Source: Sphingobium sp.
GTDB lineage: Bacteria; Pseudomonadota; Alphaproteobacteria; Sphingomonadales; Sphingomonadaceae
Assembly (NCBI GenBank): GCA_023266575.1
Contig: JAHFPV010000003.1
Coordinates: forward strand, 172,308 to 236,307
Direction: 5' to 3'
Length of the DNA stretch: 64,000 nt
Position numbers and translations under genes: made by a program. The notes beneath the pieces were generated by a model. That model searched no databases. It worked only from the letters and a program-made list of their open reading frames with translations, and was not told the DNA's origin. Positions 1 through 64,000 of the stretch are shown here, one piece after another. Positions within the stretch are counted from its first letter, which is position 1. The number at the start of each line of letters is the position of its first letter.

Positions 1-1
1 T

Positions 2-205
2 ATCGGCGGCAAGGCCATGCCGCTGCGCCCGATGCTGATCGCGCGGACGGCACCTGCGGGCCTCAAACCCTCGGCCCCGCCCAGCGCCGCTGACGTCCCC
101 AACAATCATCTCGCCTATGCGGTGCAGTGGTTCTTCTTCGCGATCGTCGCGTCGATCATCTATATTCTCGCCCTGCGCCGCCGCAACGCGCCCAAATCGC
201 CCTAA
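2..205 (+). CDS. SURF1 family protein, C-terminal fragment
   Basis: This is the 3' end of a gene that begins before the window, in a frame open from base 2. The visible 67 residues end with NNHLAYAVQWFFFAIVASI, followed by a hydrophobic segment and a basic tail (LRRRNAPKSP). That is the second transmembrane helix and terminus typical of SURF1, an inner-membrane factor for cytochrome c oxidase assembly. SURF1 directly upstream of thrC is a common alphaproteobacterial arrangement (family knowledge). The N-terminal helix and most of the periplasmic domain are outside the window. Confidence 0.85.
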   Translation: MGGKAMPLRPMLIARTAPAGLKPSAPPSAADVPNNHLAYAVQWFFFAIVASIIYILALRRRNAPKSP

Positions 206-249
206 ACGCTTGCCGATAGGCGCGCGCATCGTTACCGCGCTTCCCCATC

Positions 250-1650
250 ATGCAATATGTCAGCACCAGGGGTAGCGCACCGGCGCTCGGTTTTGAGGAT
301 GTCACGCTGGCGGGCCTCGCGTCCGATGGCGGGCTATATGTGCCGGAAAGCTGGCCGTCCTTCTCGCCCGACGACATTCGCGCCTTGTCGGGCCTCTCCT
401 ATGTTGAAACCGCTGTCCGGGTTATGGCCCCGTTCGTCGCCGGATCGCTCGATGAGACGGAACTGCGCGACTTGTGCCAAGCCGCCTATGGCCGCTTCAG
501 CCATCAGGCGGTTGTGCCTTTGGTCCAGCTCGATCATCGCAACTGGCTGCTCGAACTCTTCCATGGCCCGACGCTGGCGTTCAAGGATGTCGCGCTTCAA
601 TTGCTCGGCCAGTTGTTCGAACGCTTCCTGTCGCGCCGCGACGATCACCTGACCATCGTTGGCGCCACCTCTGGCGATACCGGCTCGGCCGCGATCGACG
701 CGGTGGCGGGGCGCGAGAAGATCGACATCTTCATGCTCCACCCCGAAGGCCGCGTGTCCGACGTGCAGCGGCGGCAGATGACCACCGTGCGCGCGCCCAA
801 CGTCCATAATATCGCGATCGAGGGCAGCTTCGACGACGCGCAGGCGATGGTGAAGCGGATGTTCAACGACGCTGATTTCAAGCGTCGCTTCAATCTGTCC
901 GCCGTTAATTCGATCAACTGGGCGCGGCTGATGGCGCAGGTCGTCTATTATTTCTACGCCGCCGTGCGCCTGGGCGCGCCCGAACGCCCGGTCGCCTTCT
1001 CGGTCCCGACCGGCAATTTCGGCGATGTGTTCGCTGGCTATGTCGCGGCGAAAACGGGCCTGCCGGTCGCGAAACTGATCGTCGCGACCAACGTCAACGA
1101 CATCCTTCATCGCGCGCTGTCGCAGGGCGATTACAGTCAGGGCCAGGTCGTGGCGACCGCTACCCCCAGCATGGACATTCAGGTCAGCTCCAATTTTGAG
1201 CGGCTGTTGTTCGACGCGGGCGGTCGTGACGGGCTGGCGCTGGCCGCACAGATGGGCGGCTTTGAAGCCACCCGCGCGATGCGCCTGACCAATGCGCAGC
1301 GCGAGGGCGCGGCTGGCCTGTTCACCTCCGCCCGGATCGACGCCGACGGCATGACCATGGCGATGCGCTGGGCCTATGACGCGGCGGGCCAGATCATCGA
1401 CCCGCACAGCGCCATCGGCCTGGCCGCAGCGCAGGCGACCGATCTCGATCCGTCGATCCCGGTGGTCACGCTGGCGACCGCCCATGCCGCCAAGTTCCGC
1501 GACGCGGTCGAGCGCGCCACCGGCACCCGCCCGCCGCTCCCCGCCCGCGTCGGCGACCTGTTCGCGCGGGAGGAACATTATGTGAAGCTGCCCGGCACTT
1601 TCGAGGCGGTCACCGCCTATGTCGCCGAACGCGCGACCCCGCGCGGCTAA
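250..1650 (+). CDS. thrC: Threonine synthase
   Basis: A 466-residue PLP enzyme that converts O-phospho-L-homoserine to threonine. Visible features are the N-terminal YVSTRG typical of the family, the PLP-lysine motif LAFKDVALQ (Lys-112) and the phosphate-binding loop GATSGDTGSAA (residues 138-148). Length fits the long bacterial/fungal class. The ATG at 250 gives the conserved N-terminus, although no good Shine-Dalgarno precedes it. It follows the SURF1 gene after a 44-bp gap on the same strand and may be co-transcribed. A 28-bp perfect inverted repeat just after the stop could end the transcript. Confidence 0.96.
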   Translation: MQYVSTRGSAPALGFEDVTLAGLASDGGLYVPESWPSFSPDDIRALSGLSYVETAVRVMAPFVAGSLDETELRDLCQAAYGRFSHQAVVPLVQLDHRNWLLELFHGPTLAFKDVALQLLGQLFERFLSRRDDHLTIVGATSGDTGSAAIDAVAGREKIDIFMLHPEGRVSDVQRRQMTTVRAPNVHNIAIEGSFDDAQAMVKRMFNDADFKRRFNLSAVNSINWARLMAQVVYYFYAAVRLGAPERPVAFSVPTGNFGDVFAGYVAAKTGLPVAKLIVATNVNDILHRALSQGDYSQGQVVATATPSMDIQVSSNFERLLFDAGGRDGLALAAQMGGFEATRAMRLTNAQREGAAGLFTSARIDADGMTMAMRWAYDAAGQIIDPHSAIGLAAAQATDLDPSIPVVTLATAHAAKFRDAVERATGTRPPLPARVGDLFAREEHYVKLPGTFEAVTAYVAERATPRG

Positions 1651-1660
1651 CACCCCCCAC

Positions 1661-1724
1661 CCGTTCGGTTCGAGCTTGTCGAGAACTGCGCGCATCCAGT
1701 TCTCGACAAGCTCGAACCGAACGG
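1661..1724. repeat. Perfect 28-bp inverted repeat (CCGTTCG-ended palindrome)
   Basis: The arms at 1661-1688 and 1697-1724 are exact reverse complements separated by an 8-base loop. The outer ends read CCGTTCG and CGAACGG. The same ends recur at 4124-4218, 5579-5688 and 15829-15945, so this is one copy of a dispersed intergenic family resembling REP elements. Its right end runs straight into GGAGG, the ribosome-binding site of the next gene. Confidence 0.9.
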
Positions 1725-1731
1725 AGGTAGT

Positions 1732-2601
1732 GTGAATCTTCAAACCCTCATCGGCGAACCCTGGGCCGATTATGGCCTGATCGATTCGGGCCATGGCCGC
1801 AAGCTGGAGCGCTATGGCCGCTTCCGCTTCATCCGCCCAGAACCGCAGGCGATGTGGGCGCCCGCGACCGAAAACTGGAAGGCGGACGGCGAATTTGTGC
1901 CGGGCTCGGACGAAGAGGGCGGGGGCCGCTGGTTCTACGAAAAGCCGGTGCCTGCCGAGGGCTGGCCGCTCACATGGAAGGAAGTGACCTTCCAGTCGAG
2001 CTGCACCCCCTTCCGCCATCTCGGTTTCTTTCCGGACATGGCCCCGGTGTGGGACTGGATGCGCGAACGCACCGCCAACAAGCCCGACGCCGAAGTCATG
2101 AACCTGTTTGGCTATACCGGTGTCGGTACGCTCGCCATGTCGGCCAGCGGCGCGCGCATGGTCCATGTCGATGCCTCAAAAAAGTCGGTGGCGCAGGCCC
2201 GCGCCAACGCTGACCTGTCGGGCATGGCGGATCGCCCCGTGCGCTGGATCGTCGAGGACGCCGCCAAATTCGTCGCCCGCGAAGTCCGGCGCAACCGCCG
2301 CTATGACGGCATCCTCCTCGACCCGCCCAAATATGGCCGCGGCCCCGATGGCGAAGTCTGGCGTCTGGAGGAAGATCTTCCCGCGCTCATCGCCAATTGC
2401 CGCCAATTGCTCGACGCCGACAGCCGTTTCCTGTTCCTGACCGTCTATGCCGTCCGCATGTCGGCGCTGGCGATCGGCGAACTGCTGCGACAGGCCTTTG
2501 CCGACCTGCCGGGCGAGGTGGAAGTGGGTGAGCTGGCGGTGCGGGAGGAAGCGCGCGGCCTGCTGCTCCCCACCGCCATCTGGGCGCGCTGGAAGCGGTA
2601 A
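1732..2601 (+). CDS. Class I SAM-dependent methyltransferase, RlmI-like
   Basis: A 289-residue protein with a Rossmann methyltransferase fold: SAM-binding motif I NLFGYTGVGT (about residues 124-133), an acidic strand end (VHVDASKKSV) and the catalytic-loop motif LLDPPKYGRGP. These resemble the catalytic half of the 23S rRNA m5C methyltransferase RlmI/YccW, but the N-terminal PUA domain is missing, so the substrate is unproven. The GTG at 1732 is chosen because GGAGG lies 4 bases upstream. That site abuts the end of the intergenic palindrome, so folding of the palindrome could affect translation (inference). Confidence 0.85.
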   Translation: MNLQTLIGEPWADYGLIDSGHGRKLERYGRFRFIRPEPQAMWAPATENWKADGEFVPGSDEEGGGRWFYEKPVPAEGWPLTWKEVTFQSSCTPFRHLGFFPDMAPVWDWMRERTANKPDAEVMNLFGYTGVGTLAMSASGARMVHVDASKKSVAQARANADLSGMADRPVRWIVEDAAKFVAREVRRNRRYDGILLDPPKYGRGPDGEVWRLEEDLPALIANCRQLLDADSRFLFLTVYAVRMSALAIGELLRQAFADLPGEVEVGELAVREEARGLLLPTAIWARWKR

Positions 2602-2603
2602 GC

Positions 2604-3350
2604 CTACTTCCCCACCTTGATCTCAAACAGCTTCGGCCAATATTTGCCGGTGATGAAAACCCGGTCCTTCGCCGCGTCATAGGCAATGCCGTTGGCCACC
2701 GCTTCGCTATCGCGCACCCCCGCCGCCTTCATCAGCGGCGCGACATCGATCCAGTCGATCACCGCGCCCGTCGCGGGATCAATCCGTGCGATCTTCGTCT
2801 CATACCAGATATTCGCCCAAATCTCGCCGCGCACATATTCCAGCTCATTGAGCCGCTCGACCGCACGCCCGTTCCACGTCACCGTGATGCGGCGCTGCTC
2901 GGCCAGCGTGTCGGGATCAAGGAAGCGCAACTGCGCGCTGCCGTCGCTCTGGATGATATGCCGCCCGTCCTGCGTCAGCCCCCAGCCTTCACCTGTATAG
3001 CGAAAATCCCCGACCGGCGCGAAATCGTCCAGCGTCCAGACAAAGCCCTGTCCATGCCGCCAGGTCAGGCTGATCAGTCGGTCGCCCCAATTAACGATCC
3101 CCTCGCCAAAATAGCGCGGCTCCAGCACACTCCGCTGGATCACCTTGCCATCCTTCAGCCGCACCTTGCGAATGTCCGACTGCCCTTCCAGCCCGGTGCT
3201 TTCATACAGCGCCCCGTCATGGAAAAAGAGCCCCTCGGTAAAGGCGGTGGAATCATGCGGGTAGGTTTTTACCAGTGTCCAGGGCGTGTCAGCGAGGGCC
3301 GGGGTGGCGAAGGCCAGCGCGCCCAATAGCGTGAGCAGCAGCCGTTTCAT
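2604..3350 (-). CDS. Glutaminyl-peptide cyclotransferase, exported
   Basis: A 248-residue protein with a Sec signal peptide (about residues 1-20, ending PALA) and a beta-propeller-type glutamine cyclotransferase domain. Family motifs seen include HDSTAFTEGL, YESTGLEGQSDIRK and LNELEYVRGEIWANIW. The enzyme cyclises N-terminal glutamine to pyroglutamate, probably in the periplasm. The start overlaps the ygfZ stop by four bases (ATGA), so the two are translationally coupled, with ygfZ first. The physiological substrate in bacteria is not known from the sequence. Confidence 0.9.
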   Translation of the reverse strand: MKRLLLTLLGALAFATPALADTPWTLVKTYPHDSTAFTEGLFFHDGALYESTGLEGQSDIRKVRLKDGKVIQRSVLEPRYFGEGIVNWGDRLISLTWRHGQGFVWTLDDFAPVGDFRYTGEGWGLTQDGRHIIQSDGSAQLRFLDPDTLAEQRRITVTWNGRAVERLNELEYVRGEIWANIWYETKIARIDPATGAVIDWIDVAPLMKAAGVRDSEAVANGIAYDAAKDRVFITGKYWPKLFEIKVGK

Positions 3351-4087
3351 TCCGCCGCGGCCTGATCCGCAACCGCCGCCGCGAGCCAGTCGGGCAGGGT
3401 AGCCGGATCGAGCGTTTCCACCCGCCGCAACTCGATGGACAACCCCATGTCCGGCAACGCCGCCCGCTGTCTTTTCTCGTCGGCTTGCGCCAGCGGCACT
3501 GCGACCAGCCGCCGGTTCACCTTGGCGCGATAATGCATCCGCGCGGTATTCTCCTGCCCCACATAGCAGCCCTTGTCATAATCGACGCCGTTCAGTTCCC
3601 CGGCATTGGTTTCCAGCCAGAGCGTCTGATCCTGCCCCAACTCGCCAGCGCCCTCGAACACGCCTTGGCGGAGCCGATGCGCGCGAAATGCCGCCGCCGC
3701 GTCGCCATCCCCCGGCGCTGTAATCCAGCGATGCCCCAGCGCGGGCAGGCGCGGATCGCGCGGCCTGTCCGTCGCCTCCAGCGCCCAATGCACCGCCAGC
3801 GACTCATCGCGGGCAATCACGACCTTCCGCCGCAACCGATAGAGCGTCAGCCGCTTGGCTAGCGCATCGGCCTGCGCCGCCTCACAGTCGATCAGCACGT
3901 CATCGCCATCAGCCCACAACATCATGTCGAACAGCGCTTTCCCCTGCGCGGTCAGCAACGCGGTCCAGCGCGGCGCACCGGGTGCCAGCGTCAAAACATC
4001 GCGCGTCAGCAGGCCTTGCAGAAAGGGCCGCGCCTCCTCCCCTGAAATTCTGAGGATCGCGCGGTCGGTGAGGGTGGTGCCGGTCAT
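3347..4087 (-). CDS. ygfZ: YgfZ/GcvT-domain folate-binding protein
   Basis: A 246-residue protein from the ATG at 4087, where the conserved MTGTTLTDRAILRISG begins. In-frame codons upstream lie inside an intergenic repeat and are unlikely to be translated. The signature KGCYVGQE (from about residue 172) is the hallmark of YgfZ/IBA57 proteins, tetrahydrofolate-binding factors that support Fe-S enzyme assembly and repair. It forms an overlapping pair with the glutaminyl cyclase gene downstream. Confidence 0.92.
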   Translation of the reverse strand: MTGTTLTDRAILRISGEEARPFLQGLLTRDVLTLAPGAPRWTALLTAQGKALFDMMLWADGDDVLIDCEAAQADALAKRLTLYRLRRKVVIARDESLAVHWALEATDRPRDPRLPALGHRWITAPGDGDAAAAFRAHRLRQGVFEGAGELGQDQTLWLETNAGELNGVDYDKGCYVGQENTARMHYRAKVNRRLVAVPLAQADEKRQRAALPDMGLSIELRRVETLDPATLPDWLAAAVADQAAAE

Positions 4088-4123
4088 CGGCTTTAGGTAG
4101 GACAGATGCACCCAATTACCAAC

Positions 4124-4218
4124 CCGTTCGGGCTGAGCGAAGTCGAAGCCCTTGCCTGAACATCGTGAAGGCCTCACTGCGTTCGGCATGGCCCTTCGAC
4201 TTCGCTCAGGGCGAACGG
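4124..4218. repeat. Imperfect inverted repeat, CCGTTCG family
   Basis: Arms of about 27 bases (4124-4150 and 4192-4218) are near reverse complements, read as CCGTTCG..CTGAGCGAAGTCGAAG and its complement, with a two-base mismatch near the outer end and a ~40-base central part. It sits between divergent ygfZ and the dihydroorotase gene and belongs to the same family as the repeat at 1661. Confidence 0.8.
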
Positions 4219-4236
4219 TTTTTCACGGAGCGCACC

Positions 4237-5568
4237 ATGTCCGAAACTTTCGACCTGATCCTGAAGAACGGCACCATCCACACGCCGGGCGGCGCGGAGC
4301 AGGCCGATGTCGGCGTGCGCGGTGGCAGGATCGTTGCGATCGGCACGGGCCTTGGCGACGCGGGCGAAACCATCGACTGCACCGGCCTTGATGTCCTGCC
4401 CGGCTGCATCGACAGCCAGGTTCATTTTCGCGAGCCGGGGCTGGAGCATAAGGAAGATCTCGAATCGGGCAGCCGCGCTGCGGTGCTGGGCGGCATTACC
4501 GCCGTGTTTGAAATGCCCAACACCAATCCCAACACCGACACGGCCGAGCGGGTGCATGACAAGCTGAAGCGCGCGCACCACCGCATGTGGTGTGACCATG
4601 CCTTCTATGTCGGCGCGACGGCGGACAATGCCGAACATCTGCGCGACCTGGAACGCATCCCCGGCACCGCAGGGGTCAAGATTTTCATGGGCGCGTCCAC
4701 CGGCAGCCTGCTGGTCGATGATGACAATGCGCTCGCCCGCGTGCTGGCCAGCGGCACCCGCCGCGTCGCCATCCATGCCGAGGATGAGACGCGGATGAAC
4801 GCGCGCAAGGGCCATGCGCTGGCCGGCGACCCGTCGTCGCACCCGGTCTGGCGCGACGATGAAAGCGCGATGATCGCGACCAAACGCATCATCGGTCTGG
4901 CCCGCGCCGCGCGCCGCCGCATCCACATATTGCACATCACCACACCCGCCGAACTCGCCTATATCGGCCAGAACAAGGATATCGCGACCTGCGAGGTGAC
5001 GCCCCAGCATCTGACGCTGGCCGGGGAGGAGGCATATCCGCGCCTTGGCACCTATGCTCAGATGAACCCGCCGATCCGGTCGGGCGCGCACCGCGATGGA
5101 CTGTGGCACTGGCTCAATCAGGGCGTGCCTGATGTGCTGGGCAGCGATCACGCCCCCCATACGATCGAGGAAAAGGCCAAGCCCTATCCCACCAGCCCCA
5201 GCGGGATGCCAGGCGTCCAGACGCTGGTGCCGCTGCTGCTCAACCATGTGGCGGAGGGGCGGCTGACGCTGCGCCGCTTCATCGAACTGACCTCGTCCGG
5301 CCCGCAGCGCGTATTCGGGCTGGTCGGCAAGGGGCGGATCGCGCTGGGCTATGACGCCGACTTCACCGTGGTGGACCTGAAAAAGCGCTGGACCGTGGGC
5401 AGCGACTGGCTTGCCTCGCGCTGCAACTGGTCCCCGTTCGAGGGGATGGAGCTGACCGGCAAGGCGGTCGGCACCATCATCCGCGGCAATCGCGTGATGT
5501 GGGAAGATGCGCTGGCCAATGACGCGGTCGGTGAAGCCGTGCGCTTCGAGGCGACCGAATTTTCCTGA
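4237..5568 (+). CDS. pyrC: Dihydroorotase-family amidohydrolase
   Basis: A 443-residue cyclic amidohydrolase. Expected reaction: N-carbamoyl-aspartate to dihydroorotate in pyrimidine synthesis. Metal-site motifs are visible: QVHFREPG (61-68), GVKIFMG with candidate carboxylated Lys-148, AIHAEDE (His-180), ILHIT (His-233) and GSDHAPHT (Asp-303). The first His of the usual H-x-H is Gln here. FEMPNTNP is also characteristic. The ATG at 4237 is preceded by ACGGAG, whereas earlier in-frame starts fall in the repeat. An allantoinase or hydantoinase role is the main alternative. Confidence 0.88.
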   Translation: MSETFDLILKNGTIHTPGGAEQADVGVRGGRIVAIGTGLGDAGETIDCTGLDVLPGCIDSQVHFREPGLEHKEDLESGSRAAVLGGITAVFEMPNTNPNTDTAERVHDKLKRAHHRMWCDHAFYVGATADNAEHLRDLERIPGTAGVKIFMGASTGSLLVDDDNALARVLASGTRRVAIHAEDETRMNARKGHALAGDPSSHPVWRDDESAMIATKRIIGLARAARRRIHILHITTPAELAYIGQNKDIATCEVTPQHLTLAGEEAYPRLGTYAQMNPPIRSGAHRDGLWHWLNQGVPDVLGSDHAPHTIEEKAKPYPTSPSGMPGVQTLVPLLLNHVAEGRLTLRRFIELTSSGPQRVFGLVGKGRIALGYDADFTVVDLKKRWTVGSDWLASRCNWSPFEGMELTGKAVGTIIRGNRVMWEDALANDAVGEAVRFEATEFS

Positions 5569-5578
5569 CACCCACCTC

Positions 5579-5688
5579 CGTTCGTTTCGAGCGTGTCGAG
5601 AAACGCAAACACTGCGCCAACGTTTCTCGACGTAGTTTATCCTGAGCGCCTGCCGCAGGCGGGCAGTCGAAGGGCTCGAAACGAACGG
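5579..5688. repeat. Composite inverted repeat, CCGTTCG family
   Basis: The outer ends CCGTTCGTTTCGAG and CTCGAAACGAACGG are complementary. Inside, CGTGTCGAGAAACG and CGTTTCTCGAC form a second stem, and GCCTGCCGCAGGCGGGC a third. It lies between convergent pyrC and rarD and could act as a two-way transcription stop (inference). Confidence 0.8.
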
Positions 5689-5695
5689 GGATAAA

Positions 5696-6598
5696 TTAAA
5701 CCGTCGCCACCCGGTTCCGCCGCGCCATCCGCACGCCGTCGGTCGCAAACAGGATCAGCGCGATCCAGATGAGGCCAAAGCTCAGCATTTGGCCGTGGCT
5801 CAATGTCTCGCCGAACAGCACGACGCCGCAGAAAAATTGCAGCATCGGGGCGAGATATTGCAAGATTCCCAGCGTCGCCATGGGCAGCCGTTGCGCCGCC
5901 ATGGCGAACAGCACCAGCGGCACCGTCGTCACTGCGCCGGAAATCACCAGCAGCGCGGTTGTCCCGGCATCCTGTCCGAAACTCACCCCGCCATGGCCCG
6001 CTTCCCAGATCAGGTAAGCAATGGCGGGCGGCGTCAGCAGCAGCGTTTCGACCCCCAGACCCGTCATCGGCGCGACAGGCGTAATTTTGCGCAACAGGGC
6101 ATAAAAAGCAAAGCTGATCGCCAGTGTCAGGCTGATCCATAGCGTCGTCAGCGCCGCGGCCGCCAATATGGCAACACCCACCGCCGCCACGACGATTGCC
6201 AGCATTTGCGGTCGCCGCAGCTTCTCCTTCAACACCAGCACGCCCAGCGCAACATTGACCAGCGGGTTGAGGAAATAGCCAAGGCTCGTTGCGACGACAT
6301 GCCCGTCATTGACCGCCCAGACATAGGTCAGCCAGTTGATCGCGATCATCAGGGCGGACCCGGCCAGCGGCATGATCAGCCGCCGGTCGCGCAACGCCGA
6401 GATCAACGGGCCCAGTCCCCTGCGCGCCGCCAGCAGTGTGACGATCAGCAGCAGCGACCACAAGACCCGCTGGGTGACGATCTCGACCGGATCGACATGA
6501 TGTACCAGCCGAAAGAAGAGCGGCAGCATCCCCCAGATGACATAGGCGACAATCGCAGCGATCAGGCCATTGCGCGTATAATTGTGCGTCGGGTTCAG
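5696..6598 (-). CDS. rarD: RarD-type EamA/DMT transporter
   Basis: A multi-helix inner-membrane protein of the drug/metabolite transporter superfamily, about 300 residues with ten predicted helices. The first ATG (6529) would cut the first helix after IAAIVAYVIWG. The frame continues upstream through NYTRNGLIAAIVAYVIWG, which matches the usual RarD N-terminus. The only suitable start there is CTG at 6598, overlapping the stop of the upstream gene as CTGA, with GGGGGGA five bases before it. The DPVEIVTQRVLWSLLL segment is typical of RarD. Substrate unknown; the E. coli name refers to chloramphenicol sensitivity. Confidence 0.88.
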   Translation of the reverse strand: MNPTHNYTRNGLIAAIVAYVIWGMLPLFFRLVHHVDPVEIVTQRVLWSLLLIVTLLAARRGLGPLISALRDRRLIMPLAGSALMIAINWLTYVWAVNDGHVVATSLGYFLNPLVNVALGVLVLKEKLRRPQMLAIVVAAVGVAILAAAALTTLWISLTLAISFAFYALLRKITPVAPMTGLGVETLLLTPPAIAYLIWEAGHGGVSFGQDAGTTALLVISGAVTTVPLVLFAMAAQRLPMATLGILQYLAPMLQFFCGVVLFGETLSHGQMLSFGLIWIALILFATDGVRMARRNRVATV

Positions 6599-6816
6599 AA
6601 AATCCCCCCGCCCAGGAACAGCCGCAGCGCGCCGAACGCAGCGACGATCAGGCAGAAATTACGCCCGCCATTGCGCGAAGAGATCATGCCGATCACCGCC
6701 CCGAACAGTGCCATGGGCACCAGCAGCCAGTTCAATGCGCCCAGCAACGGAATGAAAGCGGGGATCATCAGGACCAGGGTGACAAGGCCGATAAAGCCGG
6801 ATAATATATTTAGCAT
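6595..6816 (-). CDS. Small membrane protein, unknown function
   Basis: A 73-residue hydrophobic protein with two or three predicted transmembrane segments (FIGLVTLVLMIPAFIPLL, LVPMALFGAVIGMIS and a C-terminal stretch). No family is recognised. Its stop overlaps the likely CTG start of rarD by four bases, and its last codons (GGGGGGATTTTC) supply rarD's ribosome-binding site, so the two genes form one translation unit. Upstream is a ~150-bp region shared with the divergent lipoprotein gene at 6976. Confidence 0.7.
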   Translation of the reverse strand: MLNILSGFIGLVTLVLMIPAFIPLLGALNWLLVPMALFGAVIGMISSRNGGRNFCLIVAAFGALRLFLGGGIF

Positions 6817-6975
6817 CCAGGTTTAATGGCCGTTCCGCCGCATGGCCACAAGGCAAACAGGCAGGCCAGTAAGCAGAAACTGGCCCGATGATGCGGAATT
6901 TTCCCGCGATTCACCAAAAGTCCTAACGAAAAATTAACCCGCACTCTTCATGCCTTGTTTACGAAGGAGTGCAGC

Positions 6976-7719
6976 ATGGCGTTTTTCAGGTCCGTTTCCA
7001 TCATCACGCTGACGCTGGCGCTCGCCGCCTGCGGCAAGGGGGACAAGGATGCCAGCCTCGCCGCGCTCGATGCGCAACTCACCAACAATGCGGTCGATCC
7101 GGCGCTGAAAGGCGCGCTGGCCGACCCGATCGTGGTCGATCCCCAGCTGGTCGGCCAGTCCAACCGCAACGCCGTGCGCCCAGCCGACCGCCCCGCCAAT
7201 GGCGCGGTGCCGTTGCTTGGTGGCGACGCGGGTAAGGCGCAGGCCGCCGCGCTGCAACAGGCAGGCGGCAAGCTGCTCGCCACGCCCGCGCCCAGCGCAG
7301 GCGAGGCCATGGCATCGACCGTCACCTTGGGCGCAGTCGCCCGCGAACAGGCGTCGCGCAACGGCGGCAACGCCCATTGCAGCAAGCAGCTCGCTTACGG
7401 CATGGAATGGGCGCAGCGCCTGCCCGATCCCTTCACCCTCTATCCCGGCGCGCAACTGACCGAAGCGGCGGGCGCGGAACGCAATGGCTGCACCCTGCGC
7501 GCCGCCAGTTTCGTGACACCCGCGCCGCGGCAGGGCGTGATGGACTATTATTACACCATCGCCCGCCGCGCCGGTTATGAGGGCGAACATAAGATATTGG
7601 GCGGCGATCATGTGCTGGGCGGCACGCGCAAGGCCGATGGCAGCGCCTATTTCATCCTCTTCACCGACGCGCCGGGCGGCAAGACCAGCGTCGACATCAT
7701 CGCCGACAACGGCAAATAG
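6976..7719 (+). CDS. Lipoprotein of unknown function
   Basis: A 247-residue protein with a lipoprotein signal peptide and lipobox LAAC (lipidated Cys-19), so membrane-anchored in the envelope. The ATG at 6976 is chosen because GAAGGAG precedes it and the signal peptide starts there; the earlier in-frame ATG at 6955 would add residues before it. The first half is Ala/Gln-rich and low complexity. The second half (from about residue 135) looks folded, with two Cys and a YYTIARRAGYEGEHK segment. No family recognised. Confidence 0.8.
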   Translation: MAFFRSVSIITLTLALAACGKGDKDASLAALDAQLTNNAVDPALKGALADPIVVDPQLVGQSNRNAVRPADRPANGAVPLLGGDAGKAQAAALQQAGGKLLATPAPSAGEAMASTVTLGAVAREQASRNGGNAHCSKQLAYGMEWAQRLPDPFTLYPGAQLTEAAGAERNGCTLRAASFVTPAPRQGVMDYYYTIARRAGYEGEHKILGGDHVLGGTRKADGSAYFILFTDAPGGKTSVDIIADNGK

Positions 7720-7727
7720 GCCCCAAA

Positions 7728-7795
7728 TCCTCCCTGCGCCGCAGGCGTGGGGAGGGGGACCGCGCCCGCAGGGCGTGGTGGAGGGGCAATGGCGC
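7728..7795. repeat. GC-rich intergenic hairpin repeat
   Basis: Two adjacent stems are visible: CCTCCCTGCGCC with GGCGTGGGGAGG, then CCGCGCCCGCAGGGCGTGG. This composition is a familiar intergenic element type in sphingomonads (general knowledge). It lies between the lipoprotein gene and crcB and may terminate the former. Confidence 0.65.
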
Positions 7796-7843
7796 GCAGA
7801 TGCGACCTTTCCCCTTTGACGCAATCGCTGTAGGGGCAGCGGC

Positions 7844-8230
7844 ATGACCAATATTTTCCTTGTTATGGGCGGTGGCGCGGTGGGCGCTGCGCTGCGCTAC
7901 CAGCTGGGCCGTTTCCTGGGCGCGATGACGCCGGGTGCGACCTGGCCGTGGGGCACGTTCGCGGCCAATCTGATCGGCGGTTTCGCCATGGGTCTGCTGG
8001 CTGGCTGGCTGGCACGCGGCAGCCTGACGTCGGGTGAACCGATCCGGCTGCTGCTGGGCGTCGGCGTGCTGGGCGGCTTCACCACCTTCTCCGCCTTCAG
8101 CCTGGAAACATTGCTGATGATCGAGCGCGGCCAGATCATCGTCGCGCTGGCCTATGCGCTGGCATCGGTGATCGGCGCTGTCGTGGCGCTGGCGCTGGGC
8201 CTGTCGCTGATGCGGAGTGTCGTGGCATGA
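7844..8230 (+). CDS. crcB: Fluoride ion channel CrcB/Fluc
   Basis: A 128-residue four-helix membrane protein that exports fluoride as a dual-topology dimer. Family signatures are GTFAANLIGGF (about 37-47) and GVGVLGGFTTFSAFS (about 72-86), which contains the central sodium site and the phenylalanines lining the fluoride path. Length is normal. It overlaps the following pseudouridine synthase by ATGA. No fluoride riboswitch could be recognised in the short upstream gap. Confidence 0.95.
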   Translation: MTNIFLVMGGGAVGAALRYQLGRFLGAMTPGATWPWGTFAANLIGGFAMGLLAGWLARGSLTSGEPIRLLLGVGVLGGFTTFSAFSLETLLMIERGQIIVALAYALASVIGAVVALALGLSLMRSVVA

Positions 8231-9654
8231 AGGGTCGTCCTCCTGGCAAGAGCGACGCCCCGCGCGGTCGCAAACCCGCTGCCCCCGGCAAACCCGCCGC
8301 TGGCAAAGCAGCGCCTGGCAAAGCCTTCGGCAAGCCAGCCGCCGGTAAATCCGCCCCCGGCAAGCCGACCGGCGCGCCCGGCCGCGCCCGTGGCGGCGCA
8401 AAGGCCGCGACCGCGCGCAAGGGGGAGGGCGGCAAGCCCGCCTTCAAGCCGCCCTTCAAGTCCGGCCCGAAAAAGCCCGCTGCCAAGCCCGCCGCCGCCA
8501 AGGCCGCACCCGTGGTGCAGGCCGCCGCACCCAAGCCATCGGCGGCCAAGGGCGTCTCGCTCGACGTGCGCCAGTATCGGGTCCAGCCCGACGATGACGG
8601 CATCCGCCTCGACCGCTGGTTCCAGCGGCATCTGCCCGATGTCGGCTTCAACATCGTGTCGCGCTGGTCGCGCACCGGCCAGTTGCGCATCGACGGCGCA
8701 CGCGCCGCGCCGGGCGATCGCATCGCCGAGGGGCAGATGATCCGTGTCCCTCCCGCCGAAGCCAAGGCCGCGCCCTCCGAACGCCCCGCCAAGCGCGCGA
8801 TGGTCATCGACCTGACCGAGGACGAGATCGCCTATGTGCAGGAAATGGTGATCCACCGCGACGCGCAGGCGATCGTCATCAACAAGCCGCCGGGCCTCGC
8901 CACGCAGGGCGGGACCAAGACGGACGAGCATGTCGATAAATTGCTCGATGGCCTCATCTTCAACGCCGAATCGCGGCCCAAGCTGGTCCACCGGCTGGAC
9001 AAGGATACGTCGGGCGCTTTGCTGCTCGCCCGCTCCAGCCGCGCCGCCGCCCATTTTGCCAAGGCTTTTTCCAGCCGTACCGCGCGCAAAGTCTATTGGG
9101 CCCTGGTCATCGGCGTGCCTGCCATCGCAGACGGCATGATCGAGCTGCCGCTGGCCAAGCAACCCGGCACGGGCGGCGAAAAAATGCATGTCGATGAAGC
9201 CGAAGGGCTGCCCGCGCGCACCCGCTATCGCGTCATCGAACGGGCGGGCAACCGCGCCGCCTGGGTCGAGCTGCAACCCTATACCGGCCGCACCCATCAG
9301 TTGCGCGTCCATCTCGCCGCTATCGGCCACCCGATCGTCGGCGACGGCAAATATGGCGGCAAGGACAGTTTCCTGACCGGCACGATCAGCCGCAAGATGC
9401 ACCTTCACGCCCGCCGCATCCGCGTCGATCATCCCGACGGTGGCCGGGTGGACGTGATGGCGGACCTGCCCGCCCATTTCGCCTCCAGCCTGGCCGATCT
9501 CGGCTTCGACCTCAGCCTCGGCGACATGCCGCTGGATGACGAGATCGACCGCAGCCCCACGCGCGAGGATGAAAAGAAGTTCGCGCGCCAGCACGCCAAG
9601 CAAGTGCGCAAGGACCGCAAGGGCGAACGGCGCTCGCGCGGCGGGGGCGAATAG
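8227..9654 (+). CDS. RluA-family pseudouridine synthase with basic low-complexity N-terminus
   Basis: A 475-residue protein. Residues 1 to about 113 are a Lys/Pro/Ala/Gly-rich tract with repeats such as GKPAAGKAAPGK and AAKPAAAKAAP. An S4-like RNA-binding segment follows (IRLDRWFQRHLP to about 175), then the catalytic domain with HRLDKDTSG (255-263, catalytic Asp-258) and GRTHQLRVHLA. It is related to RluC/RluD, which modify 23S rRNA uridines; the exact site cannot be assigned. The C-terminus is also charged (KQVRKDRKGERRSRG). Start overlaps crcB by ATGA. Confidence 0.92.
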   Translation: MKGRPPGKSDAPRGRKPAAPGKPAAGKAAPGKAFGKPAAGKSAPGKPTGAPGRARGGAKAATARKGEGGKPAFKPPFKSGPKKPAAKPAAAKAAPVVQAAAPKPSAAKGVSLDVRQYRVQPDDDGIRLDRWFQRHLPDVGFNIVSRWSRTGQLRIDGARAAPGDRIAEGQMIRVPPAEAKAAPSERPAKRAMVIDLTEDEIAYVQEMVIHRDAQAIVINKPPGLATQGGTKTDEHVDKLLDGLIFNAESRPKLVHRLDKDTSGALLLARSSRAAAHFAKAFSSRTARKVYWALVIGVPAIADGMIELPLAKQPGTGGEKMHVDEAEGLPARTRYRVIERAGNRAAWVELQPYTGRTHQLRVHLAAIGHPIVGDGKYGGKDSFLTGTISRKMHLHARRIRVDHPDGGRVDVMADLPAHFASSLADLGFDLSLGDMPLDDEIDRSPTREDEKKFARQHAKQVRKDRKGERRSRGGGE

Positions 9655-9665
9655 GGACAGCGTCG

Positions 9666-10325
9666 ATGCCTAACCCCCTGGTCGTGTTCGATTGCGACGG
9701 CACGCTGGTCGACAGCCAGCATAATATCTGCGCCGCCATGGCCCGCGCGTTCGAGGACGCGAAGCTTGCCGCGCCGGATCGCCTCGCCATCCTCTCGGTC
9801 GTCGGCCTTTCGCTGCCCCACGCCATGGCCCGGCTGCTGCCGGACGCGGAGGCGGATTTTCACGATCATCTCTCGGAGCGCTACAAGCTGGCGTTTCAGG
9901 CGATGCGGCGCGAAAATGCCGTGTCCGAACCGCTCTATCCCGGCATCGCCGATCTGGTGCATGACCTGGACCGCGCGGGCTGGCTGCTGGGCGTCGCCAC
10001 CGGCAAGTCGGATCGCGGCCTGGCGCTCTGCCTCACCCATCATGGCCTGATCGACCGCTTCGTCACGCTCCAGACCGCTGATCGCCACCCGTCCAAGCCG
10101 CATCCCTCCATGCTGCTGACCGCCATGGCCGAAGCAGGAGCCGCGCCCGACACCACCGTCATGATCGGCGACACCAGTTTCGACATCGACATGGGGCTGG
10201 CGGCAGGCGTCCGCAGCATCGGCGTCGCCTGGGGCTATCATGCGCCGGACGAGCTGATCGCGGCAGGCGCGCAAGCCGTGGCCATGGACAGCGCGCAATT
10301 GCGCGGCCATATCGGCGCGCCATGA
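9666..10325 (+). CDS. HAD-superfamily hydrolase, phosphoglycolate-phosphatase-like
   Basis: A 219-residue HAD subfamily IA hydrolase. Motif I is VVFDCDGTLVDS (Asp-9 nucleophile, Asp-11 acid), motif II is GVATGKSDRG, motif III is the HPSKPHP lysine, and motif IV is MIGDTSFDIDMG. A helical cap follows motif I. Its place between an RluA synthase and atp12 is a recurrent alphaproteobacterial arrangement (from memory). The stop overlaps the next start by ATGA. Substrate unproven. Confidence 0.9.
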   Translation: MPNPLVVFDCDGTLVDSQHNICAAMARAFEDAKLAAPDRLAILSVVGLSLPHAMARLLPDAEADFHDHLSERYKLAFQAMRRENAVSEPLYPGIADLVHDLDRAGWLLGVATGKSDRGLALCLTHHGLIDRFVTLQTADRHPSKPHPSMLLTAMAEAGAAPDTTVMIGDTSFDIDMGLAAGVRSIGVAWGYHAPDELIAAGAQAVAMDSAQLRGHIGAP

Positions 10326-10576
10326 CCGACTTTCCGCCTCCGCCCCCCGTTGATCCCGAAAAGATCGCCCGCCAGCGTCATTTCGCCATCGGCCTGTTCC
10401 GCCTGTCGGGTGCCTTCATCGTCATGTTCGGCTTCCTCGCCATCATGCAGCGCTTCACCTGGGTGCAGGGGGACAAGGCCAAGGCGTTCGGCGCGATCAT
10501 GGTCATCGTCGGCTTGTTCCAGTTCATGATCGTCCCGCGCCTGATGCTGGCCCTGTTCAAGCGCACCAAGCCATGA
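10322..10576 (+). CDS. Small two-helix membrane protein
   Basis: An 84-residue protein with a Pro-rich cytoplasmic start (DFPPPPPVDPEK) and two predicted transmembrane helices (around 22-42 and 57-77). No named family recognised. It is coupled by ATGA overlaps to both the HAD hydrolase before it and atp12 after it, so it is part of that operon. Confidence 0.75.
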   Translation: MTDFPPPPPVDPEKIARQRHFAIGLFRLSGAFIVMFGFLAIMQRFTWVQGDKAKAFGAIMVIVGLFQFMIVPRLMLALFKRTKP

Positions 10577-11268
10577 AGCGCTTTTACAAGGACGTTGCGG
10601 TCGTATCCGCTGACGAAGGCTTTGCCATCCAGCTCGACACCCGCCCCGTCCGCACCCCAGCCCGCGCGCTGCTGGCGCTGCCCACGCCAGCGCTGGCCGA
10701 TGCCGTCGCTGCCGAATGGCGCGCGCAGGGTGAGAGCGTCGATCCCGCCACCATGCCGCTCACCGGCCTTGCCAATGCCGCGATCGACCATATCGTCCCC
10801 AATCAAGCCAGCTTTGCCGCAGGGATCGCCCGCTATGGCGAGAGCGACCTGCTCTGCTACCGCGCCGATGCCCCGCAAACGCTGGTGGAGCGGCAGGCGG
10901 CAGCCTGGGAGCCACTGCTCGACTGGGCGCGGGCGCGCTATGACGTCGCCTTCGTCGTGACGCAGGGGATCTGGCCGGTCGACCAGCCCGCGCAGACGCT
11001 AACCCGGCTCGGCGCAGCGGTCGCGGCCTTCGATCCCTTCCTGCTCGCTGGCCTCTCCACGCTGGTCAACCTCAGCGGATCGCTCATCTGCGGCCTCGCC
11101 ATTGTCGATGGCGGCCATGATCTGGGCGCCATCTGGCAGGCCGCAGAAATCGACGAGGCGTGGCAGATCGAACAATGGGGCGAGGATGCGCAGGCCGCCG
11201 CCCGCAACGCCCGGCGCGCCGCCGATTTTGCCATAGCTGGAGCGTTTTGCGCGATGAGCCGCCCCTGA
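10573..11268 (+). CDS. ATP12-family F1-ATPase assembly chaperone
   Basis: A 231-residue protein matching the ATP12 chaperone family, which binds the F1 alpha subunit during ATP synthase assembly in mitochondria and alphaproteobacteria. Seen: the N-terminal KRFYKDV, LDTRPVRTPARALLALP, MPLTGLANAAIDH and a C-terminal EIDEAWQIEQWGEDAQA. Length is usual for bacterial members. It starts within the ATGA overlap of the preceding gene and closes the crcB-to-atp12 operon. Confidence 0.92.
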   Translation: MKRFYKDVAVVSADEGFAIQLDTRPVRTPARALLALPTPALADAVAAEWRAQGESVDPATMPLTGLANAAIDHIVPNQASFAAGIARYGESDLLCYRADAPQTLVERQAAAWEPLLDWARARYDVAFVVTQGIWPVDQPAQTLTRLGAAVAAFDPFLLAGLSTLVNLSGSLICGLAIVDGGHDLGAIWQAAEIDEAWQIEQWGEDAQAAARNARRAADFAIAGAFCAMSRP

Positions 11269-11345
11269 CCCTCTGGGAACCGGCCTGCGCCTTCGTTCAT
11301 TGTCTTTGGGAACTGCTGACCGCAACGACCAAGGAGACCCTGACA

Positions 11346-12080
11346 TTGGCCAAGACCGCCCTGATCGCTTTGATGAGCCTGTCCGCACCGCTGGCTCTTG
11401 CCACCCCCGTCCTGGCGCAGGACGCCCCCGCGACGGCTCAGGCCGCTCCCGCCGCCGCGCAGATGACCCCGGCCCAGATCGCCGCCTTCAACAGCGCGGT
11501 CACGGCCTTCACCGCCGGACAGGCGGCCCAGCAGGCGGGCGACAATGCCGGGGCCGTCGCCAAATATGACGCCGCGCTCCCCGCCATCCGCACCGCGGTA
11601 GAGGTGGACCCGTCGAAAATCGACAATGTCAATTTCCTCGCCAACGCCCTGTATACCGACGCCGCTGCCTATGGCGCGCTGGGCCAGATGGACAAGGTGA
11701 TCGCGCTGTACGGCGAATCGGTGCCGCACTGGCGCAAGGTGGTGGAAGCCAAGCCCACGGATGCGGCCAGCCGCAACATATTGGCGGGCATATTGATCCA
11801 GATGGGTAACCAGAAACTCGCCGCCCAGGACAAGACGGGTTCCGCCCCGCTCTACACCGAAGCGCTGGTCCTGGCCCGAAAATCGGCGTCAGAAAATGCG
11901 GCGGACAAGGTGACGAAAAACATCCTCCTCTCCGCCCTCATCGGTGCAAGCCAGACCAGCACCGACACCGCGCTTCAGGCCGAAGCAGTGGCGCTCAGCA
12001 AGACGATGCTGGCCGATGGCTCGGTCGATGCGACCAATAAGCCCGCCGCCGAAGCGCTGACGGGCGCGAAGGCGGGGTAA
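11346..12080 (+). CDS. Exported TPR-like protein
   Basis: About 244 residues from a TTG start at 11346, preceded by AAGGAG at nine bases. A signal peptide follows directly (ALIALMSLSAPLALATPVLA before QDAP). The open frame extends upstream into atp12 but that part is not signal-peptide-like. The mature part has an Ala/Gln-rich linker and helical repeats resembling tetratricopeptides (AVAKYDAALPAIRTAVEV; AYGALGQMDKVIALYGES; LYTEALVLARKSAS). Probably a periplasmic scaffold; partner unknown. Confidence 0.8.
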   Translation: MAKTALIALMSLSAPLALATPVLAQDAPATAQAAPAAAQMTPAQIAAFNSAVTAFTAGQAAQQAGDNAGAVAKYDAALPAIRTAVEVDPSKIDNVNFLANALYTDAAAYGALGQMDKVIALYGESVPHWRKVVEAKPTDAASRNILAGILIQMGNQKLAAQDKTGSAPLYTEALVLARKSASENAADKVTKNILLSALIGASQTSTDTALQAEAVALSKTMLADGSVDATNKPAAEALTGAKAG

Positions 12081-12106
12081 TAGCCACCGCGGCAACTCTG
12101 CCTTAA

Positions 12107-12154
12107 CCCCATCCCTTTGATTGGAGTCGCGCGCTTCCAATCAAAGGGATGGGG
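12107..12154. terminator. Perfect 19-bp hairpin between convergent genes
   Basis: The arms at 12107-12125 and 12136-12154 are exact reverse complements around a 10-base loop. The hairpin lies between the convergent TPR gene and the L,D-transpeptidase gene, as expected for a bidirectional terminator, although there is no long T run on either side. Confidence 0.6.
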
Positions 12155-12183
12155 GTCGCATGTGACTTTTCGTTACCCTACAA

Positions 12184-12295
12184 CGTCATCCTGAATTTAT
12201 TTCAGGATTCATCGTGCCCAAAAAGCCGCCGCTCGTGACGAGAAATGGATGCTGAGCCGCAGGCCAGCGCAGCTAAACAAGTTCAGCATGACGAT
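12184..12295. repeat. Intergenic inverted repeat, CGTCATCCTGAA family
   Basis: The left end CGTCATCCTGAATTTATTTC faces the right end GTTCAGCATGACGATG. The interior also folds (CGCTCGTGACGAG). This type of dispersed element is common in sphingomonads. With the 12107 hairpin it accounts for the 270-base gap between genes; nothing else is evident there. Confidence 0.6.
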
Positions 12296-12350
12296 GAAGG
12301 ATGGGGCCGTTCTATATGCGGTCTTAAGTCTTAAAGATCAGAGCGGCTTT

Positions 12351-13010
12351 TTACCCCGCAACCCCAATCTTGTCCGCATAGAGCAACCGCCCGCTGCCCA
12401 GCAGCCCCAGCAATTGCGGCAGCATGTGCGGCGCGACCGCGAAGCAGCCTTCGCTCCGTCCGCATTTGCCCCATGTGGCGATATGGTCCTCGCCCACATA
12501 GTCCGCGCCATGGACGACGATGGCGCGTGGTTCGGCATTGTTGTTCTGCGGGTCCAGCCCAATGAGCCGCATCGCCCGGCCATGCTGGCCGATATATTGT
12601 TCGCCGGTCTTGAACGCGCCTGAACTGCTAGCCAGCGAATTGGGTTCGTTGGAAAAACTGTGGAGCCAGCCGCTATGCGCCGGGTCCGATCCGCGGCCAT
12701 GGGCAACCAGATAGCTGCTGCTTTGCCCGCCGATCAGGTCGACGATATGGAAGCGCAAATCCTTCGACGGCGCATTGAAGTCGGCGATCGCCACCCGGTC
12801 CCGCAGGGTGAAGGCGTCGCCATGCCGGTCGAGCGCCGCCTTGGCGCGTTCGAGCAGCGACGCATAGGGCTTGGCCGCTACCGGCTGCACGACCGGCGTC
12901 GCTGACACAGGGGCGGGCATCACTGGCACGGCCGCCCGGCCGATGCTGTCGGATAGAAACGAAAAGGCGAGTCCGCTTGCAGCGAACTTCGTGAAATTGC
13001 GGCGATCCAT
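12351..13010 (-). CDS. YkuD_2-type murein L,D-transpeptidase-like protein, Tat-exported
   Basis: A 219-residue protein. The N-terminus DRRNFTKF plus a hydrophobic stretch is a twin-arginine signal. The catalytic part has the His motif AIVVHGADYVGE and the Cys motif GRSEGCFAV, which fit the YkuD_2 L,D-transpeptidase fold acting on peptidoglycan peptides. AHGRGSDPAHSGWLHSFSN is also characteristic. It lies just downstream of another L,D-transpeptidase and a lipoprotein on the same strand. Confidence 0.87.
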   Translation of the reverse strand: MDRRNFTKFAASGLAFSFLSDSIGRAAVPVMPAPVSATPVVQPVAAKPYASLLERAKAALDRHGDAFTLRDRVAIADFNAPSKDLRFHIVDLIGGQSSSYLVAHGRGSDPAHSGWLHSFSNEPNSLASSSGAFKTGEQYIGQHGRAMRLIGLDPQNNNAEPRAIVVHGADYVGEDHIATWGKCGRSEGCFAVAPHMLPQLLGLLGSGRLLYADKIGVAG

Positions 13011-13062
13011 AATCCCAATATAGCAAAGACGCAGCCCCGCTCCAAGAGCGGGGCGATGCGCC

Positions 13063-13371
13063 TTATGGCGCGGAACCGCTCGCTTCGTCTGCGGGCTGGC
13101 TCTCTTCGCCTTCCTGGGGCAGGCGCGCGGTCATACCGGTGGCGTCGGCATCATCCTGAATCTGCTGCTGTTCCGACACGGACGGCGGCGCGGCCGGAGT
13201 CGCGACGGCATTGTTGGACGGCGGCGGCAGCACCGCGTCCGGCTCCTCGATGATGACATTCTCGACCGGCGGCTCGACCAGATTATTGGTCGCCGTCGGC
13301 TCTTCTTCCTTCTTGCCGCAGGCGGACAGGGCAAGGGCACCGGCTAGGGCGAACAGGGCAATTTTACGCAT
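13063..13371 (-). CDS. Small acidic Pro-rich lipoprotein
   Basis: A 102-residue lipoprotein with lipobox LSAC (Cys-18). The mature chain begins GKKEEEP and is otherwise a disordered Pro/Glu/Asn/Ala tract. It starts six bases after the stop of the L,D-transpeptidase at 13378 and precedes a second transpeptidase, so it may act in the cell wall, perhaps as a flexible tether (inference). No family recognised. Confidence 0.75.
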   Translation of the reverse strand: MRKIALFALAGALALSACGKKEEEPTATNNLVEPPVENVIIEEPDAVLPPPSNNAVATPAAPPSVSEQQQIQDDADATGMTARLPQEGEESQPADEASGSAP

Positions 13372-13377
13372 GGGTGG

Positions 13378-14850
13378 TCAGTCCTTCGATGCGATCGTCG
13401 GGGAGGGGAGGGCGGTGGGGTCGGCCCGGCGGCTCGACGCCTCGATCTTGGCGGCCAGCAATTTGTCCCAGCCATAGGGGTCGGCGCGAAAACTCATCGT
13501 CCCGTTGCTGCTGGCAAAGGCGGTCCAGTAGAGCAGATAGACCGCCACTTCCTGCGGCAGGGACACACGCTGGGTCTTGCCCGCGTCGATCAGCGTCTGG
13601 ATCTGCCCGTTCAGCTCCGGGTCGCTCGCCACCATCAATTCGGCCAGCGACACCGGCTTTTCCAGCCGGATGCAGCCATGGCTGGCCAGCCGGTCATAGC
13701 TGGCAAATTTGCCGCGGGACGGGGTGTCGTGCAGATAGACGGCGAACGGGTTGGCGAAATCGAACTTCAACCGCCCCAGCGCGCTGTTCGGGCCGGCGGG
13801 CTGGACGATCCGTTCGCCGCCTTCGGGCGTCTTGATGATCTTGTAGCCCTGCCTTGCCAGCGCCGCCCGCCCCTTGGGGAACAGCTCCCGATTGGCGATC
13901 GACATCGGCACGTTCCACGGCGGATTGACCACGATCGAATGGATGTTCGACGTCAGCATCGGCGTCGCATTTTGCGGGCTGCCAGTGACCGCGCGCATCG
14001 ACGTGACCGGCTGGTCGCCCTGGAAAACGGTCAGCACAGCGGCGGCGATGTTCACCTGCACCCGGTTGACCGGCAGGCGGCGAGGCATCCAGCGCCACCG
14101 CTCCATATTGGCCATGATCGCGGCGATCCGGTCGTCCACGCTGACATTGAGCGCCGCCAGCGTCCGCGCGTCGAGCAAGCCGGTGGGATTCAGCCCATAG
14201 CGCCGCTGCGCCCGTTGCAGCACGTCGGTCAGATTCTCCGTTGGCGTGACGCTCTTGTCCTCCAGCGCGATGCGCGCGCGCACCACCATCGGCGCGGACG
14301 TCGCGGTCAGCACTGGCCAGCCGCCTTTGTCGCGGATCGCCTCATAGGTGGCCAGCCCCTTGCGCAGCCCGTCATAGCCCGCATAGGGCGGCGTCAGCGC
14401 ATTGGCCCATTGCGCCAGCCGATCCTCGGCCACCGCCTTGGCCAGTCCTGGGCGCGGATCGAACCGTTCGGGGCGTAGCGCCCATATCTCCAGAAAATCG
14501 GCAGTATCGACCCGCCCGGTGGACAGCGCCTTGGCCCGGTCCAGCACGGCGTTGACCAGCGCTTCGCCGGTCAGGCTGGCAGTCGCCTTGCTGCGCGCCA
14601 TCAGCCCCTGTTCCGCCCCACCGCGCAGCCAGCCATTCGCCCACGCCTCCTGCGCCGCCGATAGCGGCGGGATGGGCGCTGGCAATGGCGCGGGCGGCAC
14701 CGGTTGCACCATGGCCGGGGGCAGGGTCGGCGCGGTGGCCGGGGGTTGCGTTACCGGCGTCTGGGCGTAAGCGGGCAGGGTGCTGGCATTAAGGACACTG
14801 GCGCTCAGCAGGGCCAGCGTCGAAAAACGGATCATGTCGGGACGGTTCAT
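13378..14850 (-). CDS. L,D-transpeptidase, YcbB/LdtD-like
   Basis: A 490-residue exported enzyme. A signal peptide (ending around STLPAYA) is followed by a Pro-rich linker, a helical scaffold region, a putative peptidoglycan-binding segment (LQRAQRRYGLNPTGLLDART) and a YkuD catalytic domain with LHDTPSRGKF and LASHGCIRLE, which holds the nucleophilic Cys. This architecture matches E. coli LdtD (YcbB), which makes 3-3 cross-links in peptidoglycan. First gene of a three-gene minus-strand wall cluster. Confidence 0.92.
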   Translation of the reverse strand: MNRPDMIRFSTLALLSASVLNASTLPAYAQTPVTQPPATAPTLPPAMVQPVPPAPLPAPIPPLSAAQEAWANGWLRGGAEQGLMARSKATASLTGEALVNAVLDRAKALSTGRVDTADFLEIWALRPERFDPRPGLAKAVAEDRLAQWANALTPPYAGYDGLRKGLATYEAIRDKGGWPVLTATSAPMVVRARIALEDKSVTPTENLTDVLQRAQRRYGLNPTGLLDARTLAALNVSVDDRIAAIMANMERWRWMPRRLPVNRVQVNIAAAVLTVFQGDQPVTSMRAVTGSPQNATPMLTSNIHSIVVNPPWNVPMSIANRELFPKGRAALARQGYKIIKTPEGGERIVQPAGPNSALGRLKFDFANPFAVYLHDTPSRGKFASYDRLASHGCIRLEKPVSLAELMVASDPELNGQIQTLIDAGKTQRVSLPQEVAVYLLYWTAFASSNGTMSFRADPYGWDKLLAAKIEASSRRADPTALPSPTIASKD

Positions 14851-14906
14851 GCTGGACCAGATAGCGCAAAGCGGCCACCGTTCAAATCACGATAGCGGAA
14901 AAGATC

Positions 14907-15806
14907 ATGCTGCACGTCGTTCACCATCCTGCCTATGTCTCTCCCGCAACACCCGGCAGCCGCTTTCGTTTCGACAAATATGGGCTGGTGATGGAGGCGC
15001 TGCGCGAAATTGCGCCGCCCATGACCCTCCACACCCCCGATCCGATGCCGCGCGCCTGGATAGAGGCGGTGCATGATCCCGACTATGTGGAGGAGGTGCT
15101 GACGCTCACCGTCCCGCCGCCCAAGGAAAGGCGGATCGGCTTTCGGGTGACGGAGCGGGTGATGCGTCGCTCCCTGCTGTCGCCCGGCGGCACATGGGCC
15201 GCGGCGCGGCTGGCGCGCATCCATGGCTTTGCCGCCAATGCCGCAGGCGGCAGCCATCATGCGCTGGCCGATAGCGGGGCGGGCTATTGCGTGTTCAACG
15301 ACCTGGCCATCGCCGCCAACCGGCTGATCGCGGAGGGGGAGGCGGATCGCATCCTGATCCTGGATCTGGACGTGCATCAGGGCGATGGCACCGCGTCGCT
15401 GCTGGCGGGCCGGTCGGACATTTTCACCTTGTCGATCCATGCGGAAAAAAATTTCCCGGTGCGAAAGGCCCGCTCCACGCTCGACATCGGCCTGCCTGAC
15501 GGGGTGGAGGACGCCGCCTATCTCGCCATCCTGCACGACACGCTGCCGCCCGTGCTCGCCGATTTTGCGCCGGACCTCATCCTCTATCAGGCCGGGGTCG
15601 ATCCCCATGGCGACGACCGGCTGGGGCGTCTAGCCCTGACCGACGCGGGCCTCGACGCGCGCGACCGCTATGTCATGCGACAGGCAAGGGCGCGGGCCAT
15701 TCCCGTCGCCAGCACCATGGGCGGCGGCTATGGCGAGGACCGCATGGCCGTCGCCCACCGCCACGCCGCCTGCATGATCCGCATGGCGCAGGAAGCTATG
15801 GCGTGA
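14907..15806 (+). CDS. Histone-deacetylase-superfamily hydrolase
   Basis: A 299-residue zinc hydrolase of the arginase/deacetylase fold. Diagnostic motifs are AGGSHHA (tandem His), [15 protein letters not shown] (zinc Asp/His), the zinc Asp in [14 protein letters not shown] and TMGGGYG. Bacterial members deacetylate small amines, acetoin-related or lysine substrates, so the substrate here is not assignable. It is divergent from the L,D-transpeptidase gene, with 56 bases between starts. Confidence 0.92.
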
Positions 15807-15828
15807 CGCGATCTGCCTTTACCAAATT

Positions 15829-15945
15829 CCGTTCGTCCTGAGTAGCCATTGAGCGAAGTTGAAATGGCGTATCGAAGGATGCGTATGCGCACGATGCTTC
15901 GATACGAGCCTTCGACAAGCTCAGCCTCTACTCAGCACGAACGGA
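15829..15945. repeat. Composite inverted repeat, CCGTTCG family
   Basis: Outer arms CCGTTCGTCCTGAGTAG (15829-15845) and CTACTCAGCACGAACGG (15929-15945), with an inner stem CGTATCGAAG / CTTCGATACG. Its ends match those at 1661, 4124 and 5579. It lies between the convergent deacetylase and membrane-protein genes. Confidence 0.85.
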
Positions 15946-15972
15946 GGTTGTGCAGGCTAAAGTTATCCCGCC

Positions 15973-16536
15973 CTAATGGACCGTCCCGACCGTCGGTTGC
16001 GCCCCGTCCATCAGCTTGGCCGCGATCAGCCCTGCCACCGCCAGCGCGACGAAATCGCTGAACCCCAGATAAAGAATATAGCCCCAGGGCGCATGGTTGA
16101 ACACGGCCTGCCCGATATCCATCCACAGCACCGTCGCCAGCGCGAAGATCAGGCTGACCCGCGCCCGCTCGGCAAAGCCGGTCGTGACGAACCGCAGCGC
16201 CAGCGCGATCAGCACGCCCACCACCAGCGCCAGGATCAGCCCGCCGATCAGGCTGGCGCTGTCCATCACTGGAAAGCCGCTGCTATTGTAGAAAATCTGC
16301 GCGACCGGACCCTTGCCATACAGGATGGTGCCTTCGGCCGTCGCCGGATCGGGAATGGTATAGACGCCGGTGCCGGTCGTGTTGAGCGCCTGCGCCAGCG
16401 CCGCCTGCAAATTGGCGCTCGCCTGCCCCTCGGCGCGGCTCATAGCCAGCGCGCTCAGCGGCGTGCCCCAGAAGATGAAGCCTGTGATAAACATCGCAAA
16501 GCCGCCCAGCAGGCCGCCGATTACCGTCCGTATCAT
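15973..16536 (-). CDS. Membrane protein, unknown function
   Basis: About 187 residues with four predicted transmembrane helices: one near the N-terminus (TVIGGLLGGFAMFITGFIFW), two in the middle and one at the C-terminus, plus a ~70-residue soluble loop after the first helix containing YTIPDPATAEGTILYGKGP. Two ATGs occur in tandem (16539, 16536); the second has better spacing from GGAG. No family recognised with confidence. It follows the his operon on the same strand after ~75 bases. Confidence 0.75.
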   Translation of the reverse strand: MIRTVIGGLLGGFAMFITGFIFWGTPLSALAMSRAEGQASANLQAALAQALNTTGTGVYTIPDPATAEGTILYGKGPVAQIFYNSSGFPVMDSASLIGGLILALVVGVLIALALRFVTTGFAERARVSLIFALATVLWMDIGQAVFNHAPWGYILYLGFSDFVALAVAGLIAAKLMDGAQPTVGTVH

Positions 16537-16610
16537 CATGCTCTCCACTCCCTGTCCCGCCCATGAGGCTAGGCCAGAACGCAGCGGACGCAATATCTAT
16601 CCGATGATTG

Positions 16611-16931
16611 TCAGTCCGCGGGGCGCGATGCCTTCTCGGCAATGCCCGACACGCCCTCGCGCCGCTCCAACTCGTCGCACACATCGTCGAGCGAAATGTC
16701 GCAATCGGCGAGCAGCAGCAGCAGGTGGAACAGCAGGTCCGCGCTTTCGCCAACCACGCCGTCACGGTCGTCCGCCATCGCGGCGATCACCGTCTCGACG
16801 GCTTCCTCGCCCACCTTCTGCGCAATCTTGCCACGCCCCCGCGCGCTCAGCTTGGCGACATAGGATGTGGACGGGTCAGCCGAGCGCCGCTGGCGGATCG
16901 TCTGTTCCAGTTGGTGGAGGGTTTCGCGCAT
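16611..16931 (-). CDS. hisE: Phosphoribosyl-ATP diphosphatase
   Basis: A 106-residue MazG-fold enzyme for the second step of histidine synthesis. It hydrolyses phosphoribosyl-ATP to phosphoribosyl-AMP. Seen: QRRSADPSTSYVAKL, GEEAVETVIAAMADDRDGVVGESADLLFHLLLLL with the metal-binding Glu/Asp residues, and the C-terminal LERREGVSGIAEKASR. The ATG at 16931 has GAGGA at a good distance. A GTG at 16943 that overlaps the hisF stop (GTGA) is the alternative start. Last gene of the his cluster. Confidence 0.95.
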   Translation of the reverse strand: MRETLHQLEQTIRQRRSADPSTSYVAKLSARGRGKIAQKVGEEAVETVIAAMADDRDGVVGESADLLFHLLLLLADCDISLDDVCDELERREGVSGIAEKASRPAD

Positions 16932-16939
16932 GTCTGTCC

Positions 16940-17719
16940 TCACGCCTCAGCCAGATTGGTGCCACGCACCGGCACGCCTGCCGCTGCCAGCGCGCGATGC
17001 GCGTCGGCGATCGTGTGCTGCCCGAAATGGAAGATCGACGCCGCCAGCACTGCGCTGGCATGGCCCAATGTCACGCCCTCGACCAGATGGTCCAGCGTCC
17101 CCACGCCGCCGCTGGCGATGACCGGGATCGATACCGCATCGGCAATCGCCCGCGTCAGCGCCAGGTCATAGCCTGCCTTGGTCCCGTCACCATCCATCGA
17201 CGTCACCAGCAATTCGCCCGCACCCAGCTCCGCCAGCCGCAGCGCATGGTCCAGCGCGTCGATCCCGGTGGGCTTGCGTCCGCCATGGGTGAAAATTTCC
17301 CAGCGACCCTCGCCGACCCGCCGCGCATCGACCGATCCCACGATGCACTGGCTGCCAAAGCGATCGGCAATATCCGCCACCAGTTCGGGCCGCGCCACCG
17401 CCGCGCTGTTCACCGCCACCTTGTCCGCCCCGGCCAGCAGCAGCGCGCGCGCATCCTCCGGCGTCCGCACCCCGCCGCCAACGGTCACCGGCATGAAGCA
17501 GACCTCGGCCGTGCGCCGCACCACGTCCAGGATCGTGCCGCGCGCCTCATGCGTCGCGGTAATGTCCAGAAAGCACAGCTCGTCCGCGCCCGCCGCATCA
17601 TAGAGCTTCGCCTGCTCGACCGGATCGCCCGCATCGCGCAGATCGACGAAATTGACGCCCTTGACCACGCGCCCATTGGCCACGTCCAGACAGGGGATGA
17701 CGCGGGTGCGGACGGTCAT
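16940..17719 (-). CDS. hisF: Imidazole glycerol phosphate synthase, cyclase subunit
   Basis: A 259-residue (beta/alpha)8 barrel. It forms imidazole glycerol phosphate and AICAR from PRFAR and ammonia supplied by HisH. The catalytic aspartates are in [15 protein letters not shown] (Asp-12) and [11 protein letters not shown] (Asp-131), and the phosphate-binding loops [13 protein letters not shown] and [11 protein letters not shown] are intact. It sits four bases downstream of hisA. Confidence 0.98.
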
Positions 17720-17723
17720 GGCT

Positions 17724-18461
17724 TCACGCCGCCGCCTGCGCCACGGCCAGCGCGACTTTCAGGTCCAGCCGCCCGTCATAGAGCGCCCGTCCGGTTATCA
17801 CGCCCTCAATCCCGTCGTCGGCGTGCAGGCTCAGCACGCGAATGTCGGCAATCCCCGCCACGCCGCCGCTGGCTATCACCGGAATGTCGGTCGCCCGCGC
17901 CAGATCGACGGTCGCCTCGACATTGCAACCTTTCAGCATCCCGTCGCGGCCCACATCGGTAAAGAGCAGGCTGGCGACGCCCGCATCCTCGAACCGGCGC
18001 GCCAGATCGATCACCGGCATGTCCGATTTTTCCGCCCAGCCGTCGGTCGCGACAAAGCCGTCACGCGCATCGACCGCCACGACAATCCCGCCGGGAAAAT
18101 CGCGCGCCGCCAGCTTGACGAAGGCCGGATCTTTCAGCGCCGCCGTGCCGATGACGATGCGCGATACGCCCAGGTCAAACCAGCGCTCCACCGACTCACG
18201 GTTGCGGATGCCCCCGCCCAACTGGACATGGCCCGGAAACGTCTCGACAATCCGCTCGACCGCCGCAGCATTGACCGCATGGCCGGCAAAGCTACCGTCC
18301 AGATCGACGACATGCAGATGCTGCGCGCCCGCCTGCGCGAACAAAGCCGCCTGCGCCGCCGGATCGTCGCCATAGACGGTCGCGCGGTCCATATCCCCCT
18401 CGGCCAGGCGCACGACCTGCCCGTTTTTCAGGTCGATGGCGGGGAAGACGATCAGAGACAT
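17724..18461 (-). CDS. hisA: ProFAR isomerase
   Basis: A 245-residue (beta/alpha)8 barrel that isomerises ProFAR to PRFAR. N-terminal [14 protein letters not shown] carries the catalytic Asp-10. [15 protein letters not shown] carries the second Asp (131). Phosphate loops [11 protein letters not shown] and [11 protein letters not shown] are present. It is separated from hisH by ~109 bases that hold an inverted repeat. Confidence 0.97.
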
Positions 18462-18491
18462 GGGCTCACCACAAGATAATCAGCGTGACGT

Positions 18492-18556
18492 GTTCCCGCG
18501 CAGGCGGGAACCCAGTTGAAACGGCGGAACTGGGCTCCCGCCTGCGCGGGAGCACA
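18492..18556. repeat. Inverted repeat inside the his cluster
   Basis: Arms TTCCCGCGCAGGCGGGAACC and GGCTCCCGCCTGCGCGGGAGC, with the inner bases CCAGTT / AACTGG extending the stem. It lies in the hisH-hisA gap and is a different family from the CCGTTCG repeats. It may weaken read-through or stabilise one end of the message (inference). Confidence 0.85.
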
Positions 18557-18570
18557 CAGTGCCAACAGGC

Positions 18571-19188
18571 TCACGGCTTCCACTCCAGAAAGCGCGACAG
18601 GAAGGAAAGGCCATAGCTCTGGCTCTTTTCCGGGTGAAACTGGCAACCGATGATGGTGTCGCGCGCCACCGCCGCGACCAGCGGGCCGCCATGGTCGGTC
18701 ACTGCCGCGACATGCGCCGGATCGGTCGCCTCGAAATGATAGCTGTGCAGGAAATAGGCCTCGCCCCGCTGCAATAGGGGCGGCGCGCCGTTCAGTACGA
18801 CATCGTTCCACCCCATATGCGGCACCTTGATGCTCGCGTCGCCCGGCTGCATCAGCCGCACCGTGCCGCCAATCCAGCCCAGCCCCTCATGCCGCCCGAA
18901 TTCGTCGCCAGCCTCGGCCAGCAATTGCATCCCCACGCAAACGCCCAGAAACGGCACGCCGCGCTTGTGGACGGCCTCGCCCATCGCCTCGACCATGCCG
19001 GGAATCGCCACCAGTGCGTCGCGGCACGCCCGGAACGCGCCTACGCCCGGCAGCACGACCCGGTCGGCCCGTGCCACCACATCGGCGTCCGCAGTGATGA
19101 CGACATCGTCCGCCCCCGCCTTGCGCAGGGCATTATAGACCGAATGCAGATTCCCCGCGCCATAGTCGATCAGGGCGACCCCGCTCAC
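18571..19188 (-). CDS. hisH: Imidazole glycerol phosphate synthase, glutaminase subunit
   Basis: A 205-residue class I glutamine amidotransferase that feeds ammonia to HisF. The triad is visible: Cys-84 in [10 protein letters not shown], and His-185/Glu-187 in CQFHPEKSQ. The oxyanion region [14 protein letters not shown] is present. The start is GTG, overlapping the hisB stop as GTGA, so translation is coupled to hisB. Confidence 0.97.
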
Positions 19189-19772
19189 AACATCCCCTTG
19201 GTCGACGGGATCGCATCCGCCTTGCGCGGGTCGATCTCCACCGCCTGCCGCAGCGCGCGGGCCAGGCCCTTGAACGCGCTTTCGACGATATGGTGGTTAT
19301 TGCTGCCATAGAGAAATTCGATGTGCAGCGTGATGCCGGCGGCCTGCGCGAAGCTGTGGAAGAAATGCTCCACCATCTCCGCGTCCCACTCGCCGATCTT
19401 CTGCACCGTGAAGGGCAATTTGCACACCAGCCAGGGCCGCCCGGAAATGTCGAGCGCCACCCGCGTCAGCGTCTCGTCCATCGGCGAATAGACCGATCCG
19501 TATCGCGAAATGCCGCGCTTGTCGCCCAGCGCCTTGGCCACCGCCTCGCCAATGGCGATCGCGGTGTCCTCGGTCGTGTGATGCTGGTCGATATGCAGGT
19601 CGCCGACCGTCTTGACGGTCATGTCGATCAGCGAGTGCCGCGACAATTGCTCGATCATATGGTCGAGGAATCCGATGCCCGTCGACACCGTATAAAGACC
19701 CGTGCCGTCAAGGTTGACGGTTACGTCGATCTGGGTTTCCGCCGTGTTGCGGTGAATCTCGGCCGTGCGCAT
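19185..19772 (-). CDS. hisB: Imidazoleglycerol-phosphate dehydratase
   Basis: A 195-residue monofunctional dehydratase (no phosphatase domain) for the sixth step of histidine synthesis. Manganese-binding repeats are seen as [16 protein letters not shown] and [16 protein letters not shown], and [13 protein letters not shown] is also typical. The ATG at 19772 gives the standard start [13 protein letters not shown]; an upstream in-frame ATG adds a non-conserved leader. First gene of hisBHAFE; hisG, hisD, hisC and hisI are not nearby. Confidence 0.97.
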
Positions 19773-19882
19773 GGTGGCCCTATAGCGCGTGCCGCCCATC
19801 TTGCAATCTGGTCCTGCAATGCGGGCCATCCAAACCGGCAGGGGGGTTGACCCCCTGTTTCGCGCCGTTAGGACATTGGCCC

Positions 19883-20359
19883 ATGAGCGATGACCTGCCC
19901 GACAGCCTGATTCCCTATGACGAAATCGTGCAGGAAGCCCTGCGCGCCGTCGTCGGCCGCGTGTTGGGAGAGGTGCAGGCCAGCGGCGGCCTGCCCGGCA
20001 GCCACCATTTCTACATCACCTTCAAGACCCAGGCGCCCGGCGTCGACATCCCCAAGCGGCTGATCGAGCGCTTCCCGGACGAAATGACCATCGTCCTTCA
20101 GAATAAATATTGGGACCTGAAAGTCAGCGACCATCATTTCGAAGTCAGCCTGACCTTCAACCAGGTCGCCGCCCACCTCAGCATCCCCTTCGCCGCCATC
20201 ACCGCGTTCGTGGACCCCGCCGTCAACTTTGCGCTGCAATTCCAGGTGGCGGGCGACGCATTGCCCGAACCCCATGACGAAGCGGAGAATGACGGCCCGC
20301 AGGTGGTGGCGGAGGATGGCTCCAACGTGGTGACAGTGGACTTCGGCAAGAAGAAGTAG
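19883..20359 (+). CDS. sspB: SspB-family ClpXP adaptor
   Basis: A 158-residue protein of the alphaproteobacterial SspB type, which delivers ssrA-tagged proteins to ClpXP. Seen: the N-terminal [48 protein letters not shown] and a C-terminal acidic tail ending [10 protein letters not shown], the conserved ClpX-binding tail (family knowledge). The ATG at 19883 begins the conserved part; the earlier in-frame ATG is not supported. Divergent from hisB. Confidence 0.9.
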
Positions 20360-20410
20360 GTGCGAGCGGCGGTTAGGCCGCGCCTATTCGCACTAACCGT
20401 CCTCCCCCTT

Positions 20411-20483
20411 CGTCATCCCGGACTTGATCCGGGATCCAGAGTGGCGCTTACGACCCTGGATCCTGACGTTCGTCAGGATGACG
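20411..20483. repeat. Inverted repeat, CGTCATCCCGGA family
   Basis: The left stem CGGACTTGATCCGG lies beside GTCATCC, and the right half ends CGTTCGTCAGGATGAC. The outer GTCATCC and GGATGAC pair. It directly precedes a stretch whose base composition is lower in GC than the surrounding genes. Confidence 0.7.
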
Positions 20484-20620
20484 GCTTGTCATTGGCGGGC
20501 AACGGCCATTTTTTGCCGTTCAGGTTGGAAATTTCTTTGCCCACTAGCGGACATTGTTATCGGCGGGCTATCCCCTGTTTTCGGCTTTGCCATCAGAATG
20601 GGGAATGGAGTTCGAAAGGC

Positions 20621-20779
20621 TTGAACAGCCAGCCTCTTTGGGTCCGCTTGGCTACTATCGTGATTCTTTTGGTCGCTGCGGGCTACGCTTTATCAGCAAA
20701 TCACCCCTTGGTAGGGTTGATGCTTGGCATCGCAGCCGTGGCCATCGGGGTAACTCCGAAGCCGCCACGATCCAGCTAA
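20621..20779 (+). CDS. Possible short membrane protein
   Basis: A tentative 52-residue reading frame from TTG (20621), with GGAG ten bases upstream. It encodes one clear hydrophobic segment (ATIVILLVAAGYALSA) and a second weaker one (GLMLGIAAVAIGV). It is reported only because the hydrophobic pattern is clean. It lies in the odd-composition patch just before the lipoprotein gene, and could be chance or a decayed gene. Confidence 0.3.
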   Translation: MNSQPLWVRLATIVILLVAAGYALSANHPLVGLMLGIAAVAIGVTPKPPRSS

Positions 20780-20835
20780 CGGCTGACGGCAACCGACCAC
20801 TTGCTGTCCCACTCATGCTGCGGCACCATCCTCAC

Positions 20836-21276
20836 ATGCAGACGTTAAACAAAAAGCTTGCGATGATTGTTGTGGCAACATCTGCAACGCTATTGACGTC
20901 TTGTTCGCCTAATCCAATCGAAATTCATGCGTGCCTCATCGGGAAAAATCTCGCTTTTCAGGTGGAGAATACACGCGGTTGGTTCTCAGATAGCGTTGCC
21001 CGACCTTGGAGCGTGTCTGTCTTTGAATATCGAACCAGACTGGCTTGGGAAACGAAAGTGCCCTACGGCTTGGCAGACAATCGGGAACATACATATCAGC
21101 CGCAGCGAAGCATTATTCTTTACGGTGATCGGTATGTTGGTTGGGAAATCCAACAGGAAGCTCAACCGCTGATCAGAGGAAAGAACTACATCGTGACGAT
21201 TTGGTCTGACGGCGGTCAAGGCCACCTGGACATGATTTACGGCACCAAGCTTCCTTCATGTCCCAACGGCAGCTAA
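20836..21276 (+). CDS. Lipoprotein of unknown function in a lower-GC patch
   Basis: About 146 residues. The ATG at 20836 gives a lipoprotein signal (LAMIVVATSATLLTSC, lipobox LTSC, Cys near residue 22); an ATG at 20815 is possible. The mature part has SVSVFEYRTRLAWETKVPYG and IILYGDRYVGWEI, suggesting a small beta-rich domain. No family recognised. One counted 60-base line (21001-21060) is 50% GC, below the ~65-70% of neighbouring genes, consistent with acquisition by transfer. Confidence 0.55.
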   Translation: MQTLNKKLAMIVVATSATLLTSCSPNPIEIHACLIGKNLAFQVENTRGWFSDSVARPWSVSVFEYRTRLAWETKVPYGLADNREHTYQPQRSIILYGDRYVGWEIQQEAQPLIRGKNYIVTIWSDGGQGHLDMIYGTKLPSCPNGS

Positions 21277-21329
21277 AGCCCTTAAGCATCCAAAAGCCGA
21301 CAGTCCGCTAGCCACCCAAATCAGCCACC

Positions 21330-21629
21330 CTATCCCGGCCAAACATCATCCCGCCAGTCACGCGACGTATGGATGACGCGCAGAATCGTCACCACCGCAT
21401 CATTCTCACTCAGGGCATAGGCAACGACATAGGGCAGGCGGGCGACGGATTTCTCGTAAGTGCCTGCGACGCGCCCCATGTGGCCGGTCGCAAATGCGCT
21501 CAGGCCGTCGCCGACCTCTCGAATCCGCTTGGCAACTCTGCGCGCGGCGGCAGGATTGTCCCTCGCAATGTGGACAGCCTGCTGTTCAAGATCGGCCAGC
21601 GCATCGTTCGACCAAAATACACGCTTCAT
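21330..21629 (-). CDS. ParE/RelE-family toxin
   Basis: A 99-residue protein of the RelE/ParE toxin fold: VFWSNDALADLEQQAVHIA at the start, a central AARRVAKRIREVGDGL helix pair and the C-terminal VVTILRVIHTSRDW, where the R-VIH motif is typical. ParE toxins poison gyrase and RelE toxins cleave mRNA; the sequence alone does not decide. The start overlaps the antitoxin stop (ATGA), antitoxin first. Confidence 0.88.
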   Translation of the reverse strand: MKRVFWSNDALADLEQQAVHIARDNPAAARRVAKRIREVGDGLSAFATGHMGRVAGTYEKSVARLPYVVAYALSENDAVVTILRVIHTSRDWRDDVWPG

Positions 21630-21886
21630 GCGGGATCAGGGCTGGCCGCCGCGATCGCAGCGTCAATCCGCGCCATCGCCTCGTCATGCGGGGTGACCCG
21701 ACCGGCCTTCATGTCGGCCAGACCGCGCTGGATGCCCTCGATGATCTGCAATTCCCGATTCACATAGGCTTCGACTGCTTGCGCTGCGAGATAGGAGCGG
21801 GTGCGGCGCGTGTCCTGCGCCAACCGGCCGAGCTTTTCCTTGAGCGCGGGCGTCACCCGGATCGTCATCGTCGTGCTCGCGCTCAT
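21626..21886 (-). CDS. CopG-family ribbon-helix-helix antitoxin
   Basis: An 86-residue protein. The N-terminal TMTIRVTPALKEKLGRLA is a ribbon-helix-helix DNA-binding unit. The C-terminal half (QIIEGIQRGLADMKAGRVTP) is the usual toxin-wrapping helix with GRVTPHDEAM. The ATG at 21886 is preceded by AAAGGA; the earlier in-frame ATG would add 12 residues before the ribbon. It forms a coupled operon with the ParE-like toxin and is expected to autoregulate through the repeats at 21898-21920. Confidence 0.88.
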   Translation of the reverse strand: MSASTTMTIRVTPALKEKLGRLAQDTRRTRSYLAAQAVEAYVNRELQIIEGIQRGLADMKAGRVTPHDEAMARIDAAIAAASPDPA

Positions 21887-21897
21887 GGTCCGTCCTT

Positions 21898-21920
21898 TTG
21901 TAACCTGTATACCTTGTAAC
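21898..21920 (-). promoter_or_regulatory. Candidate operator of the toxin-antitoxin operon
   Basis: Two copies of TTGTAAC (21898-21904 and 21914-21920) are 16 bases apart and flank the palindrome GTATAC, 12 to 34 bases before the antitoxin start. Paired short repeats are what ribbon-helix-helix repressors usually bind. The site assignment is inferred. Confidence 0.5.
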
Positions 21921-22147
21921 ACAGGCGCTCACATCGTCGCCATCCTGCAATTCCCGCTGTCCTACATCGCCACCCGGCGCTAACTCTCCATATGCGACAT
22001 GGGCGAACTTAGCGAAGTTTCACACGCCATCCCCTCCAACCAACCCGCCCCTGTCACCGCTCTGCCTGTAACCCCTTGGATTTCATCCCCATCACCCTAA
22101 ATCAGTATCAGATTTGCGAATGGTTCTTAACTGAAAGGCGCCCCCAA

Positions 22148-23533
22148 ATGCCCGCAACCCGCACCGAAACCGACAGTATCGGCGCCATAGAGGTGCCAGC
22201 AGACGCCTATTGGGGTGCGCAGACGCAGCGGAGCATCGAGAATTTCCCGTTCGACTCGACAGAGCGGATGCCGATCGGCATCGTCCATGCGCTGGCCATC
22301 GTGAAGCAGGCGGCTGCGCGGGTGAACCGCCAGCACAGGCTGGACGCCACCCAAGCCGACGCGATCGAAACCGCTGCCGCTGCGGTGGCGGCTGGCCATC
22401 ATGACGACCAGTTCCCCCTCGTTATCTGGCAGACGGGCAGCGGCACCCAGACCAATATGAACGTCAATGAAGTGATCGCCGGCATCGCCAATGAAGCGCT
22501 CACCGGCACGCGCGGCGGCAAGCATCCGGTGCATCCCAATGACGGTGTGAATTTGGGCCAATCGTCCAACGACAGCTTCCCGACCGCGCTCCACATCGCC
22601 GCCGCGCTGGCGGTCACCAACGCGCTGTTCCCGGCGCTCGACCGGCTCCACGCCGCGCTCGACGCGAAGGCGAAGGCATGGGACCATATCGTCAAGATCG
22701 GTCGCACCCATTTGCAGGACGCGACGCCGCTGACGCTGGGGCAGGAATTTTCCGGCTATACGCATCAGGTCTATCGCAGCCGCAAGCGCATCGAGCCTGC
22801 AGTCATGCACGGCATGATGGCGCTGGCGCAGGGCGGCACGGCGGTCGGCACGGGTCTCAATGCGCCGGAAGGCTTTGATATTGCGATCGCGGCGGAAATC
22901 GCCGCCATCACCGGCCTGCCGTTCCGCACCGCCGACAATAAATTCGAGGCGCTGGCATCCAACGATCCGCTGGTCCACCTCTCCTCGACCCTCGCCACGC
23001 TGGCCGTTGCGCTCACCAAGATCGCCAATGACATCCGCCTGCTCGGCTCCGGCCCGCGCTCTGGCCTTGGCGAACTGGACCTGCCCGCCAATGAACCGGG
23101 CAGCTCTATCATGCCGGGAAAGGTCAACCCGACCCAGTGCGAAATGCTGACCATGGTCGCCGCCCAGGTCATCGGCAATCATCAGGCGGTGACGGTGGGC
23201 GGGATGCAGGGCCATCTGGAACTTAATGTGTTCAAGCCGATGATCGGCGCGGCGGTGCTGCGCTCGATCCATCTGCTGAGCGTCGGCATGGACAGTTTCG
23301 CGGAACGCTGTGTCGAGGGGCTGGAGGCGAACGAGCCGCGCATCGCCGAGCTGGTCGATCGATCGCTGATGCTGGTCACTGCGCTCGCCCCGGCGATCGG
23401 CTATGACAATGCCGCCGCCATCGCCAAGCACGCGCACAAGACCGGCCAGACGCTGAAAGCTGCGGGACTCGAACTGGGGCTGGTGGATGCGGCGACCTTC
23501 GACGCGCTGGTGCGGCCGGAAAATATGACATGA
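22148..23533 (+). CDS. fumC: Fumarate hydratase, class II
   Basis: A 461-residue TCA-cycle enzyme that interconverts fumarate and malate; heat-stable, iron-free class. Signatures: the superfamily motif [15 protein letters not shown], the active-site region [16 protein letters not shown] and the His of [16 protein letters not shown]. The ATG at 22148 begins the conserved region [16 protein letters not shown]. The gene is a single cistron with at least 180 bases of upstream DNA. Confidence 0.97.
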
Positions 23534-23582
23534 TCCACATCAGCATGGCGGAACCGCGCGCCGTTCGATACATTGAGCCAGT

Positions 23583-23927
23583 ATGAAAAAGCCCTTCGCC
23601 CCCAAAGCCCCGCTCGTTACCGTCACCGCCCCCAAAAAGGCCAGCCTGCTGCGCAAGGCTGCCCGTATCGGCGCGACCGTGGTGGCCGCCCGCGTCGCTG
23701 CGGACACGGGCAAGAAGGGCGTCGTCGGCCTGATCGCAGGCATGGGCGTCAAGCGCCTCATCATGCGCTTCCCCGCTGGCGCGCTGTTCGTGACCGGCGC
23801 CTATATGGCGGGCAAAATGTATGAGGCGAAGCGCGAGGTCGACCGCAAGCGCGCGATCAAGGCGCTGCCTGATTTGAGCAAGGAGCCGGTCCCGATCGAC
23901 GCCGCGCGCAAGGCCCGCAAACTCTAA
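23583..23927 (+). CDS. Small basic protein with possible membrane segment
   Basis: A 114-residue Lys/Arg/Ala-rich protein. The N-terminus is basic ([20 protein letters not shown]). The middle ([20 protein letters not shown]) and [13 protein letters not shown] are moderately hydrophobic. No family recognised; similar short proteins follow fumC in related bacteria (weak recollection). It overlaps the convergent DUF2585 gene by four bases. Confidence 0.65.
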
Positions 23928-24493
23928 AGCGCGGCCTGCCAGTCGCGGACGGCGTCCACCGGAAAGGTCAGCATCAGCACATTGAGCGTCAGATTGTCCC
24001 TGATGACCGCCAGCGCCAGCAATTCGAACCCGATCGCGACCGCCACCGACAGCCAGACCGGCGCGCGCGACGCGAACAGAAAGCCCAGCGTCATCATGCC
24101 GATGTCGCTCATCGAATTGAGGACAGAGTCGCCACTATAGCCCAGCGCAATCGTCGCGGTCCGGTATCGGTCGATGATGATCGGTGAATTCTCCAATATC
24201 TCCCAAGCCGATTCGACCGCCACAGCCAGCGCGAGCCGCACCCCGACCGGACGCCGCCGCAACAGCCAGAGGGTGGCGGGGTAAAAGAGCAGCCCATGGA
24301 TGACATGGCTCAGACTATACCAGTCCGCGATATGCTGGCTGTTGCCGCTGTCGAGCGCCCCGTGCCACAGCTCGATCCGGCCACAAGTGCAGATTGGCGG
24401 CCGGTCCATCAGCAACAGGATGGCGCAGGTCACCAGCGCGATTAGCCCTGCGGCGATCAGACCCCGGCGATGGACCATCTGCCTGTGCCGCAT
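23924..24493 (-). CDS. DUF2585/UPF0314 membrane protein
   Basis: About 189 residues with four or five transmembrane helices. The family signature is visible as [42 protein letters not shown] and [16 protein letters not shown]. Function unknown. The ATG at 24493 has GAGGGGG nine bases upstream; the ATG at 24478 is the alternative. Divergent from gmk, with about 50 bases between the starts. Confidence 0.88.
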
Positions 24494-24544
24494 CCCGCCA
24501 TTTCCCCCTCTTGCAAAAGCCCGCTTCAAGCGGCACTAGCGGCC

Positions 24545-25210
24545 ATGGCCGACACTATCCCGATCGAGACCCCCGACTTCAAGCGACGCGGCGTCCTCTT
24601 CGTTCTTTCCTCGCCGTCTGGCGCGGGAAAGTCCACCATCGCGCGCAAGCTGCTCGCGGCCGAGCCGGATATGTCCATGTCAGTGTCGGCGACCACCCGG
24701 CCGATGCGGCCAGGCGAAGTCGACGGCAAGGATTATCATTTCGTCGATCTGCCGGAATTCCGCCGCATGACCGCGGACCAGGAATTTCTGGAATGGGCGC
24801 ATGTATTCGGCCAGCGCTACGGCACCCCCCGCGCACCGGTGGAAGCGATGCTCAAGAGCGGGCAGGACGTCTTGTTCGACATTGACTGGCAGGGCGCGCA
24901 GCAATTGCACCAGATCGCCGGGGGCGACGTGGTGCGGGTGTTCATCCTGCCGCCGTCGATGGAGGAACTGGAACGCCGTCTGCGCGGCCGCGCGACCGAT
25001 AGCGACGAAGTCATTGACGGCCGCATGGCCCGCGCAGCGGGCGAAATCGCGCATTGGGACGGCTATGATTATGTGCTGTGCAATGTCGATGCCGACGATT
25101 GTTTCAGCCGGGTGCAGACCATCCTCCACGCCGAACGGATGAAGCGCAGCCGCCAGACCGGTCTTATTGGTTTCATCCGCAAACTGGGCCGTTATCACCA
25201 GGAAGATTGA
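24545..25210 (+). CDS. gmk: Guanylate kinase
   Basis: A 221-residue enzyme that phosphorylates GMP to GDP with ATP. P-loop SSPSGAGKST at about 22-31, GMP-binding TRPMRPGEVDGKDYHF, and FDIDWQGAQQL are all present. The ATG at 24545 gives the typical short N-terminus; an earlier in-frame ATG is inside the DUF2585 leader. Confidence 0.97.
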   Translation: MADTIPIETPDFKRRGVLFVLSSPSGAGKSTIARKLLAAEPDMSMSVSATTRPMRPGEVDGKDYHFVDLPEFRRMTADQEFLEWAHVFGQRYGTPRAPVEAMLKSGQDVLFDIDWQGAQQLHQIAGGDVVRVFILPPSMEELERRLRGRATDSDEVIDGRMARAAGEIAHWDGYDYVLCNVDADDCFSRVQTILHAERMKRSRQTGLIGFIRKLGRYHQED

Positions 25211-25216
25211 GGGCGA

Positions 25217-26296
25217 TCAGTCGCCAAAGCCTGCGGGATCGGCCCAGTCGGGATGGACCCAGGCCATCGCCTTGAACAGGCTGCCCATGGCGTTGGCATC
25301 GGTCAGCCGGGCGCGGGCGGCCTCCACTTCGGCGGCGCGGGCCGGGCTGGTGCGGGCCAGCTGATCCGCGCGGGCGTCGATGCCCAATTCGCGCAGATAC
25401 GCCCCCTGATCGACTGGCCCCGACACCCGCAACCCCGCCTGCCGCGCCATATTGCCGATCATGGTGAAATCGACATGGGTGGTGAGGTCCACTTCGCCCG
25501 GATCGGCAAACGGATCGGCAAAGGCGTGGGCCTTGACTGCTTGCAGCGTGTCGCCCAGCAGCGGCCCGGCATAGCCATAATCGATGATGATCGCCGCGCC
25601 GCCCTGTTTGGCGATCCGCTGTGCCAGTGCATAGGCGATGCCTGCCCCCACGATCGGCGTCTCGATGATCGCCCCGTCCTGCGCTTGCGCGGCGATTGGC
25701 GGCAGGCCCGATTCGATGCGGCGATAGCCGGGGACGGCCATGAAGCGCCCTTCCTGTTCGCGCCGGATGACGACCCGCTCACGCCATTCCTCGCCAACGC
25801 GGATACACTGGCGCACCGGCAGCGCGTCGAAAAATTCATTGGCGACGATCAGCAACGGCCCTTCGGTGGGCAGGCTTTCGATGCTGTCATGATGGGTGAC
25901 ATGGGGGAGCAGAGCGCGCTGCCGTTCGCGCAGGGTGGGGCTGGTTTCGACGAAATGGATGCGCGGCGCGAGCGCGGCGCTTTCCATCGCGCGCAGCGCG
26001 TCAGCCGCCAGCGTCCCGCGTCCCGGTCCCAACTCGGTATAAAGCGGCCCCGGCTTCCGACCCGACCGCATCCAGATGTCCGCCAGGCACAGCCCCACCA
26101 GTTCGCCGAACATCTGGCTGATTTCCGGCGCGGTGGTAAAGTCGCCATCCGCGCCGAGCGGATCGCGGGTGGCGTAATAATGCTGGTTCGCCTCGGCCAT
26201 ATAGTGGGCAACCGAGATCGGCCCGCCCGCCGCGATCTGGCGCGAGAGCCGTTCGGCGAGGCTCAGAGGTTCAGCTGACACTCGCGCTTCCGGCAA
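25217..26296 (-). CDS. MidA/NDUFAF7-family protein arginine methyltransferase
   Basis: A 359-residue SAM-dependent methyltransferase of the family that includes NDUFAF7, which methylates a complex I subunit in mitochondria. Seen: [35 protein letters not shown] and the SAM motif [15 protein letters not shown]. The ATG start overlaps the end of lgt by 26 bases; GTG at 26281 is an alternative. The gene is translated after lgt in one minus-strand unit. A role in respiratory complex I assembly is inferred. Confidence 0.9.
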
Positions 26297-27137
26297 TCGG
26301 TTCCACCCGCACGCGACGCCCCTTCGACGTCGCGATCAGATAGAGGCCGCCCAGGATCATCGGCACGCACAGCCACTGGCCCATATGCAGACCGGTGCGG
26401 GCGGCGAACTCCATCAATTGTGCGTCCGCTTCCCGCACATATTCGACGCCGAAGCGAAACACGCCATAACCCAGCAGGAACAGCCCGACGAGCATCCCCG
26501 GCTGATAACGGGCGCGGGTGCGCCAGAAGGCGAAGGCCAGGATGGCGAAAAGGACAAGCCCTTCCAATGCAGCTTCATAGAGCTGGCTGGGATGCCGCGC
26601 GAACGGTCCGCCGGTCGGGAAGATGATGCCCCACGGCAGATCGGTTTCCTTGCCCCACAATTCGCCATTCACGAAATTGGCAAGGCGACCGAAGAACAGG
26701 CCGAAGGGGACGGTGCAGGCGACATAATCGTGGATGCGCAGCCAGCTGAGCTTCTCCTTGCGCGCCATATAGAGGATGCCGAGCGATACGCCCGCCGCGC
26801 CGCCATGGAAGGACATGCCGCCATTCCACAACTTGAAGATATCGAGCGGGTTGTTCAATATTTCGGGCTGGTAGAAGATGACATAGGCCAGCCTCCCGCC
26901 GATGATGATGCCCAGCGTCGCATAGAAGATCATGTCGTCGGCATGGCGGCGACCCATCGGCGATCCTGGCTGGGCGATCAGCTTGAGCAGATACCAGTAG
27001 CCGATCAATATGCCCGCCAGATAGGCGAGGCTATACCATTTCAGCGTGAAGAAGCCCAGGTCCAGCGCCACCGGGCCGACGCCCAGATCGTCAAAACGGA
27101 TCGCACCCGAAGCGGCAGCGGCAAGGTCCAGGATCAA
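26271..27137 (-). CDS. lgt: Prolipoprotein diacylglyceryl transferase
   Basis: A 288-residue inner-membrane enzyme with seven predicted helices. It attaches diacylglycerol to the lipobox Cys of prolipoproteins, such as the several encoded in this window. The Lgt signature [17 protein letters not shown] and the conserved [15 protein letters not shown] are intact. First gene of a two-gene unit with the MidA-like methyltransferase. Confidence 0.96.
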
Positions 27138-27351
27138 ATCGGCTTCCTCTTGGCAATAGGAGTGTGGCCATAGAACAGGCGGGCGGGAAGATGAAGGGGA
27201 GTGGCCAGGAAAAAGGTCTCTCCGCAGCGCGGCTCCCGATTTGGATCGTCGGTCGGGGCGCGCGCCTTGCGCATTGGCGCTTATCTGCTTAAGCAGGTTC
27301 CCAAGTTCCGGTCCCGCTTTGGGGCTGGCGATATGTGAAGCGAGTTACGGC

Positions 27352-28473
27352 ATGGTGCAGCAGAGCCGCCCATCGCCGCAGAGTTCCGGCCCGGCCGGCC
27401 GTTATGCGGGCAAGCGCGCCGCTTCCGGTCCGGGCGATGGGAGCAAGGCTGCGGCCATTCCTCCCCCGTCGACGCAGCGGGGCTTTGCGCCTTATGGCGC
27501 GCGCGAACGGCGATCCTATGCCGCGATCGACCTTGGCACCAATAATTGCCGCCTGCTGATCGCCAAGCCGTCGGCTGACGGCTTCATAGTGGTCGATGCT
27601 TTTTCGCGGATCGTGCGGCTGGGCGAGGGGCTGGCATCGACTGGGCGGATCAGCGATGCCGCGATCGACCGGGCGATTGCGGCGCTCTCCGTCTGCGCCG
27701 ACAAGCTGCGCCGCCGCCATGTGACGCTGGCGCGGTCTGTCGCTACCGAAGCCTGTCGTCGCGCCACCAACGGCGCGGAATTCATCCAGCGCGTCTATCG
27801 CGAAACCGGCATCGCGCTCGACATCATCAGCGCGGAGGAAGAAGCGCGGCTCGCTGTGCTGGGTTGCCATGCCTTGCTGGAACCGGGCAACGGCCCGGCC
27901 TTGATCTTCGATATTGGCGGCGGATCGACCGAACTGGTGCTGGTCGATTCACAAGGATCTTCGGGCGCGCCGCGCATTGTCGACTGGGTCAGCGCGCCCT
28001 GGGGTGTCGTGTCGCTCACCGAAAGCGAAGCGTTCGAGCATGACGATGCCGACGCGCGACTGGCCGCCTATGACCGGATGCGCGCACGGGTCAGCGAAGC
28101 CTTCTCGCCGCTTGCCCGTCGTCTGCCGCATGGCGCGCAGGATATCCGCCTGCTCGGCACGTCAGGCACAGTGACCACGTTGGCCAGCCTGCATCTCAAC
28201 CTGCCGCGCTATGACCGGCAGGCGATTGACGGGCTGATTGTGCCCTGCGCGTCCATGCGGTCCATTTCGGAGCGGCTGTCGGCCATGGCGCTGGGCGAAC
28301 GGCAGAAACTGCCCTGCATCGGCACGGAACGGGCTGATCTGGTGGTGGCGGGCTGCGCCATATTGGAATCGATCCTCGACATCTGGCCGGCAGAGCGACT
28401 GGGCGTCGCCGACCGCGGCATTCGCGAGGGCATATTGCGCGGTCTGATGGACCGCGACGGGAGAATGATGTGA
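27352..28473 (+). CDS. Ppx/GppA family phosphatase
   Basis: About 373 residues in the actin-fold exopolyphosphatase / pppGpp phosphatase family. Motifs: AAIDLGTNNCRLLIA (phosphate 1), ISAEEEARLAVLG, FDIGGGSTELVLVD (phosphate 2) and GTSGTVTTLA. The first ~55 residues (Ser/Pro/Gly-rich) lie outside the domain. The ATG at 27352 is preferred; the frame is open further upstream but the extra residues look non-coding. Stop overlaps rlmE (GTGA). Substrate, polyphosphate or pppGpp, undecided. Confidence 0.9.
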   Translation: MVQQSRPSPQSSGPAGRYAGKRAASGPGDGSKAAAIPPPSTQRGFAPYGARERRSYAAIDLGTNNCRLLIAKPSADGFIVVDAFSRIVRLGEGLASTGRISDAAIDRAIAALSVCADKLRRRHVTLARSVATEACRRATNGAEFIQRVYRETGIALDIISAEEEARLAVLGCHALLEPGNGPALIFDIGGGSTELVLVDSQGSSGAPRIVDWVSAPWGVVSLTESEAFEHDDADARLAAYDRMRARVSEAFSPLARRLPHGAQDIRLLGTSGTVTTLASLHLNLPRYDRQAIDGLIVPCASMRSISERLSAMALGERQKLPCIGTERADLVVAGCAILESILDIWPAERLGVADRGIREGILRGLMDRDGRMM

Positions 28474-29174
28474 GAGGCGCTGGCGCAGGCAGGGTGCGGG
28501 TCAAGAGCGCGAAGGGCCGCACGGCGCAGTCGGTGCGCTGGCTCGAACGCCATCTGAACGACCCCTATGTCCATAAGGCCAAGGCCGAAGGCTGGCGCAG
28601 CCGCGCCGCATTCAAGCTGATCGAACTGGACGAGAAATTCCATTTCGTGAAGGGATCGCGCGCGGTTGTCGATCTGGGTGTCGCGCCGGGTGGCTGGTCG
28701 CAGGTGGTGCGTAAACTGGCGCCCAAGGCGGCGGTCGTGGGTATCGATCTGTTGCCGGTCGATCCGATCGGCGGCGTCACCCTGTTCGAAATGGACTTCA
28801 TGGATGACAAGGCGCCGCAGCTGCTGCGCGATGCGCTGGGCGACGCGCCCGATCTGGTGATTTCCGACATGGCGGCCAACACGGTCGGCCATGCCCAGAC
28901 CGACCATCTGCGTACCATGGGCCTGGTCGAAGCGGCGGCCTGGTTCGCGGTGGAAAATCTGCGCAAGGGCGGCACCTTCGTTGCCAAGGTTTTTGCGGGC
29001 GGGACGGACGGCGAATTGCTGGTGCTCCTCAAAAAGAATTTCACGACGATCAAGCACGCCAAGCCCCCCGCCAGCCGCAAGGGCAGCGTGGAATGGTATG
29101 TTGTGGCGCAAGGGTTCAAGGGGCGACCCGATGAGCCGGCACGGGACCGGACGGGCGCGCCGATCGACGAATAA
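28470..29174 (+). CDS. rlmE: 23S rRNA 2'-O-methyltransferase RlmE (FtsJ/RrmJ)
   Basis: A 234-residue SAM methyltransferase that modifies U2552 of 23S rRNA. Seen: RSRAAFKLIELDEKF (catalytic Lys region), VVDLGVAPGGWSQVV (SAM), SDMAANTVGHAQTDH (Asp), FVAKVFAGG (Lys) and SVEWYVVAQG (Glu), giving a K-D-K-E tetrad. The start is GTG, overlapping the ppx-like stop. Confidence 0.95.
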   Translation: MRGAGAGRVRVKSAKGRTAQSVRWLERHLNDPYVHKAKAEGWRSRAAFKLIELDEKFHFVKGSRAVVDLGVAPGGWSQVVRKLAPKAAVVGIDLLPVDPIGGVTLFEMDFMDDKAPQLLRDALGDAPDLVISDMAANTVGHAQTDHLRTMGLVEAAAWFAVENLRKGGTFVAKVFAGGTDGELLVLLKKNFTTIKHAKPPASRKGSVEWYVVAQGFKGRPDEPARDRTGAPIDE

Positions 29175-29215
29175 AGCCAGATGGCTGACGGGTAGCGGGA
29201 AGAAGCGGGGGTCAC

Positions 29216-30724
29216 TTGGTCGCAACGGTATCGACGGTCGCTTATCTGGGTCTGGAGGCGCGCGGCGTAGAGGTGCAGTGCCAGCTGGTCCCCGGCCTGC
29301 CCAATTTCATCGTCGTCGGCCTGCCGGACAAGGCGGTGGCGGAAAGCCGTGAGCGGGTGCGCAATGCCATCGCTGCCATCGGCCTGTCGCTGCCGCCCAA
29401 GCGTATCACGGTCAATCTCTCGCCTGCTGATCTGCCCAAGGAAGGGTCGCATTATGACCTGCCGATCGCGCTCGCGCTGCTGGGCGCGATGGGGGTGATC
29501 GATGCCGAGACGCTGTCTGGCTATGTTGTCGTCGGCGAACTGGGGCTGGACGGGCGCACCGCGCCTTCGCCCGGCGTGTTGCTGGCGGCGCTTCATGCGG
29601 GCGAGCAGGATATGGGGCTGGTCTGCCCGGTCGCGCAGGGGGCGGAAGCCGCCTGGGCGGGGCAGGTGGAGGTGGTCGCCGCGCCCGATCTGCTCAGCCT
29701 CCTCAACCATTTCAAAGGGACGTCGGCCCTGTCGCCGCCGCAACCGGGCGCGGTCGAAGCGCCCGTGCGCACCGCTGACCTCAAGCAGGTCAAGGGGCAG
29801 GAGACTGCCAAGCGCGCGATTGAGATCGCCGCGGCGGGCGGGCATAATCTGCTGATGGTCGGGCCGCCGGGCGCGGGCAAGTCGCTGATGGCGAGTTGTG
29901 TTCCGGGCATATTGCCCGAAATGACGCCGGGCGAGGCGCTGGAAACATCGATGGTGGCCAGCGTCGCCGGGACGCTGGAGGGCGGACGGATCAGCCGTGC
30001 CCGGCCCTTCCGCACCCCCCATCACAGCGCGTCGATGGCTGCTTTGGTTGGCGGCGGGTTGCGGGTGCGGCCGGGCGAGGTCAGCATGGCGCATCTGGGC
30101 GTCTTGTTTCTGGACGAACTGCCGGAATTTCAGCGCGCCGTGCTGGATTCGCTGCGCCAGCCGCTGGAAACGGGCGAGGTGACGGTGGCCCGCGCGAACG
30201 CCCACGTCACCTTCCCGGCGCGTGTGCAGTTGATTGCCGCGATGAATCCGTGCCGCTGCGGCCATCTGGGCGATCCGGCACTGGCTTGCTCACGCGCGCC
30301 GCGTTGTGCGGCGGACTATCAGGCCAAGGTGTCCGGGCCGCTGCTCGACCGGATCGATCTGCATGTCGAGGTGCAGGCCGTGACCGCCGCCGACCTGGTG
30401 CTGCCACCGCCCGCCGAAGGATCGTCCGAGGTCGCCGCGCGCGTCGCCGCCGCCCGCGCGGTCCAGACAGCACGCTATGCCGACAGCAAGGTGCGCACTA
30501 ACGCCGAAGTCGATGGCGAGGCGCTGGAGGATGTTGCCGGGCCGGACGAGGCTGGGCGGCAATTACTGGCGCAGGCCGCAGCCGCGATGAAGCTGTCGGC
30601 GCGCGGCTATACCCGCGTCCTGCGGGTCGCCCGGACGATTGCCGATCTGGCCGGGGCGGAGAAGGTCGGGCGCGTCCATATCGCCGAAGCGCTTAGCTAT
30701 CGCCGTCGCGCGCCGGTGAATTGA
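29216..30724 (+). CDS. YifB/ComM Mg-chelatase-like AAA+ ATPase
   Basis: A 502-residue protein. An N-terminal Lon-like fold (ARGVEVQCQLVPGLPNFIVV), an AAA+ module with Walker A MVGPPGAGKS and Walker B LGVLFLDELPEF, and a C-terminal Mg_chelatase_C region. A Cys cluster, CRCGHLGDPALAC, is conserved in the family. ComM acts as a branch-migration helicase in natural transformation (Vibrio work). The start is TTG, giving VATVSTVAYLGLEARG; no earlier start fits. Confidence 0.92.
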   Translation: MVATVSTVAYLGLEARGVEVQCQLVPGLPNFIVVGLPDKAVAESRERVRNAIAAIGLSLPPKRITVNLSPADLPKEGSHYDLPIALALLGAMGVIDAETLSGYVVVGELGLDGRTAPSPGVLLAALHAGEQDMGLVCPVAQGAEAAWAGQVEVVAAPDLLSLLNHFKGTSALSPPQPGAVEAPVRTADLKQVKGQETAKRAIEIAAAGGHNLLMVGPPGAGKSLMASCVPGILPEMTPGEALETSMVASVAGTLEGGRISRARPFRTPHHSASMAALVGGGLRVRPGEVSMAHLGVLFLDELPEFQRAVLDSLRQPLETGEVTVARANAHVTFPARVQLIAAMNPCRCGHLGDPALACSRAPRCAADYQAKVSGPLLDRIDLHVEVQAVTAADLVLPPPAEGSSEVAARVAAARAVQTARYADSKVRTNAEVDGEALEDVAGPDEAGRQLLAQAAAAMKLSARGYTRVLRVARTIADLAGAEKVGRVHIAEALSYRRRAPVN

Positions 30725-30731
30725 GGCCAGG

Positions 30732-31100
30732 ATGCTGGCCGCGCTCAAAGCCTGGGCGAAGCGGCTGAAGCGCGAGGTCGTGGCGCTGTGGATCGCGGCA
30801 CGTCGGGCCGACACACCATGGTTCGCGCGGCTGATCGCGCTGCTGGTGGCCGCTTATGCACTCAGTCCGATCGACCTGATTCCCGATTTCATACCGGTGC
30901 TGGGTCTGCTCGATGATCTGCTGATCGTGCCTCTGGGCATTGCGCTGGCGGTTCGCTGCATCCCGTCTGCGCTGATGGCGCGTTATCGGGCAGAGGCGGC
31001 GGATCGCGCAGAGCGGCCGTCAAGCCGTGCCGGGGTCATTATCGTTATGGTGGTGTGGGCAGTCGGACTGGGTGCCTGCCTGTTCTGGCTAGCAGGCTGA
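30732..31100 (+). CDS. DUF1232 (YkvA-like) membrane protein
   Basis: A 122-residue protein. The DUF1232 signature YALSPIDLIPDFIPVLGLLDD lies inside the first hydrophobic stretch, and a second helix ends the chain. Basic N-terminus. Function unknown. Seven bases after the comM-like gene, probably co-transcribed. Confidence 0.9.
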   Translation: MLAALKAWAKRLKREVVALWIAARRADTPWFARLIALLVAAYALSPIDLIPDFIPVLGLLDDLLIVPLGIALAVRCIPSALMARYRAEAADRAERPSSRAGVIIVMVVWAVGLGACLFWLAG

Positions 31101-31104
31101 CCGG

Positions 31105-31215
31105 TTAGGGGACCGGCTGAACGCTGATCAGCGTGAACAGGCCGATCGCAACGCCGCCGATCGCGAAGCCGATCAGGAAACGGCGTATGTCTGGCCAATA
31201 ATCGGGCGTGTCCAT
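31105..31215 (-). CDS. 36-residue single-helix membrane protein
   Basis: A short gene: ATG at 31215 with GGGGAGA seven bases upstream and stop at 31105. The product starts MDTPDYWPDIRR and continues as one Gly/Ile-rich helix (FLIGFAIGGVAIGLFTLIS) ending QPVP. The strong ribosome-binding site, charged start and single helix support a real gene. No family recognised. It is convergent with the DUF1232 gene, just 4 bases from its stop. Confidence 0.6.
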   Translation of the reverse strand: MDTPDYWPDIRRFLIGFAIGGVAIGLFTLISVQPVP

Positions 31216-31305
31216 GCTATCGTCTCCCCATGTCGGTGACGGGGGACGGGTATCGCGACTGCACGGCCGCAGCCAGTGACAAATATGGTTAGGAGAGGAG
31301 GCCGG

Positions 31306-31728
31306 TCAGACGGCGCCGTCGCCAGCGATCAGCTTGAGTTCCGGCACCGCGCCATGGTCCTTATGCGCGAAATGCCCTTCGATCCGGCTGCCCGGTTCGA
31401 TCGTGATCCGCTCATAGCGCACATCACCGGTGATCCGGGCCGTGCTTTCAACCACCAGTTCCTGCGCCGTGATCGACCCGTCGACAAGGCCCGCCAGGCG
31501 CGCGCTCTGCGCGGTGACATGGCCGACGATCCGGCTGTCTGGTCCCTGCACGAGCGCGGCGCAGCTGATGTCGCCCTCGACCGCGCCATCGACATGCAGA
31601 TCGACCGAGGCGGACAGATTGCCGCTGATCGTCACGTCGCTGCCGATCAGCGAGAAGGGGGTGTTTTTAGCCCCGGTTGCCGACATCGGCGAAACGCGCT
31701 TTGGCGATTTGCTGGACTTGGAGAACAT
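31306..31728 (-). CDS. Bactofilin
   Basis: A 140-residue protein with the bactofilin right-handed beta-helix, whose strands show the regular six-residue turns (SVDLHVDGAVEGDISCAALV; ARITGDVRYERITIEPGS). Bactofilins polymerise without nucleotide and localise wall or stalk enzymes. The start overlaps the end of the M23 peptidase gene by 62 bases; an internal ATG at 31686 cuts the overlap to 20. Pairing of a bactofilin with a LytM peptidase is known in Proteobacteria, for example in cell-shape control. Confidence 0.93.
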   Translation of the reverse strand: MFSKSSKSPKRVSPMSATGAKNTPFSLIGSDVTISGNLSASVDLHVDGAVEGDISCAALVQGPDSRIVGHVTAQSARLAGLVDGSITAQELVVESTARITGDVRYERITIEPGSRIEGHFAHKDHGAVPELKLIAGDGAV

Positions 31729-32860
31729 CTTGGCGGGCCTCCAGAAAACGACGCGGGTTGATGGCCTGGCCGTTCAGCCGGACCTCGAAATGCAGATGGG
31801 TGCCGGTCGAACGGCCGGTCGATCCCATGCGGCCGATCGTGTCGCCGCGCGCGACCGTCTGGCCGACGCGGCTGGCAAAGCCGGACAGATGGGCATAGCG
31901 GGTCATCAGACCATTGCCATGTTCGACTTCGACGACATTGCCATAGCCCTGGCGCTGGCCGACAAAGCTGATCTTGCCACCGGCGGCGGCGTTGATCGGC
32001 TGGCCAAAGCGGCCGGGAAAGTCGATTCCGGCATGGAAGGCGGCGTGGCCGTTAAAGGGATCGCGGCGATAGCCATAGGAACTGGTCTGCATCGGCGCCG
32101 TGGTCGGCTGGCCCGACGGAATGGCAAGCAGGCTGCGTTCCAGCAATTCCATCCGGTTGAGCGCGCTTGCCAGCTCTTCCAGCTCGCCGGTCATCGCGCC
32201 CTTGTCACCCTTCCAGGGGACGAAGGGGCCACCCTGGGCGCGGGCGGCGCTGCGGGTCAGGCTGTCGGGGTTCAGGCCAAAGCTGCGGATCGCGGCGGCG
32301 GCCTTGTCGGCGCGCCGTTCGACCGCGCCGGTCAGCATCATCGCGAACTGGCGCTGCCGCTGGGCAAGGCGGACCAGCGGGGCGGCTTCCGGGGCCATGC
32401 TGATCTTGGCGGTCAGCTTGCCCTTCTCGCCACTCTTGGCCGGGCCGATCAGATCGGCCCCCGCGGCGTTGCCATCCTCTGCACCGAAATGCGTCTTGTA
32501 GAGGTCGTCCATGAAATCCTGGCGCGCTTCCAGATCCTGTGCCAGATCCTCGACCGACTTGCGATAGTCGGCGACCTTGTTCGCTGTGGTCGCGACCGCC
32601 TTGCCCTGCTGCGCCAGAAGCGCGCGCTCCTGTGCGACCGAAGCGTTGTTGGCAAGCATCGAGATGGTCGCGCCGCCCCAGCCAATCAGCGCGGTGGAGA
32701 CGATGGCGATAGCGGTCAGTTGCGCTCGGCGGGAGACGCGCAGGAACTTAACCTGCCCCCCGGAGCGGAGGAAAATCTCCCGCTCAGGGCAAAGCGCGAA
32801 CAACCGCGCGCGGAGAGCGGATGCCCCCGTCTTGGCTTTTTGCGACAATTGCGACCCCAC
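31667..32860 (-). CDS. M23 (LytM) family peptidoglycan endopeptidase
   Basis: A 397-residue protein. One N-terminal transmembrane helix (about 49-70) is followed by a coiled coil (VADYRKSVEDLAQDLEARQD) and a C-terminal LytM domain with the zinc motifs FHAGIDFPG (H-x3-D) and GTHLHFEVR (H-x-H). All catalytic residues are present, so it should be active in the periplasm. GTG start. The promoter region contains four GANTC sites in 65 bases. Upstream partner of bactofilin in one unit. Confidence 0.93.
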   Translation of the reverse strand: MGSQLSQKAKTGASALRARLFALCPEREIFLRSGGQVKFLRVSRRAQLTAIAIVSTALIGWGGATISMLANNASVAQERALLAQQGKAVATTANKVADYRKSVEDLAQDLEARQDFMDDLYKTHFGAEDGNAAGADLIGPAKSGEKGKLTAKISMAPEAAPLVRLAQRQRQFAMMLTGAVERRADKAAAAIRSFGLNPDSLTRSAARAQGGPFVPWKGDKGAMTGELEELASALNRMELLERSLLAIPSGQPTTAPMQTSSYGYRRDPFNGHAAFHAGIDFPGRFGQPINAAAGGKISFVGQRQGYGNVVEVEHGNGLMTRYAHLSGFASRVGQTVARGDTIGRMGSTGRSTGTHLHFEVRLNGQAINPRRFLEARQDVLQVQQIAKARFADVGNRG

Positions 32861-32870
32861 ACTCTTATTC

Positions 32871-32935
32871 GAGTCGAGCCGTTAGCAAAGCATTGCCGAA
32901 CAAGCGAATCCGTCGTTGCGGAGTCGTGACGAGTC
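32871..32935. promoter_or_regulatory. Cluster of four GANTC (CcrM) sites
   Basis: GAGTC at 32871, GAATC at 32906, GAGTC at 32921 and GAGTC at 32931 lie just upstream of the GTG start of the M23 peptidase. GANTC is the CcrM adenine methyltransferase target and is read by GcrA at cell-cycle promoters in alphaproteobacteria. The site count is direct; the regulatory role is inferred. Confidence 0.6.
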
Positions 32936-33013
32936 GAAGCGTCAGCGCGGTGAAATGAACGGTTGCGTCATTTGTTCCCGCCATATGTTAATTTTTAACC
33001 GCGCCGTTTCAAT

Positions 33014-35302
33014 CTATTTGCGGGCAGGGCGCGCGAGTCCCTGTTTTGCCAGCAGCTCTGTTATGGCGGTGGATGGCATGGCCGCGCCGAAATGATAGCC
33101 TTGCCCATAATGACATCCGCCTGCGCGCAGATAGTCGACCTGGTGGCTGTTCTCCACCCCCTCCGCCACCGTGCGAATGCCAAGGCTATAGGCAAGGTTC
33201 AGCACCGTGCGGACGATCGCGGCATCGTCCGGGTCGGTCTCCAGATCGCGCACGAAGCGCTGGTCGATTTTGATGATGTCGATCGGAAATTGCTTGAGGT
33301 GGGAGAGGGAAGCATAGCCAGTCCCGAAATCATCGAGGGCAATAGAGACTCCAGCGTCGCTCAGCCGCTTCAGCACCTGTCCGACGTGGTCAGCATTGCG
33401 GCCCAGAAAGACCGATTCGGTTACCTCTAGCTCGATCACCGCCGGAGGCAGGCCTGCCTGTGCCAGTTGCTCCAGCAAATGATCGACGAAATTGTCATCA
33501 TTCAGGTCCGCGCCTGACACGTTGAGGGCCACATGGCCGATCGACAAGCCGGCGTCGCGCCAGCGGACACAGTCGGCAATGACACCCTCTATCATCCGAC
33601 CGGTGATGGCAGGCCCCAGTTCGGGATGTTCGAAGGCGGCGGCAATGTCGGCTGGCATAATGACTGTGCCATCGGCGGTCGGGCAGCGGAACAGCGCCTC
33701 GAACCCTACGATCGCGCCGGTATCGAGTGCAATTTTGGGCTGATACCAGGGGCAGGGATGTTCCTGCGCCAGAACATGGCGGGCGCGGTCGAGCATGGCG
33801 GCTTCCCGATCCCAGCTTTCCAGCAGGTCAGGCCCAAATATTATGGCGCGGCCCCGGCCATTATTCTTGGCATGATAGAGGGCGATGTCGGCATGTTTGA
33901 CGAGGGCCGTCACATCCTCGCCATGGTCGGGGAACAGCGCAACGCCGATGCTGACCCGGCATTCGATTGGTCGACCACGATAGTCGAGCGGGGCGTGCAG
34001 ATGATCGGCGATGCGTGCCAGGATCGGCTGCAGCGCATCAGCGTCGGGCAGGCGGGTCAGCAGCACGGCGAATTCGTCACCGCCCATCCGCGCGACCAGA
34101 TCGCCCGGTCGCAGGGCGTGGCGCAACCGTCCGGCCACCGCGCACAACAGCGCGTCGCCTGCATCATGCCCGGCCGTGTCGTTGACCCGCTTGAATTCGT
34201 CCAGGTCAATGAGCAGCACGGCCAGTTGCGCCCGGTTATTCGACGCCGCCGTTGCTTGCGTGACGGCAGCCATGAAATGGGCGCGATTGGCAAGGCCCGT
34301 CAGCGCGTCCGTCATGGCCAGACGCTCCAGATGCCGTTCGGCCTGCTTGCGTTCGGTAATGTCGACCACGCTCGTCATGAAGCAAGGCTCGCCGTCAATC
34401 ACGATCGGGCGGGACGACAGGAGCGCATGGCGAAGCGCGCCATCGGCGCGGCGTAGCCGACACTCGAAATTGTCGACCGCCTCGCCGCGCTGGAGCATTG
34501 CGAACAGTTCTTCGCGTACCGGCAGGTCTACATAGGTCTGCTCGACATGGCCAAGGTTGACATCATGCCCTGCCGCATAGGCATCGGTGGCAGCGCGGTT
34601 GAGGCGCAGGATATTTCCGTCATAGCGTGTGACGAGCAAGGGCAGCGGCACGGCCATGAACATCCGTTCCAGCGTGTCGCGACTATTGGCCAGTTCCAGC
34701 TGCACGGCGTGTGCGACCTGCCCGGCGGTCCATTCCTGCCGCTGGAGTCGGTTGTTCCGGGCGATCGCGATCCACATGCCGCAATGGAGCATTAGCATGG
34801 CCAGGATCATGCCAGGTATGGTGGAGGAAAGCGGGGCGGGGGAAAGATAGCCGATCAGCAAAGCGATGCAGCAGCCCAGCCCGCCGCCGACATTGCCGCG
34901 AAAACTGGTGGGAACGACCAGGTAGAATACCAGCGGCAGCATGACGAGGACAAAGATGGCGATGTCACTGCGCGAACTGACGAGGAAGGCGACGCCGATG
35001 GCGGTCACGACCTGCCAGGCGAAGCAGATGCGCTCGACCGCCGGGAAGCTGGTCATCCGGCGGCATAGCGACAGGCAGACGATGGACCAGACAATCACCG
35101 TCAACCGAGCAGGCACCGCGACCCAGAAATGCGACGTCCCGGCAAAGCGCCAGTCGCTCAACAGGAAGAGCGTGTTGAGAATTGCGGAGAGGATGAACAG
35201 GATGCGGGCATGGCGTCGCGATTCGGGCAGGCGTTCGGCCTGGAACGCCGCTTCCCGTTCGGCTAGGCGAAATTCGCCACTGATGGTCGAAAGCCCGCTC
35301 AC
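33014..35302 (-). CDS. Membrane GGDEF-EAL cyclic-di-GMP protein
   Basis: About 762 residues from GTG 35302; the frame stays open to ATG 35449, but that longer start runs over the promoter of rpsL. Layout: five or six N-terminal transmembrane helices, a PAS domain (LERMFMAVPLPLLVTRYDGN), GGDEF with ARMGGDEFAVLL intact, and EAL with VGFEALFRC and DDFGTGYASLSHLKQFP intact. Both enzyme activities are possible; GGDEF may instead bind GTP as a regulator. It probably senses an envelope signal. Alone in its transcription unit. Confidence 0.92.
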   Translation of the reverse strand: MSGLSTISGEFRLAEREAAFQAERLPESRRHARILFILSAILNTLFLLSDWRFAGTSHFWVAVPARLTVIVWSIVCLSLCRRMTSFPAVERICFAWQVVTAIGVAFLVSSRSDIAIFVLVMLPLVFYLVVPTSFRGNVGGGLGCCIALLIGYLSPAPLSSTIPGMILAMLMLHCGMWIAIARNNRLQRQEWTAGQVAHAVQLELANSRDTLERMFMAVPLPLLVTRYDGNILRLNRAATDAYAAGHDVNLGHVEQTYVDLPVREELFAMLQRGEAVDNFECRLRRADGALRHALLSSRPIVIDGEPCFMTSVVDITERKQAERHLERLAMTDALTGLANRAHFMAAVTQATAASNNRAQLAVLLIDLDEFKRVNDTAGHDAGDALLCAVAGRLRHALRPGDLVARMGGDEFAVLLTRLPDADALQPILARIADHLHAPLDYRGRPIECRVSIGVALFPDHGEDVTALVKHADIALYHAKNNGRGRAIIFGPDLLESWDREAAMLDRARHVLAQEHPCPWYQPKIALDTGAIVGFEALFRCPTADGTVIMPADIAAAFEHPELGPAITGRMIEGVIADCVRWRDAGLSIGHVALNVSGADLNDDNFVDHLLEQLAQAGLPPAVIELEVTESVFLGRNADHVGQVLKRLSDAGVSIALDDFGTGYASLSHLKQFPIDIIKIDQRFVRDLETDPDDAAIVRTVLNLAYSLGIRTVAEGVENSHQVDYLRAGGCHYGQGYHFGAAMPSTAITELLAKQGLARPARK

Positions 35303-35429
35303 GCCCTGTCCAGTTGACGCACCCCTTTGGTGCTGGGCGCAAAATAGGGCAGGCAGGGTTAGTAATTCCCTAACCAGCCTCCATCGGCCCCGCCCGGTCA
35401 GCGGCATGGCCAGCCTGTCGGCGATTGGC

Positions 35430-35458
35430 TTGACCCTTTGCCCCGGCATCGCTATAGG
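35430..35458 (+). promoter_or_regulatory. Sigma70-type promoter for the str operon
   Basis: -35 TTGACC (35430-35435) and -10 TATAGG (35453-35458) with a 17-base spacer, about 210 bases before rpsL, pointing toward the ribosomal genes. The leader between them and rpsL is GC-rich with an inverted-repeat flavour, but no defined element was recognised there. Confidence 0.65.
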
Positions 35459-35668
35459 CCCGCCTGCCCAGCGGTCTGCCGCGTAGAGACTCGTCTCCTC
35501 GCATCATCCCACGCGGGCAACACAGAGCTGAACATTACCGGATGCTCTTGCGGCTCCAGGGGGGTATTGCACCCGCCGGGGCCTTTGCTGTTTGGAAGCG
35601 ATATGTTTCCCGGCGGCATTGAACGCAGGGGTGTTGCGGTAAAGTAACTGAAAAAGGTGAAGGGCTTC

Positions 35669-36040
35669 ATGCCAACAATCAACCAGCTGGTCCGCAAGGG
35701 CCGCGAACCGCAGAAGGCCAAGTCGAAGGTCCCTGCCATGGATGCGAACCCGCAAAAGCGTGGCGTTTGCACCCGCGTCTATACCACGACCCCGAAAAAG
35801 CCGAACTCCGCGCTCCGCAAGGTGGCCAAGGTTCGCCTGGTCAACCAGCGCGAAGTCATCACCTATATTCCTGGTGAAGGCCACAACCTGCAGGAACATA
35901 GCGTCGTGCTGATCCGTGGCGGTCGTGTGCGAGATCTTCCGGGCGTGCGTTACCACGTTCTTCGCGGCGTTCTGGATACCCAGGGCGTCAAGGATCGCAA
36001 GCAGAGCCGTTCGAAATACGGCGCCAAGCGTCCTAAGTAA
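35669..36040 (+). CDS. rpsL: 30S ribosomal protein S12
   Basis: A 123-residue S12 protein of the decoding centre. Lys-43 ([15 protein letters not shown]) is the common residue, but position 88 is Arg ([10 protein letters not shown], codon CGA at 35930-35932) where E. coli has Lys; in E. coli Lys88Arg confers streptomycin resistance. The ATG at 35669 gives the conserved start [10 protein letters not shown]; an upstream in-frame GTG is not needed. First gene of the str operon. Confidence 0.98.
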
Positions 36041-36053
36041 GGGAGACTAAAAT

Positions 36054-36524
36054 ATGTCACGTCGTCGTCGCCCCGAAAAGCGCATCATCCTGCCCGATCC
36101 CAAATATGGCGATCAGGTTCTGTCGAAGTTCATGAACTCCATCATGCAGGACGGCAAGAAAGCCGTTGCTGAATCGATCGTTTATGGCGCCCTGGAAACC
36201 GTCGAGGCTCGCGCCAAGAAGGATCCGATCGGCATGTTCCATGACGCGCTCAACAACATCAAGCCGGGCATCGAAGTCCGCAGCCGCCGCGTTGGCGGTG
36301 CGACCTATCAGGTTCCCGTCGAAGTGCGTCCTGAGCGTTCGCAGGCTCTGGCCATCCGCTGGCTGATCACCGCTGCGCGCAACCGCAGCGAGACCACCAT
36401 GGCGGCCCGCCTGTCGGGTGAGCTGATGGATGCAGCCAACAACCGTGGTAACGCGGTCAAGAAGCGCGAAGACACGCACCGCATGGCGGAAGCGAACCGC
36501 GCCTTCTCGCACTATCGCTGGTAA
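36054..36524 (+). CDS. rpsG: 30S ribosomal protein S7
   Basis: A 156-residue S7, which nucleates 30S head assembly and can autoregulate the str operon in E. coli. [15 protein letters not shown] and the C-terminal [20 protein letters not shown] are conserved. 13 bases after rpsL. The 160-base gap to fusA contains an imperfect inverted repeat, AATCCATCCG with CGGACGGATT (one mismatch). Confidence 0.98.
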
Positions 36525-36684
36525 AAAGATTGGCGGGGCGGCGGTCGATCGACAGTTGCCCCGTTTATCGCTCTTAAAAATCCATCCGTTCGTCGTGGGC
36601 CTACCCATGGCGGACGGATTGGTTTAGGGGCCACGCAAGAACACGAATCCCCAACCGCCGGTGCGCCGGCAACGGAGAAGCATC

Positions 36685-38757
<2,073 letters not shown>

Positions 38758-38888
38758 AAATCCTGATCCGCCGCGTGCGAACGGGGCGGTTAGGGCTTTC
38801 ATTATGCGAATTTGCTGCTATGGACGCGCCTTCGCAAGGCGCGGCCGAGCGGTCAAACCCATCGGATTTGATTAGAAGGTAGGATAAA

Positions 38889-40079
38889 ATGGCGAAAGCT
38901 AAGTTTGAGCGGACGAAGCCGCATTGCAACATCGGCACCATCGGTCACGTCGACCATGGCAAGACCTCGCTGACCGCAGCGATCACGAAGGTGCTGGCCG
39001 AAACCGGCGGCGCGACCTTCACGTCGTATGACAATATCGACAAGGCGCCTGAAGAGCGCGAGCGCGGCATCACCATTTCGACCGCCCACGTCGAATATGA
39101 AACCGAACAGCGCCACTATGCGCACGTCGATTGCCCCGGTCACGCTGACTATGTGAAGAACATGATCACCGGTGCCGCGCAGATGGACGGCGCGATCCTG
39201 GTCGTGTCCGCCACCGACGGCCCGATGCCGCAGACCCGCGAGCACATCCTGCTCGCCCGTCAGGTCGGCGTGCCGCAGATGGTCGTGTTCATGAACAAGG
39301 TTGACCTGGTCGACGATCCAGAAATTCTGGAACTGGTCGAGCTGGAAATCCGCGAGCTGCTGTCGTCCTACGACTTTGACGGCGACAACATCCCCATCAT
39401 TCCGGGTTCGGCTGTTTGCGCCCTCAACGGCACCAACAACGAAATCGGCCATGACGCCGTTCTGAAGCTGATGCAGTCGGTCGACAGCTGGATCCCGCAG
39501 CCCGACCGTCCGGTCGACAAGCCCTTCCTGATGCCGATCGAAGACGTGTTCTCGATCTCCGGCCGTGGTACGGTTGTGACCGGCCGCGTCGAAACCGGCA
39601 TCGTCAAGGTTGGTGAAGAAGTCGAGATCGTCGGCCTCAAGGACACCCGCAAGACCGTCGTCACCGGCGTTGAAATGTTCCGCAAGCTGCTCGATCAGGG
39701 TGAAGCTGGCGACAATATCGGCGCGCTGGTTCGTGGCGTTGGCCGTGAAGACGTCGAGCGTGGCCAGGTTCTCTGCAAGCCCGGCTCGATCAAGCCGCAC
39801 ACCGAGTTCGAATCGGAAGTCTATGTTCTGTCGAAGGAAGAGGGTGGCCGTCACACGCCGTTCTTCGCCAACTACCGTCCGCAGTTCTACTTCCGCACCA
39901 CCGACGTGACCGGCGAAGTCGTGCTGCCTGAAGGCACCGAGATGGTCATGCCCGGCGACAACGTGAAGCTTGGCGTCAAGCTCATCGCCCCGATCGCGAT
40001 GGAGCAGGGCCTGCGCTTCTCGATCCGCGAAGGCGGCCGGACCGTCGGTTCGGGGGTTGTTTCGGCAGTCACCAAGTAA
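38889..40079 (+). CDS. tuf: Elongation factor Tu
   Basis: A 396-residue GTPase that brings aminoacyl-tRNA to the ribosome. Motifs [19 protein letters not shown] and NKVDLVDDP are intact. The 131-base gap after fusA holds a small hairpin (GCGCCTT / AAGGCGC at 38826-38842). A candidate terminator follows the gene. No second tuf copy is seen in the window. Confidence 0.98.
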
Positions 40080-40088
40080 TATAGGCAG

Positions 40089-40128
40089 CGAGTCGCGCGG
40101 GTCACCTGATTCGCGCGGCTCGGATTTT
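40089..40128 (+). terminator. Intrinsic terminator after tuf
   Basis: Stem CGAGTCGCGCG (40089-40099) with CGCGCGGCTCG (40112-40122), one G-T wobble, then GATTTTAA. It would end or attenuate the str transcript. A longer-looped inverted pair, AACCGCC (40129) and GGCGGTT (40178) followed by TGTTTTTT, may act as a second, weaker one before rpsJ. Confidence 0.65.
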
Positions 40129-40217
40129 AACCGCCTCGGACCGATCCTCGCCGGCTTTGCGCTAGAGGGTCAAACGGGGCGGTTTGTTTTTTGGCTCTTT
40201 CGCATCGGTAGTAGGAC

Positions 40218-40526
40218 ATGGACAGCAACATCCGCATTCGCCTCAAGGCGTTCGATCATCGCGTGCTCGATCAGGCGACCGGCGACATCGCCGACACCGC
40301 CCGCCGCACCGGCGCCCTCATTCGCGGCCCCATTCCTTTGCCGACGCGCATCGAAAAGTTCACGGTCAACCGTGGCCCGCACGTCGACAAAAAGTCGCGC
40401 GAACAGTTCGAAGTCCGCACTTACAAGCGTATGCTTGACATTGTGCAGCCGACGCCGCAGACGGTCGACGCGCTGATGAAGCTGGACCTGGCTGCCGGCG
40501 TGAACGTCGAGATCAAGTTGGCCTAA
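40218..40526 (+). CDS. rpsJ: 30S ribosomal protein S10
   Basis: A 102-residue S10, the first gene of the S10 operon, also known as NusE in antitermination. Seen: [33 protein letters not shown] and VEIKLA. ATG at 40218, about 140 bases after tuf. The gap to rplC is unusually long and structured. Confidence 0.98.
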
Positions 40527-40803
40527 GGCCAGCAAGTCCCTGCTTATCGAAAGATGAGCAGGGTATCGGGTATTCCGCTCCCTCTTTCTTTTAGGGAAGG
40601 GCGGAAGCTCAAACGACACAAGGGATACCGCGCGGCTTAGGCCGTGGCCCTGGTCCCCCGTCGCTGTTCCCGAATAGGGGGTGGCATCCAACCCAGACGG
40701 GGTGATCTACAAGCAAAGGGTTGGCCGCGAAGGAGAGATCCTGAGCGGTTTTTTCGTTGGATACGCCCGCTGATAAGGCGGGCCTCTATTGGGAGTATGG
40801 ATC
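40527..40803 (+). promoter_or_regulatory. Structured rpsJ-rplC intergenic leader
   Basis: 277 bases without a gene. Visible hairpins: CCCTGCTTATC-GAAA-GATGAGCAGGG (40538-40563, GNRA-type loop); TTCCGCTCCCT with AGGGAAGGGCGGAA; GCGGC-TTAG-GCCGT; and GCCCGC-TGATAAG-GCGGGC just before rplC. No stem is followed by a clear T run. A ribosomal-protein binding leader, internal promoter or processing site is possible; E. coli places its S10 leader upstream of rpsJ instead. Confidence 0.55.
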
Positions 40804-41556
40804 ATGCGCACTGGCGTGATCGCGAAGAAAGTCGGGATGACCCGCCTGTTCCAAGAGGACGGGCGTCACGTTCCGGTTACGGTTCTGGCCCTTGAAGGCA
40901 ACCAGGTCGTGGCTCGGAAGGATGTGGACAGCGATGGCTATGTAGCCGTGCAGCTGGGTGCCGGCACCGCGAAAGTTAAGAATGTCGCCAAGCCGCAGCG
41001 CGGTCACTTCGCCAAGGCGGAAGTGGAGCCTAAGGCACGTCTGGTCGAATTCCGTGTCGCCGAGGATGCACTCCTCGATGTCGGCGCAGAAATCGCCGCT
41101 GACCATTTCATCGCCGGCCAGCTGGTCGACGTGGCGGGTCACACTCAGGGTAAGGGCTTTGCCGGCGCTATGAAGCGTTGGGGCTTCGGCGGTATGCGCG
41201 CCACCCACGGTGTGTCGATCAGCCATCGTGCCCATGGTTCGACGGGTAACCGCCAGGATCCGGGTCGCGTCTTCAAGAACAAGAAGATGGCCGGTCATAT
41301 GGGCGATCGTGAACGCACCCAGCAGAATCTGGAAATCGTGCGTACCGACGTCGAGCGTGGCCTGATCTTCGTCAAGGGCAGCGTTCCGGGCGCCAAGGGC
41401 ACCTGGCTCACCGTCAAGGACGCGGTCAAGGTCGCTCGTCCGGCGGATGCACCCTATCCCGCCAGCCTGAAAAAGGCTGACAACAGCAATGACGCTGCGA
41501 ACACCCCGGCTGAAGAAGCCGTGGCGACCGACGTCACCGAAGGCCAGGAGGGCTAA
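40804..41556 (+). CDS. rplC: 50S ribosomal protein L3
   Basis: A 250-residue L3, which contacts the peptidyl transferase centre. Core motifs [27 protein letters not shown] and the Gln of [10 protein letters not shown] (the PrmB methylation site in E. coli) are conserved. The last ~35 residues are an acidic extension ([18 protein letters not shown]) beyond the ~210-residue E. coli protein. The ATG at 40804 gives the standard [10 protein letters not shown] start. Confidence 0.97.
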
Positions 41557-41559
41557 ACC

Positions 41560-42183
41560 ATGAAGGTCAAGGTACAGACCCTCGACGCAGCAGAAGCTGG
41601 CGATCTGGAGCTGAACGATGCCGTGTTCGGTATCGAGCCCCGCGCCGACATCCTGCATCGCGTCGTCACCTGGCAGCTCGAAAAGCGTCGCGGCACCGCT
41701 CGCGGCACCCGTGAGCGTAGCGACGTTGCCCGCACCGGCAAGAAGTTCGGCCGCCAGAAGGGCGGCGGCACCGCCCGTCACGGCGATCGCCGCGCGCCAG
41801 TGTTCATCGGCGGTGGTAAGGCCCACGGTGCCCGCGTCCGTGACTTCAACCCCTCGCTGAACAAGAAGGTTCGCGCGCTGGGTCTGAAGATGGCGCTGTC
41901 GTCGAAGGTCAAGGCCGGAACGCTGACGATCATCGACAGCCTGGACGTTGCCGAGGGCAAGACCAAGGCGCTGGTCGCCAGCCTCGCCAAGCTGAACCTC
42001 ACCAAGGTGCTGTTCATCGACGGTGACGCTGTGAACATCAGCTTTGCCAAGGCATCGGCCAACATCATCGGCGTGGACCTGCTCCCTGCCGTCGGCGCCA
42101 ATGTCTACGACATATTGAAAGCCGACTCGCTGGTGCTTACGCGCGCTGCGGTCGAAAAGCTGGAGGCCCGTTTCAATGGCTAA
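41560..42183 (+). CDS. rplD: 50S ribosomal protein L4
   Basis: A 207-residue L4, with its extended exit-tunnel loop visible as [19 protein letters not shown]. In E. coli L4 also represses the S10 operon. Three bases after rplC, and the stop overlaps the rplW start by 8 bases. Confidence 0.97.
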
Positions 42184-42490
42184 AAAGCAAGCCGGAACCG
42201 TCGACAACCGTCATTATGACGTCGTCGTCGCGCCGCACATCACCGAGAAGTCGACGCTCCTGAGCGAAAACAACGCCGTGGTTTTCAAGGTCGCCAACAC
42301 CGCGACCAAGCCGGAAATCAAGGCCGCTGTCGAAGCACTGTTCGGCGTGACCGTCAAAGCGGTCAACACGCTGGTGCAGAAGGGCAAGACCAAGCGCTGG
42401 AAGGGCAAGCCCTACAAGCGTTCGGACGTCAAGAAGGCGATCGTGACGCTGGCCGAAGGCCAGTCCATCGACGTCACCACCGGTATCTGA
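42176..42490 (+). CDS. rplW: 50S ribosomal protein L23
   Basis: A 104-residue L23 at the exit-tunnel mouth, docking site for trigger factor and SRP. Family motifs [17 protein letters not shown] and [18 protein letters not shown] are present. Overlaps rplD. Confidence 0.97.
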
Positions 42491-42500
42491 GGCGCGGACC

Positions 42501-43337
42501 ATGGCACTCAAGCACTATAACCCGACCAGCCCCGCCCAGCGCGGCTTGATCCTGGTCGACAAGTCGAGCCTGCACAAAGGGAAGCCCGTCAAGGCGCTGA
42601 CCGAAGGCAAGCGCAAGACCGGTGGCCGCAACAACAAGGGTCATGTGACCTCGCGCGGTATCGGCGGCGGTCACAAGCAGCGCTATCGTATCATCGATTT
42701 CAAGCGTCGCTTGTGGGATGTCGAAGGTACGGTCGAGCGTCTGGAATATGACCCCAACCGCACCGCGTTCATCGCGCTGGTCAACTATCCCGACGGCACC
42801 CAGGCCTATATCCTGGCGCCGCAGCGTCTGGCCCCCGGTGACAAGGTCATCGCGGCGAAAAAGACCGACGTGAAGCCGGGCAACGCGATGGAACTGGGTC
42901 AGATGCCGGTCGGCACGATCATCCACAACATCGAAATGAAGCCAGGCAAGGGCGGTCAGCTCTGCCGTTCGGCAGGCACCTACGCCCAGCTCGTCGGTCG
43001 TGACCGCGGCATGGTCATGGTTCGCCTGTCGTCGGGTGAACAGCGCTACATTCGTTCCGATTGCATGGGCACCATTGGTGCCGTCAGCAACCCGGACAAT
43101 GGCAATACCAACCTCGCCAAGGCAGGCCGCAACCGTTGGAAGGGCATTCGTCCTCTGACCCGCGGTGTTGCCAAGAACCCGGTCGATCACCCGCATGGTG
43201 GTGGTGAAGGCCGGACCTCTGGCGGCCGTCATCCTGTCACGCCTTGGGGCAAGCCGACCAAGGGTGCCCGCACCCGCCACAACAAGGCGACGGATAAGAT
43301 GATTATCCGTAGCCGCCACGCGAAGAAGAAGAGGTAA
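42501..43337 (+). CDS. rplB: 50S ribosomal protein L2
   Basis: A 278-residue L2 of the peptidyl transferase region. Seen: [14 protein letters not shown] at the start, the conserved [20 protein letters not shown] and the basic tail [14 protein letters not shown]10 operon. Confidence 0.98.
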
Positions 43338-43342
43338 GCGAG

Positions 43343-43618
43343 ATGGCTCGTTCCGTCTGGAAAGGTCCGTTCGTGGACCTCAGCCTTCTGAAGAAGGCGG
43401 AAGCCGCGCAGGACGCGGGTGGCCGTGCGCCGATCAAAACCTGGTCGCGTCGTTCCACCATCCTGCCGCAGTTCGTTGGTCTGACGTTCAACGTCTATAA
43501 CGGCCGCAAGCATGTTCCGGTCTCCGTGAACGAGGAAATGGTGGGTCACAAGCTGGGCGAATTCGCTCCGACCCGCTTCTTCCCCGGCCACGCCGCCGAC
43601 AAGAAGGGCAAGCGCTAA
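43343..43618 (+). CDS. rpsS: 30S ribosomal protein S19
   Basis: A 91-residue S19 (head of 30S). [17 protein letters not shown] and [20 protein letters not shown] are conserved. Its TAA shares the A of the rplV ATG (TAATG). Confidence 0.97.
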
Positions 43619-44004
43619 TGAGCAAGGAAAAAGCTCCGCGTCGCGTCGCCGACAATGAAGCGCTGGCCGTTGGCACGCAGATCCGTGGTTCGGCCCAGAA
43701 GCTGAACCTGGTCGCCACGCTCATCCGCGGCCGCAAGGTCGAGGACGCGCTGAACATCCTCGCCTTCTCCAAGAAGGCGATGGCGGTCGACGTGCGCAAG
43801 GTGCTGGCTTCGGCCATCGCCAACGCCGAAAACAATCACAATCTGGACGTCGACGCACTGGTCGTCGCGGAAGCATCGGTAGGCAAGGCGTTCACGCTCA
43901 AGCGCTTCCATGCCCGTGGCCGCGGCAAGTCGACCCGGATCCTCAAGCCTTACAGCCGCGTGCGTATCGTCGTGCGTGAAGCTGGCGAAGAAGCGGAGGC
44001 GTAA
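43618..44004 (+). CDS. rplV: 50S ribosomal protein L22
   Basis: A 128-residue L22 with the long tunnel hairpin region ([18 protein letters not shown]). Starts in the TAATG junction with rpsS. Confidence 0.97.
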
Positions 44005-44008
44005 GCAC

Positions 44009-44704
44009 ATGGGTCACAAGAGCAATCCGATCGGTCTGCGTCTCCAGATCAACCGTACCTGGGACAGCCGCTGGTTCGCCGAGGGTGCCGACTATGGTCG
44101 TCTCCTGCTGGAAGATCTCAAGATCCGCCAGTTCATCTTCAAGAACATGCCGCAGGCTGCGATCTCCAAGGTCGTGATCGAGCGTCCCGCCAAGCTGTGC
44201 CGGGTGTCGATCTATGCCGCCCGTCCGGGTGTCATCATCGGCAAGAAGGGTGCAGACATTGAAAAGCTTCGCAAGAAGCTGGGTGCGCTGACTTCGTCCG
44301 ACGTGTCGCTGAACATTGTCGAAATCCGCAAGCCGGAAGTCGACAGCCGTCTCGTCGCGCAGGGTATTGCCGATCAGCTGGAACGCCGCGTGGCTTTCCG
44401 CCGGGCGATGAAGCGTGCGGTTCAGTCCGCGCTGCGTCTGGGTGCCGAAGGCATCAAGATCACCTGTGGCGGCCGTCTGGGCGGCGCGGAAATCGCGCGC
44501 GTCGAATGGTATCGCGAAGGCCGCGTTCCGCTGCACACGCTGCGTGCGAACGTCGACTATGCCGAAGCCACCGCGCATACCGCTTATGGCGTGTGCGGGA
44601 TCAAGGTGTGGATCTTCAAGGGCGAGATTCTCGGCCATGATCCGTTCGCGACCGACCGGCTCATGCTGGAGGCTCAGACCTCCGGCGTGCGTCCGGCGCG
44701 CTGA
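44009..44704 (+). CDS. rpsC: 30S ribosomal protein S3
   Basis: A 231-residue S3 (mRNA entry). KH domain motif [17 protein letters not shown] and the C-terminal [13 protein letters not shown] are present. The ATG at 44009 begins [11 protein letters not shown]; earlier in-frame codons belong to rplV in another frame. Confidence 0.97.
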
Positions 44705-44725
44705 TTTTGAATAGGGTATAGCGTC

Positions 44726-45157
44726 ATGCTGCAACCGAAGAAAATGAAGTTCCGCAAGACCTTCAAGGGCCGGATCAAGGGCGATGCGAAGGGCGGCACT
44801 GCGCTGAACTTCGGCGCCTACGGGCTGAAGGCCATGGAGCCGGAACGGATCACCGCGCGTCAGATCGAAGCGGCCCGCCGCGCGATCACCCGCCACATCC
44901 GCCGTCAGGGCCGTCTGTGGATCCGCGTGTTCCCCGACGTTCCGGTGACGAAGAAGCCGGCCGAAGTCCGTCAGGGCAAGGGCAAGGGTTCGGTCGAATA
45001 TTGGGCGGCCCGCGTCGCCCCCGGTCGCATCCTGTTCGAGCTGGACGGCGTGCCCGGTCCGCTTGCAGCCGAGGCTTTCTCGCGTGCCGCGATGAAGCTG
45101 CCGATCAAGACGAAGGTTGTCGCCCGCCTCGGCGACACCTCGCATCTGGAGGGCTAA
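44726..45157 (+). CDS. rplP: 50S ribosomal protein L16
   Basis: A 143-residue L16 near the A site. [10 protein letters not shown] and [16 protein letters not shown] are conserved. Arg-82 in [15 protein letters not shown] corresponds to E. coli Arg-81, the residue hydroxylated by RoxA/YcfD; a RoxA-like enzyme is encoded at 61145 in this window. Confidence 0.97.
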
Positions 45158-45161
45158 GGTC

Positions 45162-45365
45162 ATGGCGAATGTTGCTGACCTCAAGACCAAGACGGACGAC
45201 GAACTGTCGACCGAGCTGAACAACCTGAAGCGCGAGCAGTTCAACCTGCGTTTCCAGGCGGCCACCAACCAGCTGGAAAAGCCCAGCCGGGTCAAGGAAG
45301 TCCGCCGGTCGATCGCGCAGATCAAGACCCTGCAGACGGAGCGTAACAGCTCCGCTGCCAAGTAA
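45162..45365 (+). CDS. rpmC: 50S ribosomal protein L29
   Basis: A 67-residue helical L29. LKTKTDDELSTELNNLKREQ and SRVKEVRRSIAQIKT are conserved. The ATG at 45162 is preceded by GGGCTAAGG, after the rplP stop. Confidence 0.96.
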   Translation: MANVADLKTKTDDELSTELNNLKREQFNLRFQAATNQLEKPSRVKEVRRSIAQIKTLQTERNSSAAK

Positions 45366-45377
45366 AGGAACCACACG

Positions 45378-45641
45378 ATGCCCAAGCGCGTGCTGACGGG
45401 AACTGTGGTTTCCGACAAGACCGACAAGACGGTGGTCGTTCGCGTGGAGCGCAAGGTAAAGCACGCGCTCTACGGCAAGATCATTCGTCGTTCGAAGAAA
45501 TATCATGCCCATGACGAGGGCAATGTCTACAAGGAAGGCGAGACGGTCCGCATCGAGGAAACCGCCCCGATTTCCAAGCTCAAGACCTGGAAGGTCATCG
45601 AGCGCGTGGACACCCACAAGTCGCCGGAAACGGCGGCCTGA
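45378..45641 (+). CDS. rpsQ: 30S ribosomal protein S17
   Basis: An 87-residue S17, with [20 protein letters not shown] and [11 protein letters not shown] conserved. Last gene of the S10 operon. The 164-base gap to rplN contains small stems (GACTC-TTT-GAGTC; CCGGAA-TTT-TTCCGG), suggesting a boundary between the S10 and spc transcripts. Confidence 0.97.
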
Positions 45642-45805
45642 GGGATAGGTCACCGACTCTTTGAGTCTAATTGCGACGCGGGGCTGGCCTTTTCGTTCAG
45701 AAGGGGTTACAGGCCCGCGCTTCGCGTATGACTCCAAGGGTCCAGGCACGAAATTCGGAACCGCCGGAATTTTTCCGGTAGGCCAAATAAGAAGGAACCG
45801 GATCC

Positions 45806-46174
45806 ATGATCCAGATGCAATCCAATCTTGACGTCGCGGACAACAGCGGCGCCAAGCGCGTCCAGTGCATCAAGGTGCTGGGCGGGTCGAAGCGGCGCTT
45901 CGCTGGCGTTGGCGACATCATCGTCGTCTCCGTCAAGGAAGCGGCTCCGCGCGGCAAGGTCAAGAAGGGCGACGTTCACCGCGCCGTCATCGTGCGTACC
46001 GCCAAGGACATTCGTCGGGCCGATGGTTCGGTGATCCGTTTCGACGGTAACGCCGCTGTGCTGATCAACAAGAACGAGGAGCCGATCGGCACCCGTATCT
46101 TTGGCCCCGTGGTTCGTGAACTGCGTGCCAAGAAGCACATGAAGATCATCAGCCTAGCCCCTGAGGTGCTGTAA
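45806..46174 (+). CDS. rplN: 50S ribosomal protein L14
   Basis: A 122-residue L14 of the subunit interface. [20 protein letters not shown] and [23 protein letters not shown] are conserved. First gene of the spc operon; TAATG junction to rplX. Confidence 0.98.
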
Positions 46175-46485
46175 TGAGCGCTGCTAAGATCAAGAAGGGC
46201 GACAAGATTGTCGTCCTGGCTGGCAAGGACAAGGGCCGTACCGGCGCTGTCCTGCAGGTGATGCCCAAGGACGAGAAGGTTCTTGTCGAAGGCATCAACG
46301 TGCATGTGAAGCATCGCAAGCCCGACCAGTCGAACCCGCAGGGCGGCATCGAGCGCAAGCCTGCGCCGCTCCACATCTCGAACGTGGCAGTCGCCGACAA
46401 GGACGGCAAGCCGACCCGCGTTCGTTTCGAGGAGCGCGACGGCAAGAAGGTTCGCGTCGCCGTCAAGTCCGGTGAGGTGCTGTAA
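46174..46485 (+). CDS. rplX: 50S ribosomal protein L24
   Basis: A 103-residue L24, an assembly initiator with a KOW motif ([19 protein letters not shown]). TAATG junctions on both sides (rplN, rplE). Confidence 0.97.
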
Positions 46486-47060
46486 TGGCCGACATTTATA
46501 TCCCGCGCTCCAAGGCGCTCTATGACGCCGAGATCATCAAGGCGATGACCGAGAAATTCGGTTACAAGAACGTCATGGAAATCCCCCGGATCGAAAAGAT
46601 CACGCTCAACATGGGCGTGGGCGAAGCGACCCAGGACAAGAAGAAGGTCACCCAGGCCGCCGAGGAAATGGAACTGATCGCTGGCCAGAAGCCGGTCATC
46701 ACCAAGGCGAAGAAGTCGATCGCGCAGTTCAAGCTGCGTGAGGGGATGCCGATCGGTGCCAAGGTCACGCTGCGCCGCGAGCGCATGTATGAGTTTCTGG
46801 ATCGCCTGATCAACATCGCGCTCCCCCGCGTGCGCGACTTCCGTGGTCTGAACCCCAAGAGCTTTGACGGCCGTGGCAACTATGCCTTCGGCATCAAGGA
46901 ACAGATCATCTTCCCGGAGATCAGCTATGACCGCGTCGACAAGGTGCGCGGCATGGACATCATCGTGACCACCACCGCGAAGACGGACGACGAGGCGCGC
47001 GAGCTGCTGCGCCTGTTCGGTTTCCCCTTCCCGCAGGAAGAAGAGAAGCAGGCGGCTTAA
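46485..47060 (+). CDS. rplE: 50S ribosomal protein L5
   Basis: A 191-residue L5, which binds 5S r[41 protein letters not shown] and [17 protein letters not shown] are conserved. Confidence 0.98.
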
Positions 47061-47110
47061 TCGGCCCCGCTTCTCTCCCAACGCATTAGCTAAGGAAGAG
47101 AACTTAAGTC

Positions 47111-47416
47111 ATGGCGAAACTGAGTTCGATCAACAAGAATGAACGTCGCAAGAAGCTGGTGAAGAAATATGCCGGCCGTTATGCGAAGCTCAAGACGATC
47201 GCAAATGATACCAATGCTGACGACGGTGATCGTTTGATCGCCCGTCTGAAGATGGCGGAAATTCCCCGCAACGGTAACCCCACTCGCGTGCGTAATCGCT
47301 GCGAGCTGACCGGTCGCCCGCGCGCTTATTACCGCAAATTCCGGCTCTGCCGTATTCAGCTGCGTGATCTGGCCAACAAGGGCCTGATCCCCGGCGTCAC
47401 CAAGTCGAGCTGGTAA
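47111..47416 (+). CDS. rpsN: 30S ribosomal protein S14 (zinc-free type)
   Basis: A 101-residue long-form S14, lacking the CxxC zinc motif of short S14. [19 protein letters not shown] and [19 protein letters not shown] are conserved. 50 bases after rplE. Confidence 0.97.
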
Positions 47417-47428
47417 GGATATCATCTC

Positions 47429-47824
47429 ATGGCATTGACCGATCCCCTGGGTGATATGCTCACCCGCATCCGCAACGGGCAGCAGGCGAAGAAGGACAGC
47501 GTTATGTCCCCCGCGTCCAAGCTGCGCGCCCGCGTTCTCGACGTGCTTCAGCGCGAAGGCTATATCCGTGGTTATTCCGAGGAAGCGCTTGGCGCCCACC
47601 CCGGCCTGCGCATCGAGCTGAAATATTTTGAAGGCCAGCCGGCCATCAAGCATGTCGCTCGCGTCTCCAAGCCTGGCCGCCGCGTCTATTCGGGTTCTAA
47701 GGAACTGCCGGTAGTCCGCAATGGCCTGGGCATCACCATTGTCTCGACGCCCAAGGGTGTTCTGTCCGACGCGGAAGCGCGCGAACAGAATGTCGGCGGC
47801 GAAGTGCTGGCGGAGGTGTTCTAA
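47429..47824 (+). CDS. rpsH: 30S ribosomal protein S8
   Basis: A 131-residue S8; the E. coli homologue is the spc-operon repressor. [18 protein letters not shown] and the C-terminal [20 protein letters not shown] are conserved. TAATG junction with rplF. Confidence 0.98.
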
Positions 47825-48357
47825 TGAGCCGCATCGGTAAAAAACCGGTCGCGATCCCCAATGGGGTGACCGCGACCATCGAGGGCGGGCAGCTCTCGGT
47901 GAAGGGCCCCAAGGGCACCCTCGCCATGCCGCTGCGCGACGAGATCAGCTACACGTTGGAAAATGACGGCATTTCGGTGCAGCCAGCCAACAAGACCAAA
48001 GCGGCTCGCGCCTTTTGGGGTATGCAGCGCACGCTCGTCCAGAACCTGATCACCGGTGTGACCGAAGGCTTCACCAAGAAGCTGCTGATCACCGGCGTCG
48101 GCTACCGCGCCAACTCGCAGGGCAAGAACCTGAAGTTGCAGCTGGGCTACAGCCACGACGTCGATTACGCGATCCCCGAAGGGATCGAGATCAAGACCCC
48201 GGATAACACCACGGTCGAGATCATCGGTATCGACAAGCAGAAGGTCGGACAGGTTGCGGCCGAGATCCGTCGCTGGCGTAAGCCCGAACCCTATAAGGGC
48301 AAGGGCATCAAGTACGACGGCGAATTCATCTTCCGCAAGGAAGGGAAGAAGAAGTAA
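47824..48357 (+). CDS. rplF: 50S ribosomal protein L6
   Basis: A 177-residue L6. [20 protein letters not shown] and the second-repeat [18 protein letters not shown] are conserved. Followed after one base by rplR. Confidence 0.98.
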
Positions 48358-48358
48358 G

Positions 48359-48712
48359 ATGGCAAAGCTTTCCCTCTTCGCGCGGCGTCGTCGCCGCGTT
48401 CGCACCGCCCTCAAGGCCGTGTCGGGCAATCGCCCGCGTCTGAGCGTTCATCGTTCGGGCCGTCACATCTACGCCCAGGTCATTGATGACGCCGCCGGCA
48501 CCACCGTCGCCGCCGCCTCGACCCTGGACAAGGACGTGCGCGGCAAGACCGGCGCAACCGCTGATGCGGCTGCCGATGTCGGCAAGCGCGTGGCGGAAGC
48601 CGCGACCAAGGCCGGCGTCACCCGCGTCGTGTTCGACCGCGGCGGTTTCCTTTTCCATGGCCGCGTCAAGGCGCTGGCCGATGCGGCCCGTGAAGCCGGG
48701 CTGGAGTTCTGA
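48359..48712 (+). CDS. rplR: 50S ribosomal protein L18
   Basis: A 117-residue L18 that binds 5S rRNA with L5. Seen: [18 protein letters not shown] and [19 protein letters not shown]. The ATG at 48359 is in the GTAAGATGG junction after rplF. Confidence 0.97.
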
Positions 48713-48714
48713 GC

Positions 48715-49443
48715 ATGGCTGACGAAAACACCATTGAAGTCGCTGCGCCCGTCGACGGTGCAGACGCTGCACCGACCGAAGGTCGCGGTCCTGGCCGCGG
48801 TGCCCGTGGCAACCGTGGCGGCGGCGATCGCAACCGTGGCGGCGGCGATCGTGGCGGCCGTGGCCGTCGTGACGATCGTCGTGGCGGCAACCGCGACGAA
48901 GATCAAGGCGAAGAACTGATCGAGAAGCTGGTTCACATCAACCGCGTCAGCAAGACCGTCAAGGGCGGCAAGCGCTTCGGTTTCGCGGCTCTGGTCGTCG
49001 TTGGCGATGGCAAGGGTCGTGCGGGCTTCGGCCATGGCAAGGCGCGCGAAGTGCCTGAAGCGATCAGCAAGGCGACCGCCGCTGCCAAGAAGGCAATGGT
49101 TCGCGTTCCGCTTAAGGAAGGCCGCACGCTGCATCATGATGGCCTTGGCCATTTCGGTGCGGGCAAGGTGACGGTCCGTTCGGCGCCTGCCGGTACGGGT
49201 ATCATCGCCGGTGGTCCGATGCGCGCCGTGTTCGAAAGCCTGGGCGTTGCGGACGTCGTGACCAAGTCCAACGGCACGTCGAACCCCTATAACATGATCC
49301 GGGCGACCTTTGCGGCGCTGGGCGAGCAGACCAGCCCCAAGTCGGTGGCGCAGCGTCGCGGCAAGAAGGTCGCTGACTTGCTTCGTCGCGGTGGTGCCTC
49401 GGTCGAGTTGGCCGCTGCCGACGCCGAAGCGATTGCGGAGTAA
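48715..49443 (+). CDS. rpsE: 30S ribosomal protein S5 with RGG-rich N-terminal extension
   Basis: A 242-residue S5. The core (from about residue 65, [20 protein letters not shown]) matches the usual ~165-residue protein, including the fidelity loop region and [13 protein letters not shown]. The first ~65 residues are extra: an acidic start, then Arg/Gly/Asp-rich repeats such as [17 protein letters not shown]. Such tracts can bind RNA; any effect on decoding is unknown. Confidence 0.97.
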
Positions 49444-49448
49444 GCGAT

Positions 49449-49628
49449 ATGGCCAAGATCAAGATCAAGCAGATCGGTTCACCGATCCGCCGTCCCGCCG
49501 ACCAGAAGAAGATTCTGATCGGCCTGGGCCTGGGCAAGATGAACCGCGTGGTGGAACTGGAAGACACGGCGGAAGTCCGCGGTGCCATCCGTAAGCTGCC
49601 CCACATGGTGCAGGTGGTCGAGGGCTAA
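49449..49628 (+). CDS. rpmD: 50S ribosomal protein L30
   Basis: A 59-residue L30: [19 protein letters not shown] at the start, [16 protein letters not shown] in the middle and MVQVVEG at the end. ATG at 49449, five bases after rpsE. A hairpin with a T tract follows, before rplO. Confidence 0.95.
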
Positions 49629-49657
49629 AGCCCTTCGATCCGACGAAATCAAGCGGG

Positions 49658-49686
49658 AGAGGGGGAAACCCCTCTTTCGTTTTTTC
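49658..49686 (+). terminator. Intrinsic terminator between rpmD and rplO
   Basis: Stem AGAGGGG (49658-49664), GAAA loop, CCCCTCT (49669-49675), then TTCGTTTTTTC. It is the clearest intrinsic terminator in the ribosomal cluster and should partly or fully separate rplO-secY-adk from the upstream spc genes. Confidence 0.75.
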
Positions 49687-49764
49687 TACAGCTGGGCTAT
49701 CGGCCCGGCCTCTTTGGTTCCCCATCTGGGGATAGCGCGAACATAGCGAAAGCGAGTGCAAGAC

Positions 49765-50298
49765 ATGAAACTCAATGACATCCGTGACAATGATGGTGCC
49801 CGCAAGGGCCGTATGCGCGTTGGACGCGGCATCGGTTCGGGCAAGGGCAAGACCGCCGGTCGCGGCCAGAAGGGCGCCAAGGCGCGTTCGGGCGTCGCCA
49901 TTAACGGGTTCGAGGGTGGCCAGATGCCGCTCCACATGCGGATCCCGAAGCGCGGCTTCAACAACATCTTCGCCAGCGATTTTGCCATCGTGAACCTGGG
50001 CGCGGTGCAGAAGGCGATCGACGCAGGCAAGCTGGACGCCAACGCGACCATCGACCATGCCGCGCTCAAGGCCGCCTCGCTTGCCCGTGGTGGCAAAGAC
50101 GGCGTCCGCCTGCTCGCCAAGGGTGAACTGACCGCCAAGGTCAGCTTCCTGGTCTCCGGTGCGTCGAAGGGCGCTCTGGAAGCGGTCGAAAAGGCCGGTG
50201 GCAAGGTCGAGGTGATCGAAGTCGTCGCCGCAGCCGACAAGGCAAAGGCCAAGAAGGGTACGGCGCTCGCCGCTGCCAAGGCTGCCCGGAAGGCCTAA
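49765..50298 (+). CDS. rplO: 50S ribosomal protein L15
   Basis: A 177-residue L15, longer than the 144 of E. coli owing to an Ala/Lys C-terminal tail ([19 protein letters not shown]). [20 protein letters not shown] and [18 protein letters not shown] are conserved. The ATG at 49765 is preferred over an earlier in-frame one at 49756. Confidence 0.96.
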
Positions 50299-50324
50299 TC
50301 CGCCGTCCCAGACTTGCATGTATG

Positions 50325-50354
50325 GCCCCGCTGCCCGATATGGGTTGGCGGGGC
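50325..50354. other. GC-rich hairpin in the rplO-secY gap
   Basis: GCCCCGC (50325-50331) pairs with GCGGGGC (50348-50354), and inner CCC/GGG add to the stem. There is no T run, so termination is doubtful. The gap is 193 bases, long for a spc operon; nothing else stands out in it. Confidence 0.4.
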
Positions 50355-50491
50355 TGTGTGCATCTGGGGGTCTATTTGTCGCTTGCGCGGCAACTCCCCG
50401 TTCGACACGGCTAACCCGTCCCGCTAAGGGATGAGCGATTCCGCTCCGGGGCCTCGGCGCTCCGGCACGCATGATTTGAAGGGCAGCCACC

Positions 50492-51856
50492 ATGGCATCG
50501 AGAGCCGACCAGCTCGCATCCAATCTCAGCCTCGCGAAATTCAGCCAGGCGACCGACCTCAAGAAGCGCCTGTGGTTTACGCTGGGCGCGCTGATCGTGT
50601 TCCGTTTCCTCAGCTTCGTGCCGCTGCCCGGCGTCGATCCGACGGCCCTGTCGCAGCTCTACAGCCAGACGCAGGGCGGCATCCTCGACATCTTCAACAC
50701 CTTTTCGGGTGGCAGCCTGTCGCGCATGAGCCTGATCGCGCTCGGCGTCATGCCCTATATCACCGCCTCGATCGTGGTGCAGTTGGGCGCGTCGCTCTCG
50801 CCCAAGCTGGCGGCGATCAAGAAGGAAGGCGAGAGCGGGCGCAAGAAGCTCAACCAATATACCCGCTATGGCACGGTCGGCCTGACCGCGGTGCAGGGCT
50901 ATTTCATCGCCGTCGGGCTTGAAGGCTTTGGCGCGCAATCCGGCGTGGCCGCCGTCATCGAACCGGGCATGTTGTTCCGCCTGACCGCCGTGGTCTCGCT
51001 GATCGGCGGCACCATGTTCCTGATGTGGCTGGGCGAACAGATCACCTCGCGCGGCATCGGCAATGGCGTGTCGCTCATCATCATGGCGGGCATCGTCGCC
51101 CAACTGCCGGTGACGCTCAGCAACCTGTTCAAGTCGGGCAGCGAAGGCACGATCTCCGGCCTGCTGATCTTCCTGGTCATGGTGATGGCCGTTGGCCTCG
51201 TCCTTCTGATCTGCTTCATGGAGCGCGCCCAGCGCCGCGTCCTGATTCAATATCCCAAGCGCCAGACGCGCCAGGGCCTGATGCAGGCGGACCGCAGCCA
51301 TTTGCCGCTCAAGGTCAACACTGCAGGCGTGATCCCGCCCATCTTCGCCAGCTCGCTGCTGCTGATGCCGCTCACCATCTCGCAGTTTGCGGGCCAGACC
51401 GTGGCGGGTGAGAGCAGGCTGGGCGATTTCGTGCTGACGCTGAACCAGTATCTGTCGCACGGCAGCCCGGTCTATATGGCGTTGTACGGCCTTGGCATCG
51501 TGTTCTTCTGCTTCTTTTACACCGCCGTGGTGTTCAACCCGGAAGAAACGGCTGACAATCTCAAGCGCAATGGCGGCTTCATTCCCGGCATCCGTCCGGG
51601 GAAGAATACCGAAAATTACCTGGACTATGTGCTGACGCGCATCACGGTGATTGGCGCGGCCTATCTGGCGTTCATCTGCCTTGTGCCGGAGTTCGCCATC
51701 GCACGGGCGGGAATTCCATTCTACCTTGGTGGGACTAGCTTGTTGATCGTCGTCAATGTTACGGTCGATACAGTGACCCAGATTCAAAGCCATCTGCTCG
51801 CCCATCAATATGGGGACCTGATCAAGAAGGCGAAGCTGAAAGGCCGTATGCGCTGA
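50492..51856 (+). CDS. secY: Preprotein translocase subunit SecY
   Basis: A 454-residue ten-helix channel of the Sec translocon. FRFLSFVPLPGVDPTAL, IALGVMPYITASIVVQL (signature 1), GIGNGVSLIIMAGIVAQLP and PEETADNLKRNGGFIPGIRP are all characteristic. It exports the signal-peptide proteins noted in this window. Followed by adk after a 46-base gap. Confidence 0.98.
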   Translation: MASRADQLASNLSLAKFSQATDLKKRLWFTLGALIVFRFLSFVPLPGVDPTALSQLYSQTQGGILDIFNTFSGGSLSRMSLIALGVMPYITASIVVQLGASLSPKLAAIKKEGESGRKKLNQYTRYGTVGLTAVQGYFIAVGLEGFGAQSGVAAVIEPGMLFRLTAVVSLIGGTMFLMWLGEQITSRGIGNGVSLIIMAGIVAQLPVTLSNLFKSGSEGTISGLLIFLVMVMAVGLVLLICFMERAQRRVLIQYPKRQTRQGLMQADRSHLPLKVNTAGVIPPIFASSLLLMPLTISQFAGQTVAGESRLGDFVLTLNQYLSHGSPVYMALYGLGIVFFCFFYTAVVFNPEETADNLKRNGGFIPGIRPGKNTENYLDYVLTRITVIGAAYLAFICLVPEFAIARAGIPFYLGGTSLLIVVNVTVDTVTQIQSHLLAHQYGDLIKKAKLKGRMR

Positions 51857-51902
51857 TCGGCGCATAATGGCCAAGGGCGCACAACAGGGGAGAATGCGCG
51901 CA

Positions 51903-52559
51903 ATGAATATCATATTGCTTGGCCCTCCGGGCGCTGGCAAGGGGACGCAGGCCAGCCGTCTGGTCGAAAGCCGTGGCATGGTCCAGCTGTCCACCGGCGA
52001 CATGCTGCGCGCCGCGGTAAAGGCGGGGACGCCCGTAGGGTTGCAGGCGAAGGCGCTGATGGAATCGGGCGCGCTGGTGCCGGACGAAGTCGTATCCGGC
52101 ATCATCGGCGAAGCGCTCGATGCGCTCGCCCCCGACACCGGGGTCATCTTCGACGGCTATCCGCGGACGCAGGCGCAGGCCCATTCGCTCGACGCCATAT
52201 TGGAGCAGCGCAGCCGTTCGCTCGACCATGTCGTCGAACTGGAAGTCAATGAAGATGCGCTGGTCGAACGCATCACTGGCCGCTTCACCTGCGCCAGCTG
52301 CGGCGAAGGCTATCACGACACGTTCAAGACGCCCAAGGCTGAAGGCGTCTGCGACAAGTGCGGCGGCACCGAATTCAAGCGTCGTCCCGACGACAATGAG
52401 GAAACGGTGCGCACCCGAATGGCCGAATATCGCGCCAAGACCGCACCGATCCTGCCGATCTACGAAGCGCGCGGCATCGTGTCGCGCGTCGATGGCATGG
52501 CGGACATGGACGATGTCAGTGTCGCGATTGCCGCTATCTTGGACGGCGGCGTCGCCTGA
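51903..52559 (+). CDS. adk: Adenylate kinase, zinc-LID type
   Basis: A 218-residue enzyme interconverting ATP, AMP and ADP. P-loop LLGPPGAGKGTQA, FDGYPRTQAQA and the LID region with CASCGEGYHDTF plus CDKCGG, a four-Cys zinc site. The ATG at 51903 has AGGGGAG upstream. In most proteobacteria rpsM, rpsK, rpoA and rplQ follow; here they do not. Confidence 0.97.
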   Translation: MNIILLGPPGAGKGTQASRLVESRGMVQLSTGDMLRAAVKAGTPVGLQAKALMESGALVPDEVVSGIIGEALDALAPDTGVIFDGYPRTQAQAHSLDAILEQRSRSLDHVVELEVNEDALVERITGRFTCASCGEGYHDTFKTPKAEGVCDKCGGTEFKRRPDDNEETVRTRMAEYRAKTAPILPIYEARGIVSRVDGMADMDDVSVAIAAILDGGVA

Positions 52560-52594
52560 GCTAGACTGCCCTCCGTACACAAAGGGGGGAGGGC

Positions 52595-53131
52595 ATGATG
52601 CGCATGATCGGACTATTGGCATGGGCTGGTGCGGCGATGGCTGCTCCGGCCCATTCTGCTGTAACGGCGACCAGCGAGATTGGCTTTGCGACGCAAAGCA
52701 GCGTCGAGATCGCGGCGGACGCTGACGCAGTCTATGCGTTGTTGGCGGCACCCGGCCGCTGGTGGAATGACAGTCACACCTATAGCGGCGATTCGGCCAA
52801 TATGACGCTGGACCCGCGTGCGGGCGGCTGTTTTTGCGAAACCATGCCTGATCCGTCCGGCAAATCCGGCAGTGTCGAACATGGCCGCGTCATCTACGCC
52901 GTCCCCGGCAAACAGTTGCGCCTCTCAGCCGCGCTGGGGCCGCTCCAGGGCGAAGGGGTCGTTGGCACGCTCGATTTTACGATCCAGCCAAAGGGCAAGG
53001 GGGTTCAGGTCATCATGACCTATGTGGTGGGGGGCTATTTGCGCAGTGGTCCAGCCGCGATGGCGCCGATCGTCGATCAGGTGCTGAACGAACAATTGCA
53101 GGGCCTGAAACGGGCTGCCGAGGCGCACTGA
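52595..53131 (+). CDS. Exported SRPBCC-domain protein
   Basis: A 178-residue protein with a signal peptide (LLAWAGAAMAAPAHS) and a START/Bet v1-like domain: SSVEIAADADAVYALLAAPG and RWWNDSHTYSGDSANMTL. Such proteins bind hydrophobic ligands. No catalytic motif is seen and the ligand is unknown. GGGGAGG precedes tandem ATGs at 52595. Confidence 0.85.
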   Translation: MMRMIGLLAWAGAAMAAPAHSAVTATSEIGFATQSSVEIAADADAVYALLAAPGRWWNDSHTYSGDSANMTLDPRAGGCFCETMPDPSGKSGSVEHGRVIYAVPGKQLRLSAALGPLQGEGVVGTLDFTIQPKGKGVQVIMTYVVGGYLRSGPAAMAPIVDQVLNEQLQGLKRAAEAH

Positions 53132-53189
53132 CGGCCTGACTGATGCGATCTGGCAAACTATCGGCAACAAAAGAGGGTTAAGGCACGAT

Positions 53190-53209
53190 AGTTAACCACG
53201 ATGTTAACT
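53190..53209. promoter_or_regulatory. AGTTAAC inverted repeat upstream of the acyltransferase
   Basis: AGTTAAC (53190-53196) and GTTAACT (53203-53209) are perfect reverse complements around CACGAT, 33 bases before the acyltransferase ATG. An earlier GGTTAAG lies nearby. The spacing does not fit the CtrA site TTAA-N7-TTAA exactly (here N8). Candidate operator; binding protein unknown. Confidence 0.4.
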
Positions 53210-53241
53210 GATTTATTGCTGTCGTGTTGCTATACCGCAGC

Positions 53242-54273
53242 ATGACCGGATCGCCTCCCTCCCGCACTCGCCTGACCGAGTTGGACGCCTTGCGCGGCAT
53301 CGGGGCACTGTGCGTGCTGATCTTCCATTATTCCACCCGCTTCCACGAGCTGTTTCCGCAGGCCAGCCATGTCCCTTTCAGCTTCCCCGGCGGAAACTAT
53401 CGGGTGCTGCTGTTCTTCACCATTTCGGGCTTTGCGATCTTCTTCACGCTCGACCGGATCGGATCGGTCGCGGACTTCATCGTCAACCGCTTCGCGCGTC
53501 TCTATCCCGCCTATATCGTCGCGATGCTCCTGACGCTGGGTATCGAATATCTGGCTCATGCGACCCAGTTGCTGGTTGGCCCGGTGGCGATCCTTGCCAA
53601 CTTCACCATGTTACAGGGCTTTGCCTTCATGCCCGAAGTCGATGGTGCCTATTGGACATTGACGGTGGAGATCGGCTTCTATGTCTGCATGATCGCGCTG
53701 TGGCGCTTTGCGGGCCTCAAGCGGCTTGAACCGGTGCTGGCAGCATGGCTGGCGGTGCGCTGGCTCTATTTCGCGTGGCCCGACATGCCTGAACGCATCA
53801 TCATGCTGCTGGTGCTGCGCTATCTGCCCTTTTTCGTCATCGGGATGCTGTCCTACCGTGTCTGGGCCGGACGGCGCAGCTGGTGGCAACAAGCACCTTA
53901 TATGTTATTGTCCCTGGCATCGGTGGCGACGATCGAGACGTGGGACGTGACCATCGTCGCCTGCGTCCTGATCGCGGCCTTCGCGGCGCTGATTGCGGGG
54001 CGGCTGCATTTCCTCAGCCTGCGCCCGCTCGTCTGGCTGGGCGGGATCAGCTATTCCTTCTACCTCATCCACCAGCATGTCGGCTTCATTGTCATGCTGG
54101 AGGTTGCCAAGGCAGGCTATAGCCCCTGGATCGGCTTCTTCGCCGCCTTCGCCGTGGCGCTGCTGCTGGGGACAGCGATCAACCGCGCGGTCGAACGGCC
54201 AGCGGGGGAGGCGATATTGCGCTGGTGGAAACGCCGCCGCGAACGGGCAGCGGTCGCCATCGTCCCGGCATGA
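53242..54273 (+). CDS. Acyltransferase-3 family membrane protein (OafA/YrhL-like)
   Basis: About 343 residues with ten predicted helices. The signature is ELDALRGIGALCVLIFHYS near the N-terminus, with FFTISGFAIFFTLDR and SYSFYLIHQHVGF further on. The family O-acylates sugars, lipopolysaccharide or peptidoglycan. Substrate unknown. ATG at 53242; GTG at 53224 is also possible and neither has a strong ribosome-binding site. Confidence 0.88.
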   Translation: MTGSPPSRTRLTELDALRGIGALCVLIFHYSTRFHELFPQASHVPFSFPGGNYRVLLFFTISGFAIFFTLDRIGSVADFIVNRFARLYPAYIVAMLLTLGIEYLAHATQLLVGPVAILANFTMLQGFAFMPEVDGAYWTLTVEIGFYVCMIALWRFAGLKRLEPVLAAWLAVRWLYFAWPDMPERIIMLLVLRYLPFFVIGMLSYRVWAGRRSWWQQAPYMLLSLASVATIETWDVTIVACVLIAAFAALIAGRLHFLSLRPLVWLGGISYSFYLIHQHVGFIVMLEVAKAGYSPWIGFFAAFAVALLLGTAINRAVERPAGEAILRWWKRRRERAAVAIVPA

Positions 54274-54306
54274 AAAAGGGCGCAGCCAGATAGTCCGGCC
54301 GCGCCC
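54273..54306 (-). terminator. Terminator of the CsgG/HfaB-like gene
   Basis: On the minus strand GGGCGCGGCC pairs with GGCTGCGCCC (one wobble), followed by TTTTT (54273-54277 on the plus strand as A). It lies just beyond the stop of the minus-strand gene, between two convergent genes. Confidence 0.7.
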
Positions 54307-54315
54307 CTCCTTATC

Positions 54316-55086
54316 TTATTTGGCGACGGGCGCAGCCGCCGCTGCATTTTCAGGCAGACCGCCCATCTGTGTCACCATCTTGGTATAGGCGTCCAGATAG
54401 GCCAGCACGATCACCTGACCGATGTCGGTATTCTGGTAACCGCCGCCACCGACGGCCGCCAGACCACCCATCCAGCCAAGGCCGCCACCGCCGCCAAAGC
54501 TCAGGTCCGACTTGCGGAAATAGCCTTCCGCCATCACTTCCTCTTCGGTCGTGCGGGCATTGACCACCGACAGCATGACATTGGCCTCGCTCTTCTTGAT
54601 CGAGATGCCGCCTAGCAGCGCGCCGCCGATCCGGCCGCCGAGCATCCCGCCCAGCATCCCGCCAAAGGCGTTGCCGCCGCTATTCTTGTTGGTGGTCACG
54701 ATGTCAGGCTGGATGAAATAGTCCGCCGCTTTGACCTGACCCTTGCCCAGATTGCTGCCCGACTGCAATTCGCCCGAATCCGCCATCGCGCGTTCCAGAT
54801 TGCGGCTCGCCATTGAACGGCCGCGATTGACGATGCCGAAACAGCCCGATTGCTGGACGAACAGCTTGATGATCGCTTCGGGGCTGCCCAGATTCAGTTC
54901 ACGCCACCACTGATTGTCCGGCTCGACGATCGCGACGGTGCCCAGGCGCTTGGTGCAGCGGGGGATTTCCATCTGCTTTTTCGTCTGGGCCTGGCGACCG
55001 GACGATCCCTTGTCGGCGGCCATGGCTTGCGGCGCGGCCAGCGCCAGACAGAGCGCCGCTGCTGTCACCCTCTTAAATACACGCAT
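54316..55086 (-). CDS. CsgG/HfaB-family exported protein
   Basis: About 256 residues. A Sec signal peptide ends AAPQAMA; there is no lipobox Cys, unlike E. coli CsgG. The body fits CsgG/HfaB: SGCFGIVNRGRSM, LGKGQVKAADYFIQPDIV, SVVNARTTEEEVMAEGYF and DAYTKMVTQMGG. It carries Gly-zipper runs (GGMLGGMLGGRIGGALLGG and FGGGGGLGWMGG). CsgG secretes curli and HfaB assembles the holdfast anchor; the role here is unknown. ATG at 55086; a TTG start two codons earlier is also possible. Confidence 0.85.
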   Translation of the reverse strand: MRVFKRVTAAALCLALAAPQAMAADKGSSGRQAQTKKQMEIPRCTKRLGTVAIVEPDNQWWRELNLGSPEAIIKLFVQQSGCFGIVNRGRSMASRNLERAMADSGELQSGSNLGKGQVKAADYFIQPDIVTTNKNSGGNAFGGMLGGMLGGRIGGALLGGISIKKSEANVMLSVVNARTTEEEVMAEGYFRKSDLSFGGGGGLGWMGGLAAVGGGGYQNTDIGQVIVLAYLDAYTKMVTQMGGLPENAAAAAPVAK

Positions 55087-55268
55087 TTTCAAGAACCCCG
55101 TTTGTTGCTTGATCTGAATTTGTGCGCGCCCGATATTTTAGCTGAGCATATCATAGCAGTGTTACGCTTCCAAGCGGAGCGGGGCCAAGTGACGGCCATT
55201 GTCATCTTATCGGACGGGGCTTTCGCGATCCTGCTGACAGGGCCGATGACACCTGCTATCGGCGCGCA

Positions 55269-57077
55269 ATGACTGAGCTTAGCCACATCCGTAACTTTTC
55301 GATCATCGCCCATATCGACCATGGCAAGTCCACGCTGGCGGATCGGCTGATCCAGCGGACCGGTGGCCTGACCGACCGCGAGATGAGCGCCCAAGTCCTT
55401 GATAATATGGACATTGAGAAGGAACGGGGGATCACGATCAAGGCGCAGACGGTGCGCCTGGACTATGTCGCGAAAGACGGCCAGACCTATGAGCTGAACC
55501 TGATGGACACGCCGGGGCATGTCGACTTCGCCTATGAAGTCAGCCGCTCCCTTGCCGCGTGCGAGGGCGCGCTGCTGGTCGTGGACGCGGCGCAGGGCGT
55601 CGAAGCGCAGACGCTGGCCAATGTTTACCAGTCGATCGAACATGATCATGAGATCGTGCCGGTGCTCAACAAGATCGATCTGCCCGCCGCGGAACCGGAA
55701 AAGGTGCGCAAGGAAATCGAGGACGTGATCGGCCTCGACGCATCCGAAGCGGTGCTGGCCAGCGCCAAGTCGGGCATCGGCATCGACGAGATTCTGGAAG
55801 CCATCGTCAAGAAAATCCCGCCGCCCAAGGGCGACCGCAACGCCCCGCTGGAGGCGATGCTGGTCGACAGCTGGTACGACCCTTATCTGGGCGTCGTCAT
55901 CCTGGTCCGCGTCGTCAATGGCGTGATCAAGAAGGGCCAGGCGATCAAGTTCATGATCGGCGGCACCGAACATCTGATCGACCGGGTGGGCTGTATGCGC
56001 CCCAAGATCGAGGCGCTGCCGGAACTGGCCGCCGGCGAGATCGGCTTTATCACCGCGCAGATCAAGGACATCACCGAAACCCGTGTCGGCGACACCATCA
56101 CCACGGTGAAGAATGGCGCGCTGAAACCGCTGCCGGGCTTCAAGGAAGTGCAGCCGGTGGTGTTTTGCGGCCTGTTCCCGGTCGACGCCAATGATTTCGA
56201 CAAGTTGCGCGACTCCATCAGCAAGCTGCGCCTGAACGACGCCAGCTTCTCCTTCGAGATGGAGAGCAGCGCCGCGCTGGGCTTTGGCTTCCGCTGCGGG
56301 TTCCTCGGCCTCCTCCATCTGGAGATCATTCAGGAGCGGCTGACGCGCGAATATGACCTCGACCTCATCACCACTGCGCCGTCGGTGGTGTACAAGATCC
56401 AGCTCACCTATGGCGCGGGCGAGATCGAACTGCACAATCCCGCCGACATGCCCGACCCGACCAAGATCGACGAGATTGAGGAGCCATGGATCGAGGCGAT
56501 CATCTATTGCCCCGACGAATATCTCGGTTCCATCCTGAAACTGTGCCAGGACCGGCGCGGCATCCAGAAGAACCTGACCTATGTCGGCGGCCGCGCGCAG
56601 GTGACCTATGAACTGCCGCTCAACGAAGTCGTGTTCGACTTTTACGATCGCTTGAAGAGCATCAGCCGCGGCTATGCCAGCTTCGACTATCACCAGATCG
56701 GTTATCGCGAGGGTGACCTGGTCAAGATGAGCATCATGGTCAATTCAGAGCCGGTCGATGCGCTGAGCATGATCGTCCATCGCGGCACCGCGGAATCGCG
56801 CGGGCGCGGCATGTGCGAGCGGCTCAAAGACCTGATCCCCCGCCATCTGTTCAAGATTCCGATCCAGGCGGCGATCGGCGGCAAGGTGATCGCGCGCGAG
56901 ACGATCGCCGCGATGCGCAAGGACGTGACCGCCAAATGCTATGGCGGCGACATCAGCCGCAAGAAGAAGCTGCTCGACAAGCAGAAGGAAGGCAAGAAGC
57001 GGATGCGCGAATATGGCAGCGTCCAGATTCCTCAGGAAGCGTTTATTGCGGCGTTGCGGATGGGCGACGAGAACTGA
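55269..57077 (+). CDS. lepA: Elongation factor 4 (LepA)
   Basis: A 602-residue GTPase that back-translocates or helps ribosome assembly. G motifs [31 protein letters not shown] and LNKIDLP are present; LepA-specific GYRPAS-type domain end is seen near [19 protein letters not shown]. Divergent from the CsgG-like gene. The stop overlaps a downstream CTG frame as CTGA. Confidence 0.97.
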
Positions 57078-57568
57078 CCGACCCCCACGCCGCCCTAACC
57101 GGCCAACTGGACCGGATCGAGCGGGCGGCGGCGTTTCTGGCCAATGGCATGTCGTGGGGCCAATGCCCCGATGCGGCCACGCAACGGCGTGGCGCGATGC
57201 CCGCCAGGCTGATCGGCAATGGGCTGCGCGAACTGGACCTGTTCCTGACCGACATGATTGTCGAGGCGCAGCGGATCGACCGGCTGGGCACGGCGGCAGG
57301 GCGCGATCCCGGCATTCATCCGGGGCGGCGCATTTTCAGCGCGGCGGAAGCCTGGCGGCGGGCAGGCAAGCAATTGGGGCTGGCGGGCGTGGAGCGCGGG
57401 CGGCTGCGCATGATGCGCGCGGCGCAGAACCGGCATTGCTATGGCGGCTTGCGCGACGGTGACGGCGGCGCGGCGATGCAGGCCGCCTGCGCCGACTATG
57501 CGCGGCTGGCGGGGGATGTGCTGGCGGCGGTGCGGAGCAGGGGCCTGAGTCGCCCATATCAGCCCTGA
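57074..57568 (+). CDS. Conserved-looking hypothetical protein coupled to lepA
   Basis: A frame of about 164 residues following lepA. No ATG, GTG or TTG lies near its beginning; CTG at 57074 overlaps the lepA TGA, while the first ATG (57149) would drop 25 residues that look like a proper helix ([17 protein letters not shown]). The content is Ala/Arg/Gly-rich, helical, with [19 protein letters not shown]. No family recognised. High GC and the coding-like pattern favour a real gene. Confidence 0.6.
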
Positions 57569-57951
57569 CCTGAAACCGTCAGCAGCGACGAAATCGCCAC
57601 AACGACCTGCGCGGGAACGAAGGGCTTGGCGATCATGATGCTGTTGGGAACGCCCTTTGAAAACCATTCATGATCACTGGCGGCGCTGACATAGACAATA
57701 GGCAGCATGTTGAGCAGTTCACGCGCTTTTCGGGCAACGTGCCAGCCTTCCGGCCCATCGCCCAGATTGATGTCGGTAATGATGCCGTCCAGTCGGTCGG
57801 CTTGCGCGGCCAGCACGTCCAGTGCCTGCGTGCCATTATCCGCCACCAGTAGCTGAAAGCCTGCTTCTTCAAGCGCGGACACGAGCATGTCCTGAATGAG
57901 GATCTCATCCTCCACATAGAGTAATAGCGGCGCGGTCGGCGCGGTCGTCAT
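57559..57951 (-). CDS. Single-domain response regulator
   Basis: A 130-residue receiver: acidic pocket LLYVEDEILIQDM, phospho-acceptor Asp in GIITDINLGDGPEG, and Lys in MIAKPFVP. No output domain, so it works through protein contacts. ATG at 57951, two bases after the kinase stop. The extended frame before that is kinase-overlapping and not conserved. Confidence 0.9.
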   Translation of the reverse strand: MTTAPTAPLLLYVEDEILIQDMLVSALEEAGFQLLVADNGTQALDVLAAQADRLDGIITDINLGDGPEGWHVARKARELLNMLPIVYVSAASDHEWFSKGVPNSIMIAKPFVPAQVVVAISSLLTVSGQG

Positions 57952-57953
57952 GG

Positions 57954-58988
57954 TCAATCGTCCCCGGTGCTGCGCTGTGCGCGATGCACGATCGACACCA
58001 AAGTGCCGGGACGGGCATTGCTGATGGTCACCCTCGCCCCCAATTGCTTGGACAGGGCTTCGACAATCCCCGTGCCCAAGCCCGGCTCCGCGTCCTTGGC
58101 GGGCATACCGACGCCATTGTCGCCCACGGTTAGCTGCCATCCCTCTCCATTCGATGCATAGCCGACGGTGATCAGTCCCTTATGCACCTTGCGCGGAAAG
58201 GCATGTTTGAGCGCGTTGATCACCAGTTCGGTCACGATCAGGCCCAGGCTGACCGACACGTCCGCCGTGGTGGTCGATTCGTCGATGGTCGGGGTGATCG
58301 CCAGGCGGCGGGGATCGGCGATCATCGACGCGCCGATGCTGTTGCACAGATCGGTAAAATAGGGGCGCAGCGCCACGTCGCCGACCGATGTTGTCGCCAG
58401 TTGCCGTTGCAGGGTGGCGATAGACATGACGCGATGATGGGCATTGTTGAGGTGAGTGCGCGCCTCGTCCGACTGCACCCGGCGCGCGCTTTGCATCAGC
58501 ACGCTGGCGATGATCTGAAGGCTGTTGGCGACGCGATGTTGCAATTCCTGAAGCAGCACCATTTTTTCGCGGACAAGATCATCCTTTTGCCGCTCCGCGA
58601 GGCGGATGGCGGTGACGTCCGTGACCGACAGCAGCAGGCGCGTCTCACTGCCCGAATAGTTGAGCAGCGTTGCATTGAGGATGAGATTGAGGTCGCCGGA
58701 GCGACGATGCAGCAGCAGTTCATAGGCGTCGATCGCCGCGTTGCCGGACAGGGTCGCGATCAGGAGCGATCGCAACTGCAATATGTCCCACTCGCCCCCG
58801 CCAAGCGTCGCAATCTCCATGCCCACGACTGCGTCGGTCCGCAGCCCGAACGCCATGCAGAATGTATCGCTCGCCGCCAGGACGACCAGCTGGTCATCGA
58901 GAAGCAGGAGCGGCGTGCTGGAGGATCGGACGATAGCCAATCCCAGGCTGTGCGTTGAGTCTGGCGGAGAAGCCGTAAAAAATTCCAT
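57954..58988 (-). CDS. PAS-HisKA_2 sensor histidine kinase
   Basis: About 344 residues from ATG 58988. A PAS domain (LLLLDDQLVVLAASDTF) leads to an H-box of the HisKA_2/HWE-like class, LQELQHRVANSLQIIASV, and an ATPase domain with LIVTELVINALKHAF and DNGVGMPAKD. It has no transmembrane segment, so it is probably cytosolic. Its partner is the adjacent receiver. Related kinases act in the alphaproteobacterial general stress response, but nepR/phyR/ecfG are not seen here. Confidence 0.9.
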   Translation of the reverse strand: MEFFTASPPDSTHSLGLAIVRSSSTPLLLLDDQLVVLAASDTFCMAFGLRTDAVVGMEIATLGGGEWDILQLRSLLIATLSGNAAIDAYELLLHRRSGDLNLILNATLLNYSGSETRLLLSVTDVTAIRLAERQKDDLVREKMVLLQELQHRVANSLQIIASVLMQSARRVQSDEARTHLNNAHHRVMSIATLQRQLATTSVGDVALRPYFTDLCNSIGASMIADPRRLAITPTIDESTTTADVSVSLGLIVTELVINALKHAFPRKVHKGLITVGYASNGEGWQLTVGDNGVGMPAKDAEPGLGTGIVEALSKQLGARVTISNARPGTLVSIVHRAQRSTGDD

Positions 58989-59172
58989 GGCCGAAGCCTT
59001 CGGAAACCAGAGGCTCGCGGGGCGAAAGCCGTACCCTGGATATAATGCCAAGCTGTAGGCATAAAGCCCGCATCCGTGGCTTTGAGCCGGAAGTTTAGCA
59101 CGGCGCAGCCTTTTAGGTGCATCAATTCGGTGCGTTAATTTTGGCGGTCTGACAAAGGCGGAAATGCAGCCA

Positions 59173-59727
59173 TCAGCGCGCCCCGCCCAAGCACCAGTTG
59201 ATCGGCTTGGGCGACCAGGGCCGGGCATGGCCCTTGAGGATCATCAATTGGCCCAGCGACACGCCGTCGCGCACCAGCAGTCTGGCCGACGGGTCGGGAT
59301 CGACCGGATCGGGCCGGGCGTCGAACGTGCCGCCGTTGATCATCGCGGCCAGTGCGGTGCGGCCCTGCTGCGCCAGTTCGGCTTCGGCCGGGCATTGGGC
59401 ATCGGCCTGGCTGGGGACGCTAATGTCGGCCACATGATAGCGTTTGCCCTTATAGGCATAGCTGTCCGCGGAGAGGATGCAGGCCTCGCCAGTCAGGTCG
59501 TCGCAGGTTTCGAACCGTTCGGAAATGGTGATCGAGCCAGCGACCCTAGTATCATCGGGGGTGTGCCAAATATCCTTGAGCAGCAATATGGCACCGACCG
59601 CGATCAGCAGCGTGAGCAGGATGATGCCCGCCGGCAGGATGTGGTTGCGGCCCTCCTGCGTATCATGCAGCCAGGCACCCGAAGCATTGGGTGCGCGATC
59701 GCCCAGGTCGTAGAGATTATGTGCCAT
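59173..59727 (-). CDS. Membrane-anchored SNase-like protein, probably inactive
   Basis: About 184 residues. One transmembrane helix (about 32-54, HILPAGIILLTLLIAVGAIL) then a staphylococcal-nuclease-like domain. Motif YHVADISVPSQADAQCPAE aligns with the catalytic R-L-x-G-I-D-x-P-E block, but Arg-35, Asp-40 and Glu-43 of the nuclease are replaced (His, Ser, Ser). Only a later Arg (ARLLVRDG) remains. So it is more likely a binding protein. ATG at 59727. Confidence 0.75.
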   Translation of the reverse strand: MAHNLYDLGDRAPNASGAWLHDTQEGRNHILPAGIILLTLLIAVGAILLLKDIWHTPDDTRVAGSITISERFETCDDLTGEACILSADSYAYKGKRYHVADISVPSQADAQCPAEAELAQQGRTALAAMINGGTFDARPDPVDPDPSARLLVRDGVSLGQLMILKGHARPWSPKPINWCLGGAR

Positions 59728-59871
59728 GATCGGTTTTCCACTATTCTGTTCATAGGTACTGATCTTTCGCAAATATTTCGTTAACCACATTGGCGCAGGT
59801 CCGGGGATCGGCGGCTTGACGATGGCGCGGGGGCATGGTCAAACCGGCGCGTTCCCGACGCAGGAGGCGGC

Positions 59872-60258
59872 ATGAGCGAGGGCTGGTTATATGATGAGCA
59901 TCCCGCGATGTTCCGGGCGCACCCCGTGCTGTTCACGCTGCTGCTGGTGTCCGTGGTCGGCATCCTGGCGATTGCGGTGTGGTGGGTGATGCACAAGGGC
60001 GAGCGGCTGGCGCTGAGCGAGCGTGAGGTGCTGATGGAGCGGGGGCTGCTGGCCAAGCAGCGGACGGAGGTCGCGCTGTCGAGCATTCGCAGCGTGCGGA
60101 TCACGCAAAGCCTGGGCCAGCGCATCTTCGACGTCGGCCATGTCGAGCTGTTCAGTGCGGGCGATGTCGCCGAAATCGCGATCAAGAATATGCCGCGGCC
60201 CGGCCGAATTCGCGCTATTGCCGCCGCGCGCAACCTGGATCTTTTGCCGCAGAGATAG
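59872..60258 (+). CDS. Bacterial PH-domain membrane protein (YdbS/bPH2-like)
   Basis: A 128-residue protein with one N-terminal transmembrane helix (VLFTLLLVSVVGILAIAVWW) and a PH-like domain (ALSEREVLMERGLLAKQRTE; SIRSVRITQSLGQRIFDVG). Function unknown. Divergent from the SNase-like gene, with about 145 bases between the starts. Confidence 0.85.
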   Translation: MSEGWLYDEHPAMFRAHPVLFTLLLVSVVGILAIAVWWVMHKGERLALSEREVLMERGLLAKQRTEVALSSIRSVRITQSLGQRIFDVGHVELFSAGDVAEIAIKNMPRPGRIRAIAAARNLDLLPQR

Positions 60259-60405
60259 GGTGCTTCACGCTACCCCTTGACTTTGACGCATATATTTCAA
60301 CGATAGCAGATTGAGGGACCGGCAGAGTTCCCAGCCGCAGAGGACGCCAGAAACAGCAACGCCGGGCCGCATCATGTGGCGCGGCGCGGACAAGGGGTCG
60401 TCTGC

Positions 60406-61104
60406 ATGGGCTTGCGAGTGATGCCGTCATTGACGGAACTGACGGCCGAGCAGCGCGCGGACATAAGGCAGGCCTGCGGCTTTGCCTGTGTGCGGTGCGG
60501 GGTGACCATCTATCGCTATCTGGGCCTGCCCGACAGCAATGGCGCGACTTTGCTGTGCCCGACCTGCCACGGGCTGGTCGAGGAAGGGCGGCTCACCGCG
60601 ACGCAGGTGCAGAGTTTCCATGCCAATCCCGTCGTGCGCCAGCGCCATTTCGCGCGCGACCGGCTGCCCTTTTCCGCCGAACTGCCGCAGCTGATCGTCG
60701 GCGGATCGCGGTTGCTGCGCGACACACCGATCCCGATCACGCTGGACGGCGAACCGATCCTGATCTTCGCCCCGCCCCGCCGGACCAATGGCGCGACGCG
60801 GATCAGCGTGCGGCTGGGCGCGCCCGATGGCGAGCCGGTGCAGGTGATCGACGGCAATGAATGGTTGCCCACCAATGGCAGCTGGCACTTTTTGCTGCGC
60901 GGCGACCGCTATTCGATGATGGCGTCGCGGGGCGATGGCCTGGCCGTGCTGCGCATCGTCGCGCGCAACCGGATCGCGGTGGAACATCTGCGCACGACCA
61001 TCCGGGGACGACGGCTGGAGGTGACGCCCGACTGGCTGGAGATTGACGGCAAACGCTATGTCGACCGCATCGGCAGCGGGACGCTGATCGGGCTGGAGAT
61101 GTAG
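60406..61104 (+). CDS. HNH-like zinc protein with unknown C-terminal domain
   Basis: About 232 residues from ATG 60406 (AAGGGG eight bases before). The first ~75 residues carry CGFACVRCG and LLCPTCHGLVEEG, the treble-clef scaffold of HNH endonucleases, but the middle catalytic His position reads YRYLGLP rather than the usual Y-E-H-H. So nuclease activity is doubtful. The C-terminal ~130 residues look beta-rich (TLDGEPILIFAPPRRTNGAT). Not assigned to a known family. Confidence 0.65.
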   Translation: MGLRVMPSLTELTAEQRADIRQACGFACVRCGVTIYRYLGLPDSNGATLLCPTCHGLVEEGRLTATQVQSFHANPVVRQRHFARDRLPFSAELPQLIVGGSRLLRDTPIPITLDGEPILIFAPPRRTNGATRISVRLGAPDGEPVQVIDGNEWLPTNGSWHFLLRGDRYSMMASRGDGLAVLRIVARNRIAVEHLRTTIRGRRLEVTPDWLEIDGKRYVDRIGSGTLIGLEM

Positions 61105-61144
61105 GGGTTTTGACAGCGGGGGCGGATAGGGGCAAGGGCTGGTG

Positions 61145-62281
61145 ATGCAGCTTTCCCATTTCGATCCCGCCCTGTTCCTGCGCGACTATTGGCAGAAGAA
61201 GCCGCTTTTGATCCGCAACCCGTGGGGGGAGTGGCGCAATCCGCTGGAGCCGGACGAGCTGGCGGGGCTGGCATGCGAGGAAGGCGTGGAATCGCGGCTC
61301 ATCACGCTGGGCGATGATCGGCTGGCGATGGAGAGCGGCCCGCTGCCCGAAACTCGCTTTGGCCAGTTGGGTGGCCGGCCCTGGACATTGCTGGTGCAGG
61401 CGGTGGACCATCATGTGCCGCAGGTCGCGGCGCTGATCGACCCGTTCCGCTTCGTCCCCAACTGGCGGATCGACGATGTCATGGTCAGCTACGCCACCGA
61501 TGGCGGCGGGGTGGGCGCGCATTTCGACCAATATGATGTGTTTCTGGTGCAGGGGCTGGGCCGTCGCCGCTGGCAGGTCGGTGGCCTGTGCGATTCCGCC
61601 ACGCCGCTTTTGCCGCATGACGATCTGCGCCTGATCGCGGATTTTGTACCGGAACAGGAATGGATATTGGAGCCGGGCGATATCCTCTATGTGCCGCCGC
61701 GCGTCGCGCATCATGGCGTCGCGGTGGGCGATGATTGCATGACCTATTCGGTCGGCTTTCGCGCGCCCTCGCGCGCCGAGCTGGTCGAACATTGGTCCGA
61801 GACGCTGGTGGACGCGATGCCGGATGAGGATCGCTACGCCGACCCCGATCTGGCGCGGCAGGCCAATCCGGGCGAAATCGCCCCTGCTGCGATCGACCGG
61901 CTGCACGGGCTGGTGACAGAGGCGCTGGCCGACCGCGACGCCTTTGCCCGCTGGTTCGGCCAGTATAGCAGCAGCCCCAAATATCCCGACACTGACTGGC
62001 GGCCCGAAGAGCCGATGGAAGCGGGTGATGTCGCGGCGATGCTGGCGCAGGGCGCGGCGCTGTGCCGCAATCCCGCGAGCCGCTTTTCCTTCGTGCGGCA
62101 GGGGGCGGGTCTGCTGCTGTTCGTCGATGGCGAATGTTTTGATTGTGAGGGCGACACGGCGCCGCTGGCCGAGACGATCTGCGCGCAGGATCATGTGACG
62201 GTCGATCCGTCTGATGCCGGGCTTGCCCTGCTCACCGCGCTCGTCAACCAGGGAAGCCTGGCATTTGAGGAAGAGTTTTAG
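61145..62281 (+). CDS. Cupin-fold oxygenase, RoxA/YcfD-like ribosomal L16 arginine hydroxylase
   Basis: About 378 residues with a JmjC-type fold. The Fe(II) ligands are seen in GVGAHFDQYDVFLVQG (H-x-D) and VAHHGVAVGD (distal His), with LGRRRWQVG after. FLRDYWQKKPLLIRNP is the family start. The E. coli homologue YcfD/RoxA hydroxylates Arg-81 of L16; the corresponding Arg-82 is present in rplP of this window. C-terminal winged part is present. Start ATG 61145 or GTG 61142. Confidence 0.88.
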   Translation: MQLSHFDPALFLRDYWQKKPLLIRNPWGEWRNPLEPDELAGLACEEGVESRLITLGDDRLAMESGPLPETRFGQLGGRPWTLLVQAVDHHVPQVAALIDPFRFVPNWRIDDVMVSYATDGGGVGAHFDQYDVFLVQGLGRRRWQVGGLCDSATPLLPHDDLRLIADFVPEQEWILEPGDILYVPPRVAHHGVAVGDDCMTYSVGFRAPSRAELVEHWSETLVDAMPDEDRYADPDLARQANPGEIAPAAIDRLHGLVTEALADRDAFARWFGQYSSSPKYPDTDWRPEEPMEAGDVAAMLAQGAALCRNPASRFSFVRQGAGLLLFVDGECFDCEGDTAPLAETICAQDHVTVDPSDAGLALLTALVNQGSLAFEEEF

Positions 62282-62284
62282 GCC

Positions 62285-62827
62285 ATGACGCTGATATTGT
62301 TCAACAAGCCCTTCAACGTCCTGTGCCAGTTCACCCCCGAAGCCAATGGCCCGGAGCGGCAGACGCTCAAGGATTTTGTCGATGTGCCGGGCGTCTATCC
62401 CGCCGGGCGGCTGGACACGGACAGCGAAGGGCTGCTGCTGCTGACCGACGATGGCCGCTTGCAGGCGCGGATCGCCGACCCGCGCTTCAAAATGCCCAAA
62501 ACCTATCTGGCGCAGGTGGAGGGCGAACCGGACGAGGCGGCACTCGACGCGCTGCGGCGCGGGGTGACGCTGAAGGACGGGCGGACCTTGCCCGCCGAGG
62601 TCAAACGGATCGACGACCCGGCGCTCTGGCCGCGCGACCCGCCGGTGCGCTTTCGCAAGACCGTTGCCGATTGCTGGATCAGCCTGACGATAAGGGAGGG
62701 CAAGAACCGGCAGGTGCGGCGCATGACGGCAGCGGTCGGGCATCCGACGCTCAGGCTGGTGCGCTGGGCGATTGGCGAATGGACGCTGGAGGGCGTGCAG
62801 CCGGGGGAATGGCGCGAGATTGGGTGA
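62285..62827 (+). CDS. rluE: RluE-type 23S rRNA pseudouridine synthase
   Basis: A 180-residue synthase without an S4 domain. Catalytic motif [21 protein letters not shown]-type [16 protein letters not shown] and the opening [14 protein letters not shown] are present. RluE makes pseudouridine 2457 in 23S rRNA. Starts three bases after the RoxA-like gene; co-transcription likely. Confidence 0.92.
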
Positions 62828-62975
62828 AGGGGGCTGGACGACCACATCTTGTCATTAAAACAGCTCTATCGATATCCGATATCTGACGTTCGGCTTGCTG
62901 GTGCGAAATCGTTTCCTTACTGATCGTTGCAGAAGCCTTCTGCTTGTAGTTAGGTTCACATAGCGGCTGTACCAA

Positions 62976-63776
62976 ATGACCAAGCAAACACGTGCTAAAT
63001 CCGCTCGAAAAAAGCTGAACGCGCCCGCTTTTAAAAATATAGCAGCTATGTATCGCGATACCAAAAACAATCGCGTTATTTTCACAACCAAAAATATGTT
63101 GAAAAACCAGTTCAAGCGGGACGCTCCGAAAATCACGGCATCGTTCGACCGACTTGCAAAAACGGATTTAGAAGCTTGTAGTGAACTCTTCGGAGAGGCG
63201 ATGGGACTGGTCATCCGACACCTTCCTCAAGTGGATGACGACAGCTACAAACCCACTGTAGCGCGTTTGCTCGCAACTGCTGTCAACACTTACCTTGCGA
63301 GTATTGAAGTCGCCCGTCATGGTTATCGACGGCAATATGGAATGTTAGGGCGATCCTTCATTGAGATAATTGCGACGGTGGTTGCCATTGCTACCGAGAC
63401 TGACAATCTTGAACGGTTCCACGCTGGAAAGCTATCGTCTTCCAAGTGTATTGGATGGGCAACTAAAATTATTCCAATATTGGGTAAATACTATGGGATT
63501 TTGTCTGAATACAATGTCCACGTGGGCCCCATTCACGCAATGTTCGAGCCAGTGAAGTGCTATAAAGAAGATGAAGAGGCGCGAAAGGTCATCGTTTCTT
63601 CAATGAAAGCAGATGTTTGGTTAATGTATCTAACTGCTGAGCTGGTTTTTCATGATGAGGTTATAGGTCCTCGCTATTGGAAAAGCGAAGGTCCGGGAAT
63701 TCGCTATGATCCATCTGAGGTCGAACAAGAATGGATGTTAAAATTTTTAGCCTTTGATGAGCAAGGCAATCTGTGA
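62976..63776 (+). CDS. Unrecognised protein in an AT-richer stretch
   Basis: A 266-residue protein with a very basic start (TKQTRAKSARKK), then a mostly helical body (TNLERF-type amphipathic segments, IEIIATVVAIATET). It shows no signal peptide, no clear transmembrane helix and no catalytic motif I recognise. Counted lines 63001-63060 and 63421-63480 are 45% and 38% GC, against 70% for 62701-62760 in rluE. That points to recent acquisition. Some DUF-type cell-division or abortive-infection proteins look similar, but I cannot assign it. Confidence 0.7.
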   Translation: MTKQTRAKSARKKLNAPAFKNIAAMYRDTKNNRVIFTTKNMLKNQFKRDAPKITASFDRLAKTDLEACSELFGEAMGLVIRHLPQVDDDSYKPTVARLLATAVNTYLASIEVARHGYRRQYGMLGRSFIEIIATVVAIATETDNLERFHAGKLSSSKCIGWATKIIPILGKYYGILSEYNVHVGPIHAMFEPVKCYKEDEEARKVIVSSMKADVWLMYLTAELVFHDEVIGPRYWKSEGPGIRYDPSEVEQEWMLKFLAFDEQGNL

Positions 63777-64000
63777 ATGTCGCAATCGCGATGGGCAAAA
63801 TTCACTCGACGGACGGCTGACCATCCGAACCTGCTGTTTGAGAATGATGGATTGAACCGGAAATTACAAATTCTGTCTCACCCAACTTGAACAGTGCTTT
63901 TGGAAAAGGCATTTTTGTTCAATGACATGCACGCACCGGCGCGAGTGTTACCACTACATTTTTGGGTTTGGTTGAGCTTGCAGAGGCTCAGGTTCGCGGC
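63777..64000. other. Terminal stretch without a supported gene
   Basis: 224 bases, AT-richer than the core. A plus-strand frame from TTG 63900 is open to the end, but it has no convincing start or composition. On the minus strand a frame that enters from the end stops within it. The edge of a mobile element or another accessory gene is possible, but no insertion-sequence end was identified. Confidence 0.4.

Follow-up and report, generated by a model that had tools for sequence, protein, structure and literature searches.

Arg88 in ribosomal protein S12 of a Sphingobium sp.: a probably ancestral and fixed streptomycin-resistance residue of the core sphingomonads

Introduction

Why does ribosomal protein S12 of a Sphingobium sp. 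carry arginine at position 88, where Escherichia coli has lysine, and would this residue account for natural resistance to streptomycin? The question arises from rpsL in a 64,000-nucleotide stretch of the genome (the window; contig JAHFPV010000003.1, positions 172,308 to 236,307).

Lys88 and Lys43 of S12 are located at the drug site, and two Agrobacterium fabrum mutants that had become resistant spontaneously carried K88R (PMC10521367). An initial sequence-only reading of the window cited Lys88Arg as a known resistance change in E. coli. This is well founded, as a single K88R mutant is reported to have a streptomycin MIC above 32,768 mg/L, against 32 mg/L for the wild type (PMC13390409). The same reading proposed that Arg88 would explain natural resistance in sphingomonads. 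That proposal is supported in outline but is not new. Arginine at RpsL position 87 (numbered without Met) in Sphingomonadaceae and Erythrobacteraceae was put forward in 2016 as a possible explanation of their natural streptomycin resistance (PMC4741004). Lysine 88 to arginine was likewise invoked for Sphingopyxis lindanitolerans (PMC6771000), and an S12 mutation was offered as a possible cause of resistance in Rhizorhabdus FW153 (PMC12785184). Here, we delineate where Arg88 occurs, when it arose, what changed with it, and which other explanations survive.

Results

The rpsL gene lies at positions 35669 to 36040 of the window on the plus strand, with an ATG start at 35669-35671, and encodes 123 amino acids. 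Its product matched TIGR00981 (rpsL_bact, uS12) over residues 1-123, its full length, with 220 bits against a curated cut-off of 112.95. No second rpsL match was found in the 3.62 Mb genome. Counted from the initial Met, codon 88 (35930-35932) is CGA, encoding Arg. Alignment to the best-matching S12 chain of a structure library, which is of the E. coli type, placed Lys at the same site. The codon count and the alignment together confirm the residue, codon and position first reported for this locus. Codon 43 (35795-35797) is AAA, so that Lys43, the other main streptomycin residue, is indeed unchanged; it is also Lys in all 76 Arg88 genomes of our comparison. A proven resistance residue at S12 position 43 or 88 is one mark of a target-site allele, and Arg88 makes this gene a candidate for such an allele. 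Comparison of S12 within the family revealed two further markers of the Arg88 clade, Arg61 (CGC, 35849-35851) and Ser19 (TCG, 35723-35725).

Directly after rpsL, and on the same strand, is the operon gene that we take to be rpsG (S7; 36054-36524), followed by the presumed fusA (EF-G; 36685-38757) and tuf (EF-Tu; 38889-40079), all three named from position and similarity. The order rpsL-rpsG-fusA-tuf is present as open frames, and each was found by similarity in the loci of relatives. Two minus-strand frames were also observed. One, of 811 amino acids (33014-35449), is divergent from rpsL and by eye resembles a membrane GGDEF/EAL regulator. The other, of 733 amino acids (36601-38802), is antisense to fusA and probably a by-product of its codon bias.

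Residue 88 was then read among relatives, using the family and genus codes of the genome database, whose family f1 holds Zymomonas, Pacificimonas and Polymorphobacter together. A pattern permitting any codon 88 matched 375 of 396 genomes of the order, and AAA or AAG was present in all 66 of the matches listed from families other than f1. Within f1, a pattern search found codon 88 without an initial C in 47 of 397 genomes, all 47 being AAA or AAG. After removal of one contaminant (G591), Lys88 is present in at least 46 of the 397, a lower bound set by the strict pattern, with the remaining 350 read only in part. These Lys88 lineages include Pacificimonas, Hankyongella and Polymorphobacter. We also picked 80 f1 genomes, mostly from those with no Lys88 match, to span the genera and the window's own genus. 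Some match was obtained in 74 and rpsL in 72 (two gave stray matches only and six none). All 72 readable genes encode Arg88 (71 CGC, 1 CGA), and all 14 other genomes searched in the window's genus read CGC. As Arg88 is shared by these 14 congeners and by 76 core-clade genomes (window included), it is neither chance nor a sequencing slip.

Several of these genomes could be named. Lys88 was read in Pacificimonas pallii (L060; 100% identity over 5,572 bases), Hankyongella ginsenosidimutans (L056; 100% over 5,274 bases) and Polymorphobacter megasporae (G459; plasmid stretches at 100%). Arg88 was read in Zymomonas mobilis ATCC 10988 (G201; plasmid stretches at 100%). The sequence-only reading had raised the possibility that Arg88 is general. 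Fixation holds among the core sphingomonads that were sampled, but Lys88 persists in early branches of the same database family. Within Sphingomonadales, the comparison that it proposed is divided accordingly, with Arg in the core clade and Lys in the early-branching f1 lineages and in the listed matches from other families of the order.

Beyond the order, a pattern for Arg or Ser at position 88 matched 11 of 385 genomes of the class, with genomes failing it for any other reason scored as misses. Five belong to f1 and six lie elsewhere, the latter with Arg in five (three f13, one f61, one f157) and Ser in one (f174). In the phylum, scored in the same way, 19 of 398 genomes matched; f1 contributed 18 (of 19 drawn), and the last was G832, again from f157. 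The rows with Arg88 outside the sphingomonad order are L050, L051, L052, L042 and L044, from families f13, f61 and f157. The f174 genome (G965; rows L043 and L171) has a natural S12 in which both main streptomycin residues are changed, to Arg43 and Ser88. One core genome (G100; row L094) reads GGKVRDLPG, the sole case among the 76 of Lys86 beside Arg88.

Codon usage indicates how the window came to read CGA. Of the 76 Arg88 genomes, 73 have CGC at codon 88 and 3 have CGA; among the 29 Lys88 genomes compared it is AAG in 28 and AAA in one. Since nearly all Arg88 relatives read CGC, including the 14 congeners, the window codon would most simply be a later silent change from CGC. This alters one argument made at the outset, that AAG to CGA needs more than one base change and hence that the residue looks fixed. 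Fixation held, while the codon route did not, as CGA is probably a recent silent change and not a record of the Lys-to-Arg step. Among the 93 Arg codons of the window's rpsL, rpsG, fusA and tuf, no other is CGA. Across the same four genes in the 76 genomes, CGA makes up 19 of 7,195 Arg codons, yet it occupies codon 88 in 3 of 76. The three genomes (the window, L156 and L093) are scattered, and all read GTG CGA GAT CTT; CGT and CGG never occur at codon 88 among the 76. A preference for CGA at this codon may exist, although the signal is weak and chance is possible.

To place the change, phylogenies were prepared from proteins other than S12. A tree of S7, EF-G and EF-Tu contained 121 rows: 30 taken as f1 Lys88, 10 from other families of the order, 75 f1 Arg88 rows plus the window, and 5 from elsewhere in the class. 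The f1 Arg88 rows formed nearly one clade, the exception being Pacificimonas, which was nested inside. With Pacificimonas, the contaminant and the five far rows removed (112 rows), a single change was needed, with support of 87. A separate tree of 16 other ribosomal proteins from the S10 and spc operons, covering 39 genomes, also gave one change. It united its 21 Arg88 genomes, that of the window among them, in one clade (100/98) present in 100% of 200 bootstrap trees. On the strength of both trees, Lys88 is the ancestral state, and one ancient change accounts for Arg88 across the genomes sampled.

Two apparent reversions to Lys88 within the core clade were rejected, each having another explanation. 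The rpsL contig of G591 (row L067) is a contaminant that groups with rows from outside the order. Pacificimonas (L058-L060) has S12 and S7 closest to the Lys88 lineages. It joins a Lys88 genus (g44) at 100/100 in the 16-protein tree, and its placement with the Lys88 lineages is not rejected by clade tests (p-AU 0.35 for EF-G and 0.28 for EF-Tu). Pacificimonas and Polymorphobacter have independently been placed in Sphingosinicellaceae (clade 2), the name Polymorphobacter now being divided between genera (PMC12210278).

The elongation factor genes of the window are a separate case. Its fusA and tuf (36685-40079) are discordant with the species tree, whereas S12, S7 and the 16 other ribosomal proteins of the window genome have their grouping or nearest match within its genus. 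EF-G has 690 residues where three congeners have 697, and the nearest match of EF-Tu lies in another genus (94.4%, versus 86-89%). Grouping with congeners was rejected for EF-Tu (p-AU 0.011) but not for EF-G (0.108). Replacement by gene transfer is possible. In another genome (G414; row L103), the fusA frame ends after 74 amino acids, reflecting a frameshift or assembly error.

The Arg88 branch carries two companion substitutions. Arg61 was present in 76 of 76 Arg88 genomes and in none of the 29 Lys88 f1 genomes, and Ser19 showed the same division (the contaminant L067, outside the 29, also has Ser19). A scan of the collection for Lys88 returned at least 119 loci, mostly Hyphomicrobiales, with Pacificimonas and Hankyongella the only recognised sphingomonads among the matches listed. 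In the 117 of these 119 loci whose S12 was readable, residue 61 was Phe, Tyr or His, never Arg. Of four other Arg88 rows in the class, Arg61 was present in one (f61) and absent in three. As all three substitutions fall on one branch, their association counts once; judged from these alignments, the co-occurrence is one event and no proof of mutual dependence.

RimO carries out the methylthio-Asp modification of S12. Its loss was rejected as a companion of Arg88: 29 of 32 genomes gave a RimO match above the cut-off, and the other three all have Lys88. In these three, G287, G438 (Pacificimonas) and G397 (Hankyongella; 86% complete), the S12 methylthio-Asp may be lacking.

Published phenotypes follow the same lineages. 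In a survey with 10 ug discs (PMC11123896, Table 5), isolates of Sphingomonas, Novosphingobium, Blastomonas and Rhizorhabdus and three of Erythrobacter were streptomycin-resistant and kanamycin-susceptible (7 of 7). Polymorphobacter FW250 was streptomycin-susceptible, while resisting kanamycin, tetracycline, chloramphenicol, erythromycin and polymyxin B (PMC11123896). The isolates were typed by 16S, such that residue 88 is assigned by lineage, and FW250 is the one Lys88-lineage sphingomonad in the disc set. Among other bacteria surveyed, Brevundimonas, Falsiroseomonas, two Paracoccaceae and Rubrivivax were susceptible. A Rhodopseudomonas isolate was resistant, and as it lies outside the Arg88 clade, other routes to resistance exist (PMC11123896). 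Further resistant strains have been described in Novosphingobium pituita (PMC11665390), an Erythromicrobium (PMC4082709) and two Sphingomonas isolates (PMC9506497).

A sensitive relative with Arg88 would speak against the proposed effect, as the sequence-only reading had itself noted. None that is well documented was found in the literature extracts, where one sentence on Zymomonas conflicts. Z. mobilis ZM4 and a derivative were tested at 200 and 300 ug/mL streptomycin, and tolerance was reported at 300 (data not shown there; PMC2877685). A review states that ZM4 does not grow at 100 ug/mL, in a passage whose own list of tested drugs omits streptomycin (PMC10992037). The two sources conflict, and the direct test is the better evidence; Arg88 was read in a different strain, ATCC 10988. 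Natural resistance is also exploited by an rpsL counterselection tool, in which an engineered rpsL allele sensitises sphingomonads (PMC11165598). The degree of sensitivity depended on the species; for S. granuli TFA, clones with the allele were picked at 200 mg/L by their slower growth (PMC11165598).

Other causes of resistance were sought in the window genome. A match to the rsmG family was found, with no stops. APH(6) (PF04655) gave no match there, in a search whose control matched 1 of 14 genomes, below the cut-off. AadA (PF13427) also gave no match, as did its control. For 16S rRNA, an Rfam model matched 5 of 30 family genomes and a DNA query 7 of 30, with the window genome in neither set. 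Motifs of the 530 loop, helix 27 and helix 44 were compared in two other Arg88 genomes, G149 and G429, using positions in what we take to be E. coli numbering. These agree with the Lys88 relatives apart from the following differences. One base differs in G429 just after the 912-915 stretch, beside the streptomycin-site motifs. Outside the drug site, a 5' motif was unmatched in G429 and a helix 27 loop base differs in G149. Drug-modifying enzymes are thus only partly excluded as a cause, and other mechanisms not fully.

Discussion

Our data suggest, with a probability of roughly 0.87, that the core sphingomonads inherited S12 Arg88 from a common ancestor as a fixed target-site residue conferring streptomycin resistance. 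The trees place its single origin on the stem of the core clade, later than the split of the Lys88 lineages (Pacificimonas, Polymorphobacter, Hankyongella and others). According to the literature, Lys88 and Lys43 sit at the streptomycin site between S12 and 16S rRNA, and K88R by itself gives very high resistance in E. coli. By analogy, Arg88 in the window organism would reduce binding of the drug at the decoding centre and leave translation functional. The organism is thus predicted to be naturally resistant without an acquired gene.

Arg88 could instead have been fixed for decoding accuracy or speed, with drug resistance as a by-product. We regard this as a serious possibility, at rather less than even odds. 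It is consistent with the fixation of Arg88 together with Arg61 and Ser19 on one branch, and with its persistence through the sampled core clade, where no true reversion was seen. However, streptomycin producers are common in soil, and given these, selection by the drug is equally plausible.

A related proposal, which we consider doubtful, is that several residues of S12 were remodelled as a set in the core sphingomonads. Arg88, Arg61 and Ser19 would have been fixed together, the companions making an otherwise costly resistance residue permanent. If this is true, sphingomonads with Lys88 (Pacificimonas and Polymorphobacter, both Sphingosinicellaceae, together with Hankyongella and others) would be naturally sensitive to streptomycin and would allow the effect of the set to be tested.

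It is improbable that Arg88 is a neutral lineage marker, with resistance arising mainly from poor uptake, efflux, a modifying enzyme or altered 16S rRNA. In favour of this reading, the resistant Rhodopseudomonas falls outside the Arg88 clade, FW250 demonstrates that wide multidrug resistance occurs in the order (PMC11123896), and the engineered rpsL allele sensitises species unequally (PMC11165598). Yet FW250 combines its multidrug resistance with susceptibility to streptomycin, and the seven isolates of Arg88 lineages show the reverse for kanamycin and streptomycin. Set against each other, these profiles indicate a streptomycin-specific cause and not general uptake (PMC11123896). K88R alone suffices for very high resistance in E. 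coli (PMC13390409), and sphingomonads become sensitive when given the engineered allele (PMC11165598). The 16S streptomycin-site motifs of G149 equal those of the Lys88 relatives, those of G429 having one base off beside them, and the window genome had no APH(6) match (with the weak control noted above).

Recent selection or acquisition in the window strain, through laboratory or agricultural streptomycin or gene transfer, has in its favour the unusual CGA, alone among the 93 Arg codons of four highly expressed genes, but it is refuted by the distribution and the trees. Arg88 is in 14 of 14 congeners, and both trees root the change in one event at the base of the core clade. In addition, the nearest match to the strain's S12 and S7 is a congener, and CGA differs only silently from the clade's CGC.

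The Arg88 feature is real, was correctly read and interpreted, and is already in print. The natural S12 Arg87/88 resistance described earlier (PMC4741004, PMC6771000) involves the same residue, gene and proposed effect, and the window genome is one more member. Gene and proposed effect are also shared with the Rhizorhabdus report, which gives only an S12 mutation (PMC12785184). Whereas PMC4741004 names two families, we find that early-branching lineages within the same database family keep Lys88, and we put the change on one branch with two companion substitutions. We thereby refine that account by showing where the trait ends, that it arose once and which residues changed with it; none of the literature extracts examined states these points.

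The rpsL K88R mutants of E. coli and other bacteria (PMC13390409, PMC10521367) share the Lys-to-Arg change at 88 with Lys43 untouched. In those cases the change is new under drug selection or engineered; here a large clade carries it as a fixed residue, its codon has diverged, and companion changes are present at 61 and 19. The rpsL1 counterselection system (Kaczmarczyk et al., cited in PMC11165598) likewise rests on natural sphingomonad resistance with S12 as the determinant, but it is a tool and not an account of how the residue evolved.

This locus is an ordinary but clean case of intrinsic resistance through an ancient, fixed target-site residue and not an acquired gene. Arg88 here is no marker of recent exposure to streptomycin. 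As the early-branching lineages have Lys88, streptomycin resistance should not be assumed for every sphingomonad, and enrichment on streptomycin may miss the Lys88 lineages.
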